This document shows positions 1 to 64,000 of a DNA stretch of 64,000 nucleotides, one piece after another (position 1 is the first letter of the stretch; each line of letters begins with the position of its first letter). A program made the position numbers and the translations under genes. This DNA is from Diphasiastrum complanatum (Eukaryota; Streptophyta; Lycopodiopsida; Lycopodiales; Lycopodiaceae), in contig CM055113.1 in NCBI GenBank assembly GCA_029204225.1, positions 10,996,234-11,060,233 on the forward strand, read 5' to 3'. A model generated the notes under the pieces. It did no database searches and was not told where the DNA came from. It saw only the letters and a program-made list of their open reading frames with translations.

Positions 1-427
1 TGATCCAGCAAGAATAGAACCAATCCTATACAAGGCAACTAAGTGCAGTAGAGTCAAGTGGATCAAGTGCAGTGAAAGACCAAGAACCTTGCACTTCAAG
101 CTCAGACTGTCCTCAAGCTGACGCTCGCACAGTCAATTTTTTTGAGAAGGATGAATGTACCTTCTACTTTGGAGATCACCCAGGTGTCCAATCAAGAACA
201 CATGCTTCTTACAAGGACAAAATGCATAGCAGCAAATTTCAATAGCCATCGTTTTAGAGGTCACAAGCAGAATCAAGTCGAAAAGGAACTCATCCGAAGG
301 ATGGATGTCAGATTGATCCACCTCAATCACAAGGTTCTACAAACGGTGGCAAGGTGGAACATCTGGTTATATCATTTTGCATGTCACCGAATTCAATGAA
401 AGACCACAATAGCCTCTCAATCTATCT

Positions 428-1134
428 GTGGAAGATCCTAAGGGAAATCTATTACCAGTGTATGCCTATCAACTTAGAGGCGATGGTGTATTGCACTCGA
501 TAAGATGCTATGGATGCGGAGGAAAACATTGTCGAGCCAAATGTCCACATCAAGGGGATCCATCAACATTCAAACTTTGTTGTGCACAATGCAGAGTTAA
601 TCTTCCATGCCGAGATTGCCCGATGAGAAATTCACAATTAGCTATGAGGCATTTGGCCTATGTAAATCGACATGCACCTATGTTGATCAACCCACCTAAT
701 GATAAAATGCCTATAAACGGAAAATCCTAGTGCAATCGGGCTATGAAATGAGTGAGGAAGAAGACAATCTGACAAAAGTCCCCAAGTACACAGAGACACC
801 CATGGGGAACCAAGTAACACCATCACTGAAAACAGATCTGGTAGAGTCTATCAAGCCAATGATAGCTGAGGAAGTCAAGAAATTGGCAACCAAGGGATTC
901 TGGCAGGTTCTGTTAGGACTCTTGGCACACTCAATGCCCAGATTTATTAGTGATGAATTACAACGGGAGCCTATGTCAATGGAGCGACGAGAAGGCAGTT
1001 CAACACGAGATCCAAGGGAAAGTGCAGTCACGCAGCCTTCAAATGAGAAGTGCACTGGCAAAGGGAAGACTAAGGTGGATGATTACCCTTCGACGAACAA
1101 GATTCAACCAAAGTTTGATTGTTTAACAAAATAG
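428..1134 (+). pseudogene. Zinc-cluster ORF pair, possible retroelement gag remnant
   Basis: Two abutting open frames (428-730 and 730-1134). The first, about 100 codons, has two cysteine-rich clusters: CYGCGGKHCRAKCPH, which resembles a loose CCHC zinc knuckle, and CCAQCRVNLPCRDCPM. The second is charged and Ser/Lys-rich with no domain I recognise. Zinc knuckles followed by a charged region are typical of retroelement Gag proteins, so a gag remnant is the best guess, but the double cluster is not the standard copia or gypsy form and no protease or reverse transcriptase follows. The left inverted repeat of the histone element starts about 180 bp downstream. Bases 1-427 hold short open frames only, with no recognisable content. 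A fragment of a host zinc-finger gene is the alternative. Confidence 0.3.
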
Positions 1135-1317
1135 CAGACCACTCAACCAATGCCAAATCCGGTTCTATCTATTCTCAAAAGGCCAAATCCAGGGAATCGA
1201 AGCCCAAATGTCACCATACATCATCCAAATATTTCCTACGATGTATCTCCCAAACAAATTCATGCACCAAGCAGCTTTGCCCTGACATCCTATCCAATAA
1301 ATCTTGAAAGCTGATCC

Positions 1318-1366
1318 ATTAGAGGAGTTCTCAATATCAAAAAGACCCTTTGTAAAGATACTTTTA
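1318..1366. repeat. Left terminal inverted repeat of copy 1
   Basis: ATTAGAGGAGTTCTCAATAT followed by CAAAAAGACCCTTTG. The first about 35 bases match the ends at 40167 and 63385 and, reversed, the right end of the MITE at 63759. The subterminal sequence (about 1369-1450, with the CCAATCAAAA and TTTGAAATCTA blocks) is also shared with the MITE. Confidence 0.8.
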
Positions 1367-1641
1367 TTTATTTTTCTTTAGTTTCGACCATCACCAGGCC
1401 CAATCAAAATGCACAGATTTGAAATCTACGTAACGTAGTTCAAATTAACTGAGAAATAAAAATGCAATATAGAAAACTTTGAAATTTGTGTCCGGGCAGG
1501 ACGTATCCCATTGGTTTCTTCTTCCTGCCCAACACGTGCTAATCTGCCCAACGTCAATACCTCAAGTTAAATTTACTTGACTATGCTGGTTAGTATAATG
1601 ATATTTTCTAACTATACTAGTTAAAGTTATAGAAATACAGT

Positions 1642-3152
1642 ATGTACAGTTACATAAAATATGGTATACGTAGTAATTGTGACTATGTTGGCATTCACAT
1701 TAGATTAAATGTGATACGAAAAATTGAAATTAAGTATCATATCAAAGAGATTTTTGGCGCCCAAGCTTTGAAAATAGCAATGGCAAGGAGACCCAGATCT
1801 ACAATCGAGTCTGTGATTCAACACAATGAAAAAGATGAAGCTGATAACTGGAAGCCAACAAAATATACGAAGAATTCATGGGTATTGCTACATCCATCAT
1901 CAAAGGGCAATTTTCGACAAAAGAAAAGAGCAAAAATGACTTACAAATCTTATTGGAAAGCAAAAATTTTGGAGTTTAAGACTATCTCGGGAGGTCAATC
2001 GATATCAGAAGTCTTAGTACAACATGTATATATGCATTTAGAAATCAAAGTACATGATATCAATCCTCATGATCATAAAAAATGTAATTATAAGTATATC
2101 AAAACATATGCACTCTACAACAATCATAGGTGATTTTCTTTATTAATGCTCTTTAGATTATGATTTAAATGCTTCAACATTGTTTTTTTCTTTCAGATTT
2201 ATATCCATCATGCATAAGTGAATGGGAGCCTGCACAATCACTTGCAAGAATATTAGACGTGATTCACTCTGATGTTGGAAAGCTGCAATACAGAGGAAGA
2301 AGTCCAAAGGAACTTGCAGATTGTGGTATCTATTTTTATGAATCTTTATATACGCCACAAACAGATGGAGGTTTTGGCAAGTTCGAAGCAATTCCATTGC
2401 CTAGTTTTCAAAGTGATGAGTGGCCTACTCTTGACAATATTGTTTCTGAATCCTTGAGATGTAAGCTACTCATTGATATTAGAAATGCTATGAAGATAAG
2501 CACAGGCTCAAAAATTGTTCACCTAAGTTGGTTTATCTCATTACATATATTTGTTGATTTTTTCTTGAGTGCTAGTGCTCGTAGGACACCAACTTTATTT
2601 GTTTGCAAGGATTTATCAGATGAGACTTTGTCAGATCTCATGGATCAAGGCTGGGATAGTAAAACAAATAATGACACAGAATGCAGGATTAAAAAGTCCT
2701 CAATGATCTTTCGTTATCATATCGAAAAGCAAATGCTCAATCTCACATTTAGATACCAGAGATACAAGAAAATTGAAGGTACATGGCTACCACTGGATCA
2801 AGACTTTGAACTAAATGGTCACACAAACTGAATGGAAATAAGCATTATCTATAATGAGGAATATTTGACTATGGTTGAGGTCGAAGAGCATTGGAAGCTT
2901 AATTTTATCAGAATAGAGCTCATGCTATTACAAACCAATCTACCAACATATTTCAGATTTATCATCAACGGAAGACTTGTAAGTACTTTATGTTTATTGC
3001 CATTTCAAAATAGAACAAAATAATTGAAAATGTCATCATTTACAATTGCACATGCACTAATATTTGTCATGTCACAGATGGGAAAAAGACAGGAGCTGAT
3101 AACATGCTGCAAAGATCTACCTACAACAATCACCATTGTGGGAGAACAATAG
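1642..3152 (+). pseudogene. Histone element gene A; unknown protein with weak BAH-like stretch
   Basis: Open segments lie at 1642-2133 and 2169-2831, then a shifted frame to a GTAAGT donor near 2980 and a last exon at 3078-3152 after TCACAG. A TTTCTTTCAG acceptor precedes the second segment. Residues about 65-150 of the first segment run from KNSWVLL through YWKAKILEFK to EVLVQHVYMHLEIKV. That order (start strand, then xxAKIlEf, then VxVqxvYxhlEi) recalls BAH domains, which read chromatin; the similarity is by eye and weak. The second segment matches nothing I know. A diverged copy in reverse at 46820-47887 keeps the same frames, which supports past coding. Its 3' end converges on the H3/Ulp1-like gene. 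The exon joins do not stay in frame here, so this copy is broken. Confidence 0.5.
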
Positions 3153-3347
3153 TTTCAAATAAATTTTAGTAAAAGTCTGTGTATACACTCTTTCATTCAA
3201 TAAATGAAAGCCCAAGTTGGGCATCAATACATGTATTTTGTGCTCCCAAATTCATAAAATGGAACAACATTTGATATATCAATGTATATTTTTCTATGAA
3301 TTCTATACATGTGCAATCTATTTCTATTCTATGCTATCTGTATTGTT

Positions 3348-4969
3348 TTAATCTCTATTTAGTATAACTACATCATCCTTTGCACCATCATCAATAACGA
3401 GAGGTTGAAGCCTTGCCCTAGCCAGTATACTCAGGATAATTTCTTGTCTAAATTTGTACACCTGGCTTGATGTGTACTCAGGAAGTGTAAACTGCAAGAT
3501 AGAACATTCATGTATTAGTTATGGCTAAAAACATCAACAAAATGGAAAACTAATCATGATTCCAAAAATCAGAATAAACAAAATTTATTACCTTAGAAAT
3601 ATCAACATCTTCCTGAAGGTTAAACCACTGAAAAAATAACTTGGCATTGTATAATGTGTACCACCCACAGCTGAATGAATCATTTTGCTGGGGTGACTGC
3701 AAAAAAATTCAGCACACAAGAAATAAATTATGAAAGAGAATGAATTAGAATAAAACAAATACATTAGAATACTAATTTCAAAATGCTATTAAGAAAGACA
3801 TAATTTACCTCCAAACTGACGATCTACCAGTCCACAGAATGGGGAACATCTGTAGGAATATATTTACATAAATATGGAAGGTATATATCTACATCCATAT
3901 GCGTATTGCTCGTTGTATTCATCTTGACACAAAAAGCTTTAGCATAAAACAACAAGAAGCATTTAATATATCTTACTTGGTATGATATTGTTGCTAGTGT
4001 GAATTCACTAGTCAGACACTGTGACAATGTGTCATTATTCTCCTTGAAGGCCTGAAGCAAAAAGTTACTCAGCACCAGCAACTCATTGGATGAATCTCTT
4101 GCAATGTCATATTGCAAGAGTGTAAGCCCAGACTCTATCACAGGATCATTGATAGAAGCATGTCTGTCTTTGAGATCCAGACAATCAAGAACTCTATAAT
4201 CTATACTAAAATCAAGTTCATCTGGTCTAAAACAAAAAGGAGTACCAATTGTATCTATAGCATCGGATATGTCCTTCTCAAATTTAGGATAATCATCGGA
4301 ATCTATATATGTATAAAAATTTGGAGAAGGAGGAGGAGGTGGATGTGTAGTATCTACAAGAATTAAAGAGGTATCCAAAACAGATGTAGCTATATTTACA
4401 ACGGTATCAAGAGCAGCGTTATCTACAATTGATTCCAGGTTAGGCTTCACAGATTCTATGGTGTCTACCCTCCTTACTTTCTTCGGAGCTCTCTTGGGTG
4501 CTACCTGCTTCCTAGGACGCTTGGTAGGAAGATCAGTCCTATATAGAGGAGTTGGTCTGGGAGCAACAAGCTGAGATACGTGTAATTTGCAAAACCTCTC
4601 CCTCATTCTCATCAGGAGCTGAAAATCCTTGGGCATTATGGTGACTCTCTTGGAATGGATTGCAAGCAAAAATGAATCTTCAAAAAAAAGGCTCATGTAA
4701 TCTTCAACAGCCTCCTGAAGGCACTGAAGAGCACTGGGTGTGAATCTAACCAGCTGTCCGAGATCATTTCTAGTTATGTTTCGGATAGCAAGTTAGAATG
4801 GAGCTCTTGGAATCAACAGAGCGGTTGATCTCTGATACTTATGTATTTCAGAGAGCCACCTGCTGCGGTTGCGTGTTCTAGGTCTAGCGGGAGGTGTAAT
4901 GGCAACCGCAGGAGCTGAGGACGAGCCAACAGAGAAGAAGTCCCTCATTGTCTGCTTTCTCCTATCCAT
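3348..4969 (-). pseudogene. Histone H3-like domain fused to Ulp1/C48-like peptidase segment
   Basis: I read three exons on the minus strand: 4969-3809, 3696-3592 and 3491-3348. All junctions are GT-AG, phase 0 and preceded by TTGCAG acceptors; together they make 469 codons. Residues about 42-125 are a histone H3 fold: SEIHKYQRSTALLIPRAPF (alpha-N/alpha-1), RFTPSALQCLQEAVEDY (alpha-2), then FFEDS and AIHSKRVTIMPKDFQL (loop 2/alpha-3). Canonical H3 has AIHAKRVTIMPKD. The N-tail starts MDRRKQT, keeping Lys-Gln-Thr at the K4 position but no ARKS motif. A basic, Pro-rich linker follows (KRPRKQ, KRAPKKVRR). Exon 1 ends YIPTDVPHSVDW, and exon 2 begins SPQQNDSFSCGWYTLYNAKL, like the Gln and Cys of Ulp1-type (C48) peptidases; the usual His-Trp and Asp are not clear. 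Two in-frame stops, TAA at codon 59 (4793-4795) and TAG at codon 382 (3824-3826), break this copy. The fold call is strong, the peptidase call moderate and the function unknown. Confidence 0.85.
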
Positions 4970-5767
4970 GGAAGTGTACTATGGGATAGCAGACTTGTGC
5001 GTGATGACTAGGATGAGCAGGGAAGGATGATAAAGCCCTTGTAGAGGACCGATATGTACAGACAGAATGCACGGTATATCTGTGCAAGCCGAATATAAGA
5101 GAAATAGATTAGTACAGAAGAAGGATGCACAAGTGTAATACGAGGAGACACATAGGCAGATGTATTGGACCTGTGCACATGGAAGGCGGAAGGAAGAATA
5201 TCGATTGTGAAGGATGCGCACAAGTGCGATATGCGGAGAAAAAAAAAGTGAAAAAAATTCATCGAAGTTTGTGATTTTATATCGCGGTACGCACGTGCAA
5301 AAGAACGTCCTATCACACGTGTGGGACTTGTACGGTCACATGCGAGAGCAACACATGTCACCCTGTCACTTTACACGTGTGTGTATGAGCAAATGCGAGC
5401 GTGACACATGTTGTCGAACAAACGAATGAACACGAGACACGTGTCCAGGTGTCACCTCACACGTTCCAGCGCCTGTAGTCCAATTCAAAGTAGACACGTG
5501 TCCTTTGACCGTTGACCACACATGTGAAAATTTAGTATAAATGGCACGAAACCCGATAATTTTTTTACCTTTTTCGTTCTCAAAATTCACGACATATTGC
5601 TCTTGTGCGTGCGCATTGTTGTCTGTTTGTTTGCAACGATACCTACTTGCGCACAAGTGCGATATTTAGTATCTACCTGCCGTACATATCCCTCTTGTGC
5701 GCGATCTTGAGAGTTAGTTTTGTTTCAGTTCTCCCTCGTGCACAAGTGCGATATCTACATTACTTCC
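4970..5767. promoter_or_regulatory. Divergent promoter region with G-box-like ACACGTGT array
   Basis: This lies between the start codons of the H3/Ulp1-like gene (-) and gene C (+). Four ACACGTGT palindromes occur near 5313, 5372, 5444 and 5493, plus GCACGTGC near 5290 and several ACACATGT variants. ACGTG cores are the G-box/ABRE class bound by plant bZIP and bHLH factors. TTGACCGTTGACC near 5508 is a paired W-box. TATAAATGG near 5536 is a good TATA box for the plus-strand gene. ACAAGTGCGATAT occurs three times (near 5220, 5653 and 5740), with weaker forms near 5130. The motifs are seen directly; their activity is inferred. Confidence 0.55.
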
Positions 5768-7327
5768 ATGCCCTCTTCCTCAGGATCCTCACAAGATTCA
5801 GGCTTGAGTTCATTTCTTACTGAATTTGGAATTACTAAAAATCTAGACTACTTCCACAGCCTATTCAGGCCATATCTACATGATTTCAGGATTGCACAAC
5901 CAAATTCTGACGTATTTTATGAACATTATGTTAGATTCAGAGATATACTTAGTAAGCCTGTTTTCTCCATAGGTTCACTCCAGTACATGCATTATACTGA
6001 TCTTTGTTCATTTTTTTTCAGCTTTATAGACTAGATAGAATGTTCACCAAATTGTTTGATCTTTTCAAAAGCAGTTCAATGTGTCCTTATTGCAACAAGA
6101 AATGTCAATTGGTTGAATATCAGAGTGGTTTCATACTTTTCTTGTTAGTTCAGATCCTAGATGATGAGGAAGATTCTGTTGCTGACCCTCCTTTTGCATC
6201 ATCTCCTGTTCAGTTAAGGATATCAGTCACTTCCTTATCGACACTCCTGATAAGGAAAGTGACTTTATTGATGTAAATATTGATGCTCTCCGGGATTCTT
6301 TTATTGGCCAAAATACAGCTGCTAATGAATCGATCCCTATAGAGGAGTCTAAATGTCTTTTCAATTTTTCTGTATATTATATTAACGATGATGTATATCT
6401 TACTACTGTTGATTTATGTAAATTTTTTGACTATCGTGAAGATGAGGTTCTATGTTTATTATCCGGCACAATTTTCAAATTCTCTGACTTTGTAGATTTT
6501 GAAACAAATGACCTTGTTGTTGGTATTGATTTTGACTAAGTAAGTTTTTTGTAATGGATGGAAGATACAAAACATTATCAAGATCTATCCTTTTAGAGGG
6601 ACTTATGATCGGTGAAGAATGCTTGACTAAGACGTTATCAAATATTGCTAAGGATGGGCGAGGCAGACCATTCGACGAAGAATTCACGGCATTTCAATCC
6701 CAAATTGGCTTTCCTCGTCCATCATCAATGCATTTCACTGATAATTTCACTTCAATACGTGGTCATTATATTGATCATCCTGATCTGGTTGTTGTTGATC
6801 ATGAAGAATGTGTAAGTGTTTAAACTTTCTTGCATTAGGATGTTTTCAATCACTGAATGTGTTTTTTCTAACATATTTTCTATTGCAGGATGCTCTCATA
6901 ATTGATGATTTTGTTGCGAGACAAGGTGGTTTCAAACAACACGCATCCTCGTTCCAGAGGGATAGTGGACTTGGCCACTATCTTAGGCATTTCCTGAAGA
7001 ATGAGATCTGTGTTGCTCATTCCAAGCTGAGCCTATTTGGGGAGAGTCTTATAATGGCAATTAAATCTTTATCATTTTACCTAGGAGGACATAAATTTGT
7101 TAAGACAAATAAGATCATTTTTTTTCAAAAGATCTTATGTTTTGAACATTTTAGGTTTTACTGATGGGAATGTTTCTTTAAGGGGTTCCCATTATTCATT
7201 GTATTCCACTTATATTGAGCTTAGTGGAAATAAGAATAATGCACATCTATTAGATGCATACACTAGCAGAGAATTTCTTCATGACAATACTACCATAGAA
7301 TTTGACACACGATCTGATGATGAATAG
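5768..7327 (+). pseudogene. Histone element gene C; unknown protein, interrupted frame
   Basis: Starts ATG at 5768 (MPSSSGSSQDSG), 230 bp after a TATA box. Coding-like segments are 5768-5972, 6022-6210 (with a CPYC pair in SSSMCPYCNKKCQ), 6186-6539 (open without ATG, acidic) and 6554-7327. In the last, an intron 6812-6888 (GTAAGTG to TTGCAG, phase 0) joins HEEC to DALIIDDFVARQGG. A one-base shift near 7120 falls in a run of eight T; the second copy at 45361-45581 has TTTTTG there and reads through to the same end, SREFLHDN then DDE-stop. I recognise no domain. It faces the histone gene across a shared promoter region, so the two may be expressed together. Confidence 0.45.
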
Positions 7328-7529
7328 TTGACACTTTGTATTTTGTTATAATACAATCAATACATTTACATTGAGTATTTCTCCTCTCTTGTTCAATGAA
7401 TTTGCAAAGCAATTCTGAACATGTCATGATTTGATGACAATGATGACCTTTTGCTCAGCAATCATCTAATCTTCTCTTCCTGTATGAACTTGCATGATTT
7501 TCTAAACTTGTTCTACATACATTTCAATG

Positions 7530-8622
7530 TTTTCAAATCACTTGCTAAGTGCCATTCAACATTGAAGTCTCCAACTCCTACAACATTGAGAAATCCTCCA
7601 TCCATATGGTCTTGGATGATCCTAGGATAAGATCTTCTTGAGAATATCCATGATAATATGTCATGATCCTCCTTCATCACCTGTCCAAAGAATTAATCAG
7701 ACTTAGTTTACAATGAATTAATACTATTCAATGAATGTAATGTAATAATGAGGCTAGTTACCTGAAATGTTGCCAACTAGCATATATCATTTTCTGACTG
7801 GACACTGAATCTGAAATCTTCTTGGTTCTCTGTTTGTGATAGAGCACCATTCATGAGAGTTATACTAACCCTCTCCATCTTTTGCCCTTTCACAATTTTT
7901 GACTCATCTAACTTAAGTACTATGATTATTTTGCCATTTACCTTTTCATAGGTTATATCATAGAATGTGACGATGTATCTCAGCAAGTAATTTAGATCAA
8001 CAAATAAGTTGTTTGATGAATTGTAGAATATCGATCTTCCATCAATTTCATACACCTCCTCAATATGAAATGGAGTTCCAGTGATCTTATGCATACCTAT
8101 GTTTAATGTATCCCTCTCTTTCTTCAAGTGATATGTCCTAGGGATTGGAAATTTTCTAATTTGAACTTGCTTAAAAGTTTCTCTAATTAGTTTAAATATT
8201 GTTGCATATGCTTCCTTGCTAATACCTGCAAAATCACAAGCACCCTAAACTATAGTCTTGTCTACAATTGTTTGAATGTCCACCATCAAAGACTCTACTC
8301 TACTCTATTGTTCATCATGATACGCTCAATGGATTTGCAAGTCAATATTGTGCCCAATGACATTCCTAGTAAATCATTGTCTTTAATATTCCGAGGAGCT
8401 ACTAATGCAGATCTGCAAAAAAAACAGATAGTTAACAGAATATCACCATAGCTGAAATTAAATCCAAATGTCATTGAAAAACTTACAAAAATCAGAATAT
8501 GCTTACTTGAATGCACAGATTTTTCTATTTCAATAACCTCCTTTTGAAAGCGTTTGAATATCCTTGCAACTTTGTCGCTTTTGCTTCTTACTTTCAGCCT
8601 TCTTCTTTGCCAAATCCACATC
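7530..8622 (-). pseudogene. Histone element gene B fragment; putative DDE-type transposase, copy 1
   Basis: Reads on the minus strand from a basic coil region (near 8620-8520), across an intron (about 8412-8503), to VAPRNIKDNDLLGMSLGTIL, and on to the frame at 7777-8127 with IIIVLKLDESKIVKGQK and RVSITLMNGAL. It parallels 41260-42370 of copy 2. It is cleaner than copy 2 in places: it keeps Gln where copy 2 has TAA near 41725, and Glu where copy 2 has TAA at 42066. It stops short near 7530, where a deletion removes the CxxC half. The transposase call rests on copy 2 and on the element ends, not on a family match I can name. Confidence 0.5.
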
Positions 8623-8848
8623 CTTCAATGCTGGCTCTCAAAGCTTCACGCTTTTTCCATTTGCATTTGCAGCTTCTTGATTCTATCATGAATGCCATCT
8701 GTAAGTCATGTCCAATCCAAAAATAGTTGTCCTTGATTATCATTCCATGTGATCGCGCAATCTTATCCCTATCAGGTATCCCAACATCATCCTTGATCTT
8801 GAAGATCTGACCATCTACCCTGTAGTGCCCTTCTTGTATTTTTCCAAG
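8594..8848 (-). CDS. Unidentified ORF at the broken end of copy 1
   Basis: Open frame of 84 codons running LGKIQEGHYRVDGQIFK, DDVGIPDRDKIARSHG, then a Cys-rich stretch ESRSCKCKWKK, ending at TGA 8594. The frame continues upstream past a single TAG (8849-8851) into KLWS. It overlaps the point where similarity between the two histone element copies ends, so it either belongs to the neighbouring unit or is a diverged N-terminal exon of gene B. I know no family for it. Confidence 0.3.
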   Translation of the reverse strand, partial: LGKIQEGHYRVDGQIFKIKDDVGIPDRDKIARSHGMIIKDNYFWIGHDLQMAFMIESRSCKCKWKKREALRASIEGCGFGKEEG

Positions 8849-8899
8849 CTAGCTCCAAAGCTTATCTTGTGAATGATTTCAAATCATTCCTTGAGAATA

Positions 8900-11130
8900 C
8901 ACTGAGATGTGAACTCCAAAGCCACCATCAAGTCCCCTCACATAACATGCATGCCAATATCCCTCCAAGTGAACTTGTGAGATCTTCCATGGCCCAAGTT
9001 AAACGATCTGCACTCTACTATCACTAGAATCTACAACCCTGATGCAATATTGATAATGACACTTGACTTGACGTTTCCTAGAATAGGTCGTTGAAGTGTA
9101 TCTCCCTGATGACAAACCTGATACCCTGCTCCATAGCTACAATGACTTGATCAAAATAAACTAACCAACTACAAAACACCACACCAAGAGTCTCTAAAGT
9201 GTGATCATCATTACCCATTCTTCATCTTCCGTGTGTCCCACACGTAGCCCAATGCAAGTTCGTTGTCTTGCCCAGTGGCTTCCAACTGGCACTTCAATCA
9301 CCTGTGACCACCAAAATGTGTGTACCTCCAAGCTAGCCCCAAATCTCTCCCTCGAGTGAGAAATTTCCAAGTCGCATATGCGTGTGTCAATGTAGCTATC
9401 ACTCGACTCGACACTGCCAATACGAAGATCATACCTATGAGAGCATTTTTCCAAATCGTCACCTGATGTTGGTTGGTCCTAATTCCAAAAGTTGAACCTG
9501 ATCACAAGATTTTTTCACCCGTAACCAGCATACCATGGCTACTTCTCACCTATGATTGCTTGCCTTGTCAAAACTGTCGCCAATGATGAGTAGTCACGAT
9601 GCCAAATTGCACTTTTGTCGCCAAAACTAGCTTTCTCCACACAATTCTACTATCATTACCTCATACCACATTTACCACATCCAAACACACTGTTATCCTA
9701 TTAAAGTAAGTAATAATGATTTCAAAGAGATACCACCCTATAGCAGGTTTCAAGAGCCAAAAATTGCTCCAAATTTGGCCCTATGGTATCCAAATAGCGA
9801 ATGTAGCCCATCACTAGGTCACTCGCACTCCACTCAATGGAATGGTAAACAAAATAGCCTGAAGTACATTTCTCCCTGCTTGGTGACATTGCTTTGATGC
9901 TAGCTTTGAGCAGCCAATTTTAGGGGTCATTTTGGCCCAAGAATGGCCAAATTAGGTGCAAGATAGCCCTCTCCAAAAAATTCTCTTGCATTTTTGAACT
10001 GAAACTTCTTTTTGAAGTTTCTTAATGAAGAAACAGCCCTTTTAGCATGTTGGGTCCAATTTGAATTTCATTACAAAATATTTTAATGCAATTTCAATGC
10101 ATTTGTCCTTTAGGTCCTTTGGGTCCACTTCTAGGCCACTTCCCTACAGATCCAATCGTGAGTCTGAATCTCACGGTCTATGCTTCATCATAAAGCTGTG
10201 ATTTGCACCATCAATTTACCATGCCTTTGATCCCACAGTCTAGAATCAAGTAGCATGTTGACCTGTTGCCTTGCAAATGTGATCCCCTTCAAGATAGTAT
10301 GCATCCCTCCTCGCTGGCTATACACGCGAGCTCCCTGGCACCTCCTCTCTCCTTACTTTTAAGCTTAACCTTCACAACAAGTATGGCAGAAGAATTTTGT
10401 GTCGTGCTAACAATCTGATTTAGCTTCATCAATGCTCTACGGCCTCCCACGCCCATCCAAACTCGTGTGGCTAGGGCACCTCCCTATAGCTTGTTACAAA
10501 TCTGAATAAGCTTGTGTATGACGAGATATTCAAGGTTTTCTGCTCACAAACCCTGACTTTGAGAAGAATGGAATTTTCTTGAGCATTTCTCAGGCTTTTC
10601 CTGAGCTTCCACTTGCATTTCTCTTCCCCACTGAGATCGCCCTACCTCTAGTGCCCTGATGCAATTTACAGCTCTCCAATTGATGCGGTATTGAATACAA
10701 ATAATGTGATTTTAAAAAAAATCCGTCAACACCTTACAAAACTAGAAATTTCTCAAATTTCCTCCGTTTTCCACCCAATTGAGTCCTATGAATTGCTATG
10801 GCTCTTTGTCACTACTCCTTAAAAATCCCTTGCAAGCCTCATTGTGCTGAACGACTGTCCAAACAATGATATTTAAGCCACCACCGATGATTTTTCCAAA
10901 ACCACCAAAACTGCAAGTTTTTCTGAAATTCTTCCAAGAATTTCCTTACGACAATCATTTTGATCACTTCCTCAAAGCTCTGATCAAAGGAACATTGCCG
11001 ATTTCTGCCATCCGAACCAACTATATCCAGTATGGTGTCCTTTCTCCTAAGATGCTTCTCATGTCGTTTCTCCTGGTGAAAGATGTCGACGATGGCTCCA
11101 CTGGATCATGCATACTTGCAAAACTCCGCC
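8900..11130. other. 2.2 kb without recognisable genes
   Basis: Only short open frames (minus strand 9194-9454, plus strand 10866-11159), none with a domain I know. Base composition and the absence of pol motifs suggest the internal part of a decayed retroelement that starts at the primer-site-like sequence at 11131. Confidence 0.3.
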
Positions 11131-11577
11131 TCTTTGATACCATGTTAAAATTCCATTAGGATCTAGTGCAATATGCAAATCACATCAATTACTCACCATA
11201 GCCAATCCTCACAAACTCTCAAAGATGGCACAACAAAAGCTAATAGATTACAAAGAAACTGTAGGAATAGAGGAACGTGAATGAAGAAGAGAGAAGGAAA
11301 TAGTTGCAGAACAACTCTCCCGTTATTATGGGCTGCTACTAGCAAACAACACTCTAAAAGATTGTTAATGCAAAAATCAACCCACAACTCAAGCGTTCTC
11401 ATTTACAGGATCTTAAAAATTAATTCATACCCAAATAAAAATGACTACAGTCCATCGAAGAGATTAGAAGAGATGTGGTATTACTATAAACTAGATTCAA
11501 AATGAAGTTTAGTTTAAAATGTAAAAATGATTATGTAGTGTGATAATGCAAGTTCCTCAGGCGTCAAAGATAGCCAT
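11131..11577 (-). other. Possible LTR with primer-binding site
   Basis: Reading the minus strand, TTTTAACA is followed at once by TGGTATCAAAGA, one base different from the initiator-Met primer site. The LTR would begin at 11143 on the plus strand (TGTTAAAATTCC). Its other end is not defined; the next LTR begins at 11578. The call is tentative. Confidence 0.3.
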
Positions 11578-12691
11578 TGTCTGATCAGATACTAAGGAGT
11601 CGTCAGTGATTTGATCAGAGTGAGTGAACAAGCAGTAAGAGTATAATCAAATCACAAAATCATACATCTACGTTAAACATAGATGAAGAATGTGTTGTTT
11701 CTATATTACAATGAAAGGTTGAACGACGCTGAATATGTTACAGCAGCCTAAAAAAGGTGTAACTTGGATGCTTGATATCATTCGCTCTATCGGCAGAGCA
11801 TCACAAAGAATGTGTGATGAAGATGTATTTATACACCGCATTCATTTATCTAATTACAATAATGACATAATGACAACTGTACAATGAATACATGGTCAGA
11901 CGATTCGGGATCGTTGACATGGATGTGAACGTTGCATATTTTTCTCTCACTTTGCATATTTCAGGAAGTGGCTGGAGACATTTCTCATTGAAATAGACAA
12001 CCTTCGCATTTTTCTCTTGCTTAACATTTTTGCGAAAAAGCTGAAGGTGTTGGAAAAAATAGTTCATTTGTTGAAGTAGACACTTTTTCAAAAAAATGCG
12101 AAAAAGCCAACAAAAAGTTTACTTTTCTGAAACACTTGAAAAGAAGTTATTGTCACGAAATGCGAATTGTGCGACAATTAGTTCATTTTTGCAAACTATT
12201 TGGAAATAGTGACTGTTTTGAAGTTGTCAATGAAGTCATTCACTTCGGATACTTCGGACACTTCGGATAGAGGTAGCTGAGTCTGTCACTCATTGAAGTA
12301 GTCAAAAAGTTGAAGACTTCGGATAGAGGCAATTGAGTGATCCAACGGTCTAAGTCGTCGCAAATGTTGGACACTTCAAAGTTGTTTAGTGAACCGCCAA
12401 TCGAAGTCATCGAAGATGGCTAGGTCTTCGATGTTCTTCGAATAGCATGACATTCAAATGTAAAAATAGACGAGAATGGATACCCTTTGTTATGATGTAG
12501 ATTAGTTGGGAAGTCGATGAAGTCGACTTCGAGTAATTCAGACATGATTCCTACATGTATTAGATGAGCAGACATAGAACCAAAATAGGTTGCATCTGAC
12601 CCTAGATCAACAATCACTAAACATGCAGGAAAAATCTTGAAATAGAAATTAGTATCTACTAAGGAGACAACTGTGGACTTAATCTCCAACA
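11578..12691 (-). repeat. 3' LTR of minus-strand copia element 1
   Basis: In element sense it begins TGTTGGAGATTAAG directly after a purine-rich AAGGAGGCT tract (12692-12700) and ends GATCAGACA, about 1.1 kb. A TATA box (TATAAATA, sense) lies near 11830. It abuts the RNase H end of the pol gene at 12700. Confidence 0.6.
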
Positions 12692-12699
12692 AGCCTCCT

Positions 12700-14340
12700 T
12701 AAGATCACGGTTGGTGCCTTGGTATCTTTGTTAGGTTTAGTGTGTTGAAAAACTTCTGATGTCTGATCTTGGGAAGCGCTTTGGTGAAAATGTCTACAAC
12801 CATTTCTGTTGTGGAGCAGTATTGAAAAATCAATTGCCCTGAGAAAACTTTCTCTCGAATGAAATGATACTAGATTTCTATGTGCTTAGACTTGCCATAA
12901 AATCTGGGATTCAATGACAGTGAAATATAGCTCAAATTGTCACACAGAATGGTAGTAGCATTGAATTGAGTGTGATGCAAATCCTGAAGTAATAACCTGA
13001 TTCATATAGCTTCTTTTGAAGCTTGACATGCTGCGATGTACTCTGTCTCAGTCAAAGAAAGCACGACTGATTTCTACTTTATTGAAATCCATGAAATCGG
13101 TCCCCCTGCCAGATAGAAATAGAACTCGGAGGTAGATTTTCTGGTAGAGGCTGTTCCTCCCCAATCTGAGTCAGAGTAGCCTTGCAGGATGAGTGAGTCG
13201 ATAGCATTTCCATCATAACACAAAATGTGATCTAAACTTTCCTGAATATATCTCATCACTCTCTTTAATGCTTTCCAATGAGAGATTTTAGGATTAGACA
13301 TGAATTGACGTAATGTGCTAACAATGTATGTTAGATCTGGTCTAGTGCATAGCATGGCATACATCAAAGATCTGATTAGTAAATGAAAAGAGTACTTCGC
13401 TTTCGTTCTCAACACAAGAAGGTTTAGTCAATACTATACTTGGATCTTTTGGTGTATTAGTTGGTTTGCAATCAGACGTATGAAATTTTTCTAAAATGTC
13501 TTTTAAATATGTCTGTTGGCTAAGATATATTTTCTTTTGTGATCTATATCTAGTAATGTGAATTCCTAATAAAGAATGAACAGTGCCTAGATCAGTGATG
13601 TCAAATTCCTTTGACGGATCACTCTTAGTAGTGTGCAGTAGGAAAATGCCGTTAGAAAAATATAAATGCATCATCTATGTAAAGAGCTATATGGAATGAA
13701 TTGACACCTATATGCTTGAAATAAACATTACAGTCAGCTGAATTGTTGACAAAACCCAATTGAATGAGATAAGAGTTTATTCTTTCAAACCATGCCCTTG
13801 CGGCCTGTTTCAGACCATAGATTGTTTTGTGCAGCTTGCACACTTTGTGCTCTTGGCCTTTGACTTCAAATACTTCTGGTTGAAAGACATACAGCTCCTC
13901 TTTGACGTAGCCATTGAGAAACGTTGTCTTGACATCCATTTGGTGCATCTCGAGATCTTTCATGGCTGCTAACGCAATCAGAGTCCTGATTGACTGCATT
14001 TTGACAACATGACTAAAAATACCTTGATAATCCACTCCTTGGACTTGAGTGAATCCTCTAGCCATAGGCCATGCTTTCCATTTTGCAATGGAACCATCAG
14101 AGTTGATCTTCTTCTTGAAGATCCACTTGTTGTCGATAACTCTCTTGTGAGTGGGAAAGTCAACCAACGTCCAAGTCTGGTTCATCAAAAGTGAGTTGTA
14201 CTTGCTTTCCATAGCGATCTTGTGCTATATTACCCAGGAAATATCACAAACACCTTGGAAGTGAAGGACTTGCATTAGGAAGGACCGTATCGGATCTTCA
14301 ACATCTTTGGGAATAATGTCACCATTGCATGGTGGTGTAA
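12700..14340 (-). pseudogene. Copia element 1 reverse transcriptase and RNase H, broken
   Basis: Minus-strand Ty1/copia pol. The reverse transcriptase runs from WTLVDFPTHKRVIDNKWIFKKK through MDVKTTFLNGY and IYGLKQAARAW to the active-site box YIDDAFIF. RNase H follows with GYSDSDWGGTASTRKSTSEF, and a readable tail reaches the LTR. Frames change near 13670 and 13380, and stops break the last part. The integrase is absent: at 14340 the element meets an insertion, and its pre-integrase, protease and gag resume at 19490 on the same strand. Confidence 0.85.
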
Positions 14341-14455
14341 TCCCCCAGGGTTCCCGTTTGTTGTGAACAATAGTCGCGTTAAAGGGTATAATGTTCCAGT
14401 AGAGAGAGGCGACATTAATAAAGGATTAATGTATTTTTTATTTTACAATGCCAAC

Positions 14456-14505
14456 GACATTGGGCCTTAGGCTAGTATGTGACATTGGGCCTTAGGCTAG
14501 TATGT
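14456..14505. repeat. Perfect 25-bp tandem duplication
   Basis: The 25-base unit GACATTGGGCCTTAGG...GTATGT occurs twice head to tail with no difference. Confidence 0.9.
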
Positions 14506-14744
14506 GCCATGGAGCACAAGTAATAAAATGAATTATTTTAAACTTAGCTTCAAAAAAATTCCTAAGTTAGGAAACACAACATGTCCTCAAGAAACACAAA
14601 GTGATCTTGATAGTCAAGATTCTGCTTCAGATGGAGCTTTTGTAGCCAATGGGTGATGAGGAGGTTCCACTCTCACTCCTATATAAAGGGACCAATTTTC
14701 TTGTATTGGGCATCATTCGAAGAGCTAATAAAATTTTGTCAGTT

Positions 14745-14854
<110 letters not shown>

Positions 14855-16384
14855 CACTCTTCATGAACTCTACAATGGCAATCATATTGCATTATAGGTC
14901 ACACTTCTTCATATGTCTTTGTATCACCACATTGGTATCTCCACTCCCACTTATGACAGATGATTGACATGTGAACAAAGATGTCTTCAATACAAAAGCA
15001 AATTGGGTAATGGACCTAAATGGAAAAACCATCACCTAGATAAAGAATGTTATTTGTCGCCGTGGTGCAAAAAGATCTTCATATTTCTACAAGTACAACA
15101 AACAAGTTTTTCATGCATTAAGTTTTAAAATTTCTCATATTAATTGTATCAACAACAATTATTACTTTGTTTCATGAATGCGTATTTGTCTTGGAGATGT
15201 TCACCAAGCCAAGAGATGAAATTATAGACTTGCTTGTAGGGATTGGACGAATGGCATGAGAGGTTTGGGCAAAAGGCATTGTGTGTTTATGTGTGTGTCA
15301 AGAATGACTAGCACATCTTTGATACATTTCTATTGGGGTTCGATAGTGTTGGTGAATAAGACCTTCATAGATACTTATGTTGTTGAATAGAACTTGGAAA
15401 CTTTGGTGCTACTTGAATAGTTGTTATTTTCAGTCCACTTCTTGTGTTGACATTGTCGGCCATTGAGTTGAATGATGCTTAAGCTTTGGCGTTATCATCA
15501 ATGAGTTCCTTTATCCTTTAACTATGAATTTGGCATGACCTCCTTGCTACTTGCATTACTTTAACCTACGCTTGCCTATTAATGACATATATGCAACAAT
15601 AATTGCAAAAACATATCAATCGCTCAATCGATTGATCAATATTTTGAGTTGCTACTCAATTTCAAATAATATTTATTGTGTTGAAATTGTTTGTTAGCAA
15701 GGCATTGTAAGGTTCTTTTCTAGCCTTGGACAAGTTGAAAGCTCTGAAAGACTGTCACAATTCACTTTTTTATTTCCCACATTTGATCTTTATGGTAAGC
15801 TATGAAGCCTTTATTGATTTAAAAATAAATGTGACAAGAGAAGATAACAAAATCATGTTATTATATATTGCTTAAAAATCTTTGAATTAAAGAAAGTGTG
15901 TTTAGCAATGTGATTTCAAAACACTTCCATATCTCAGGGTTTTCATATTGACGTAATTACTCTTTTTTTTACGCAAATAATTATATTGTTGACATAATTA
16001 CATGAAAAATCATAATAACGTTAACAAAAACTGACATAAAAAATGACTCGTTGGTGGCGTTTGGGTGGTTCGGTGGAGCAGCCCGTCGGGGCTTACTATA
16101 GGACCCCGCCAGGCCCCACAAAGCAGCCCAATGAGACCGTCGGGAACCCTCTAAAATAGCCCGACGGACATTTTCACTATAAGAAAAGGGTGGATCCTAC
16201 CCCGTTTCTCACGTTTCCAAGTATTCTTAGAGTTGTTTATGCGATATATTGCTTCCTAATCCTCTTACTTGCAATTTTATTTAAGCACGACACTAATCTA
16301 AGGTAGTTAGATTTTATTTTTTGTACTTTTAAATTAGATATCGCTTTTTAATTATACAATATTCTAAAAGTTTAAGTCTAGAGT

Positions 16385-17150
16385 GGTTATTTTTCAAGTT
16401 TGTGGTTATTTCTCAAGTTTGTGGTTATTTTAGATTCATTTCTGGTGCATAGCTATTCACTTGGCTAGGTGCTATTAATGAATTTACAAAATAATTTGTG
16501 TACGTGGTATTTATTGATTCATCTTTGGTGCACGCCTATTCACTTGGCTAGGCGCTATTGATGAATTTATAGCTATCATGGTTGTTTGTTACATGATTTA
16601 CTCTCAAGTTTGTGATTATTTTAGATTCAGTTTTGTGCACAACTATTCACTTGGCTAGGTGTTATTGATGAATTTCCAATAATCATTTGTGTACTTGATA
16701 ATTATTGATTCATGTTTGGTGCACGGCTATTCACTTGGCTAGGTCCTATTGATGAATCTATAATTATCATGGTTGTTTGTTGCATGATTAGTCTCAAGTT
16801 TGTGATTATTTTGGATTCATTTTTGGTGCACAACTATTCACTTGGCTAGGTGCTATTGATGAATTTTCAATAATCATTTGAGTACCTGATAATTATCGAT
16901 TCATCTTTGGTGCACGACTAGTTACTTGGCTAGGTGCTATTGATGAATAGTAACTATCATGGTTGTTTGTTGCATGATAAGTCTCAAGTTTGTGATTATT
17001 TTAGATTCATTTTGGTGCACGGCTATTCACTTGGCTAGGTGCTATTGATTTTCAATAATCATTTGTGTACCTGATAATTATTGATTCATCTTTGGTGCAT
17101 GACTATTCACTTGGCTAAGTGCTATTGATGAATCCATAACTATCATGGTT
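16385..17150. repeat. Tandem satellite with dimeric 190-bp higher-order unit
   Basis: The core CTATTCACTTGGCTAGG recurs near 16453, 16536, 16643, 16727, 16833, 16918, 17023 and 17103. Spacing alternates about 84 and 106 bp, making four dimers of about 190 bp. One half-unit contains CTCAAGTTTGTGATTATTTT, the other AATAATCATTTGTGTAC. Each core sits between GATTCATcTTTGGTGCA and GCTATTGATGAAT, an imperfect inverted pair (ATTCAT/ATGAAT). Confidence 0.85.
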
Positions 17151-17546
17151 GTCTGCTGTGTGCTTATTATTTAAGAATTGTGTGCATTCTATGTTTGTTG
17201 GCTGAAGAATTAAGATTGTATAAATACTTCAATTTCAACATGTTTAGTATATGTTTATATTTCTGTATGTGATATAGTAGATTTCAATTTTGTATTTCAT
17301 ATTTCAATTACAACACATGCTTACAATTTAATATTTCTAGCATTAGTAACTCGTTAACCTAATTATGAAATAAAATTTATTATGAGATTTGTTATTCTTA
17401 ACATCTAGTACAAAAGATTTTTTTACCAGACGCTATTTGTTATTTTACCAGTTGTTGTCAAATGAAATTTGTTATTGTAAATTTGTAATATCTAGTAAAT
17501 TCAATTTTCTAGCATTAGTAACTCATTAATTTTTTTCACAGAAAAT

Positions 17547-19013
17547 ATGGCCGCCAAAGAAAAATTCTTCTCAAGTCTCTACGTACATCTATTTGCCGGT
17601 TAATAGATGGCTTTAACAACATTGAGTTAGAGGAAGTTGTTTCTAATGAGGCTCATGTGAGAGCACTTACAAACGAAATAGTTCAAGCAGCGTGTAAAGA
17701 ATACAACGCTAATGTAGAGAAAGTTACAGAAAATATTTCTAGTTTTATTGGAGATGTTAGTAAGTGTCTTCGAGATCTGGGAGATGAAGCCCCCTCGGAG
17801 ATAGATAAAAAAAAATAGAAACTTGGGACAAGTTGTGGAGGATAGAGAAAGAAAAAAATAAAAGAGCTAAACACATCAAGACTCAAGTTATTCTATAAAA
17901 AAAAATGCGATTAGAACATCAACGCCATTCACATGTGGGAGACAATTCGTCCATGGAGTTGAAAAAAAAAAGATTTTACATGACTAGAGACGAGCGTCAT
18001 GAATTTTGAATGCACAATATTAGTGGGGATTCCAAATTGTTTGGAAAGAAAAAATAGGATTTGGTACATTTGGATCATGTTTTAAAATAGAGATTGTCGA
18101 GATATCTTTTTTTTCCCGAAGGAGTTGTTGTCGCAAAGAGATACAAAGGTGAGCGATTAAAATCTTTCGCGCAAGAAGTCAGCATTGATATTGCACACAT
18201 GGAAATTTTGCGCAGTATTGGGCATACACGACGATCTCCTTTGGTCTCTATCTTTCGGTACTTCAATGGAGGTAGCGTGGACGATTTGATGATGAAGCTA
18301 CCATTCAAGAATGGCTCATTCAGAAGAGCCATGACAAAGCTGCAGGGGACTGGTAAGGTGAAGGGTCCTAAACCAGATCCTGTTATATCATCAAATGATA
18401 TGGTCAAAATCAATCGGTTTGTGACCATGTGTGTGGCATCTCACATGCCTTGGTGCAAACCGTGGCATTTGCACATGATGAATTCTTGTTGCATTACGAT
18501 TTGTATGCAGCTAATGTCAAGATCAATTTTACCAACCGGTTGCATCCTAAAATTGGTGTCATGGATTGGGAAATGGCAGTAAGGTTTCAATACGAATCAA
18601 AAAAATTCTGGGTGACCAATTCGACAACCCATGCGCTTAGGCCATGGTTACTCCCGAGTTGCTGGATCGCAACCACGTGTACACAAGAGCTACAAACACT
18701 TGGTCAATGGCATGGATGATTACTGAACTTATCACATTTTGTGAGGAGTTTTGTGCGTTGCACCATCCTAGCTGGAAGCAAATTCTTGCAAGTAGAGCAT
18801 ATCAAATCTATCGTTGCAAAAGAATATTATATTGTTGACGAGCATGCAAGAAAAAGTTTAGAAGATTTAGATAATAATCTTAAGAGATTTGACTTGCATC
18901 CAGAGCAATATCTTTGGCCAATCGCCGAAATGATGTCTGCATTTTATCATTTTAAATTTGGAGATACTATGTACAAGTTTCAAGGAACAATAAATGAATA
19001 TAACATGTCATGA
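17547..19013 (+). pseudogene. Kinase-like pseudogene inside the insertion
   Basis: Fragments of a protein kinase-like fold in shifting frames. The region 18120-18200 gives VVVAKRYKGERLKSFAQEVS, placing a VAK lysine as in strand beta-3. In a second frame (18429-18600) LLHYDLYAANVKINF followed by PKIGVMDWEMA matches the order of the catalytic loop (HxDLxxxN) and a DFG-like position (MDWEMA). In 18741-19013, KSLEDLDNNLKRFDLHPEQY and an open tail follow. An upstream open part (17600-17815) is acidic and has no match. The DFG replaced by a DW pair is usual in a family of kinase-like proteins common in plant repeats, from my general knowledge. At least three frame changes and several stops make it non-functional. 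It lies next to the satellite inside the DNA that splits copia 1. Confidence 0.6.
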
Positions 19014-19489
19014 TATTTTCAAACAACCTGATTGCAAACTATTTTTTTATAAGCTAATTTGTAATATGTTTGGGGTTTAAATCAATATGGAATTATGTGA
19101 TATTTTTAAAGTTATATCATAAATTTGTGCATTGCTTGCAAGTTGCAAAATATGAGAGTTTTAAATTTGCAGCCTTGCAAGTGATATGGCCTTCGAAGGA
19201 AGTAGCGGCTTCGCGGATAAGGAGATGTCAGAAATCAAGAGTATGGCTGGCAGTGAAAGCTTGAGCAAGAGCGGGCGGTGTAGGATTGGAAGTATCACAG
19301 TTAGCAGCAGAAATATTTAGGACGAATGATTCAGATAAGCTCTAGTGGTTTGTCGCTTTGGAAATCTTGATCTAGGCTATTTGCCTAGTAGGCACATCTC
19401 ATAGACATGTCGAATATCGGTGGCGGCAACATTAAGATTTAAATCCTTGACCATAGAATTTGATGCATATATAAGATTGATCTCATGTT

Positions 19490-20726
19490 TAGATGTCCTA
19501 ATCTTCAATGCCATAATTGGGCATTTGAAGTACTCACATTGTTGGAAAGTGCATACTCGTGACCCAAAATGTACAGATTACCTTTTCTATTTGCAGAGAA
19601 GGTTTCTTTGTCATGCTTGTCCAGAACGGTACACTGCTTCGAATCGAACGAGGCTTTGGAGCCCTGATCAGTAAACTTGTTGATTGACAATAAAAATTTT
19701 GTCAGTTTGGGTACGTATATACATCTTTGAGCAAGGTCAGCTTACCATTAGGAAGATAGAGACGTATAGATCCTCTGTCTCCAATCTATAGTGCACTTGA
19801 GTCACCGAAGTAGACATACTTCGAATCTGCTAGTGTGAGATCTTCAAATAAGGACTTACATGCTGTCATGTGCTGAGAAGCACCAGAATCGAGATACCAA
19901 TTCATTGCATCTCTGATGGATAAATCTTGTATCATTTGTAGAGTTGGTTTTTCTTGAGAGTTTTGGGCAGAATCAGATTCTTCCTCATGCTCCATCTTCT
20001 TCTTGGCTTCGTTATGCCTGAGAACTCGACAATCCTTGATGTCGTGGTTGGTTCTCTTGCAGTTCTTGCAAAAGAGTCTGGTCTTAGGCTTTTGATGTTG
20101 TCGATTGTGCTGTTGTGATTGCTGGTCTGAATCAATTTGCTCACATTTTGTCTTCTTGTCCTTTGAAGATTTTTTCTTTGGGAACTATTGCTTATTCGAA
20201 TAAAGAGCGACTGTCTTTATATTCCACATAGATAAGCTTTTCCTTCTTACTTCTTCCTAAAATAAGCTTGTTGTCACTTTTTGGAGAGACAGGTCAGGAT
20301 TATTATTGAGTAGCAATACTAAATTGTCATAAGAGGGAGGAAGACTAGACAAAAGAGACATGTTAGCATCTTCGTCTGATATTGGCGAACCTACTCTAGC
20401 TAACTGATTGAGTAGCTATTGGAATTCATTTAGATGATCTGTGACTGAGGTCCCTTCACTCATCTTGAGGGACATGAACTTCTTCCTCAAGAAGAGACGA
20501 GTCGAAACATTTTTTGTCTTGTATAGACCAATAAGAATGTCCCAAGCTTCTTTGGAGCTGGAACAATTAGCTACATGAGCTATTTGTGAATCTTTAAGAT
20601 TCAAAGATACAATGGCAAGAGCTTTGCCATCCTTAGCTTCCCAGGCGGTCAACATATCAAGTTCAGCCGATCTGGCTATTGAACCGTTGACGTATCCTCA
20701 GAGTTCTTTTTCTGTGAGTATCATCT
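19490..20726 (-). pseudogene. Copia element 1 gag, protease and pre-integrase part
   Basis: On the minus strand, from high to low coordinates: gag (20416-20690) with KALAIVSLNLKDSQIAHVAN and SSKEAWDILIGLYKTKN, a UBN2-type copia gag core; a zinc-knuckle region near 20050; protease with MNWYLDSGASQHMTACKSLF (Asp-Ser-Gly active site); then pre-integrase KRGNLYILG-like text and NAQLWH at 19505. The coding end at 19490 meets the insertion that begins, on the other side, at 14340. The first codons of gag lie beyond 21917 on the far side of the inverted-repeat element. Confidence 0.75.
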
Positions 20727-21916
20727 ATCAGGGCCCCTTTTGAACTCAAAAAGGGCCTCTTCCTTGCCTAAACAAGTTTGCTAATATGGACTAATTAACT
20801 TGTTAATAGTCCTATGTGGCAATTCGCCTTGGGCTTAGTTTGAGTTAAAACCTAGCCACATAGGTTGCATTTGAACCTAGTATATTGAATAAAGAAAGAT
20901 TAAAATTTAATGCTTGTAAAAATATTTATTTATTTTTGAATTTGTGAAGGGTTGAAATTTTTTTAACACTTCATCTGTATTTTTTTTGGCTTGTTTTGGA
21001 GAGAAACTAGGTTGCAAATTTTTTTTGCATTTCATCTTGAAGTATATATCTAAAAAGTGGTACAAGGGTGAGGAACCCCCCTTGTACCATTAAAAAAAAA
21101 ATTGAAATGTAATGGGGGTGGGTTTTACCCCCCCCCCCCACCCCCCTCCAAACTGCATGCCACCATCTTGCTCCTCGTAGACTCCCTTCCATGCCTGCTC
21201 ACACACTCCCCCCGGGCCGCTGGCTCGGATCGCTGCCCATCTCCCTAAAGGGCCCACGCAGTCTCTCGGGTGCCAGTGCACCCGACGCTGTTGCCCGAGA
21301 GACTGTCTGGGCCCTTCAGAGAGATGTGCAGTGACCCGGGCTAGCAACCCGGGGGGAGTGTGCTAGCCAGAAGGTGCCGAGGCGGCTGCGTGGGCAAACC
21401 AAGGAGATGGGCAGCAGGTTGGACCAGCGGCCCGGGGGAATATGTCAACAGGAAGGAGTTCTGCACGACGGCCGTGCAACGGAGCGTGGAGGGCAGGGGG
21501 GATGTAAATCTCCGCTTACATTTTATTTTTTATTTTGTTTTTAATCTAAATTTTTTTTGAATCAAAACCTCAATATGAAGTGTAAAAAAATTTGCAACAT
21601 CTTTTCTCTCCAAAACAAGCCTAAAAAAAATATGGATGAAGTGCAAAATAAATTTCAGCCCTCACAAATTCAAAATTTGAATTTGTTCCTTGCTTTTGAG
21701 TGTGACATTGTCATCAATAAGGGGCTAGGAGAGTATACTTAAAGTGTGGTTAGTGGGTGAGTTAGATTTTGGGATGTCATCTAGGCCATTGGATGTGCCA
21801 TGTCATATGGACCATTCTGTCTCAATTGTCACACTTTTATTGGTACACATGTCATCATTAACACTAATTATGATTAGTGAAGAGGCCCTTTTTTAGTCCA
21901 AAAAGGGTCCTGATGT
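20727..21916. mobile_element. 1.2-kb inverted-repeat (foldback/MITE-like) transposon in copia 1 gag
   Basis: The left end ATCAGGGCCCCTTTTGAACT and right end (reversed) ACATCAGGACCCTTTTTGGAC are inverted repeats, and both continue into AAAAAGGGCCTCTTC. The pairing extends inward: the AACACTTCATCTGTATTTTT...GGCTTGTTTTGGAGAGAAA block at about 20966-21008 recurs inverted near 21575-21640. The centre (21100-21500) is GC-rich with a C tract and no gene. TCATCT flanks both sides (20721-20726, 21917-21922), a likely target duplication. The gag frame resumes across it: MWKFKM on the right, ILTEKEL on the left. No transposase is encoded. Confidence 0.75.
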
Positions 21917-22010
21917 TCATCTTGAACTTCCACATGTGGAAGTCACCACCGTTGAACTTGTTGATCAAGCAGATTTCTGAAGATGTTCCTTCCATGATGA
22001 ATGAGTTAGA
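21917..22010 (-). pseudogene. N-terminus of copia 1 gag
   Basis: On the minus strand the frame reads MEGTSSEICLINKFNGGDF then HMWKFKM, a typical copia gag start with the NFxxWKxxM motif. It continues at 20720 after the inverted-repeat element. No primer-binding site or 5' LTR follows; copia 2 begins instead in the opposite orientation. Confidence 0.7.
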
Positions 22011-22029
22011 ATTAAAGTAGAATCATTGT

Positions 22030-22290
22030 GCTACTGTACTGTGGGTCCTATCAGTTGATAAGGATCAGTTGGCCTCGCCACGAGGCAAGTTGACGGGACA
22101 CGCATCTCGCCAACGGCAACCTGGATCATGCATGGGTTGCCTGAGTGAACAACTATATGTACAGTGTAATTTCATTTTGTGAAATACAGTTGTTATGTGA
22201 GCTTGATGTGGAGAGTGTTTTCTGTCAATGTTAATGTGTAGCATGATCTGTGTTCCTATTCGAAGCAAATTCTAAGTTGGTATCAGAGCC
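22030..22290 (+). repeat. 5' LTR tail and primer-binding site of copia 2
   Basis: TGGTATCAGAGCC at 22278-22290 is a perfect initiator-Met tRNA primer site. The sequence to its left should be the 5' LTR; its start is not clear because the sequence abuts copia 1, and a CA end lies 10 bases before the primer site rather than next to it. Confidence 0.5.
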
Positions 22291-22999
22291 ATACAGGGAG
22301 TGTACACAGTACAACATCGTCGTTGAAGAGAGCTTTGGGAGAACTGTCTTCTGAGAGTTTGGGATTTACGGCGGGTTGAAGACGGAAGGAGAAACACTGA
22401 TGCAGAGAGTTTAGCACACAGAAGCTTGGTGAGCTTGAGACTGTGTGAGGATTTAGAGACAAGGGTTGTCGGCTGAATCAAAACCTCAACAAACGAAATT
22501 TTGAAATTCCGAAGCAAGCTATTTGGTGTTTGTAGTCAGTGTGCATTCAATCGAACATTTTCATACTGAAATTGGAGTTGGGTCCCTTCACAAGTGAAGA
22601 GTGAAGTTTCTTCAAGGTGAAGAAATAGTTCAAAAACAAAGAAAATCCCTATTTTTGGGTCCTTTGTCCATTTTGATCCAAACGAAAGGCTGTAACCTCC
22701 AAACGAAGGGCACCCGGACTGTACCTGCAAGTACGGTACAACAAAACAGAGTGATTGTAGTGGAAAAAGTGTTCGGAGTGAGCCAAAAGTGATTTCACCA
22801 TTCCATTGGGCACGTAGTTGGGAGTTGACGACTGAGTGCATGTCGGAAGGCGACGCCGATTTGGCTTTCAAATTGGTGGAAAAACGGCGAGTGGCCTGGT
22901 AAGGGAAAAAGTGCAGGTCATTATTTTCAACTTCTCACATCGTTGTTGGCCTCAGCATATTGTTTTTAGCCTACGACAGAAGTTTCAAGCAGTTTTGCG

Positions 23000-24990
23000 A
23001 TGGCAAACATGGGAGAGTCCATTTTGAGTGAAAGTAGCAAATTGGACGGGATTTCCAACTATGCAGTGTGGAAATTCAAAATGAAAAACATACCGATGGA
23101 GAAAGACGTGTGGGAAGTCATCAGAGGTGATGAGAGAAGGCCGCCAAATGAAGCGGATATCAAAGTGTTCGACAAAAAGATGAGGAAAGCTTTAACCTTC
23201 ATTAACTTGTCAGTGAAGGATCACATCATTACCCACATTTGTGATGCTGTTACACCCAGACAAGCATGGGATGTGCTGAAGGAGCAGTTTGAGACATCAA
23301 ATCCGTCAAGAATCATGTTTCTGAAGTCAAAGCTGAATAGTGCCCGCATGGAGCAAGGAGAGCACATTTAGACGTACATGACCAGAATCAAGACAATGAG
23401 GGATGAACTGCATTCTATTGATGAGCGCATACGTGATGTGGAGCTGGTGCACAATGCATTGTGTGGCATTGCAGAACCCTATCAAATGTTTGTGAGCAGA
23501 ATAGCATCAAGAGAAAGATTTTCAACCTTTGATGAGCTCACATGAATCTTGATGCAGGAAGAGCAACGATGAGAAATGGTGAAAGCTAGACATCAAAATA
23601 CTGACGATCAGGCACTTGTGACACGCCAAAAATAAGGCAAGGGCAAGGGCAAGAAGAAGTCTAAGTAGCATTTTGCCAAGTCTCAAGAGGATGAAGGATC
23701 TTCCAGTAAGACCAAGAAGAAAGACAAGTGATTCCATTGTGGTAAAAAGGGCCATTGGAAGAGTGAATGTCGCAAATTCCTGGCAGAACAAGGCAAGGGG
23801 GTGAGGGTGAGATTGAAGACTCTAGCATCTTCACATCTACATTGTCATCTAATCAAGATGATCAAGCGTGGTATATTGACTTGGGAGCCACAAGACACGT
23901 GACAAGTAACAAGAATTGGTTCAGTAGCTTGAATTTGTTGGATAAGGGAACATCTGTTTCACAAGAAAATGGTGAGGTATGCAAGATCAAGAGGATAGGC
24001 ACTGTTTCAATTCAACTACCTGATGGCAAAAGCAGGATGATCAGGGAGGTACTTTACGTACCAGATTTGAAGAAAAATCTACTTTCTATTGGAGTCATTA
24101 CTGATCAAAATTTGAAAGTAGAATTCGCCCATGATCGTTGCTTTGTGAAGGATGTGAACCAAAAGTTCAAAGTTATTGCAGATGGAGTAAGAGAGCCCAA
24201 TACAAAATTGTACAGGTTGAATGCTGCAATCAAGGGGCAACATGGACTTGTATCGTCCATTCCATCGCAAACTGAGTTGTGGCATAAGAGGCTTGGTCAC
24301 TTGAACTTAGGAAGCCTCAGTTTGATGAGGAAATTGGAGACATGATTGCCTACTATAGAAGACCACTTGAAATCGATGTACAAATCATGTGTATATGGGA
24401 AGCATCATCGAGAGAAGTTCAACAAAGGTGGTGTTGCAAGAGCAAAGAACATCCTAGATTTAATCCACACAGATTTATGCGGGCCTATGAGGACCATGTC
24501 CTTAGGTAAAGCCTTCTATTTTATGACCTTTATTGATGATATGTCATGTAAGATGTGGATCTACTTCTTGAAGAAGAAATCAGATGCATTTGACAACTTC
24601 AAGAGCTTCAAAGCATTGGTCAAAAATCAAACAGGTAGGAAGATCAAAGTCCTAAGATCAGATAGTGGAGGTGAGTACAAGTCTAATGACTTCAATGATC
24701 TTTGTGATCAATGTGGGATTAAAAGACAATTTATGCAAGCTCATACTCCTGCTCTCAATGGTGTAGCTGAGCGCAAAAATTGTACGATTGTGGAAAGTAC
24801 CAGATCTATGCTAGCTTAGATGAAACTACCAAAAGAGTTTTGGTTAGAAGCATGCAGTACGGCAATCTATCTTCAAAATAGAAGTCCTACCATTGCCATA
24901 CCAAAGATAACACCTGAGGAAGCATTCACGAAGAAGAAGCCAAAGGTGAACCACTTGCGAATCTTTGGATGTAAGGCCTTTGTACACAAA
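23000..24990 (+). pseudogene. Copia element 2 gag-protease-integrase with many stops, truncated
   Basis: Starts ATG at 23000 (MANMGESILSESSKLDG) with a gag core SNYAVWKFKMKNIPMEKDVW. A zinc knuckle HCGKKGHWKSEC follows near 23735, then protease WYIDLGATRHVTSNKNWF (Asp then Leu where Ser is normal), pre-integrase ELWHKRLGHLNLG, and the integrase core with LIHTDLCGP, KVLRSDSGGEY and NGVAERKN (D, D, E all present). Eight stops interrupt it, for example TAG after EQGEHI and after SMLA, and TGA before FHCGKKGH; many are one C-to-T change from Gln or Arg codons. It breaks off at 24990 after IFGCKAFVHKM, so reverse transcriptase, RNase H and 3' LTR are missing. Confidence 0.85.
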
Positions 24991-26228
24991 ATGTGCCACA
25001 TGGCAGCTGTACGAAATTCGTACGGACGGGCAGAGACAAGCAAAAAAAAAAAAGCAAAATCTGCCTTTGAAAAAAAAGCATGCATTTTTTGCTTTTTAAT
25101 TTATTTGAAAATGGGCATAATATGCAACATGTACGCATTAGCATTAGGGTATTGGTATGGCATTGTTGTGGTTCAGGGAAGAGGCTCAACCAACATCAGT
25201 AGCAACATCGTCATGACCAACCTACAATCAATGCACCTTTATTACTACACAAAAAGAAGATCACAAGCTCACGGTATTGATTGATGGGCATCCTGATCTC
25301 CTCCTCGTCACTAATCTCCTCCTCGTCACTATGTTGTTGGAGCATTCACGCGGTTATCTCAAGACCACATATGCTGTAATCACTCCCTTTTGCATCAAGC
25401 CCAATTCAATCAGTCTTGAATGAATGTGGTTGTGGCAATGCTCGCGTGTCCACGATTGCTCATCCTAGAGCCTATACTTTCAGGCTTCTCCTTTGCGTTT
25501 CGCTCATCTCCCCTGGTTACATGTACATCGCCGCTTATATGTTACGTGGCACATCTGATCTCTGCAGAATGCACACAAAACTACGCACAAGTTGTTCCTG
25601 CTAGATTTAGGGAGGAGTTCTAGTGGGATCAGTGGCTGATTATTGCACTTCCCACCAGCTCTAGATCTCAACAAACAGGGAATTTTCAGAAACTTTCCCA
25701 GATGGCAGCCTTCCCTCCTCAGCAGGTATAACACCTCAGAACTCATGGCCTCGGTCACCTCAGAATTCTTAGGTGAATAAATGCATCTCTCTTGTCGTAC
25801 AATGCCTTGGCTGTGAAAAGCTTGGTGGACAGATAACAGGCTATCAGCGTGAATTGTATGCACAAAAATTGAACAACTCGAGCCTAGCAAATATTCAGAA
25901 CATCACAACAAGTCTGTTAGTCTAAGCTACGTGTTTATGTCTCAGTTAGAGTTTCTTTCCTGATTATGCAATCGTTAGCTACGATTTGTATCTTCCTGAA
26001 ATCAAGGTCTGAAACACAGTTTACAGCTTCATCCAGCGTATGCAATGTGGGCTGGCCTGCACAGGCAGCTAACATGCACACTACGAAGAACGTACACTAA
26101 CAATCTCATAAAACTACAGGTGTTCTGGGCTGATTTTGGAGCAACACAAGGTGTTTGTCAAAGTGACATACTGACGGACAATTAAGGATCTGTATTTCGT
26201 TCAAGGAGCCAAATTGCATATCTCAAAT
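24991..26228. other. 1.2 kb without recognisable genes, upstream of BAHD
   Basis: Starts with a short palindrome (GTACGAAATTCGTAC near 25008) and A-rich runs around a GCATGC core (25040-25100). The rest has only short open frames. The part nearest 26228 should be the promoter and leader of the BAHD locus; I see no convincing TATA box. Confidence 0.35.
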
Positions 26229-27633
26229 ATGCAGGCAGACGAAGCAAAAGCTGTTGCGGTGCAAGATACAGTTTTAGTCACGCCAACCGATGTGAAGGAA
26301 TCATTTGTGCACTCGCTATCCAATTTGGACCAACTTAATGCTTTCATTCCATGCTACTTTCCTATCCTTTATTTTTTTCGGTCTGGGGCAGAGACTCCTG
26401 CTGCTGCAACTAAACTCGTTCCAAGTCTGAAACAAGCTTTGGCAGAAGCTTTGGATCTGTACCCAGTATTAGCAGGAAGGTTGAGAAAGGGAAAAGGGGG
26501 ACTCTTGGAAGTCGAAGTGAATGGGAAAGGCGTTGAATTTTCAGTAGCCACAACAGAAGCCAGGTTAGACGCATGGGAAGATCTCCGCTTTTGCTCTATA
26601 GCTTTGCAGCTGGTCCCAAATAAGCCTTTCATGTTTGGAGAGATGCTGATTGGCGCTCCTCCCGCGTGCGTACAGGTGACAACATTTCAATGCGGTGGGG
26701 TTGCAATCAGCTTGAGCTTTTTGCATGCGTTGGGAGATATGCAAGCCATGGCAGAATTCGTAGAAGCTTGGGCATGCATTCACAGAGACCCCTTGTCGCC
26801 TCCCATCACTCCTTGTCTCGACACTGCTGCGCTACTCCGGTCTAGAGATCCTCCAACAGTGGATGTACCCATTGATGGACTGATGCAATTAAGTGGAATT
26901 CAGCATGGACAAAATTCTGAAAACAAAGAAGGAGAAGGAGAAGGTAGCCCCAACAGTTTGCTGGCCGCCATGTCCACAGTTAATGCAGTGTTGCGGATGG
27001 GGGACGCAAAAGTTGCGGAAGCAGTTCGCGAGGTGGAATCTGGACCTTATTCATATGGTCGCGCGAGCTCATTTGAGGTAGTGGCGGGTCTGCTGTGGGT
27101 GGCACTTACCCGAGCACGCGATCTGCCTCCAGACTCCTCCACCCGCTTTGCACTGCCAGTCAACATGCGCCAACGATGGCGCCCTCCGCTTCCGCCTCGC
27201 TTCTTCGGAAACGCAGCAGTACCTGCCATGGCCATAGCTCGGAGTGGCGATCTGGTGGCTCCTACGCAGCAAAGCTAGTGCATGAGAGCATCGTCACCAT
27301 CGATGCAAAATATGGGCAAGCTGCGGTGGATTGGCTACAGATGCAGCTGCAGCAGCACGGCATGGTGGGCTTGCGCGATATGCTCATGAATGGGCGAGAT
27401 GTACATGCAAGTGTGATGCTGGGCTTCCCACTCTATGATCTAGACTTCGGATGGGGAGCTACTGATCATTTTGCACTTCCATTCAGTGCTCAGCTCAACG
27501 GTGCTATGGTGGTGACCGAGACTTGCAGCTGTGGTTGAAGATGGAACACATGAACAAGCTTCTTGCAGATCCTTTTTTCTCACACTATTTAGAAGGGGAG
27601 GAGCAAATGGTGAAGGAAATTTCTCGACGATGA
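26229..27633 (+). pseudogene. BAHD acyltransferase, two frameshifts
   Basis: BAHD enzymes move acyl groups from CoA to alcohols or amines in plant secondary metabolism, in the cytosol. The ATG at 26229 (MQADEAKAVAVQ) is preferred over the non-ATG opening at 26214. Frame 1 has SLSNLDQLNAF near the N-terminus, LDLYPVLAGRLRKGKGG, and the catalytic HALGD (HxxxD) at about residues 166-170. It runs to ARSGDLVAP and then stops at 27278. The next frame continues from about 27255 with YAAKLVHESIVTID and carries the structural DFGWG motif at 27443-27457. A second shift near 27515 leads to WLKMEHMNKLLADPFF and stop 27631-27633. The total of about 467 codons is normal for the family. Because order and spacing are complete, the breaks are recent or are sequencing errors; the substrate cannot be read. 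Confidence 0.85.
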
Positions 27634-27744
27634 GGAGTTTGAGGTGGAAATAGCAAGCCTACAAGATCTTCCAAGAAGCTTGTGTTGTAGGGGAGTTGTC
27701 TTGGAGTCTATATTTTAGGGGAGTTTTTCTTTCTTGCTTTTGAG

Positions 27745-27940
27745 TGGAACTTCTTTAGCCCTAAATAAACCATTGCCTTAGCATATGCACATATTGGCAA
27801 CACTCTGAATGCTTTGAATGAAGCATAATATGTGCTTATTTGGCTGGAGCTTGTTTAGCCCTAAAACATTGGCTTACTACACATGCACATATTGACAACA
27901 CTATGAATGCTTTGAACCAAGCATAATCTGCCCATTTTCT
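27745..27940. repeat. Imperfect tandem duplication of about 96 bp behind BAHD
   Basis: Two units share TTTAGCCCTAAA, ATGCACATATTG, CAACACT and TGAATGCTTTGAA, then AAGCATAAT. It lies in the 3' flank of the acyltransferase. The remaining DNA to 28297 is AT-rich with nothing recognisable. Confidence 0.7.
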
Positions 27941-28297
27941 TTAGAGAATAATATTGTTATCCACTCCATCCTATGTTAAAGTATATAGTATTACTCAATA
28001 TATTGTCTCTTGAATGCTTCAATTGTATCACTATAACTTTATACCAGTAAATATGTTATTTTGCATCTAAAATTGTGTTTACTTATTCAAAATATGGGGT
28101 CATGTCTTGTCTCCCATTATTATTTTGTCCATGTTACTATTTTCTTGAACTATGCCATCCTAAATAGTTTCCCATTACAATATCGTGTCCAACTACTATC
28201 TCCTTGATATTTCATACATAAGTGATTTTAGTTTAGTTTTTTTTTTAATTCATGCACTTGTTATTTGAGCTAGAAGCTAACTCATTGGGAGGGCTCT

Positions 28298-29547
28298 TGT
28301 AGCGCAGGCATCCCAAAGGGAGCTGGGAACCACGACTTAGCTTCCCAACCTTCAACTCTTGCCATCCAAACCCACTTGACATACAAGCAGCCAACTCGCC
28401 AACAACGATCAGACTTAACCAACTTGAAGATCCGAAAACCAACATTGAGATCCAACCTGGCGCCATGCCAGTTCGCGGGTCCCGATGTGGGTGGGTGACT
28501 TCCCTCCAAGCAAGCCGCCCGACATACATTAAACTTAACCAACTCGAAGCTTCGTTACAAACGAGTAACATCCATTCCAAGCAAGCGGTCTGACTTACAT
28601 CACACTTAACAAACTGAAAGCTTCGTCACGAGCGCTGGAAGCCAACCTGGCACCACGCCAGACTGGACAGCCATAAACAGGTAACGTCCACCCAAGCAAG
28701 CCATCCAACTCAGCCGACAGGTTAGAGCCCATTCCCCAAGAGCTTAACCCATTCACGTTCATGCAAGGAACACTCATAACCACAAGCCACGACAGATATG
28801 GAAACAACCAGTTCCTGGACCAAATGGTCCTGACAACATACCGCTGGCGCCACGGACCGAATGGTCCCGACGGCATACCGCTGGCGTCCCGGGATACGAC
28901 CCTCAGCTATGTGCCAAGTTAAAAATTTTGAAAGCGGCCTTACAACTGGCGCTTTTTACCGAACATTGAAACCCAGAAGGTAATCAGAGTCAGTTTGAGG
29001 AAAATCCCACTTTATTGATAAATCTGAGAAGGTTACATTTCAAGTGTGTGACCGACCCTAGTCTTCGGGGCGCTAGCATGCCAAGGCGAGAGCCATGACA
29101 ACATTCCAGCAAGGGAGGCTGAGACTTGGTTGGAGCTCGCCCTGAGTCGCAACCCGCACTCCCCTATAGTATTGGTGTGATTCGGCACCCCCCCTCATAC
29201 CAAGCACTCTACCCAAGCTGGTAAAGCACGTTTTTCTCTCTCTAGGATTTTCTCTTTCTAGAAAGTCATTTTCCCTCTCTAGATTTTATTGATCCCCAGG
29301 CTTCCTTTAATCATGGCTAGATCGTGTGAGGTGATTGCACATCGATCTGAGCTCTCTGGACTCCGCTAGAAACGATCAAAGATTTTCAGCCATAGGAACT
29401 TGGCGCAGGCTGGATTCTGGTCACAGTGGCGCCGGGAGCGGCGCCGACGCCATTGGCGCCGGGAGCAGCAGGGGCGCTGCTTGCGCCGGGGACATAGCTG
29501 GCGCCGATGGCACCGGAAGTAAAGCTTGTAAAGGTAGCTTTACAACA
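28298..29547 (-). repeat. 3' LTR of a pol-less LTR element, minus orientation
   Basis: In element sense it begins TGTTGTAAAGC directly after the purine tract GGTGGGGTGGA (29548-29558) and ends GCGCTACA, about 1.25 kb. It is repeated inverted at 33290-34482. AATAAA in sense orientation near 29010 suits an LTR polyadenylation signal. GGCGCC occurs many times, giving a GC-rich first 250 bp. Confidence 0.75.
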
Positions 29548-32500
29548 TCCACCCCACCTTTATAAAATCTGATGTCCTCATCAGATGTCAGATTAAAGTA
29601 AAGGTGTCTCCCAATTAAAATAACTATACATTTAAGCTACTTGGCACAGTACTCAATTTACTGGCCACATTTTATTAACATTGAAGCTGGCTCACCACAA
29701 GTCGGAGGCTCAGCTCTTTGTACTGAAAGATTACATAACTTGAAAATATATCTTTGTCTGGGAAAAGCGTAGATTTGATATCGCTTTCGTAAAACCCAAA
29801 AACCTTATTAACTGGTGACAGAGGTCTTTCTTTGAAATGTTCGCCACTGTCGCTTCTGACTTTCGACTTTGGAACTCCTTTGAGCTCCTTATTTGTCCTT
29901 GATGCACTTTGTGTTGAGCTCCCTTGAGCACCAGATTTAATCAGTTCCGCACAGGTATCAAGGCTCCCTGAGCCAAAGGATTTATCGTTTGATTGCCCAC
30001 TTTATGGTCCACTCCGTGCCTTGTTGCTTCTGCACCTTGATTTCTCTCCTTGTCCCAGCCTGATCTTGATACTTTTCCATCTTGGCTCTTTAAGGTAGGC
30101 AAAGATTGAGTACTCCGCAATGCACCTCTCACTTAGCTTGAAGTAGCTCTTTGAATCAGCCCAAATGTAACCATTGACCTCGTGGAAAGCCAAAGGGTCG
30201 CATCAGTTTGATCCGCATCCGAACTATCTCTTCGCGTTTGTTTGAAGCACCATGTCCGTCGCGCAAAACTTGACTTTCACAATTCCATCACTGGTTAGTT
30301 GCCTCACAGTCAAAACAAGAAGTGTACATCGAGCTTGGCTTCAAGTAGCTCTCTTTGAATCAAACACATGCACCCAGAGTTTGCACTAGTCCGATCTCAA
30401 CGCGAACTGTCCCTTAGCGTCCGTTCGAAATACCAAGTCTCTCATGCAAGACTCAACTTTCATAGTTCCTTCATTGATCAGCTGTCTTACACGTAACACA
30501 AGCCAACGTACTCATATGTTTCCTCATCATTGCTGGTCCAGAGAAAGCCTATAACAAACTTTCCTTTCCACAACCAAAACTTGTCAACTTATTAGGTCCA
30601 AAGTTCGCCAGTCTCCTCGTGTGAGTATGGCTAGGTCACCTTGAATTTGCCCCCATTTTGATCAACTTTCATTCAAAATTTGCCCCAAGAGAGAGGTGTG
30701 TGTGATAGTTCCCCTCCACTTATAAAATCAGTTGATCGGACTTAGAGTAGAGTTCTTCGGACAAAAAGCCTTTCCAACACTTTGCTTCCCATCTGCTAGG
30801 ATTATGGCTCAATCTAACTTGTTGCCAATCTCTGAAGAGGATCCTAGTCTTTCCCCTTTGAGGAAAAACCCAACTGATACTGGATATCACCCATGCTCAG
30901 TGAGTTTCAGTTCCGAAGGTGGCCGTCCCAAAATGAAGACCAACTGCTCCATAGAAGATCTCCTCTGAAATTGCCCTTTCCAACTTTTTGACTTCCTGCT
31001 TGGGTCTGGTGGGCGTTGTCGCAAATGAAACTAACCCAAGAAATAGGCTAGCCATCCATCCTTTAATCATGCCTAGATCGTGTGAGGTGATTGCACATCG
31101 ATCTGAGCTCTCTGGATTCCGCTAGAAACGATCAAAGATTTTCAGCCATAGGAACTTGGCGCCGGCTGGATTCTGGTCACAGTGGCGCCGGGAGCGGCAC
31201 CGACGCCATTGGCGCCGGGAGCAGCAGGGGCGCTGCTTGCGCCGGGGACATAGCTGGCGCCGATGGCACCGGAAGTAAAGCTTGTAAAGGTAGCTTTACA
31301 ACATCCACCCCACCTTTATAAAATCTGATGTCCTCATCAGATGTCAGATTAAAGTAAAGGTGTCTCCCAATTAAAATAACTATACATTTAAGCTACTTGG
31401 CACAGTACTCAATTTACTGGCCACTTTTTATTAACATTGAAGCTGGCTCACCACAAGTTGGAGGCTCAGCTCTTTGTACTGAAAGATTACATAACTTGAA
31501 AATATATCTTTGTTTGGGAAAAGCGTAGATTTGATATCGCTTTCGTAAAACCCAAAAACCTTATTAACTGGTGATAGAGGTCTTTCTTTGAAATGTTCGC
31601 CACTGTTGCTTCTGACTTTCGACTTTGGAACTCCTTTGAGCTCCTTATTTGTCCTTGATGCACTTTGTGTTGAGCTCCCTTGAGCACCATATTTGTTCAG
31701 TTCCGCATAGGTATCAAGGCTCCCTGAGCCAAAGGATTTATCGTTTGATTGCCCACTTTATGGTCCACTCCGTGCCTTGTTGCTTCTGCACCTTGATTTT
31801 TCTCCTTGTCCCAGCCTGATCTTGATACTTTTCCATCTTGGCTTTTTAAGGTAGGCAAAGATTGAGGACTCTGCAATGCACCTCTCATTTAGCTTGAAGT
31901 AGCTGTCTTTGAATTCAATCCAAAAGTAACCATTGACCTCGTGGAGAGCCAAGGGGTCGCACCGGTTAGATTTGCATACGAACTATCTCTTTGCATTCGT
32001 TTGAAGTGCCATGTCCGTCGTGCAAAACTTGACTTTCACAATTCCAATACTGGTCAGTTGCCTCACAGACAAAACAAGAAGTGTACATCTAGCTTGGCTT
32101 CAAGTAGCTCTCTTTGAATCAGACACATGCACCTAGAGTTTGCACTAGTCCGATCTCAACTCGAACTATCCCTTAGCGTCCGTTCGAAGTACCAAGTCTC
32201 TCATGCAAGACTCAACTTTCACAGTTCCTTCATTGATCAGCTGTCTTACATGTAACATAAGTCAGCGTACTCATTATGTCTCCTCATCATTGCTGGTCCA
32301 GAGAAAGCCTATAACAAACTTTCCTTTCCACAACCAAAACTTGTCAACTTATTAGGTCCAAAGTTCGCCAGTCTCCTCGTGTGAGTATGGCTAGGTCACC
32401 TTGAATTTGCCCCCATTTTGATCAACTTTCATTCAAAATTTGCCCCAAGAGAGAGGTGTGTGTGATAGTTCCCCTACACTTATAAAATCAGTTGATCGGA

Positions 32501-32820
32501 CTTAGAGTAGAGTTCTTCGGACAAAAAGCCTTTCCAACACTTTGCTTCCCATCTGCTAGGATTATGGCTCGATCTAACTTGTTGCCAATCTCTGTAGAGG
32601 ATCCTAGTCTTTCCCCTTTGAGGAAAAACCCAACTGATACTGGATATCACCCATGCTCAGTGAGTTTCAGTTTCGAAGGTGGCCGTCCCAAAATGAAGAC
32701 CAACTGCTCCATAGAACATCTCCCCTGAAATTGCCCTTTCCAACTTTTTGACTTTCTGCTTGCGTCTGGTGGGCGTTGTCGCAAATGAAACTAACCCAAG
32801 AAATAGGCTAGCCATCCATC
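29300..32820. repeat. Tandem direct duplication, two units of about 1.76 kb
   Basis: 29300-31056 and 31056-32820 repeat each other at an offset of 1756-1760 bp. Each unit holds about 230 bp of LTR start, the purine tract, and the 3' internal region. A third, short copy of the last about 130 bp (GATATCACCCATGCTCAGTG to TTTCCAACTTTT) sits at 32888-33000. The pattern suggests unequal exchange inside the element. Confidence 0.85.
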
Positions 32821-33289
32821 CTTTACAAACATTAAGTCGTTTCGTTGCTGTTCACGTGCGAGTACTTGAACTACAAATCCGCCCCACAGATTCTGGATAT
32901 CACCCATGCTCAGTGAGTTTCAGTTCCGAAGGTGGCCATCCCAAAATGAAGACCAACTGCTCCACAGAAGATCTCCCCTGAAATTGCCCTTTCCAACTTT
33001 TGACTTCTTGCATGCATCTGGTGGGCGTTGTCGCAAATGAAACTAACCCAAGAAACAGGCTAGCCATCCATCCTTTGCAAACATTGAGTCGTTTCGTTGC
33101 CGTTCACGTGCGAGTACTTGAACTGCAAATCCACCCCACAGATTCTGTAGTCTTCTTTGTTTGATGGTATCAGCCATCAAAAGAAAAGGTTCCTTCTCGA
33201 GCCATCAGCTCATTGTCTCACAAGCAATCATGCAAACCAGGCAAAGCACGAGTACTAAGACTCACCACGAATACATACAAGTAAGACAC
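29559..33289 (-). mobile_element. Internal region of the minus-strand pol-less LTR element
   Basis: Follows the 3' LTR and purine tract and carries no reverse transcriptase, protease or integrase. Short repeated frames exist (for example 30002-30193, with ESKSYFKLSERCIAEYS-like text, again at 31758-31952 and 36563-36754), but they share no known domain. It ends at exactly the base where the plus-strand LTR starts (33290). Lack of pol makes it a non-autonomous (LARD-like) element. Confidence 0.6.
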
Positions 33290-34482
33290 TGTTGTAAAGC
33301 TACCTTTACAAGCTTTACTTCCGGCGCCAGCTATGTCCCCGGTGCCAGCAACGCCCCTGCTACTCTCGGCGCCACTGTGACCAAAATCCAGCCGGCGCCA
33401 AGTTCCTATGGCTGAAAATCTTTGATCGGTTCTAGCGGAGTCCAGAGAGTTCAGATCGATGTACAATCACCTCACACCATCTAGGCATGATCAAAGGAAG
33501 CCTGGGGATCAATAAAATCTAGAGAGAGAAAATGACTTTCTAGAGAGAGAAAAATGTGCTTTACCAGCTTGGGTAGAGTGCTTGGTATGAGGGGGGTGCC
33601 GAATCACACCAATACTATAGGGGAGTGCGGGTTGCGACTCAGGACGAGCTCCAACCAAGTCTCAGCCTCCCTTGCTGGACTGTTGTCATGGCTCTCGCCT
33701 TGGCATGCTAGCGCCCCGGAGACTAGGGTCGGTCACACACTTGAAATGTAACCTTCTCAAATTTATCAATAAAGTGGGATTTTTCTCAAACTGACTCTGA
33801 TTACCTTCTGCGTTTCAATGTTCGGTAAAAAGCACCAGTTGTAAGGCCGCTTTCAAAATTTTTAACTTGGCACATAGCTGAGGGTCGTATCCCAGGATGC
33901 CAGCGGTATGCCGTCGGGACCATTCGGTTCGTGGCGCCAGCGGTATGCTGTCGAGACCATTTGGTCCAGGAACTGGTTGTCTCCATATCTGTCGCAGCTT
34001 GTGGTTCTGAGTGTTCCTTGCATGAACGTGAATGGGTTAAGCTCTTGGGGAACGGGCTCTAACCTGTCGGCTGAGTTGGATGGCTTGCTTGGGTGGACGT
34101 TACCTGTTTATGGCTGTCCAGTCTGGCGTGGCGCCAGGTTGGCTTCCAGTGCTCGTGACGAAGCTTTCAGTTGGTTAAGTCTGATGTAAGTCAGACCGCT
34201 TGCTTGGAATGGATGTTACTCGTTTGTAACGAAGCTTCGAGTTGGTTAAGTTTGATGTATGTCGGGCGGCTTGCTTGGAGGGAAGTCACCCACATCGGGA
34301 CCCCAGATCTGGCATGGCACCAGGTTGGATCTCAATGTTGGTTTTCGGATCTTCAAGGCGGTTAAGTCTGATCGTTGTTGGCGAGTTGGCTGCTTGTATG
34401 TCAAGTGGGTTTGGATGGCAAGAGTTGAAGGCTGGGAAGCTAAGTCGTGGTTCCTGGCTCCCTTTGGGATGCCTGCGCTACA
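33290..34482 (+). repeat. 5' LTR of a pol-less LTR element, plus orientation
   Basis: TGTTGTAAAGC to GCGCTACA, the inverted counterpart of 28298-29547, with AATAAA near 33770. The initiator-Met primer site starts three bases after its end. Confidence 0.8.
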
Positions 34483-34484
34483 TG

Positions 34485-34497
34485 TGGTATCAGAGCC
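34485..34497 (+). other. Primer-binding site
   Basis: TGGTATCAGAGCC, complementary to the 3' end of initiator-Met tRNA, two bases after the LTR end. It fixes the orientation of this element. Confidence 0.9.
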
Positions 34498-36895
34498 GAC
34501 TGGCCGGTCAGCTATGCGGATCTCACGGAAATGGCCACAGTTTGGGGTTCATCAAGACAACTATTGTGGAAGGTGCTGCCCACAGTGTAAGCACGAGTGC
34601 GTCCACGGTCGGGGTGGTTGGCAAGACGGGGGCTTGATGAGTCAAAGTGCTGCCCTTGAGGTGAAAGCACGGTCAGTTTCCGCGGTTCAGGCTTGGCGCC
34701 GTCTGCACGTAGGACAGATGAGGCAATGTGCTGCCAATAGGTTGGTGTAAGCATGGTCTGCGCCTTGTGGGGTGCGGGGTGACATATTCGCGATGGCCAC
34801 CATTCGTTTAGCTATAAGGGCTATCGACCAAATTTGGTGGGAGCGTTACTGAGGCAATGTGCTACCTAACGGTGAAAGCACGGGTGCGTCCACGATTTGG
34901 GTGGTATGCTGCCGATTGTTTAGCTATAAGGGCTATTGACTAAATTTGGTGGGGGCATTACTGAGGCAATGTGTTGCCTAACGATGAAAGCACGGGTGCG
35001 TCCACGGGGGTGGTATATTCAAGGATAGCTGCCATTTGTTTAGCTATAACGGCTATCGACCAAATTTAGTGGGGGCGTTACTGAGGCAATGTGCTGCCTA
35101 ACGGTGAAAGCACGGGTGCGTCCACGATTGGGAGGTACGCTGCCGATCGTTTAGTTATAAGGGCTATCGACTAGATTTGGTGGGGGGCGTTATTGAGGCA
35201 ATGTGCTGCCTAACGGTGAAAGCACGGGTGCGTCCATGGGGTGGTATATTCAAGGATAGCTGCCGATCGTTTAGCTATAAGGGCTATCGACCAAAAAGTG
35301 GTGGGGCGTGACTGAGGCAATGTGCTGCTTAATGGTGAAAGCACGGATAGTTGGAGAGATGTCCTATGTGGGCTGATTCTGTGATCGATTTGTATGGGCG
35401 CGGCCAGGCAAAGGTCCGTTGGCAGGACCATCTCAAAGGGGGACCTTGTCTTTGTTACTTGTTAGTAAACCTGCCTGAGTGTCTTACTTGTATGTATTCG
35501 TGGTGAGTCTTAGTACTCGTGCTTTGCCTGGTTTGCATGATTGCTTGTGATACAATGAGCTGATGGCTTGAGAAGGAACCTTTTCTTTTGAAGGCTGATA
35601 CCATCAAACAAAGAGGACTACAGAATCTGTGGAGCGGATTTGAAGTTCAAGTACTCGCACGTGAATGGCAACGAAACGACTTAATGTTTGTAAAGGATGG
35701 ATGGCTAGCCTATTTTTTGGGTTAGTTTCATTTGCGACAACGCCCACCAGACGCAAGCAGGAAGTCAAAAAGTTGGAAAGGGCAATTTCAGGGGAGATCT
35801 TCTATGGAGCAGTTGGTCTTCATTTTGGGACGGCCACCTTCGGAATTGAAACTCATTGAGCATGGGTGATATCCAGTATCAGTTGGGTTTTTCCTCAAAG
35901 GGGAAAGACTAGGATCCTCTTCAGAGATTGGCAACAAGTTAGATAGAGCCATAATCCTAGCAGATGGGAAGCAAAGTGTTGGAAAGGCTTTTTGTCCGAA
36001 GAACTCTATTCTAAGTCCGATCAACTGATTTTATAAGTGGAGGGGAACTATCACACACACCTCTCTCTTGGCGCAAATTTTGAATGAAAGTTGATCAAAA
36101 TGGGGGCAAATTCAAGGTGACCTAGCCATACTCACACGAGGAGACTGGCGAACTTTGGACCTAATAAGTTGACAAGTTTTGGTTGTGGAAAGGAAAGTTT
36201 GTTATAGGCTTTCTCTGGACCAGCAATGATGAGGAAACATATGAGTACGCTGGCTTGTGTTATGTGTAAGACAGCTGATCAATGAAGGAACTGTGAAAGT
36301 TGAGTCTTGCATGAGAGACTTGGTATTTCGAACGGACGCTAAGGGACAGTTCGCGTTGAGATCGGACTAGTGCAAACTCTGGGTGCATGTGTCTGATTCA
36401 AAGAGAGCTACTTGAAGCCAAGCTTGATGTACACTTCTTGTTTTGACTGTGAGGCAACTGACCAGTGATGGAATTGTGAAAGTCAAGTTTTGCACGACGG
36501 ACATGGTGTTTCAAACAAACGCGAAGAGATAGTTCGGATGCTAATCAAACTGGTGCGACCCTTTGGCTTTCCACGAGGTCAATGGTTACATTTTTGCTGA
36601 TTCAAAGAGCTACTTCAAGCTAAGTGAGAGGTGCATTGTGGAGTACTCAATCTTTGCCTACCTTAAAGAGCCAATATGGAAAAGTATCAAGATCAGGCTG
36701 GGACAAGGAGAGAAATCAAGGTGCAGAAGCAACAAGGCACGGAGTGGACCATAAAGTGGGCAATCAAACGATAAATCCTTTGGCTCAAGGAGCCTTGATA
36801 CCTGTGCGGAACTGAACAAATCTGGTGCTCAGGGAGCTCAACACAAAGTGCATCAAGGACAAGTCAGGAGCGCAAAGGAGTTCCAAAGTCGAAAT
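34498..36895 (+). mobile_element. Internal region of the plus-strand pol-less LTR element, truncated
   Basis: The first kilobase is unique to this copy and contains the 120-bp tandem array. From about 35474 (GTGTCTTACTTGTATGT) it is the reverse of 29870-33289 of the partner element. Similarity stops at about 36895, before the purine tract and 3' LTR. No pol genes. Confidence 0.65.
34720..35345 (+). repeat. Tandem array of about 120-bp units next to the primer site
   Basis: GAGGCAATGTGCTGCCTAA followed by GGTGAAAGCACGGGTGCG recurs near 34720, 34851, 34973, 35093, 35195 and 35314, with TTTAGCTATAAGGGCTATCG between. Spacing is 122, 120, 102 and 119 bp in the regular part. Confidence 0.85.
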
Positions 36896-37308
36896 CACCC
36901 TATAACGTGATTCAAATGAAGATGTAAAGTTAACTCAAGAGCTGTTCGATGGAACATTGCTCCCATTTAAGCTTGAAAAATTCAGCAACCTACCAGTTGG
37001 CCATCAAGGAGACCTTGATGTTGTATGAGGCTCAACAAAATTTGGAGTTAGCCCAAAGATTACATGAAGAATTGAATTTATCATGAATATCCATTCTTGC
37101 CTATATAATGGTGTTGTTTCTATGTGATGCTGAAGAAGTAACAATTCATATATACTCTAAAGCAGAAGAAATATCTAAAGGAAAGAACGTATGAAAAAAT
37201 ATCCTTTTGTGCCCCAATGAATATATGAAGAACAAAATGAATCGCGACTGATCCTTGAGATAAAAATTATATGTTCACGAGAACGTTTCACATTTGAGGA
37301 AGGGGATA
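36896..37308. other. Retroelement tail with purine tract
   Basis: No open frame of note. It ends TTTGAGGAAGGGGATA, a polypurine tract for an LTR starting at 37309 on the plus strand. Confidence 0.4.
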
Positions 37309-38392
37309 TGTGATCCCACAAAATTGCTAAATATTGAATATTAACCTAGATATTGCATGATATACTCAAAAATGAAGATATGAGATGGATAAATATAAAT
37401 CATGAAAAGGCCAATATTATTTTTCGAGCATATATCTCCTAAAGACTTGCCTTGTATTTAAGGGCAAGACCTCTAGAAGGGAAACGCTGCCTTGGATAGT
37501 CTTTACTAGGTCGTTTACACGAAACGACTTAATATGAATCGACATGTTAATCTAGAGTAACTTAAACTCTTAGTTAAATATACCTCTTATAGTATAATTG
37601 AACATACATTCAACTTAATTATTAGCTAGACCTTTTCACGGGAGCGATGCACCTGTAGTCTTAAAGGTGTGTTTGTTCACTTCGTAGAACATATATTGAT
37701 CACTTGCTTCAGTCTCGAACATTGAGAGAAGAAGAGTTTATGTATTTGTGAGAGATTGAAGAAGTGAATAGAGTGTTGAGAATTATTCTCTCTTATCTCT
37801 ATTCTCCCCGCACTATTAAATGTGGGTGATTCTAAGTCTACTAGCAATCTCTACTGCATTAAGTGAATTACTCTCTGGTCAGACATACTCTCTAGCACAT
37901 TACAGTTGTTTGCTGAATGTCCGTAAATATGCTCTAAAGAACTGTCTTAAAATCATCTTATTCATCTGTCGTGAATACTTTCTTTTCGACACTCGAACAA
38001 CGACTACATTTGGTACAGTCTAGTACAATTATTGATAAAAATGTATGTATACATCTGAGATGACAGTCCCTGACTGAGGAATTGAGTCTTTGATCTGTGT
38101 TCTTGCTTGTAACTGACATAAGTTTCTAATGTACTCTAAAACTATTCGTGCTCTTTAACCATAACCTTGGACTTAAGTTGTTGAGGACTTTTGTCTAGAT
38201 CCGAACAGTTCGCGAACACGATTAACTAATTGTCTGCACAAACACGAATACATCGAACATTTCTTGACTCTTTGTTGACAACTTAGTCAGTCAAAGTTTA
38301 GTACTGTTGTACTACTCTCATAACATCTCAGCTGTAGAACACATTTCATTCGATTTGATAGAGACAAGACTATTGTTCTAGAATTATTAACA
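37309..38392 (+). repeat. Probable LTR (3' or solo), about 1.08 kb
   Basis: TGTGATCCCACAAAATT to TTATTAACA, preceded by the purine-rich tract. TATTTAAGGGC near 37453 can serve as promoter. No second copy is in the window. On the right, CACACCCCCAATAC reversed also looks like a purine tract, so the opposite orientation is not excluded. Confidence 0.45.
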
Positions 38393-39112
38393 CTACACAC
38401 CCCCAATACAAGTAATATTGGTTACTTTTTAATGTCTGTTGACAACCAAAATAACTCTCAAATCCATTTCACTTGAAATAAATCATAATTGTACCAAATA
38501 CATAACTTTGAAATGCTATCCTATGAGAGTTCGACATTATTTACTACAAAATCATTCAAGTTTGATCAATTTCTATTAGTGTTATCATCTCATTTTGTTT
38601 GTAAATGTTAGTTTTTCTACATTGGTGAGACTGGTAGTGTATTTCTCTTTCTAACCAAAGATCTTTCTAGTGGATTAGATCTTAATGATCTGAAATCTTT
38701 CACAATCTGTTTGAACCACCCTTAGGGCTTGAGCTAAGCTTTGACTATGAAGCAACTTGTTAGTGCACTAATAGTTGAGACTTGAGAAGTTGAGATTGCT
38801 GAAAGACATTAGACAATTGGAAAAGACAAATATAGACCATACTTTGGACAGTCAACTATCAAGAGTCAAGGTTGTAAGCATTTAGAACAAATAAAGCCCA
38901 CTTAACTCTGATTTCTGAAGTCTTACTTCCACTCTTCAAGTTCTTTACTCTCTTTTTTCGTCTATGCAATTAATCCATCTTTCATACTAAAAAGCAATCA
39001 TGTGATTCTTCTTCCATAAATCATGTTTGTTAAATTTTCACAGTTCATTAAATTTGATTAAATTCATTTTCACATTTGAATTTTGAAAGAGTTTTTTGCT
39101 TTTGCAATCTGA
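38393..39112. other. AT-rich stretch, nothing recognised
   Basis: No open frame over 60 codons and no repeat or motif that I can place. Confidence 0.4.
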
Positions 39113-39475
39113 ATGCTGCAATCATCAATAGTAAATCTTGAAGGACAAGCTAGGCTTTTGAATTGTAAGCTTGTAGCAGGTATGATTGCAACAGTTGACT
39201 GTATGGCTGGGCATGCATGTCATCCTGATTCAAATCCAAAACCTAGCACATCTTCACCCAAGGGGTACACTCTGGACACACTGATCACTTTTGGGGTGAA
39301 CATGATCAATGTAGCATGGTTGTTAGCGAAAACTATTGAAGACCTTGTTGATGATGATTTAGTCCCTTGGCAACATGCATTTATCTACAACAAAGAAGTT
39401 GAGATGACTGATGATTTATTCCCTTGGCAACATGCATTTATCTACAACAAAGAAGTTGAGATGACTGATGAATAG
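39113..39475 (+). CDS. Small ORF with in-frame tandem repeat, unknown
   Basis: 120 codons, starting MLQSSIVNLEGQARLLN. The last 38 residues before the end are two 19-residue repeats, DDLVPWQHAFIYNKEVEMT and DDLFPWQHAFIYNKEVEMT, encoded by 57-bp units at 39353-39409 and 39410-39466 that differ by about one base. No domain is recognised. Downstream broken frames to about 39960 include EQLTSTQFKRLRAELQ, which recalls the linker before gypsy reverse transcriptase, so a retroelement origin is possible. Confidence 0.35.
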   Translation: MLQSSIVNLEGQARLLNCKLVAGMIATVDCMAGHACHPDSNPKPSTSSPKGYTLDTLITFGVNMINVAWLLAKTIEDLVDDDLVPWQHAFIYNKEVEMTDDLFPWQHAFIYNKEVEMTDE

Positions 39476-40166
39476 TATATGGACCTAGATTGATATGGAT
39501 TGAGAAGAATTCTCAAGAAGGATAACAAGGATGTACCCAACACTGTCGATAGAAAAGTAAAAAAGAAAGTGTTGGACTCCTTGAAATCAATTCGGTTGGA
39601 ACCAGATATAGTGTCATCATGAGAGACGACTGGAAGTGCAAAGCTTACGAGTCGGGCTAGGATTAAAAGGCGGAAGGAGGAATCACGTCAAACGCTAGTT
39701 CATGAGATTCCAGAAACCTTCAAGAATTACACATTAGTCTACGATGCAATAATCGCTGCAAGCACAAAGAGAACCTGATCAAAATCAGGAACTAGCAAAA
39801 CAAGCCTTCGAAGGACCTATGCGGAGACATGTCACCTATGAACTTAGTGAAGAAAAGATTGTTCATGTGGGAGAACAGTTGACATCCACTCAATTCAAGA
39901 GGCTACGTGCTGAATTGCAATTGCATTTTCCTAAATTTGTGTGTACCTAAAGGCGCTGAATTGCAATTGCATTTTCTTCTCAAATCATGAAAGTTGAGCT
40001 CTTTGTGAAGATAAGCATGCTGAACTAAAACTTTCGTGATAGATTGATCGGCATGTGATACTTTGAAATCCATTATCCTGCCTTTCCAAGAGCTTCTATA
40101 TATGGTGTTCGATCTTTTTTTTTTTTTTCCGGAATGAGCCTTTTGTAGAGGGATGCATCAAGATCC
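39476..40166. other. Broken frames, possible gypsy linker remnant
   Basis: Short plus-strand coding-like pieces without a domain, then a T-rich run (40110-40127). CGCTGAATTGCAATTGCATTTTC occurs at about 39908 and again near 39955, a short direct repeat. Confidence 0.25.
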
Positions 40167-40203
40167 ATTAGAGGAGTTCTCAATATCAAAAAGACCCTTT
40201 AAG
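40167..40203. repeat. Left terminal inverted repeat of copy 2
   Basis: Same about 35 bases as at 1318. CCCTTTAA at its inner edge matches the MITE right end even more closely. Confidence 0.8.
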
Positions 40204-40667
40204 GAATGCCATGTAGGATATAGAAAAATATCAAAATAAAAAAAACAATATTGTTTATTTGCTTGCCCCCACCACTCCCGAGGCCTCCCCAACTCCCAAT
40301 GATCTAGCCATAGTGTCTATAGTCACAGCTAAGAACTGTAAACAGTTCACAAGATAACTTGACTAAACTCAAAAATATTCCCTCCATTGGTTACGAAAAG
40401 GGCAATATTTTCACTGGATCTAGAGTATGACCGCCATCCCCAAATTCAAATAAGAAAAAATAGCAAAATGTTTACATATGCATTCCTTCCATGAGAATGA
40501 AAATATAGGTGCCATCTCCAATTATGAACACCATCATCACATTGGAATGGAAATATGAGCGCCAACTGCCTATTGGAATGAAAAAATAAGCGGCATTTCC
40601 AAATTTGAATCAAGCATACAAGCATGGAGATTGGATTGATCGTACAGAGTATATAATATAATCAAGG

Positions 40668-42901
40668 ATGAGTATTTTGTTTTGCTTCATAGAATTTGGT
40701 CATAGTACTTTGATGCAACTGATTACTCTATTGTTTTTTCTGATGATGACATTGTATCATCTACATGTGGATATCCCTATTGATTTGGCACCTTTGCAGA
40801 GAAGAGGAGGCAAAGGAAATCAAATATCTGCTGAGGATCATTCTTGTTACAGGGCAGAAGAAAATAAATACTTGGATTTGTGGATAGATGGAACATTATA
40901 TCCACAAGTTCCAAGCACTTTGACACATCCCACATTCTCCTCAATAACTCATTTAGTTACATGGATATGCAATGGGCATAGTGGATTACTAGGATATTGT
41001 GAAAGATTGCAGAACCATGGAAAACAACTTTATATGAATAAAGTTCACTTTTTAGAAGGTGAGTTAATTCGGATATCCTCTTATTGTCAGAATAGAGATT
41101 GTCATCTCCAAAAGACGTTAGAAGAAAATGAACAACTAAAAAAAAAATGAATCATAACAAAGATAACAATCAATACCAAATCAAAACTAGAGCAAATACA
41201 ATCAATCTTACAATCTATTCGTATTGAAAACTTACAATTATTGAAGAATGTGGAATTGACAAAGAAGAAGGCTGAAAGTAAGAAGCGAAAGCGACAAAGT
41301 TACAAGGATATTCAAACACTTTCAAAAGAAGGTTATCGAAATAGAAGGATCCGTGCATTCAAGTAAGCATATTTTGATTTTTGTAGGTTTTTCAATGGCA
41401 TTTGGATTTAATTTCAACTATGGTGATATTCAGTTAACTATCTATTTTTTTTGTAGATCTACATTAGTGGCTCCTCGAAATATTAAAGACAATGCTTCAC
41501 TAGGAATGTCATTGGGCACAATATTGACAGGCAAATCCACTGAGCATATCATGATAAATAATAAGAGTTCAAATGTAAAGTGTAAAATAACAGAGTCTTT
41601 GATGGTGGACATTCAAATTTTTTTAGTAAGACTATAGTTCAGGGTGCTTGTGATTTTGCATGTATTAGCAGAGAAGCATATGCAACAATATTTAAACTAA
41701 TTAGAGAAGCTTTTAAGCAAGTTTAAATTAGAAAAGTCCCAATCCCTAGGACATATAACTTGAAGAAAGAGAGAGATACATTAAACATAGGTGTGCATAA
41801 GATCACTGGAACTCCATTTTATATTGAGGAGGTGTATGAAACTGATGGAAGATCGATATTCTATAATTCATCAAACAACTTATTTGTTGATCTAAATTAC
41901 TTGTTGAGATACATCGTCACATTCTATAATATAACCTTTGAAAAGGTGAATGGCAAAATAATCATAGTACTTAAGTTAGATGAGTCAGAAATTTTGAAAG
42001 GGCAAAAGATGAAGAGGGTTAGTATAACTCTCATGAATGGTGCACTATCACAAACAGAGGACCAATAAGATTTCAGATTCAGTGTCCAGTCAGAAAATGA
42101 TATATGGTGGTTGGCAGTGTTTCAGGTAACTAGCCTCATTATTACATTACATTTATTGAATAGTATTAATTCTTTGTTAACTAAGTCTGATTATTTTTTT
42201 GGACAGGTACTGAAGGAGGATCATGATATATTATCATGGATATTCTCAAGGACATCTTATCCTAGGATCATCAAGGACCATATGGATGGAGGACTTCTCA
42301 ATGTTCCAAGAGTTGGAGACTTCAATGTTGGATGGCACTTAGCAAGTGTTTTGAAAACATTGAAATGTATGCATAATGTCTCTCACGGTGCTACATCAAA
42401 ACACCCTTGTTTGTACTGCATGAAAATGGCAAAAGATGTTACTAGGAGTACATGAATTACTAGAGAATATGCAAAAACAAATTGGAAGCCTGTGCATGTT
42501 TGCACTCTTCATGCAGAAGTTAGATTAGTAGAAAAGATCATTTATCTTCATATAGTTTTTGCTTGGAATACTAAGCCAACATCATTAGCAAAGGAAGCTA
42601 TCTCTTGATTAGAAGATGTTTTATCAAAAGGAGGACTTCATAAGGGACGTGTCAAAATTCAAAAAGATGAAAAGCTTTTAGGAAAGAATGGGAACATGCC
42701 AACTAAGCCAAGCATAGGAGGAGCAAAGGCACGTCGTTTCCTATCAAATCATACTGGTAACGCTTCTAATATTCAACACTCAGTTTGGACAGATATTATT
42801 GCTGCCACTCAAGACTTTGAGAAAGATGGCAAAACCAAAGTACTAAAAGTTGATGTATGGAAGAAGCTTGATAGTATGAATGCTATTTTAAGAAAACATA
42901 A
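40668..42901 (+). pseudogene. Histone element gene B, putative DDE-type transposase, copy 2
   Basis: The N-terminal part (40668-41150) has Cys and His pairs (WICNGHSGLLGYCERLQNHG, SSYCQNRDCHLQ) and ends in a Lys/Glu coil. Intron 41363-41456 joins AFK to STLVAPRNIKDN in frame; intron 42126-42206 joins VFQ to VLKEDHD. The middle has IIIVLKLDESEILKGQK and RVSITLMNGAL. The C-terminal part has VGDFNVGWHLASVLKTLKCM followed by SKHPCLYCMKMAK, then HVCTLHAEVRLVEKI. An acidic residue, a strand, a CxxC insert and a later HxxE/D helix recall the insert-bearing DDE transposases (RAG1/Transib, CMC, KDZ groups). This is inference. Stops occur at 41725, 42066, 42453 and 42606; a copia LTR ends it at 42902. 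Confidence 0.5.
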
Positions 42902-43166
42902 TGTCAACAATAAAAAATGCAACATCAAGCATTCACCATAAACAATCACCAAGTAGGGAGACGGAAGAAGAACATGCAATATCACACTATCACACTAACT
43001 TCATACTGAATATAAAATGTACATATAAACCCTGAACCCTGATAGAGAGAGAAAACCTACGAATAGACAAATAGACTAGCCTACGGCTAATTACAGCTGG
43101 TAACAACTGTCAACATTAATGTACATCGTAAACAGTAACAATGAAGTTTATCATTGATTTTTAACA
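42902..43166 (-). repeat. 3' LTR of copia 3
   Basis: 265 bp, in sense TGTTAAAAATCAATG to TGATTGTTGACA-like end (here TTTATTGTTGACA). A purine tract TTGAGGGAGAG lies next to it at 43167-43178. It inserts into gene B after CATAA. Its partner at 46265-46529 is in the opposite orientation. Confidence 0.85.
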
Positions 43167-45283
43167 CTCTCCCTCAATGATAAAATTACATTCTTCTATT
43201 CCTAATAGAGTACGAAACCTCTCAGATTTATATCTACCTAATGACTTAGTAAAAATATCTGCCATTTGATCTTCAGATTTACAAAAAGCAAGATCAATGG
43301 CTCCATCAGAAATTTTCTCTTGAATAAAATGATAATGTATTTTGATGTGCTTGGCTCGAACATGTAAAATTGGATTTTTGACAAGGTGAATGCAGCTTTG
43401 ATTGTCGCAAGATATAGTAGTCGCATCCACCTGTGGCTGACCTAAATCCACAAGCAATCCATACCGCTTCTTGTGTAGCATTGTTGAGTGCTCGATATTC
43501 AGCTTCCGTTGATGATAAAGCTACTGTAGGTTGTTTTTTGCTGCTCCATGAATTTGCAACTGTACCATAACTGAATGTATGACCACTAGTAGATCTTTTG
43601 TCATCAATATTACTTGCCCAATCGGCATTTGTATAACCTACCAACACTGGCGCTTCAGGTTGATCATACTTCAAACCAAAATTCAATGTCCCTCAAATTA
43701 TCTGAGAATACGTTTAGCAGACTTCCAGTGTGCTTGGCTAGGATCTTGCATAAATTGACTAACAACGCCAACAACATAAAAAATATCAGGTCGTGTGTGT
43801 GTCAAATAAATCAAACTACTCACCAGCTGTCTATACAAATAAGAATCCACTTTCTCAGATTCATCATATGCAATAAGCTTCATGTTGACATCCATAAGTG
43901 TACTCAAGGGCTTACAATCCTGCATATTGAACTTATAAAACAAATCTTGTGCATATTTGCTTTGTGTAAGAAAGACCATGTCTTCTTTTTGCCATACTTC
44001 AATGCCAAGACAGTAGTGCATCAATCCTAGATCACTCATGTCAAAAGCATTGGAAAGATTTAATTTGATTTGATTAATTAACCTCTCACTACTTCCTATA
44101 ATAATCAAATCATCCACATACAGCACAATGATCACTATTTCTAAATCTTGCCTTAGAATGTAAAGATTAGGATCAACATCACTCTTTACCATTCCCCTTC
44201 GCTTGAAGTGCTCATCAATGCAAGAGTACCATGCTCGTGGTGCTTGCTTCAATCCATATATGGCTTTGTTGAGTTTACAAACCAAATGATCTCTTCTTGG
44301 CTCAACAAACCCTTGAGGTTGCTCTAAATATACCTCTTCATCCAATACTCCATTAAGAAAAGCAGATTTGACGTCCATTTGCTGGATTTTCCAACCATAG
44401 AAGTAGAAATTGCAATGATAGAATGAATAGTTACCATTTTGGCTACAGGTGCAAAGGTCTCCTCAAAGTCTATACCTTCTTGCTGCTCAAAACCTCTTGC
44501 AACTAATCGTGCCTTGTACTTGTTAAGATGCCCATCCGTTCCATACTTCGTCTCATGAATCCACTTATATGTGATAGGCATCTTACCATCAGTTAGCTCA
44601 ACCAAGTCCCATGTTTTGTTCTTAGATATAGTCTCCATTTCTATTTCCATAGTTGCACGCCACTCCTTGTGTTCCTTTGCTTCGTTGAAAGTTTTAGGTT
44701 CTTGAGTCGTTAAGATGGATTCCATTAGGGCTAGATTCATCTCTAATCTTGCAAGAGGTTTTCGATTTCTACTTGATCTTCTAAGCTCTCCCCTCTCACT
44801 AGATTCGGGAGTATCTCCGTTCTTTGCACCATCTGTGACTGATAAGTACCATTTAGGTACTCTCTTGGAAATTTCAGCATCAGGCTTGCCTTTGTCCAAT
44901 GGATCAAAATCCACTTCCTTCTTGACCTATACTTTTGCTCCCTCATCAAAAGGTTCAGTGATAACTTCAGATTGTTCACCTTGGCCCATCTCGTCAAATG
45001 TAGCATCTCTAGAAACTACAAGCTTCTGTGCATTTGTGTCATACATCCTGTATGCCTTGGCCTTCTCATCATATCCAAGGAAAATACACTTGATAGCTTT
45101 TGCATCCAATTTTCTTTGTTTCTCATCAGGAATATGAGCATAAGCATCACAACCAAATACTCTCAAATGAGAAATATTAGGTTTCTTTCCAGTAACACCT
45201 TCATGAGGTGTCTTACCTTCCACGGATTTTGTAGGACACCGATTCAAGATGTGCGTAGCTGTGCAAGAGCCGAGAAATACTAG
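43161..45283 (-). pseudogene. Copia 3 integrase C-terminus, reverse transcriptase, RNase H
   Basis: From high coordinate down: integrase tail NISHLRVFGCDAYAHIPDEK and KCIFLGYDEKAKAYRMYD, then reverse transcriptase KTWDLVELTDGKMPITYKW, ARLVARGFEQQEGIDFEETF, MDVKSAFLNGVLDEEVYLEQ and YVDDLIII. RNase H has LVGYTNADWASNIDDKRSTS, ALSSTEAEYRAL and a last helix GECNFIIE. Frameshifts separate 44914/44378 and 43698/43686 segments. It breaks off at 45283; gag, protease and integrase core are missing. Confidence 0.85.
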
Positions 45284-45360
45284 CTAGAAAAGACATGCAA
45301 GAACTGTGTAAGCCTCATGGTGAATCCCAGAAGATGGAATGACCATGTAGATTGTTAAGA

Positions 45361-45581
45361 CAAATAAGATCATTTTTGTCAAAAGATCTTATGTTTTGAA
45401 CATTCTAGGTTTTACTGATGGGAATGTTCCTTTAAGGAGCTCCCATTATTCACTGTACTCTAATTATATTGAATTGAGTGGAAATAAGGATAATGCACAT
45501 CTATTAGATGCATACTCTAGCAGAGAATTTCTTCATGACAATACTGCCATAGAATCTGACACACAAGATGATGATGAATAG
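45361..45581 (+). pseudogene. Histone element gene C tail, copy 2
   Basis: From KTNKIIF through SYVLNILGFTDGNVPL to SREFLHDNTAIESD and stop, matching 7097-7327 of copy 1. The T run has five T and a G here and keeps the frame, where copy 1 has eight T and shifts. The match continues to about 45850 in the 3' flank. Its orientation is opposite to what the rest of copy 2 predicts, because it lies in the inverted segment. 45850-46264 is the part of the element deleted in copy 1. Confidence 0.65.
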
Positions 45582-46264
45582 TGGACACTTTGTATTTTGT
45601 TCGAATACAATCAATACATTTACATTGAGTATTTCTCCTTCGTCTTGTTCCATGAATTTGCATGCAATTCTGAACATGTCACACATTTACATTGAGTATT
45701 TCTCCTCTTGTGTTCAATGAATTTGCAAGCAATTCTAAACATGTCATGATTTGATGACAATGATGATTGAATGTCTTTGTTATCTTCTACTCAGCAATCA
45801 TCTAATTTTCTCTTCCTATATGAACTTGCATGCTTTTCTAAATTTGTTGTATTGTGTGGACTTTGTTATATGTCGAATCTGAACTCTGCGGTAGAACCAC
45901 TGAAACAATTGACAAATGTAATTTCATTTTTCATTGGTTCCTCCATGTTGTGTATTTCGATGAAATGTTGCTCGTGCTTGCCAATGTGATTTGTCCATCC
46001 CTTGTGATGACCATACTATCAAGCTTCCATATGTGTTTGCAAAAAATGTTGTATGATCTCTTAGTATGTGCTGCATATGTCAAAACCATAATGTTAGTCT
46101 TATGTTTGGATCTAAATATATATGAAAAATTGAAAGCATCTTGAAGAATTTATAACTAGCATGTAATGAGTGATATGATTTTCTCCCCATGCTTTTGATA
46201 CTGCATTAACAAACTCGACACAAGTCCTTTGGATAGCTTTCTTATCAATATCAGAGTATTTATT

Positions 46265-46800
46265 TGTTAGAAGTCAATGATAAACTTCATTGTTACTGTT
46301 TACGATGTACATTAATGTTGACAGCTGTTACCGACTGTAATTAGCCATAGGCTAGTCTATTAGTCTATTCGTAGGTTTTCTCTCTCTATCAGGGTTTAGG
46401 GTTTATATGTACATTTTATATTCAGTATGAAGTTAGTGTGATAGTGTGATATTGCGTGTTCTTCTTCCGTCTCCCTACTTGGTGATTGTTTATGGTGAAT
46501 GCTTGATGTTGCATTTCTGATTGTTGACATGGTATCAGAGCGGCAATAGTCTTGCATGCCTGATCAATGGATACAGCTTGTCACAGGCTCCGCAACGAAG
46601 TAAGAAAGTCCTTCATGGGAGGTGAAAGCTTGGAGAGATAAAAACGGCTGGAAGAAATCCTTCTTTGGTGTATTTTGTAGGTTTGGAGCTCAGAATTATG
46701 AGTGGGAAGATTTTTACAGTACTTCCTAGTTGTTGAGAAAAACACAGTCCCAGAGGCATCCAAAAGGCCAGGGCAGCATCAGACAGATTGAAAATCTGTT
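46265..46800 (+). repeat. 5' LTR, primer site and leader of copia 3, inverted
   Basis: LTR 46265-46529 (TGTTAGAAGTCAATG to GATTGTTGACA) is the 265-bp partner of 42902-43166 but reads on the plus strand. TGGTATCAGAGCGG at 46530 is the primer site. The leader follows to about 46800, where histone element sequence resumes. Confidence 0.85.
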
Positions 46801-46819
46801 GAGTGGAAAAAGTTTTACA

Positions 46820-47887
46820 ATATTTTTTTTAGTCTTCGTGAAAAAGATCATTTGTCAGAGAGTTGTGCCAAGAAATCTCTCATCATGAGATCTGACAAAG
46901 TCTCATATGATAAATCCTTGCAAACAAATAAAGTTGGTGTCCTACAAACACTAGCACACACTCGAGAAAAAATCATCAAATATATGTAATGAGATAAACC
47001 AACTTAGGTGAACAATTTTTGTGCCAGTGCTTATCTTCATAGCATTTCTAATATCAATGAGTAGCTTGCATCTCAAGGATTCAGAAACAATACTGTCAGG
47101 AATAGGCTACTCATCACTTTGAAAACTAGGCAATGGAATTGCTTCGAGCTTGCCAAAACCTCCATCTGTATGTGGCGTATATAAAGATTCATAAAAATAG
47201 ATACCACAATCTGCAAGTTCCTTTGGACTTCTTTCTCTGTATTACAGCTTTCCAACATCAGAGTGAATCACGTCCAATATTCCTGCAAGTGATTGTGCTG
47301 GCTCCCATTCACTTATGCATAATGGATATAAATCTGAAAAAAGAAAAACAATGTTGAAAGGAATTAAATCATATGAAGAGCATCAATAAAGAAAATCTCC
47401 TATGATTGTTGTAGAATGCATATGTTTTGATATACTTACAATTATATTTTTGATGATCATGAGGATTGATATCATGTACTTTGATTTCTAAATGCATATA
47501 TACATGTTGTACTAAAACTTCTGATATCGATTGACCTCCCGGGATAGTCTTAAACTCCAAATTTTTTGCTTTCCAATAAGATTTGTATGTCATTTTTGTT
47601 CTTTTCTTTTGTCGAAAATTGCTTTTTAATAATAGATGCAGCAATACCCATGAATTCTTCATATATTTTGTTGGCTTCCGATTATCATCTTCATCTTTCT
47701 CATTGTAAAGAATCACAGACTCGACTGTAGATCTGGATCTCATTGCCATTGCTATTTTCAAAGCTTGGGCGCCAAAAATCTCTCTGATATGATACTTAAT
47801 TTCAATTTTTTGTATCACATTTAATCTAATGTGAATGCCAACATAGTCACGATTACTGTGTATACCATATTTTATGTAACTGTACAT
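46820..47887 (-). pseudogene. Histone element gene A, copy 2
   Basis: Minus-strand frame 47369-47887 repeats the gene A start (MYSYIKYGIHSNRDYVG) and the BAH-like stretch (YWKAKNLEFKTIPGG, EVLVQHVYMHLEIKV) of copy 1 with few changes. 46820-47360 matches 2200-2640 of copy 1 but the frame is less open. The 5' flank to 48190 matches copy 1 to its end. Confidence 0.5.
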
Positions 47888-48190
47888 ACCGTATTTTTAT
47901 AACTGTAACTAGTATAGTTAGTAAATTTCATTATACTAACCAGCATAGTCAAGTAAATTTAACTTGAAGTATTGACGTCGGACAGATTAGCACGTGTCCG
48001 GCAGGAAGAAGAAACCAATGGGATAAGTCCATGCTACCCGGACAAAAATTTCAATGTTTGCTATATTGTATTTTTATTTCTTAGTTAATTTGAACTATGT
48101 TACATAGATTTCAAATCTGTGCATTTTGATTGGGCCTAGTGACTGTTAAAACTAAAGAAAAAAAATAAAAGTATCTGGAACTCCTCTAAT

Positions 48191-48523
48191 GCATTGATAT
48201 TTTTGATATATTCCTGGTATCCATTGATCTTTTGTATTTTTTTCATTACAAATTATGTGTAGCCAGTAGTCCAAAATATGTGTACGAAAGTTGAGAACAG
48301 AGAGAATGAGAGGTAAACCTAAGAATGACAATCCAAAATAAGAGATAGAATGAAGAGAATGACAAGTATACCTAAGAATGACAAGAGGTTCCTAAACTAC
48401 AAGGATTAGATAACTATAGTTTATGACTATTGATGTCAAATCAACCTCAAGTGTACAAAGGACAGTACCTGTGGTCCAATCCAGCCCGACGGGATGTTTG
48501 AAAATCACGAAAATTTGGCTGGG
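48191..48523. other. Gap between element and copia 4a
   Basis: Nothing recognised. AGAATGA and CCTAAGAATGACA recur, giving an imperfect short direct repeat at about 48300-48400. Confidence 0.4.
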
Positions 48524-51512
48524 AAAGTTGAAAACAATTTTCGTCTGGTATAACTCCAAGGTTGGCACTATGCTTGTTGAAGGAACTTTTGCTCAAAGGT
48601 CTGGTGAGCATATCCGCAATGCAAGATGATGTGTCGATGTACTCCAATTTGATTTCACCTCCAATGAGCTTCTCTCTCACGAAGTGATGTGCAACTTCCA
48701 TATGTTTGCTCCTTGCATGGAATATTGGGTTGTTGGCAAGGGCTTGAGCTGAAATGTTGTCACACATGATCATAGGTATATTTTCCTCCATAATTATCTT
48801 TAGCTCCTCTAGTAACCTCTTGATCCAAAGCACTTCCTTTGTTGTTGTAGTGAGCGCCTTGTACTCAGTTTCACACGATGAGAGTGATACAGTATCTTGC
48901 TTTTTGGAAAGCCAAGATATCAAGTTTCCTCCAAGATATATGACATAAGCACTTGTAGATTTCTGATCTGCTCTATCACTTGCAAAATCCGAGTCAGAAT
49001 AACCAATAATAGAAAGATCTTCACTTTTATATAATAAACCAAAATCAAAAGTTGAAGATATATATCTAAGCACTCTCTTGGCCTTTTTCCAATGATAAAT
49101 TGAAGGATTTTGCATAGCCTGGCTCAACTTATGAACACTAAAGCTTATGTCAGGTCTAGTTATTGTGAGCCAAATTAAGGAGCCTATAAGACTTCTAAAA
49201 AGTGTGATGTCCTCGAAGGATCTTTCATCACCTTTGTTAGAGTCCTTATACTCTTACAATTCAACATATTGAACTTTTTTAACATTGAAAGAGCATACTT
49301 AGATTGACATATGAAAGCTTTATCTTTAAGAAAGTCAATCTCTAATTCTAGAATATAGTGTATTTTTCCAAGATCTTGCATCTTGAATTCTTTTCCAAGT
49401 GCAATCTTGGTTTCCTCAACTAACTTGATACAACTTTCTGTCAGAATGATATCATCAACATAAATAAGAAGGATGACAATATCTTTATCAAAAAACTTGA
49501 CATATAAGGAAGGATCATAGTTACTAAGATTAAATCCTAGTGACTCAAGAAAGGTGTTAAGTCGAGAATACCATGACCTTGGGGCTTGCTTTAATCCATA
49601 TAAACTTTTGAAGAGCAAGCAAACTTTTCTCTCATCATGGATGAACCCAACAGGTTGATCCATATAGATCTCTTATTCTAGATCTCCATTTAGAAATGCA
49701 TTAGAAACATCTAGTTAAAGAATTTGCCAATTGAAAAAACAAGCAAGAGAAATTATGATTCTAATTGACACCATCTTTGCAACTGGGGCAAAGGTCTCCT
49801 CATAATCAAGTCCATATACTTGAGCAAATCCTTTAGCACAAAGCCTAGCCTTGTACTTGTTGATTGTGCCACCCATTTGCAACCAATGGTATGCTTGTTG
49901 GATGGAAGATCCACAAGTTCCCATGTATTATTGGCCATCAAAGCATCATATTCTTCCTTCATGGCAAGGTACCATTCCTTTGAGTTGATAGCATCATATA
50001 CATCCTTCGGCTCCTCATGAGAAATAAAATAGGCACAATTAGTGGAGTTGATTTCCACTTGCTTTCTTCTATCTTCATAGGTAAGCCTTCTAGGCTCGGA
50101 TCTTTCTCTTTGAGATCTCCTTGGTGAAAAAATTCGAGGTGACTCCTCCTCAAATCTTGGCCCCATCTCTCCATGATGATCTTCAAGGGTGATGATTGGA
50201 GTATTTTTGTGAGAATCTTTGAGCTCGGCCTTCTCAAGAATGTATTTTTGATCTTCATGGAATATCACATCTCTACTCTCAATTGTAGTTGAGGTAGAGG
50301 GAACATAGATCCTATAAGCTTTCTTGTTGGATGCATTCCAACCATGATCCCATTAACAGAATTAGGATCATCTCTTTTCCTTGTTTCCAAGGGCATATTA
50401 ACAAAGCAAGTACAATCAAAAACTCTAAGGTGATCTACCTTAGGTTTTTTCTAAAACAAGACTTCAAAAGGTGATTTTCCAGCAAGAGCATTGTGAGGTA
50501 ATCTATTGCACAAATAGTTTGCACAATTTATAGCTTCACCCCAATATTCAATAGGCAAAGAAGCTGCTATTTGAATTGCTTTAGCACACTCACATAAAGA
50601 TCTCTTTTTCCTCTCAGCTACTCCATTTTGAGATGGAGAATAGGCACAAGAAAATTCTCTCTTTATTCCTTCACCTTCACAATAATCATGAAACTTGTTG
50701 GAGATATATTCACCTCCTCCATCACATCTTAAAGCTTTAACTTTGCAAGAAAACTGTTTTTCTACATAAGTTTTGAAGATAAGGAAGTGATAAAAAACCA
50801 TAGCCTTTGAAGAAAGTAGATACAACCAAGTGTATCTAGTAAAGTCATCAATAAAGGTGACAAAACATGTTGCGCCACCAATACCTTTAGAAGAGCAAAA
50901 ATGTACATCTAAATGTATGAGTTTCAATGGACAAGTAGTCTTTATAAAAGACCTCTGATATGGCTTTCTATGTGACTTTGCAATGGCACAAGCCTCACAA
51001 GGCTTGAAATCTTTAGAAAGAGATTTTGGAAGACCAATAGCCTTCTCCTTCTTAACCATAGAAGACATAGATGTAAAGTTAGGATGTCCCAACCTTCTAT
51101 GCCACAGCTCCTCCTTAGATAACAAAACAACTTCACAAAGGTTTGCATTCTCATAAGAATTCAACTTAAAAATTTCACCACATCTAGTTCCATCAGCAAG
51201 GATCTCATCTTTTCTCTTGATAAAACAAGTATTGGAGTTGAACTTTACATCACAACCATTATCAAGCAACTTTTCCACACTAATTAAGTTCTTTGTAAGT
51301 TTTGAAATGAAAAGAACATTAGAAAGTGCAAGAACTTTTGAAAAAGCAAGTTTCAATGGAATGTTGCCAATTCCTTCTATTGGACACTCATGATCATTAG
51401 CTGTGTAAATAGATCTCTTGAGTCCTTTGAAAGGTAACATTGAGTCAAATGACTCCTTTGAATATCCAAAATGACATGAGATAGCTACAAAACTTTGGTT
51501 CTTCATTATCAA
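48524..51512 (-). pseudogene. Copia 4a pre-integrase to RNase H, broken
   Basis: From high coordinate down: AISCHFGYSKESFDSM after the protease, pre-integrase ELWHRRLGHPNFTSM, integrase with LIHLDVHFCS, ALRCDGGGEY and NGVAERKK, and IEYWGEAINCANYLCNRLP. Then reverse transcriptase KGFAQVYGLDYEETFAPVAK and YVDDIIL, and RNase H with GYSDSDFASDRADQKST and SLSSCETEYKAL. A 25-bp deletion near 49240, compared with copy 4b (52712-52736), shifts the frame. Other breaks lie near 49700 and 50340. Gag and protease are missing, replaced at 51513 by the LTR of copy 4b. Confidence 0.85.
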
Positions 51513-51513
51513 T

Positions 51514-51969
51514 TGTGTGGAGAGCTACAAATATTTATGGAGATTGAGGTAGCTCGAGGTAGAACCATATCTATCCATTCCAAAATGACATCTAGAGTCT
51601 ATGTGACATTTGTCACTTGTCATGCATGAAATTCTACCAACTTTTTACAAGTGTACTAGTTCTAACTAGAAATGTCCAAATCATCATGCATGTGTCCAAT
51701 AAACTTTGTGCATGCCTTGCATGTCACTATGGATCACTTACAATTAATGCATGTGAGTTGCCACGAGTTTCTACAAGCATAATCATGCTAATTCTATGTC
51801 TACAAACTATATGCAAGTTGCATTTATCAAACTAGACAATACATAACCATGTAGCTTGAGTTCTATGTAGGCCAAACTTGGCATTTTGCATTAATGAGCT
51901 ACATACTTGCATGGTACAACATTTGTAGCAAGCCAAGAAATCAATATGGATTGTTTTTCAATTTTAACA
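51514..51969 (-). repeat. 3' LTR of copia 4b
   Basis: In sense TGTTAAAATTGAAAAAC to CTCTCCACACA, about 456 bp, with a purine tract TTTTTAGGAGGAG at 51970-51982. It abuts copia 4a inside that element's protease region, so 4b probably inserted into 4a. Confidence 0.65.
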
Positions 51970-51982
51970 CTCCTCCTAAAAA

Positions 51983-53325
51983 TGATCTATATTGATTTGG
52001 ACATGTCTTGGTATAACTCCAAGGTTGGCTCTATGCTAGTTGAAGGAACTTTTGCTCAAAGGTTTGGTGAACATATTTGCAATGCAAGATGATGTGTCGA
52101 TGTGCTCCAATTTGATTTCACCTCCAATGAGCTTCTCTCTCACGAAGTGATGTGCAACTTCCATATGTTTGCTCCTTGCATGGAATATTGGGTTGTTGGC
52201 AAGGGCTTGAGCTAAAATGTTGTCACACATGATCATAGGTATATTTTCTTCCATAATTATCTTTAGCTCCACTAGTAACCTCTTGATCCAAAGCACTTCC
52301 TTTGTTGTTGTAGTGAGCGCCTTGTACTCAGCTTCACACGATGAGAGTGATACAGTATCTTGCTTTTTGGAAAGCCAAGATATCAAGTTTCCTCCAAGAT
52401 ATATGACATAAGCACTTGTAGATTTCTGATCTGCTCTATCACTTGCAAAATCCGAGTCAGAATAACCAATAATAGAAAGATCTTCACTTTTATATAATAA
52501 ACCAAAATCAAAAGTTGAAGATATATATCTAAGCACTCTCTTGGCCTTTTTCCAATGATAAATTGAAGGATTTTGCATAGCCTGGCTCAACTTATGAACA
52601 CTAAAGCTAACGTCAGGTCTAGTTATTGTGAGCCAAATTAAGGAGCCTATAAGACTTCTAAAAAGTGTGATGTCCTCGAAGGATCTTTCATCACCTTTGT
52701 GAGAGTCCTTAACAGTTTGCTTCATAGGTGTTTCTATACTCTTACAACTCAACATATCGAACTTTTTCAACATTGAAAGAGCATACTTAGATTGACATAT
52801 GAAAGCTTTATCTTTAAGAAAGTCAATCTCTAGTCCTAGAATATAGTGTACTTTTCCAAGATCTTGCATCTTGAATTCTTTTCCAAGTGCAATTTTGGTT
52901 TCCTCAACTAACTTGATACAACATCCTGTCAGAATGATATCATCAACATAAATAAGAAGGATGACAATATCTTTATCAAAAAACTTGACATATAAGGAAG
53001 GATCATAGTTACTAAGATTAAATCCTAGTGACTCAAGAAAGATGTTAAGTCGAGAATACCATGACCTTGGGGCTTGCTTTAATCCATATAAACTTTTGAA
53101 GAGCAAGCAAACTTTTCCCTCATCATGGATGAACCCAACAGGTTGATCCATATAGATCTCTTATTCTAGATAGCCATTTAGAAATGCATTAGAAACATCT
53201 AGGTAAAGAATTTGCCAATTGAAAAAACAAGCAAGAGAAATTATGATTCTTATTGACACCATCTTTGCAACTGGGGCAAAGGTCTCCTCATAATCAAGTC
53301 CATATACTTGAGCAAATCCTTTAGT
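51983..53325 (-). pseudogene. Copia 4b reverse transcriptase and RNase H, 5' truncated
   Basis: A 371-codon frame (52036-53151) begins MDQPVGFIHDEGKVCLLFKS and contains SLYGLKQAPRSWYSRL, IYVDDIILTG, TRPDVSFSVHKLSQAMQNPS, GYSDSDFASDRADQKST and SLSSCEAEYKAL. The upstream piece 53161-53325 holds GFAQVYGLDYEETFAPVAK, separated by one TAA (53160). It matches copia 4a at nearly every base. Similarity ends at 53325, where unrelated sequence starts. Confidence 0.85.
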
Positions 53326-53749
53326 GGAGGGGTCTGACTGATCCGCTTTTTCTGGCGTGAGACTTGCTGGGCCTGTGGTTATTGGTCTTGTGATTGATGG
53401 GCCGCTCCCGTGTCTTGGGGAATGGTACTCCCCACTCCTCCCCCCCCCCAAAGAATGTGCCTTTGGTGAGGTTGGTGGCATCGGCATGATAATCAAGATA
53501 GGGGGAGTTGTTGTTTGAACTGGTGACACCATTGTGATATATGTGCCCGTGTCTACTCCCGTAGAGGCTGCTGCTCCATCACCCTCGTCAAGGATGTGTG
53601 AGGGGAATGAGTATTGCTGAGAGGCCGCATGTGAGAAGGAGCTCCCATCATCAGGGTCAGAGTCGTTGGATTCTATGTCATCGAGTGATTTCCTCTGTGC
53701 CTAGAGCTTTCTTCAGATTCATTGTTGCCATGTGTCAAGCAACTTGGTC
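53326..53749. other. Unidentified stretch left of the TCGAGAT repeats
   Basis: A C tract at 53441-53450 and an open minus-strand frame rich in Pro, Ser and Thr; no domain. Confidence 0.3.
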
Positions 53750-54800
53750 TCAGAGGTGTCAACTTGTTGAGCTGCCGATGATTCTTTTGTTGCTGGTTCG
53801 GTTGAGATGTGATTGGAAAGGTGTCGGTCGAGATGGGATGGGAAGGCGTCGTCAAGATGGAAGCTGATGGTGTCAGTCGAGATTGGACTAGAAGGCTTCG
53901 GTTGAGATGTGACTGGAAAGGTGGGGTCGAGATTGGAAGCTGATGGCATCGGCCGAGGAGACAAATGAAGGCTTTGGTCGAGATGGCATGTGAAGGCTTC
54001 AGTCAAGGAGGCAAATGAAGGTTTCGGTCGAGATGCCAAGTGAAGGCTTTGGTCGAGTAGGGAAGGGAAAATGTGTACAAAGTGGAGGTGTGGGAAAATG
54101 GTTTAACTGCAAGAGAAGAAACCGAAGGAGTGAGGTTGGAATGATAGAGCAGAAAGGTGAAGTAAAATGGCTGAAAGAACAGGATGTTTTGATGCCGGTT
54201 GAGTATGGGAATGTTGGAAAGATGGAAAGATGGAGAACTGTGGGAACGGAATGGTGTAGGTGTGGAGAGAAGTGGAAAAAAACAAGTGCTTGTGATAATG
54301 TTGATGATGATGTTCTCAATATTGTAATGGGAGTGTAATGTGTGCTCGCATGACATTACTTCTCAGGTGTGCGAAAAGTTCAAGAAGCTGGTTTGACTGC
54401 CGGCGATGTTAGGTTTGAAATAGTTGGTGATGGCGCTCTGGTTGGTGATTAAACCAGGATGGCAGAAATGATGTAGCGTGTAGCCAAGGATGGATGGATG
54501 TAATATAAGAGCACCAAAATCGAACATGGAAGTAGCAAGATCGCCAGCAGATAGTCGCAAGAAACTCCAATATTCGCACTCACTGAGGTACGAATGTTGT
54601 CGTTGTCATGGTATTTGTGGTCGTCGTCATTTTGCTTCGATCGAGATTGACGTGATGGATCTTTGAAGTACCTTTAAAAAAAAAAATCTCCGCTTGAGAT
54701 CATGATGAGTGGCTCCGGTCGAGATTTTGATGAAGGTCTTCGGTTGAGAGGAGACTGAAATTCGTCGGTCGAGATTTGACTCAAATGCTTCGGTCGAGAT
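53750..54800. repeat. Degenerate TCGAGAT tandem repeats
   Basis: GGTCGAGATN(5-10)GAAGGCTTC-like units recur at irregular steps of about 24-54 bp at 53770-54060 and again at 54640-54810. The minus strand stays open (53719-54039, 54627-54887) with repeated Ser/Pro/Ile text (SQPKPSSPISTDT, NQISTEAFESNLD). The middle (54060-54620) has no repeat and no gene. It lies just past the 3' end of the gypsy pol, so it may belong to the gypsy 3' region. Confidence 0.65.
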
Positions 54801-55188
54801 CTGATTATTGAGGAATGGATCTCTGTTATGTAAGTGGAGAACTCCATGAGGGAAACTATGACTGTGGCTCAAATTAGAAGTTCTCATAAAAAAGAAGTAT
54901 CCCAGTGACTAGAGTTATGCTATAATTGGAAATATTGAGATATCATATATATAGAAATGAGGTGGGCCTAAAATGTGACAAAGCTTGTCCTTGTGATGTA
55001 GTCTGGCATTTGTTGACCTATAACCACGCATGCTAAATGGAAATTTATAGAAAAAAAATGAAGGTGCACTAAAGTAGATAAACACATGCATGATGTTATA
55101 AAACAATAAAAGGATACAAAAAATAGACATGCAAAAAGACGATAACAAAATAGGAAAAAAATCTAAAATATATACCATGGGATTAGAG

Positions 55189-56400
55189 TTAAATGAGGTC
55201 AACAAAAAATAACTCTTCGTAATATCGCCGTAGACGACCACCATTGATGACAGTGTCTAGGAGTACTTCGTCAAGTGTTTGTAGCTGGACAACACCATTA
55301 GGAAAGATTTTATTGAGAACATAAGGACCGTCACTCCTGAATTTCAATTTTTTGGGGTGCTTCTTAGATGTATAAAGAAGCACCTGGTCACCTAAGTGTA
55401 AATCTTTGTTGCGTAAGTGACAGTCATGCCAAGACTTTTGATATCTTCTGTTATCTAGTTGTGCATGGTAGAATATGAGTCTAGTTTCGCATAACTAGAC
55501 TAACGTAAATAGTCTGGTCTTTACTTGTTGCTCAATTGTAGCTTTCTCACAAAGATCTGTTGAGAGGCTTCAATGACTCTTAGAGAGGGCACTAAGAACT
55601 CGAGAAGCATTACTACCTCTTGACCATATACGAGATGGAATGGGGTAACCCATCATGTGGCCTTCTTGGGAGTTGTGCGGTACACCCAGATAGTAGAGAA
55701 TAGTTTGGTTTCCCAATCTGATCGGCTTGTTTCTACTATCTTGGTTAAAATCTTACAAATCGTCTTGTTGGTGGACTCTGCCTGGCCATTACATCTAGGA
55801 TAGTACAGAGTACTTTTACGGTGAACAACAAGATAATGGCAGAGGAGATTATCAATCTTTTCATTTAAGAAGTGAGTGCCTCGATGACTAACAAGCTCTA
55901 TTGGGCAGCCAAAGCACGTAATAATTTTTTCATAAAGAAAACATGCTATGGTCTTCGTAGTGGCGTCCTTTGTTGCACATGCCTCAACCCATTTAGTGGC
56001 GCAATCTATTGCTATTAGGATATAACAGGCTTGAGTGTTTTTGGCTGCGGGACTGATGGGTCCAACAAAGTCGATACCCCACTTATGGAAGGCTTCACCT
56101 TCTATAATGGGTGTCAACGGTGTGAAGTCTGCTTTCATATTTTTCTTGGCTTGCTGGCAGACATCACATGTTTTAATGACAACAAATGTGTCTTTAAATA
56201 ATGATGGCCACCACAAGCCTACTTGAAGGATGATCTTAGTTGTCGCTACAGCAGAGAAGTGATCGCCGCCAATGCCCTCATGAGCCTGAGATATGATAGG
56301 CCGTATCTTAGATTCATAAGCGCATCGTCGGATAATATCATCAACACCCCTTTTGTAAAGTTGTCCTGCTATTAATTGAAAGGGCATTGCTTTAAGCAAA
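55189..56400 (-). pseudogene. Ty3/gypsy integrase and C-terminal domain
   Basis: Frame 55653-56399 holds the His/Cys zinc domain (SQAHEGIGGDHFS then CDVCQQAKKNM) and the integrase core: KWGIDFVGPISP (first Asp), VSHRGTHF where VSDRGTHF is normal, and RCNGQAESTNKT (Glu). The catalytic Asp is His (CAT). The C-terminal part 55189-55383 with KLKFRSDGPYVLNKIFPNG is the GPY/F module. The middle has stops. The element reads minus and continues at 56713. Confidence 0.85.
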
Positions 56401-56971
56401 AATTTTCTTTTTGCAACTATATTTAGGCCTACTTTGAGTCTTGGAACTGAGTGATCTCCTCAGCCCATAAAGGTGTAGCATCAATCTGAAAAGGACATGC
56501 ATCAAGAAGATCGTCGTTGACTGGTGCAATTGCCTTTTCAGCATTAGAAAGTCAGGAAAGGTCATCCACCATGAAATGTTGGGTTCTTTTCTGAATGACT
56601 ATGCGGAAATTAAATTCCTCGAGTATTAACAACCATCGAGCTAGTAAATAATGTCGGAGTTGTTGTACAACGTAAACCATTGCCAATACTTCTTGCTCGG
56701 TTGTGGTATAGTTTACTTCAACAGGCACAATTGCCTGTTCAAGAAACGTATTGGGAAATCCTTGTCATACTCCTCTGGTTGTGCTAGGAGTCCTCCTATG
56801 GCATACTTATTGGCATTGGTATGCACATGGAACTCGTTCGTGTAGTCTGGCGAACGGAGTATGGGTGTCGTGGTTAGGGCTATTTTTAACTCCTCAAAGG
56901 CTTTGATACGCTCCTCGGTCCATAAACGAGTCGTGCCTTGCCGGCATAATCGATTATAAAGATGCGATAAT
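56401..56971 (-). pseudogene. Ty3/gypsy RNase H part
   Basis: ERIKAFEELKIALTTTPIL, then DYTNEFHVHTNANKYAIGG (the first RNase H Asp is Asn here) and LLAQPEEYDKDFPI. The frame carries stops. The upstream reverse transcriptase resumes at 62838 beyond the inserted copia. Confidence 0.75.
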
Positions 56972-57624
56972 TGTGAAAAACTCAGATCCAAAAGATGCTA
57001 AAGTTTCATAAAGATCTTGGCCATGGAAGTTATGCACATCTAGATTGAAAAAATGATAGAAATTGTGATGTTAAGCATACTAAACATCAACTAAACATCA
57101 AAATCTGATCATAAGCTTCCACAAACAGAAACTTGCTGTCCCTGTCCGTACTTCAGAGCCTACAACCTGCATTTCACACGTGTGAAGCCATAGCAACAAA
57201 GAAATCACAATTCTAGTGGCTAGAATGCAAGATATGAACAAAAAAGTGAGAGAGAAGAAGATGGATCTTCAAAGAGCATAACATTCATTCAATAGAATGA
57301 AAATGAGATGTGTACATACTCGTGGAGATGGCTATTTATAGCAGCCATAGTGCCTCTTGGCCACTTGTCTTATGATAGGCTAAAATTGGGGTCCAATAGG
57401 ATTCACCCATATACCTAGAAATTTGGTCAAATAGGAATGCACCAAATTATGAGCCAATAGAAGAGCTCCACACTCGACCTCCTCTAATTAATGTGACCTC
57501 AAAAGTAGTGTACACATACTTTGGGCCTCTACATACATGTATGAACCTATCTCTAACTTTTATTTGGCCATAGGCCTACAAAATCTCAAGTTAGGAAAAT
57601 ACTACTAGTTGACAATTTTTCACA
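56972..57624 (-). repeat. 3' LTR of copia 5
   Basis: TGTGAAAA to TTTTCACA, an 8-bp inverted end. Sense TATAAATAG lies at 57333-57341. The first bases hold the stop codon of gag-pol. Confidence 0.97.
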
Positions 57625-60600
57625 CTCCCTCTTCAACTAGTTTTAGCATAGATTTAGAAAGTACACCAAGACTTGTTCTATGCTTGAAAAATAAGTCCTT
57701 TCCCAATGCTTTGGTAAAGATATCAGCCACACATTCCTTTGATGGGACATGTTCAAGCTTGATCTCTTTTGCCAACACTTGTTCTCTCACAAAATGGTAA
57801 GCCACCTCGATATGTTTGCTCCTTGCATGGAAAACCGGATTGCTTGCTAGACTTTGGGCTGAAAGGTTGTCACAAAAGATGATTGGACTCTCTGAAAAAT
57901 CCAGCAAATGAAGCTCCATAATCATCCTCTTGATCCACACCATCTCCTTTGTGCATGATGTCAAAGCTTTGTACTCGGCCTCACTAGAAGAAAGTGATAT
58001 AGTTGCTTGTTTCTTCGACATCCATGAGATAGCTCCATCACCTATGAAAATAGCATGTGCATTTATGGATTTTCTATCCATAAGGTCTCCTGCAAAATCT
58101 GAATCTGAAAAACCAAATAAGTTAGGTGATGAGCCTCTATAAACAATGCCAAAATCTTTTGTTCCCGAGATGTATCTCAAGATCCTCTTTCCTAGTTTCC
58201 AATGTTCTATGCTAGGATCTTGCATGAATTGGCTTAATCTACCAACACAATAAGATAAATCAGGTCTTGTGATGGTTAGATATATAAGAGAACCTATTAG
58301 CTTCCTATAGAGAGTAATGTCCTCGAAGGATCTTTCATTACCTCTTATAGTTAGCTTTACATGTGATTCCATAGGTGTATCAATAGGATTTGCATCTACC
58401 ATATGAAATCTATTGAGAATAGAAATAGCATACTTCTCTTGTGAAATAAAAGTGATTTGAGAAGTTCTAATTACTTCTATTCCTAAGATATAGCTCAAAA
58501 GACCAAGATCATGCACTTCAAATTCCTTTTTTAGTGCTTTCTTGATATCTTCTATATCTTCCTTGTTCCCTCCACTTAAAATAATGTCATCCACATAAAT
58601 TAGAAGGATTGTAACATCATTAGCACTAATTCTAAAGTAAAGTGAATGATCATACTCACTCATAGTGAAGTTTTGAGAAAGTAGAAAAGAGTTAAGCCTA
58701 GCATACCAACTCCTTGGTGCTTGCTTAAGACCATACAAACTTTTTTGTAGAAAACACACATGATTAGGCTTGCTATGAGAAACATAGCTCTCGGGTTGCT
58801 CCATGTAGACTTCCTCTTCAAGATCACCATTCAAGAAAGCATTAGAAATGTCTAATTGCCAAAGATCCCATCCATAAAGAGTTGCAAGGGAAATGATTAC
58901 TCTTATGCTCACCATCTTTGCCACGGGTGCAAAGGTTTCCTCATAGTCAATGCCATGCTCTTGAGCATAACCTTTAGCCACCAACCTTGCCTTCAACTTG
59001 TTGATAGATCCATCTTGATTTGTCTTTACCTTGAAGATCCATTTGCATCCAATTGCACTTTTGCCCTTTGGAAGCTCCACCAATCTCCATGTGTTGTTCT
59101 TCATAAGTGCTTCAAACTCAAGATCCATTGCTTGGATCCATTCCTCTTTTTGCCTTGCTTCATCTACACATGAAGGTACATCAAAAGAAGTTAGGAAAGC
59201 ATAGTTGGATCCATCCACCACTTGCTTACCTTTGCCATCATAAGTGAGCCTTGAGGGTTTCACTTTATGCCTTGGAGTTCTCCTTGGAATTTGACTTGAA
59301 GAGGCTTCTTCAACATCCACATCCAATGTGTCATCAACTCCATTGTCATCAAGCACATTAGTTGCAACAACACCATCATCACTTGAAACAACTTTTGGAA
59401 TGTTACTTTCATCAAAAATGACATCCCTACTTGTGAACACTTTCTTGATTGAAGGAACATAAATCCTATATGCTTTGCTTACTTCACTATAACCAACAAA
59501 AATGCCCTTTCTTGAAGATGGATCCTCCTTAGTTCTATCATCAAGAGTAATGTTGAAGTAGCAAATGCATCCAAAAGTTCTTAGAAACTTGACATTAGGC
59601 TTCGTACCAAACAAAGCTTCAAAAGGGGTTTTTCCTTCCAATACAACACTTGGCCATCTATTGCAAAGGAAATTTGCACACAACAAAGCATCACTCCAAA
59701 AAGGTTTAGGAAGATTAGCATTCAATCTCATTGCCTTTGCACTCTCACACAAGGTTCTATTCTTCCTCTCGGCCACTCCATTTTGTTGTGGTGTTCTTGG
59801 ACATGTGTACTCCCTCTTGATCCCATGCTCATCGCAAAAGGCTTTGAATTTGTTAGAAATGTATTCACCACCATTGTCGCTCCTCAAGCATTTGATTTTG
59901 GTTGTAAATTGAGTCTCAATAGCAACTTTGAACTTGACAAACACATCAAACACCTCATCCTTGCTCTTTAGTAGATAAACCCAACAAAATCTACTAAAAT
60001 CATCAATGAAAGTTACATACATCTTAGCACCTCCATTGCTAATTGTAGTAACACCATGAATATCCGAATGCAAGAGAGAAAAAGGCATCTTAGATCTAGA
60101 TATAGATCTAGTATATGGCAATCTATGTGATTTAGACAAAGCACATTCTTCACAAACATGATTCAAGCAAGTAAGAGACTTGGGAAGTCCCCTTACTACC
60201 TCCTTTTTGGCTATTACCTCCAAGGCCTTGTAGTTGAGATGTCCCATCCTTTTATGCCATACCTCTTGAATTGACATTTGTTCATTTGCCATGCATCCAA
60301 CTTGGTTAGCAACAACACATGCATCAAGCTTGAACAATTTCCCTTGCCTTTTCCCTTTTGCAATGATACTACACCCCTTTTTGATCAAGCAAGCATCACC
60401 ATCAAACTCAACTTTGAATCCTTTGTCAAGCATTTGGCTTACACTAAGTAAGTTCTTGGTAATGGATGGAATGAGCAAAACATCTTTCAATTCTATATTC
60501 CTATTTGTAGAAAGTGAAATAGGAATTGTGCCAATCCCCTTGATTGCACACTCACCATCATTTGCGGTATAGATTACCTTCCTATCACCATCAAATGCCA

Positions 60601-61570
60601 TTAAAGATGAAAAATACTCTTTATGATATGTCATATGAGAAGTGGCTCCACTATCAATCCACCAAGGATCAATGTCTCCATGATTAGCCAACAAGCAAGA
60701 TGACATAACAAAAGCATCATTTGAAAGAAGCTCATCCCCACCCTCATCAATAGTTAGATTGGTTTGCTTTTCCCCTTGATCCCTCTTTTTCTTAAAACAA
60801 TCACTAGCAAAATGCCCTTTGACTCCACAATAGAAACATTTTAGCTTAGATCTATCCTTCTTTTTGCCAAAAGTAGAGTGCTCACCTTGGTCTTGCCCTT
60901 TAGACCAATTGCTTTTACCTTTGCCCTTGAACTTGCCTTTAGAGAACATTGCCTCCTCTTCTCCTCCTTGAGATGTAGAAGATGCTCCCACTCTTGCTTG
61001 CAACCTGAATTCTTCAGCCAACAAGACCTCTTGCAAGTCTCCAACACTTGGTAAACATTTTTGGATAGCATAACTTTGAACAAGATTAGCATGATCATCC
61101 AACAAGCCATTGAGAATCACTTGAACAAGCTCCTCATTATTTATGCCATCATTAATGCATGCTAACTCATCATTCAATGCTTTAACTCTCAAAACAAAAG
61201 CATGTCCATTCTCACTCTTCTTTTGCATACAAGAAAAGATTTGCCTTCTTAAAGTCAACACTCTAGAAGTAGACTTGGATTCATAAACCTTCTTCAAGGC
61301 TTCCCAAGCTTCACTAGATGATGTGCACTTACCAACCTCTTTGATAAGCTCATTTGTCACATTCATCTTGATCATGTGAAGGGCTTTCTTTGCCCTCTTG
61401 TCATACCTCAATTGTTCTTGAGGTGCCAAAGGTCTCTCCTCCACACCTACAACAATATCCATCAACTCATTCATCTCAAGCAAAGACTCCATCCTTACTT
61501 TCCAAGTAGAATAGTTGAGGGAGGTAAGCCTATCATTGCTTTCCAACATGTAGCCTCCATTTGTAGCCAT
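57620..61570 (-). CDS. Intact copia gag-pol polyprotein, 1316 aa
   Basis: Starts ATG at 61570 (MATNGGYMLESNDRLTSLNY). Gag core is about residues 10-190, with a CCHC zinc knuckle CFYCGVKGHFASDC near 245-258. Protease has WWIDSGATSHMT (Asp306). Pre-integrase is VWHKRMGHLN near 438; the integrase catalytic triad is HSDIHG (Asp503), RSDNGGEY (Asp565) and VAERKN (Glu601). Reverse transcriptase has LDISNAFLNGDLEEEVYMEQ (near 907) and YVDDIIL (992). RNase H has FSDSDFAGDLMDRKS near 1154 and SSSEAEYKAL near 1195. Every key residue is present. The protein is likely cut by its own protease to make virus-like particle, integrase and reverse transcriptase. The last codons are encoded by the purine tract, and the TGA stop (57620-57622) lies in the 3' LTR. 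Potentially active. Confidence 0.97.
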   Translation of the reverse strand: MATNGGYMLESNDRLTSLNYSTWKVRMESLLEMNELMDIVVGVEERPLAPQEQLRYDKRAKKALHMIKMNVTNELIKEVGKCTSSSEAWEALKKVYESKSTSRVLTLRRQIFSCMQKKSENGHAFVLRVKALNDELACINDGINNEELVQVILNGLLDDHANLVQSYAIQKCLPSVGDLQEVLLAEEFRLQARVGASSTSQGGEEEAMFSKGKFKGKGKSNWSKGQDQGEHSTFGKKKDRSKLKCFYCGVKGHFASDCFKKKRDQGEKQTNLTIDEGGDELLSNDAFVMSSCLLANHGDIDPWWIDSGATSHMTYHKEYFSSLMAFDGDRKVIYTANDGECAIKGIGTIPISLSTNRNIELKDVLLIPSITKNLLSVSQMLDKGFKVEFDGDACLIKKGCSIIAKGKRQGKLFKLDACVVANQVGCMANEQMSIQEVWHKRMGHLNYKALEVIAKKEVVRGLPKSLTCLNHVCEECALSKSHRLPYTRSISRSKMPFSLLHSDIHGVTTISNGGAKMYVTFIDDFSRFCWVYLLKSKDEVFDVFVKFKVAIETQFTTKIKCLRSDNGGEYISNKFKAFCDEHGIKREYTCPRTPQQNGVAERKNRTLCESAKAMRLNANLPKPFWSDALLCANFLCNRWPSVVLEGKTPFEALFGTKPNVKFLRTFGCICYFNITLDDRTKEDPSSRKGIFVGYSEVSKAYRIYVPSIKKVFTSRDVIFDESNIPKVVSSDDGVVATNVLDDNGVDDTLDVDVEEASSSQIPRRTPRHKVKPSRLTYDGKGKQVVDGSNYAFLTSFDVPSCVDEARQKEEWIQAMDLEFEALMKNNTWRLVELPKGKSAIGCKWIFKVKTNQDGSINKLKARLVAKGYAQEHGIDYEETFAPVAKMVSIRVIISLATLYGWDLWQLDISNAFLNGDLEEEVYMEQPESYVSHSKPNHVCFLQKSLYGLKQAPRSWYARLNSFLLSQNFTMSEYDHSLYFRISANDVTILLIYVDDIILSGGNKEDIEDIKKALKKEFEVHDLGLLSYILGIEVIRTSQITFISQEKYAISILNRFHMVDANPIDTPMESHVKLTIRGNERSFEDITLYRKLIGSLIYLTITRPDLSYCVGRLSQFMQDPSIEHWKLGKRILRYISGTKDFGIVYRGSSPNLFGFSDSDFAGDLMDRKSINAHAIFIGDGAISWMSKKQATISLSSSEAEYKALTSCTKEMVWIKRMIMELHLLDFSESPIIFCDNLSAQSLASNPVFHARSKHIEVAYHFVREQVLAKEIKLEHVPSKECVADIFTKALGKDLFFKHRTSLGVLSKSMLKLVEEGV
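57625..57640 (-). other. Polypurine tract of copia 5
   Basis: In sense GTTGAAGAGGGAG next to TGTGAAAA, the plus-strand primer. It also encodes Val-Glu-Glu-Gly at the end of the polyprotein. Confidence 0.85.
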
Positions 61571-62167
61571 GTTGCAATGATTGATCTCTGATCTTTGACC
61601 TGTTCCAATGCACTAAGCACTCTCTTGAATCAACAAATGAAACACAAGAAGAAATCACAAAGATTTGGAACCTAAAACCTTACTTTTTCTCTCTTTTCCT
61701 CACTTTTTCCTTAATTTTAGCCACTAGTTTTATGATTTCTTGATCAAACCAAGACCAAACCTCAATATACTTGCTTTTCCCTCACTCCTAAGATTGAAAT
61801 ACACTCTTGAATCATTCAGCAAACTGAAAATCAGAGGGTTACATCAATTTTGAAGTTTTTGACATGAAGAAGCAAGAAATTGAATCAAAAAACTATATGC
61901 TAGAATGGAAAACTAATAGGATCTTGTTGGATCTTGCATCTCCCTCTTTCCAAAACAATTTTTGTCTCCTTATTCTGATAAGTACAGAGGGAATTCGCCC
62001 TACTTCAATTGAAATGCATACAAATGATGTTTTGATCACAAAGATCCAATTTCTACACATAAATCAACAAGATTTTTAGCTAGAAACTTGATTGGAATGC
62101 TACAAAAGCAAACTCGCCCACAAATCTCTTCTAAATCTGGCAAAACCTGCACATTTGGCCGCCTAAT

Positions 62168-62179
62168 GCTCTGATACCA
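62168..62179 (-). other. Primer-binding site of copia 5
   Basis: In sense TGGTATCAGAGC, directly next to the 5' LTR; complementary to initiator-Met tRNA. The leader runs 61571-62167. Confidence 0.95.
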
Positions 62180-62832
62180 TGTGAAAAACTCAGATCCAAA
62201 AGATGCTAAAGTTTCATAAAGATCTTGGCCATGGAAGTTATGCACATCTAGATTGAAAAAATGATAGAAATTGTGATGTTAAGCATACTAAACATCAACT
62301 AAACATCAAAATCTGATCATAAGCTTCCACAAACAGAAACTTGCTGTCCCTGTCCGTACTTCAGAGCCTACAACCTGCATTTCACACGTGTGAAGCCATA
62401 GCAACAAAGAAATCACAATTCTAGTGGCTAGAATGCAAGATATGAACAAAAAAGTGAGAGAGAAGAAGATGGATCTTCAAAGAGCATAACATTCATTCAA
62501 TAGAATGAAAATGAGATGTGTACATACTCGTGGAGATGGCTATTTATAGCAGCCATAGTGCCTCTTGGCCACTTGTCTTATGATAGGCTAAAATTGGGGT
62601 CCAATAGGATTCACCCATATACCTAGAAATTTGGTCAAATAGGAATGCACCAAATTATGAGCCAATAGAAGAGCTCCACACTCGACCTCCTCTAATTAAT
62701 GTGACCTCAAAAGTAGTGTACACATACTTTGGGCCTCTACATACATGTATGAACCTATCTCTAACTTTTATTTGGCCATAGGCCTACAAAATCTCAAGTT
62801 AGGAAAATACTACTAGTTGACAATTTTTCACA
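62180..62832 (-). repeat. 5' LTR of copia 5
   Basis: The same 653 bp as 56972-57624, with sense TATAAATAG near 62541-62549 as promoter for the gag-pol transcript. Confidence 0.97.
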
Positions 62833-62837
62833 ATAAT

Positions 62838-64000
62838 AATTAGTGTGACCTAGGAAGACGTAAATTTCCTTCACTATTGCAGGTAAGGGCATTTCAACTA
62901 TTACCTTGATCTTTGAAGGATCGGTAGAAATACCATCCTTTGAAATGATATGTCCGAGTACTACCCCATGGGTGATCCAGATTTGACACTTATCAGGGTT
63001 GAGTGAAATTCCAAACCTACGGCAGCGAATGAAGATTTTTTCTAATGCTTCTGGTGCTTGTCGGCTGAAGAATGTACACCCAAATCATTGAGATAAATCT
63101 CGACAATCCGATGTAACAGGTCTTGAAATGCCATTTGCATGACCCTCTGAAATGTTGAAGGGGCGTTACGTTATAAGCGTAAATCCCATTCTCTGTTGCA
63201 AAGACTGTCTTGTGTCTATCTTCAGGGCCTAATTGGATTAAGAAATAGCCATTGAAAATCGTCTAGGAAGCTGAAATCTTCAGCTCCTGCCATTTTCTCA
63301 AGGATTTGTGTAGTTAAGGGCAAGTGGAAATAGTCTTTTTTCGTAACTGCATTAAGATTCTTTAGATCGACGCAGATACGAAGCATTAGAGGAGTTCTAA
63401 ATCCAAAAAAGACCCTTTGTAAAGATTCTTTTTATATTTTTTCTCAAATGTTTCTTACACATGGACCAATCAAAACACTCAAATTTGAAATCTAAATAAC
63501 ATAACTTTTTGAGTCCACATTTTGATTCCATACTAACAATGGCATAACTTTTTAGTGGTAAGTCCGAATTTAGCGGAGTTTGGTGCATTGAAAGCGCTCG
63601 ACAAGGACTTTTCAATGATATGTTACATGACATACTTCTGAGCTACGATTAAAAAGTTATGGCAAGTCAAAAGTATTAGTGTTATAATATTTTAGTAATA
63701 AAAAAGGCATCTTGCACAAATTATTAAAGGGTCTTTTTGGAAATCAAAACTCCTCTAATGCTTGCCGTTTTTCTTGGGTACGATCACAATGGGTGATACC
63801 CAATCAGTATGTTGGACTTCATAGATGAATCTAGCATCTAGCAATTTCTTAATATCTTCATTGATCCACTCACGATAAATAGGGTTACTTCGGTACAGCT
63901 TAGCCCGAATAGGCTTAGCGTTATGCTCTAAAGGAATCGTATGGACCATTATTTAGGGCGGGGCCCCTTTCATCTCAGTATAATTCCACGCAAATACATC
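62838..64000 (-). pseudogene. Ty3/gypsy reverse transcriptase, split by copia 5 and the MITE
   Basis: At 63762-63949 the frame reads AKPIRAKLYRSNPIYREWIN, LLDARFIYEVQHTDWVSPIV and VPKKNGK. After removing the MITE the next codons (63383 down) continue LRICVDLKN, the expected box. Further fragments to 62838 match the palm and thumb, with several stops. The gag and protease lie beyond the window. Confidence 0.85.
63385..63759. mobile_element. MITE with histone-element ends
   Basis: 375 bp, no coding. Left ATTAGAGGAGTTCTAAATCC and right (reversed) ATTAGAGGAGTTTTGATTTCC, each followed by CAAAAAGACCCTTT. The subterminal CCAATCAAAA and TTTGAAATCTA blocks match 1400-1430 of copy 1. GC flanks both sides; removing the element and one GC restores the gypsy reading frame. 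Confidence 0.85.

Follow-up and report, generated by a model that had tools for sequence, protein, structure and literature searches.

A gene encoding a histone H3 variant, a basic linker and a Ulp1-type (C48) peptidase domain in one protein was found in Diphasiastrum complanatum, where it belongs to an abundant plant DNA transposon of about 9.4 kb with 35-bp inverted termini. As the element spread, the H3 fold and the N-terminal region of the protease stayed under purifying selection, as seen in exon 1, the part of the gene on which selection was estimated. We started from a stretch of 64,000 nucleotides (the window; contig CM055113.1, positions 10,996,234 to 11,060,233), for which an earlier note had described, from the letters alone, an H3 fold fused to a C48-like segment in a transposon gene. 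This description was borne out by a sister copy, L041, in which both Pfam domains score above their cut-offs.

The H3-Ulp1 gene of the window

The window holds a damaged copy of the element with the following features.
1317..8629, no strand: damaged DNA transposon copy, right end missing, with internal deletions (aligned to the full copy L073)
1317..1351, plus strand: left 35-bp terminal inverted repeat (544 + 540 exact genome copies)
1780..3000, plus strand: gene B remnant (MARRPRSTI..., MLQHCFFLSDLY...), right limit approximate (open frames 1633-2133 and 2169-2831)
3348..4969, minus strand: H3-Ulp1 fusion gene, dead copy (stop codons and a deletion)
3351..3491, minus strand: last H3-Ulp1 exon, with stop codon 3350-3348 (homologous in the aligned copies)
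3592..3696, minus strand: exon with the Gln and Cys of a C48 peptidase (SPQQNDSFSCG; Peptidase_C48 just below cut-off)
3940..3942, no strand: scar of a deletion of ~127 bp, intron sequence and exon start with the catalytic His gone (copy alignment)
3942..4321, minus strand: N-terminal part of the Ulp1-like region (common to loci L077 and L041; selection)
4322..4600, minus strand: basic, proline-rich linker, weakly constrained (selection estimate; limits counted from the translation)
4601..4894, minus strand: histone H3 fold, cut by TAA 4795-4793 (Pfam Histone on both sides of the stop)
4895..4969, minus strand: H3-like N-terminal tail (MDRRKQTMRDFF...; family form 5/9 identical to ARTKQTARK)
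4970..5767, no strand: upstream region common to the divergent H3-Ulp1 gene and gene A (gene layout)
5768..7327, plus strand: gene A remnant (MPSSSGSSQDSGL...SDDE; open frames, copy comparison)
7511..8629, minus strand: remnant of the presumed transposase gene (homologous to L073 7392-8521)

A Pfam search, which the earlier note had proposed as a check, gave a highly significant Histone (PF00125) match for window positions 3824-4792 on the minus strand (E 2.8e-14, 53.9 bits against a cut-off of 26.4). The 58 codons before the TAA (4796-4969) give a further Histone match below that cut-off (E 1.6e-4, 22.3 bits), and the chains listed in a PDB search with the window H3 part are histone H3. The companion check against Peptidase_C48 (PF02902) was passed by L041, while window exon 3592-3696 alone reaches 19.2 bits (E 1.2e-3) against a cut-off of 20.7. 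In the window copy, the histone passes the Pfam cut-off and the peptidase falls narrowly below it; the histone and peptidase text of the frame is real and far beyond chance.

The window copy of the gene is dead, because an in-frame TAA at 4795-4793 breaks the frame inside the H3 fold, a TAG stands straight after ..HSVDW and a deletion of about 127 bp took out intron sequence together with the exon start carrying the protease His. Owing to this deletion, the reading of 260 residues up to YIPTDVPHSVDW had to be abandoned, since the frame there runs through the deletion scar and an intron remnant. The exon model proposed with it survives in its later junctions (3809/3696 and 3592/3491), which agree with the aligned copies, L040 excepted; the exon with the catalytic histidine had been missed.

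Window positions 1-1527, flank included, and 4051-6285 match the locus L013 (C22:13.5 Mb) at 96-97%, and the stop codon is common to both. These alignments mark the window copy and L013 as a segmental duplication.

An unbroken sister copy

A search of the genome (1.74 Gb, 5176 contigs) by means of the window frame scored 124 of 9241 candidates, a lower bound. Apart from the window, the long matches among these share 75-87% identity with that frame. We compared the window with 10 kb around each of four copies and with two copies whose termini lie ~9.4 kb apart. Five of these six copies (L039, L041, L042, L073 and L074) have 124-128 bp extra at window position ~3941, which the alignment identifies as intron plus the start of the exon with the protease His. 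That exon start reads DHWSLNLIS in L041 and L042, where the Trp codon is TGG; the Trp codon after the protease His is TAG in the other four of the six aligned copies.

All four exons of L041 are open, and its introns keep their GT and AG ends. The spliced query has 482 residues (479 from the Met) and matches, in one protein, Pfam Histone (E 2.8e-24, 86.1 bits against 26.4) and Peptidase_C48 (E 1.3e-7, 32.1 bits against 20.7). L041 thus supplies the further copy linking both parts in one unbroken frame that the earlier note had looked to, and it is the sole copy unbroken through all exons among the six aligned. Both parts are present in L039, L042, L073 and L074, but with stops or damaged splice sites, and L040 is without the later H3-Ulp1 exons. 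The best PDB matches of the histone part are H3. A predicted structure of H3-Ulp exon 1 (pLDDT 39.7) has helices at the histone positions, and Foldseek with this model returned nucleosome entries at ranks 1-6 (best E 0.074, none below 0.001).

Termini, genes and copy number of the element

The window element aligns to L073, a copy complete from one inverted terminus to the other, as 1317-3940, 3942-7515 and 7511-8629. Element ends that we examined read CATTAGAGGAGTTCTCAATATCAAAAAGACCCTTT, exactly or nearly so. The exact 35-bp terminus occurs 1,084 times on the two strands (reversed control, 0), and the left end with ten further bases has 399 + 380 genome occurrences at up to 3 mismatches. For a segment of 41 bases within the H3 part, 352 genome matches were counted, again allowing up to 3 mismatches (control, 0), and the copies listed, part of the 352, are spread over 22 of the contigs C1-C24. 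The full copies L073 (9451 bp) and L074 (9371 bp) are 90% identical and show four groups of open frames: gene B on the plus strand, H3-Ulp1 on the minus strand, gene A on the plus strand and, on the minus strand, a gene with DDE-like motifs that is presumed to encode the transposase.

Genes A and B gave no Pfam match over cut-off in the window pieces or in L042; a gene B exon of L042 (2321-2713) matches TnsA-like N weakly, at 16.1 bits (E 0.017) against a cut-off of 26.5. The presumed transposase likewise gave no Pfam match over cut-off among the pieces scanned, and its PDB search returned no significant match, with two at E 1.7 and 1.8. DDE-like motifs (LKLDES, GDLK, HPCLYC, LHAE, GAKAR) were read by eye in L039 and L074. 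The structure model of the transposase piece has a pLDDT of 34.7, and a transposase alignment run against viral contigs gave 28 pattern matches and no relatives.

A second copy of the element lies in the window at 40166-48191 in reverse orientation. It has no match to the H3-Ulp1 part of L073 and carries ~2.4 kb of other DNA at 42897-45351. A 377-bp MITE with the termini of the element lies at 63384-63760, inside a reverse-transcriptase frame. On contig C1 at 65 Mb, copies L070, L071 and L072 have common flanks and were amplified within a larger unit.

Target sites

Adjacent direct repeats at five two-ended copies measure 3 bases in L073 (TCA), 1 in L074, 0 in the L040 MITE, 1 in the window copy at 40166-48191 and 0 in the window MITE at 63384-63760. 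A homologous empty site in the window indicates that the L040 MITE insertion added no target bases. When the flanks of the 63384 MITE are joined, the reverse-transcriptase frame (WVSPIVIVPKKNGKLRICVDLKNLN), of Ty3 type, continues through them with no extra bases, and a 93-codon frame continues through the joined flanks of L074 in the same way. Among the first 12 matches of an empty-site search for the 63384 MITE, 10 are shorter than the joined flanks by 1 base and 2 by 4; the 1-base shortfall can be explained by a one-base shift of the reverse-transcriptase frame inside the left flank, at a distance from the junction. The first matches of the corresponding search for L074 are 8-12 bases longer at 80-83% identity, and they do not settle its target-site duplication.

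The simplest reading is that the element inserts without target-site duplication, which would be unusual for an element with terminal inverted repeats. The TCA repeat of L073 is either a result against this reading or a chance match. KIU and VANDAL MULEs have a MULE transposase and 9-bp target-site duplications; here the repeats are 0-3 bases and no Pfam transposase was found in the pieces scanned.

The H3 fold and its tail

The equivalents of H113, K115, R116, V117, T118 and D123 are invariant in 33 copies and that of L126 is kept; we take H113, K115 to T118, D123 and L126 to be contacts of the H3-H3 bundle and loop 2. The tail, D-R-R-K-Q-T-R-R-D against A-R-T-K-Q-T-A-R-K of H3, is identical at five of nine positions, a level that shuffling of L041 residues 1-35 reached 17 times in 100000, and retains R2, K4-Q-T and R8 of H3. 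The K4 equivalent is Lys in all 29 readable copies and is the sole conserved lysine in the first 37 positions, with three other tail positions being Lys in 2-3 copies. At the K9 position, 25 of 29 readable copies have Asp and none has Lys. The K9 and K27 equivalents are absent in the family of the window copy and L041 (TE1), and K4 alone is kept of the lysines K4, K9 and K27 that would mark an H3 tail.

Selection on exon 1

For 37 loci, exon 1 was projected on L041; four identical rows were dropped and 33 kept, mostly copies picked for their likeness to the window. Changes were assigned by Fitch parsimony on a FastTree tree, and N/S was normalised with a simple expectation. Across these rows, which include near-duplicate loci, N/S on internal branches is 0.24 for the H3 fold, 0.28 for the N-terminal Ulp part and 0.73 for the linker, against 0.64, 0.59 and 0.83 on terminal branches, where it stays below 1 (Fisher test, internal against terminal: p 4e-5, 0.005 and 0.65). 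For the tail, the two values are 0.58 and 0.63 (p 1.0); selection on the H3 tail itself is weak and alike on both branch classes. Changes in H3 on terminal branches number 75, 75 and 74 at the three codon positions. Of the stop codons, 26 arose on terminal and 9 on reconstructed internal branches, and stops are found in 30 of the 37 projections. The contrast between internal and terminal N/S indicates that lineages making new copies kept the H3 fold and the N-terminal Ulp part and that inserted copies then decay. This result holds for exon 1, which precedes the exons with the protease His, Gln and Cys.

The protease part

Yeast Ulp1 (1euv) aligns to the protease part with E 6e-4, its His, Gln and Cys in register, and differs in having its catalytic Asp, not conserved here, and in standing without a fused H3. 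The closest candidate by eye for the Asp is the Asn of MNS; some clan CE proteases have Asn at the catalytic Asp position. The His-Asp-Gln-Cys set of C48 active sites is thus short of its Asp, and in the window copy also of its His. Since the Asp is not conserved, the Ulp1-type domain may be inactive or may only bind SUMO.

Other transposon H3 families and origin

The locus L077 (from C13:31265900) starts MARTKQTTRPKS and continues with an H3 fold, a basic linker and the same pre-protease region. By BLASTP against L041 exon 1, its tail, H3 and linker are 38% identical (E 7e-25) and the later, pre-protease part is 28% identical over 99 columns (E 1e-9). Its tail has Pro at 9, Lys one place later and Ser at 27. 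Its first 411 residues gave no C48 match; in the genome search the open frame extends to 527 residues, and a protease core, if present, would lie past the stretch scanned. A protein search with L077, in which 107 candidates were scored (a lower bound), gave other matches over all 386 residues that are 72-88% identical. From these alignments we regard L077 as a diverged second family. Three loci (L075, L076 and L079) make up a third H3 family, whose members have a proline-rich leader, an H3 fold and KWL.DIRSYQKSVKFLIPRAPF; L079, its single member scanned, gave no C48 match.

In a tree of 21 rows, the three transposon H3 groups cluster with one another and not with host H3 or CENH3 (80/91, with long branches), which weakly suggests a position outside both. 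The tree does not place the transposon H3s with CENH3, from which they may or may not derive. The KQT of the tail is shared with H3 and the LIP.A.F motif with plant CENH3. The capture of H3 was probably old. Host CENH3 was not found by genome queries made with CENH3 sequences; these retrieved 13 canonical H3 loci, followed by diverged copies of H3. These 13 loci lie on contigs C11, C5 and C23, nine of them on C11.

Possible roles of the fusion protein

The best-fitting mechanism, in which we place somewhat less than even confidence, is an H3 substitute that would be unable to carry silencing marks, the anti-silencing role being suggested by the chemistry of the tail. The H3-Ulp1 protein would pair with host H4 and enter chromatin, or a chaperone complex, as a substitute for H3. 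Nucleosomes with this H3 could not take silencing marks at K9 and K27, where the lysines are gone. Through the fusion, the Ulp1 domain would reach this chromatin too, where it might bind SUMO attached to histones or silencing factors, or cleave it off, and the two parts together would counter silencing of the element. Among the functions floated in the earlier note (marking of chromatin, targeting of insertion, escape from silencing and cutting of SUMO conjugates), tail chemistry and selection make escape from silencing the best working hypothesis. Every step past an encoded protein with exon 1 under selection is one that we infer. The loss of K9 and K27 need not mean anti-silencing, because plant CENH3 tails are likewise without both.

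It is unlikely that the histone fold is instead a DNA-binding or dimerising module of a transposase helper, never found in nucleosomes, with a structural Ulp1 part. TE1 departs from H3 at several basic residues, among them R49, R63 and K64 in L041, which we take to be DNA contacts of H3, and the catalytic Asp is not kept; both would suit such a module, yet a simple DNA-binding role would need neither the near-invariant bundle and loop-2 residues nor the H3-like tail.

We consider it quite unlikely that the H3 part serves as a target-site tether, sitting in or near nucleosomes, or CENH3 chromatin, and guiding the transposition complex. The TE1 H3 has LIP.A.F and one extra loop 1 residue, as in plant CENH3, and in a PDB search S. 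pombe cnp1 (74.6 bits) scores nearly as high as H3 (77.0 bits). Furthermore, the 80 exact termini listed on C1 include 14 within 65-67 Mb and 27 within 95-101 Mb. Against a tether, however, three copies at 64.97-65.17 Mb have common flanks, so that the 65-Mb cluster grew at least partly by duplication; the spread of listed H3 copies over 22 contigs and the tree, with transposon H3s apart from CENH3, also argue against it. Centromere targeting, as read from the C1 clusters, is weakened by the same common flanks.

A host inhibitor is very improbable. In this reading the fusion would act during transposition as a dominant negative that poisons SUMO-dependent repair or the chaperones of host H3. 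It would have the same H3 and C48 anatomy, but nothing specific to it was found, and hundreds of copies of an inhibitor that does harm could hardly be maintained. Least probable of all is a functionless passenger, a host H3 fragment captured by chance beside a captured Ulp1 gene: capture of genes, Ulp1 included, is described for plant transposons in passages of PMC13317346 and most exon 1 projections carry stops, but along the internal branches H3 and the N-terminal Ulp part are under purifying selection and the linker is little so, and the same regions are kept in the L077 family at just 38% identity of tail and H3.

Relation to known elements and significance

We take the Spy group of PHIS transposons to have terminal inverted repeats, like the element described here, no target-site duplication, as may hold here too, and a Harbinger-like transposase; the presumed transposase here differs in having no Pfam match among the pieces scanned. 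CENH3 shares the H3 fold and LIP.A.F with the transposon H3. The variant H3.15, as described in passages of PMC10426802, resembles it in being an H3 fold with K27 replaced, and its K27H change removes H3K27me3. Both H3.15 and CENH3 are stand-alone host genes, whereas the transposon H3 is fused to a C48 domain.

Plant VANDAL transposons with VANC anti-silencing proteins and Ulp1-carrying KIU genes are described in passages of PMC13317346. The Kaonashi (KIU) genes belong to non-TIR MULE / VANDAL transposons, likewise plant DNA transposons in which an accessory gene includes a Ulp1-type domain acquired by capture (PMC13317346). The present element differs from these in its 35-bp inverted repeats, in a target-site duplication that is mostly missing and in the H3 fold placed ahead of the protease in one protein. 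The word histone occurs 0 times in the main text of that review, and no histone is named in its passages. SET methyltransferases in HarbingerS and oomycete MuDR elements and TET/JBP dioxygenases in fungal transposons are further cases, in passages of PMC12730594, of transposons with their own genes for chromatin or DNA marks, thought to be anti-silencing. Those carriers bring mark-changing enzymes, whereas the element here brings the histone itself. No transposon-borne H3 appeared among the matches listed in a literature search of titles and abstract openings, with preprints and Repbase outside its scope, and the available passages of PMC5735166 mention neither Ulp nor a transposon histone.

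Taken as a whole, a possible but rather doubtful reading is that the element makes its own K4-only H3, joined to a SUMO-protease domain, and uses it to keep its copies from being silenced, and that its inverted repeats, mostly missing target-site duplication and presumed transposase without a Pfam match define a new superfamily. Compared with known cargo (demethylation factors, SET, TET, Ulp1), what would be new is the histone itself, kept by selection and present in hundreds of copies. Gene finders could take such copies for host H3 genes. The element also makes available natural H3 variants without K9 and K27 but with K4. A transposon with such cargo would offer a direct test of whether swapping the substrate of silencing marks, rather than erasing the marks, evades silencing.
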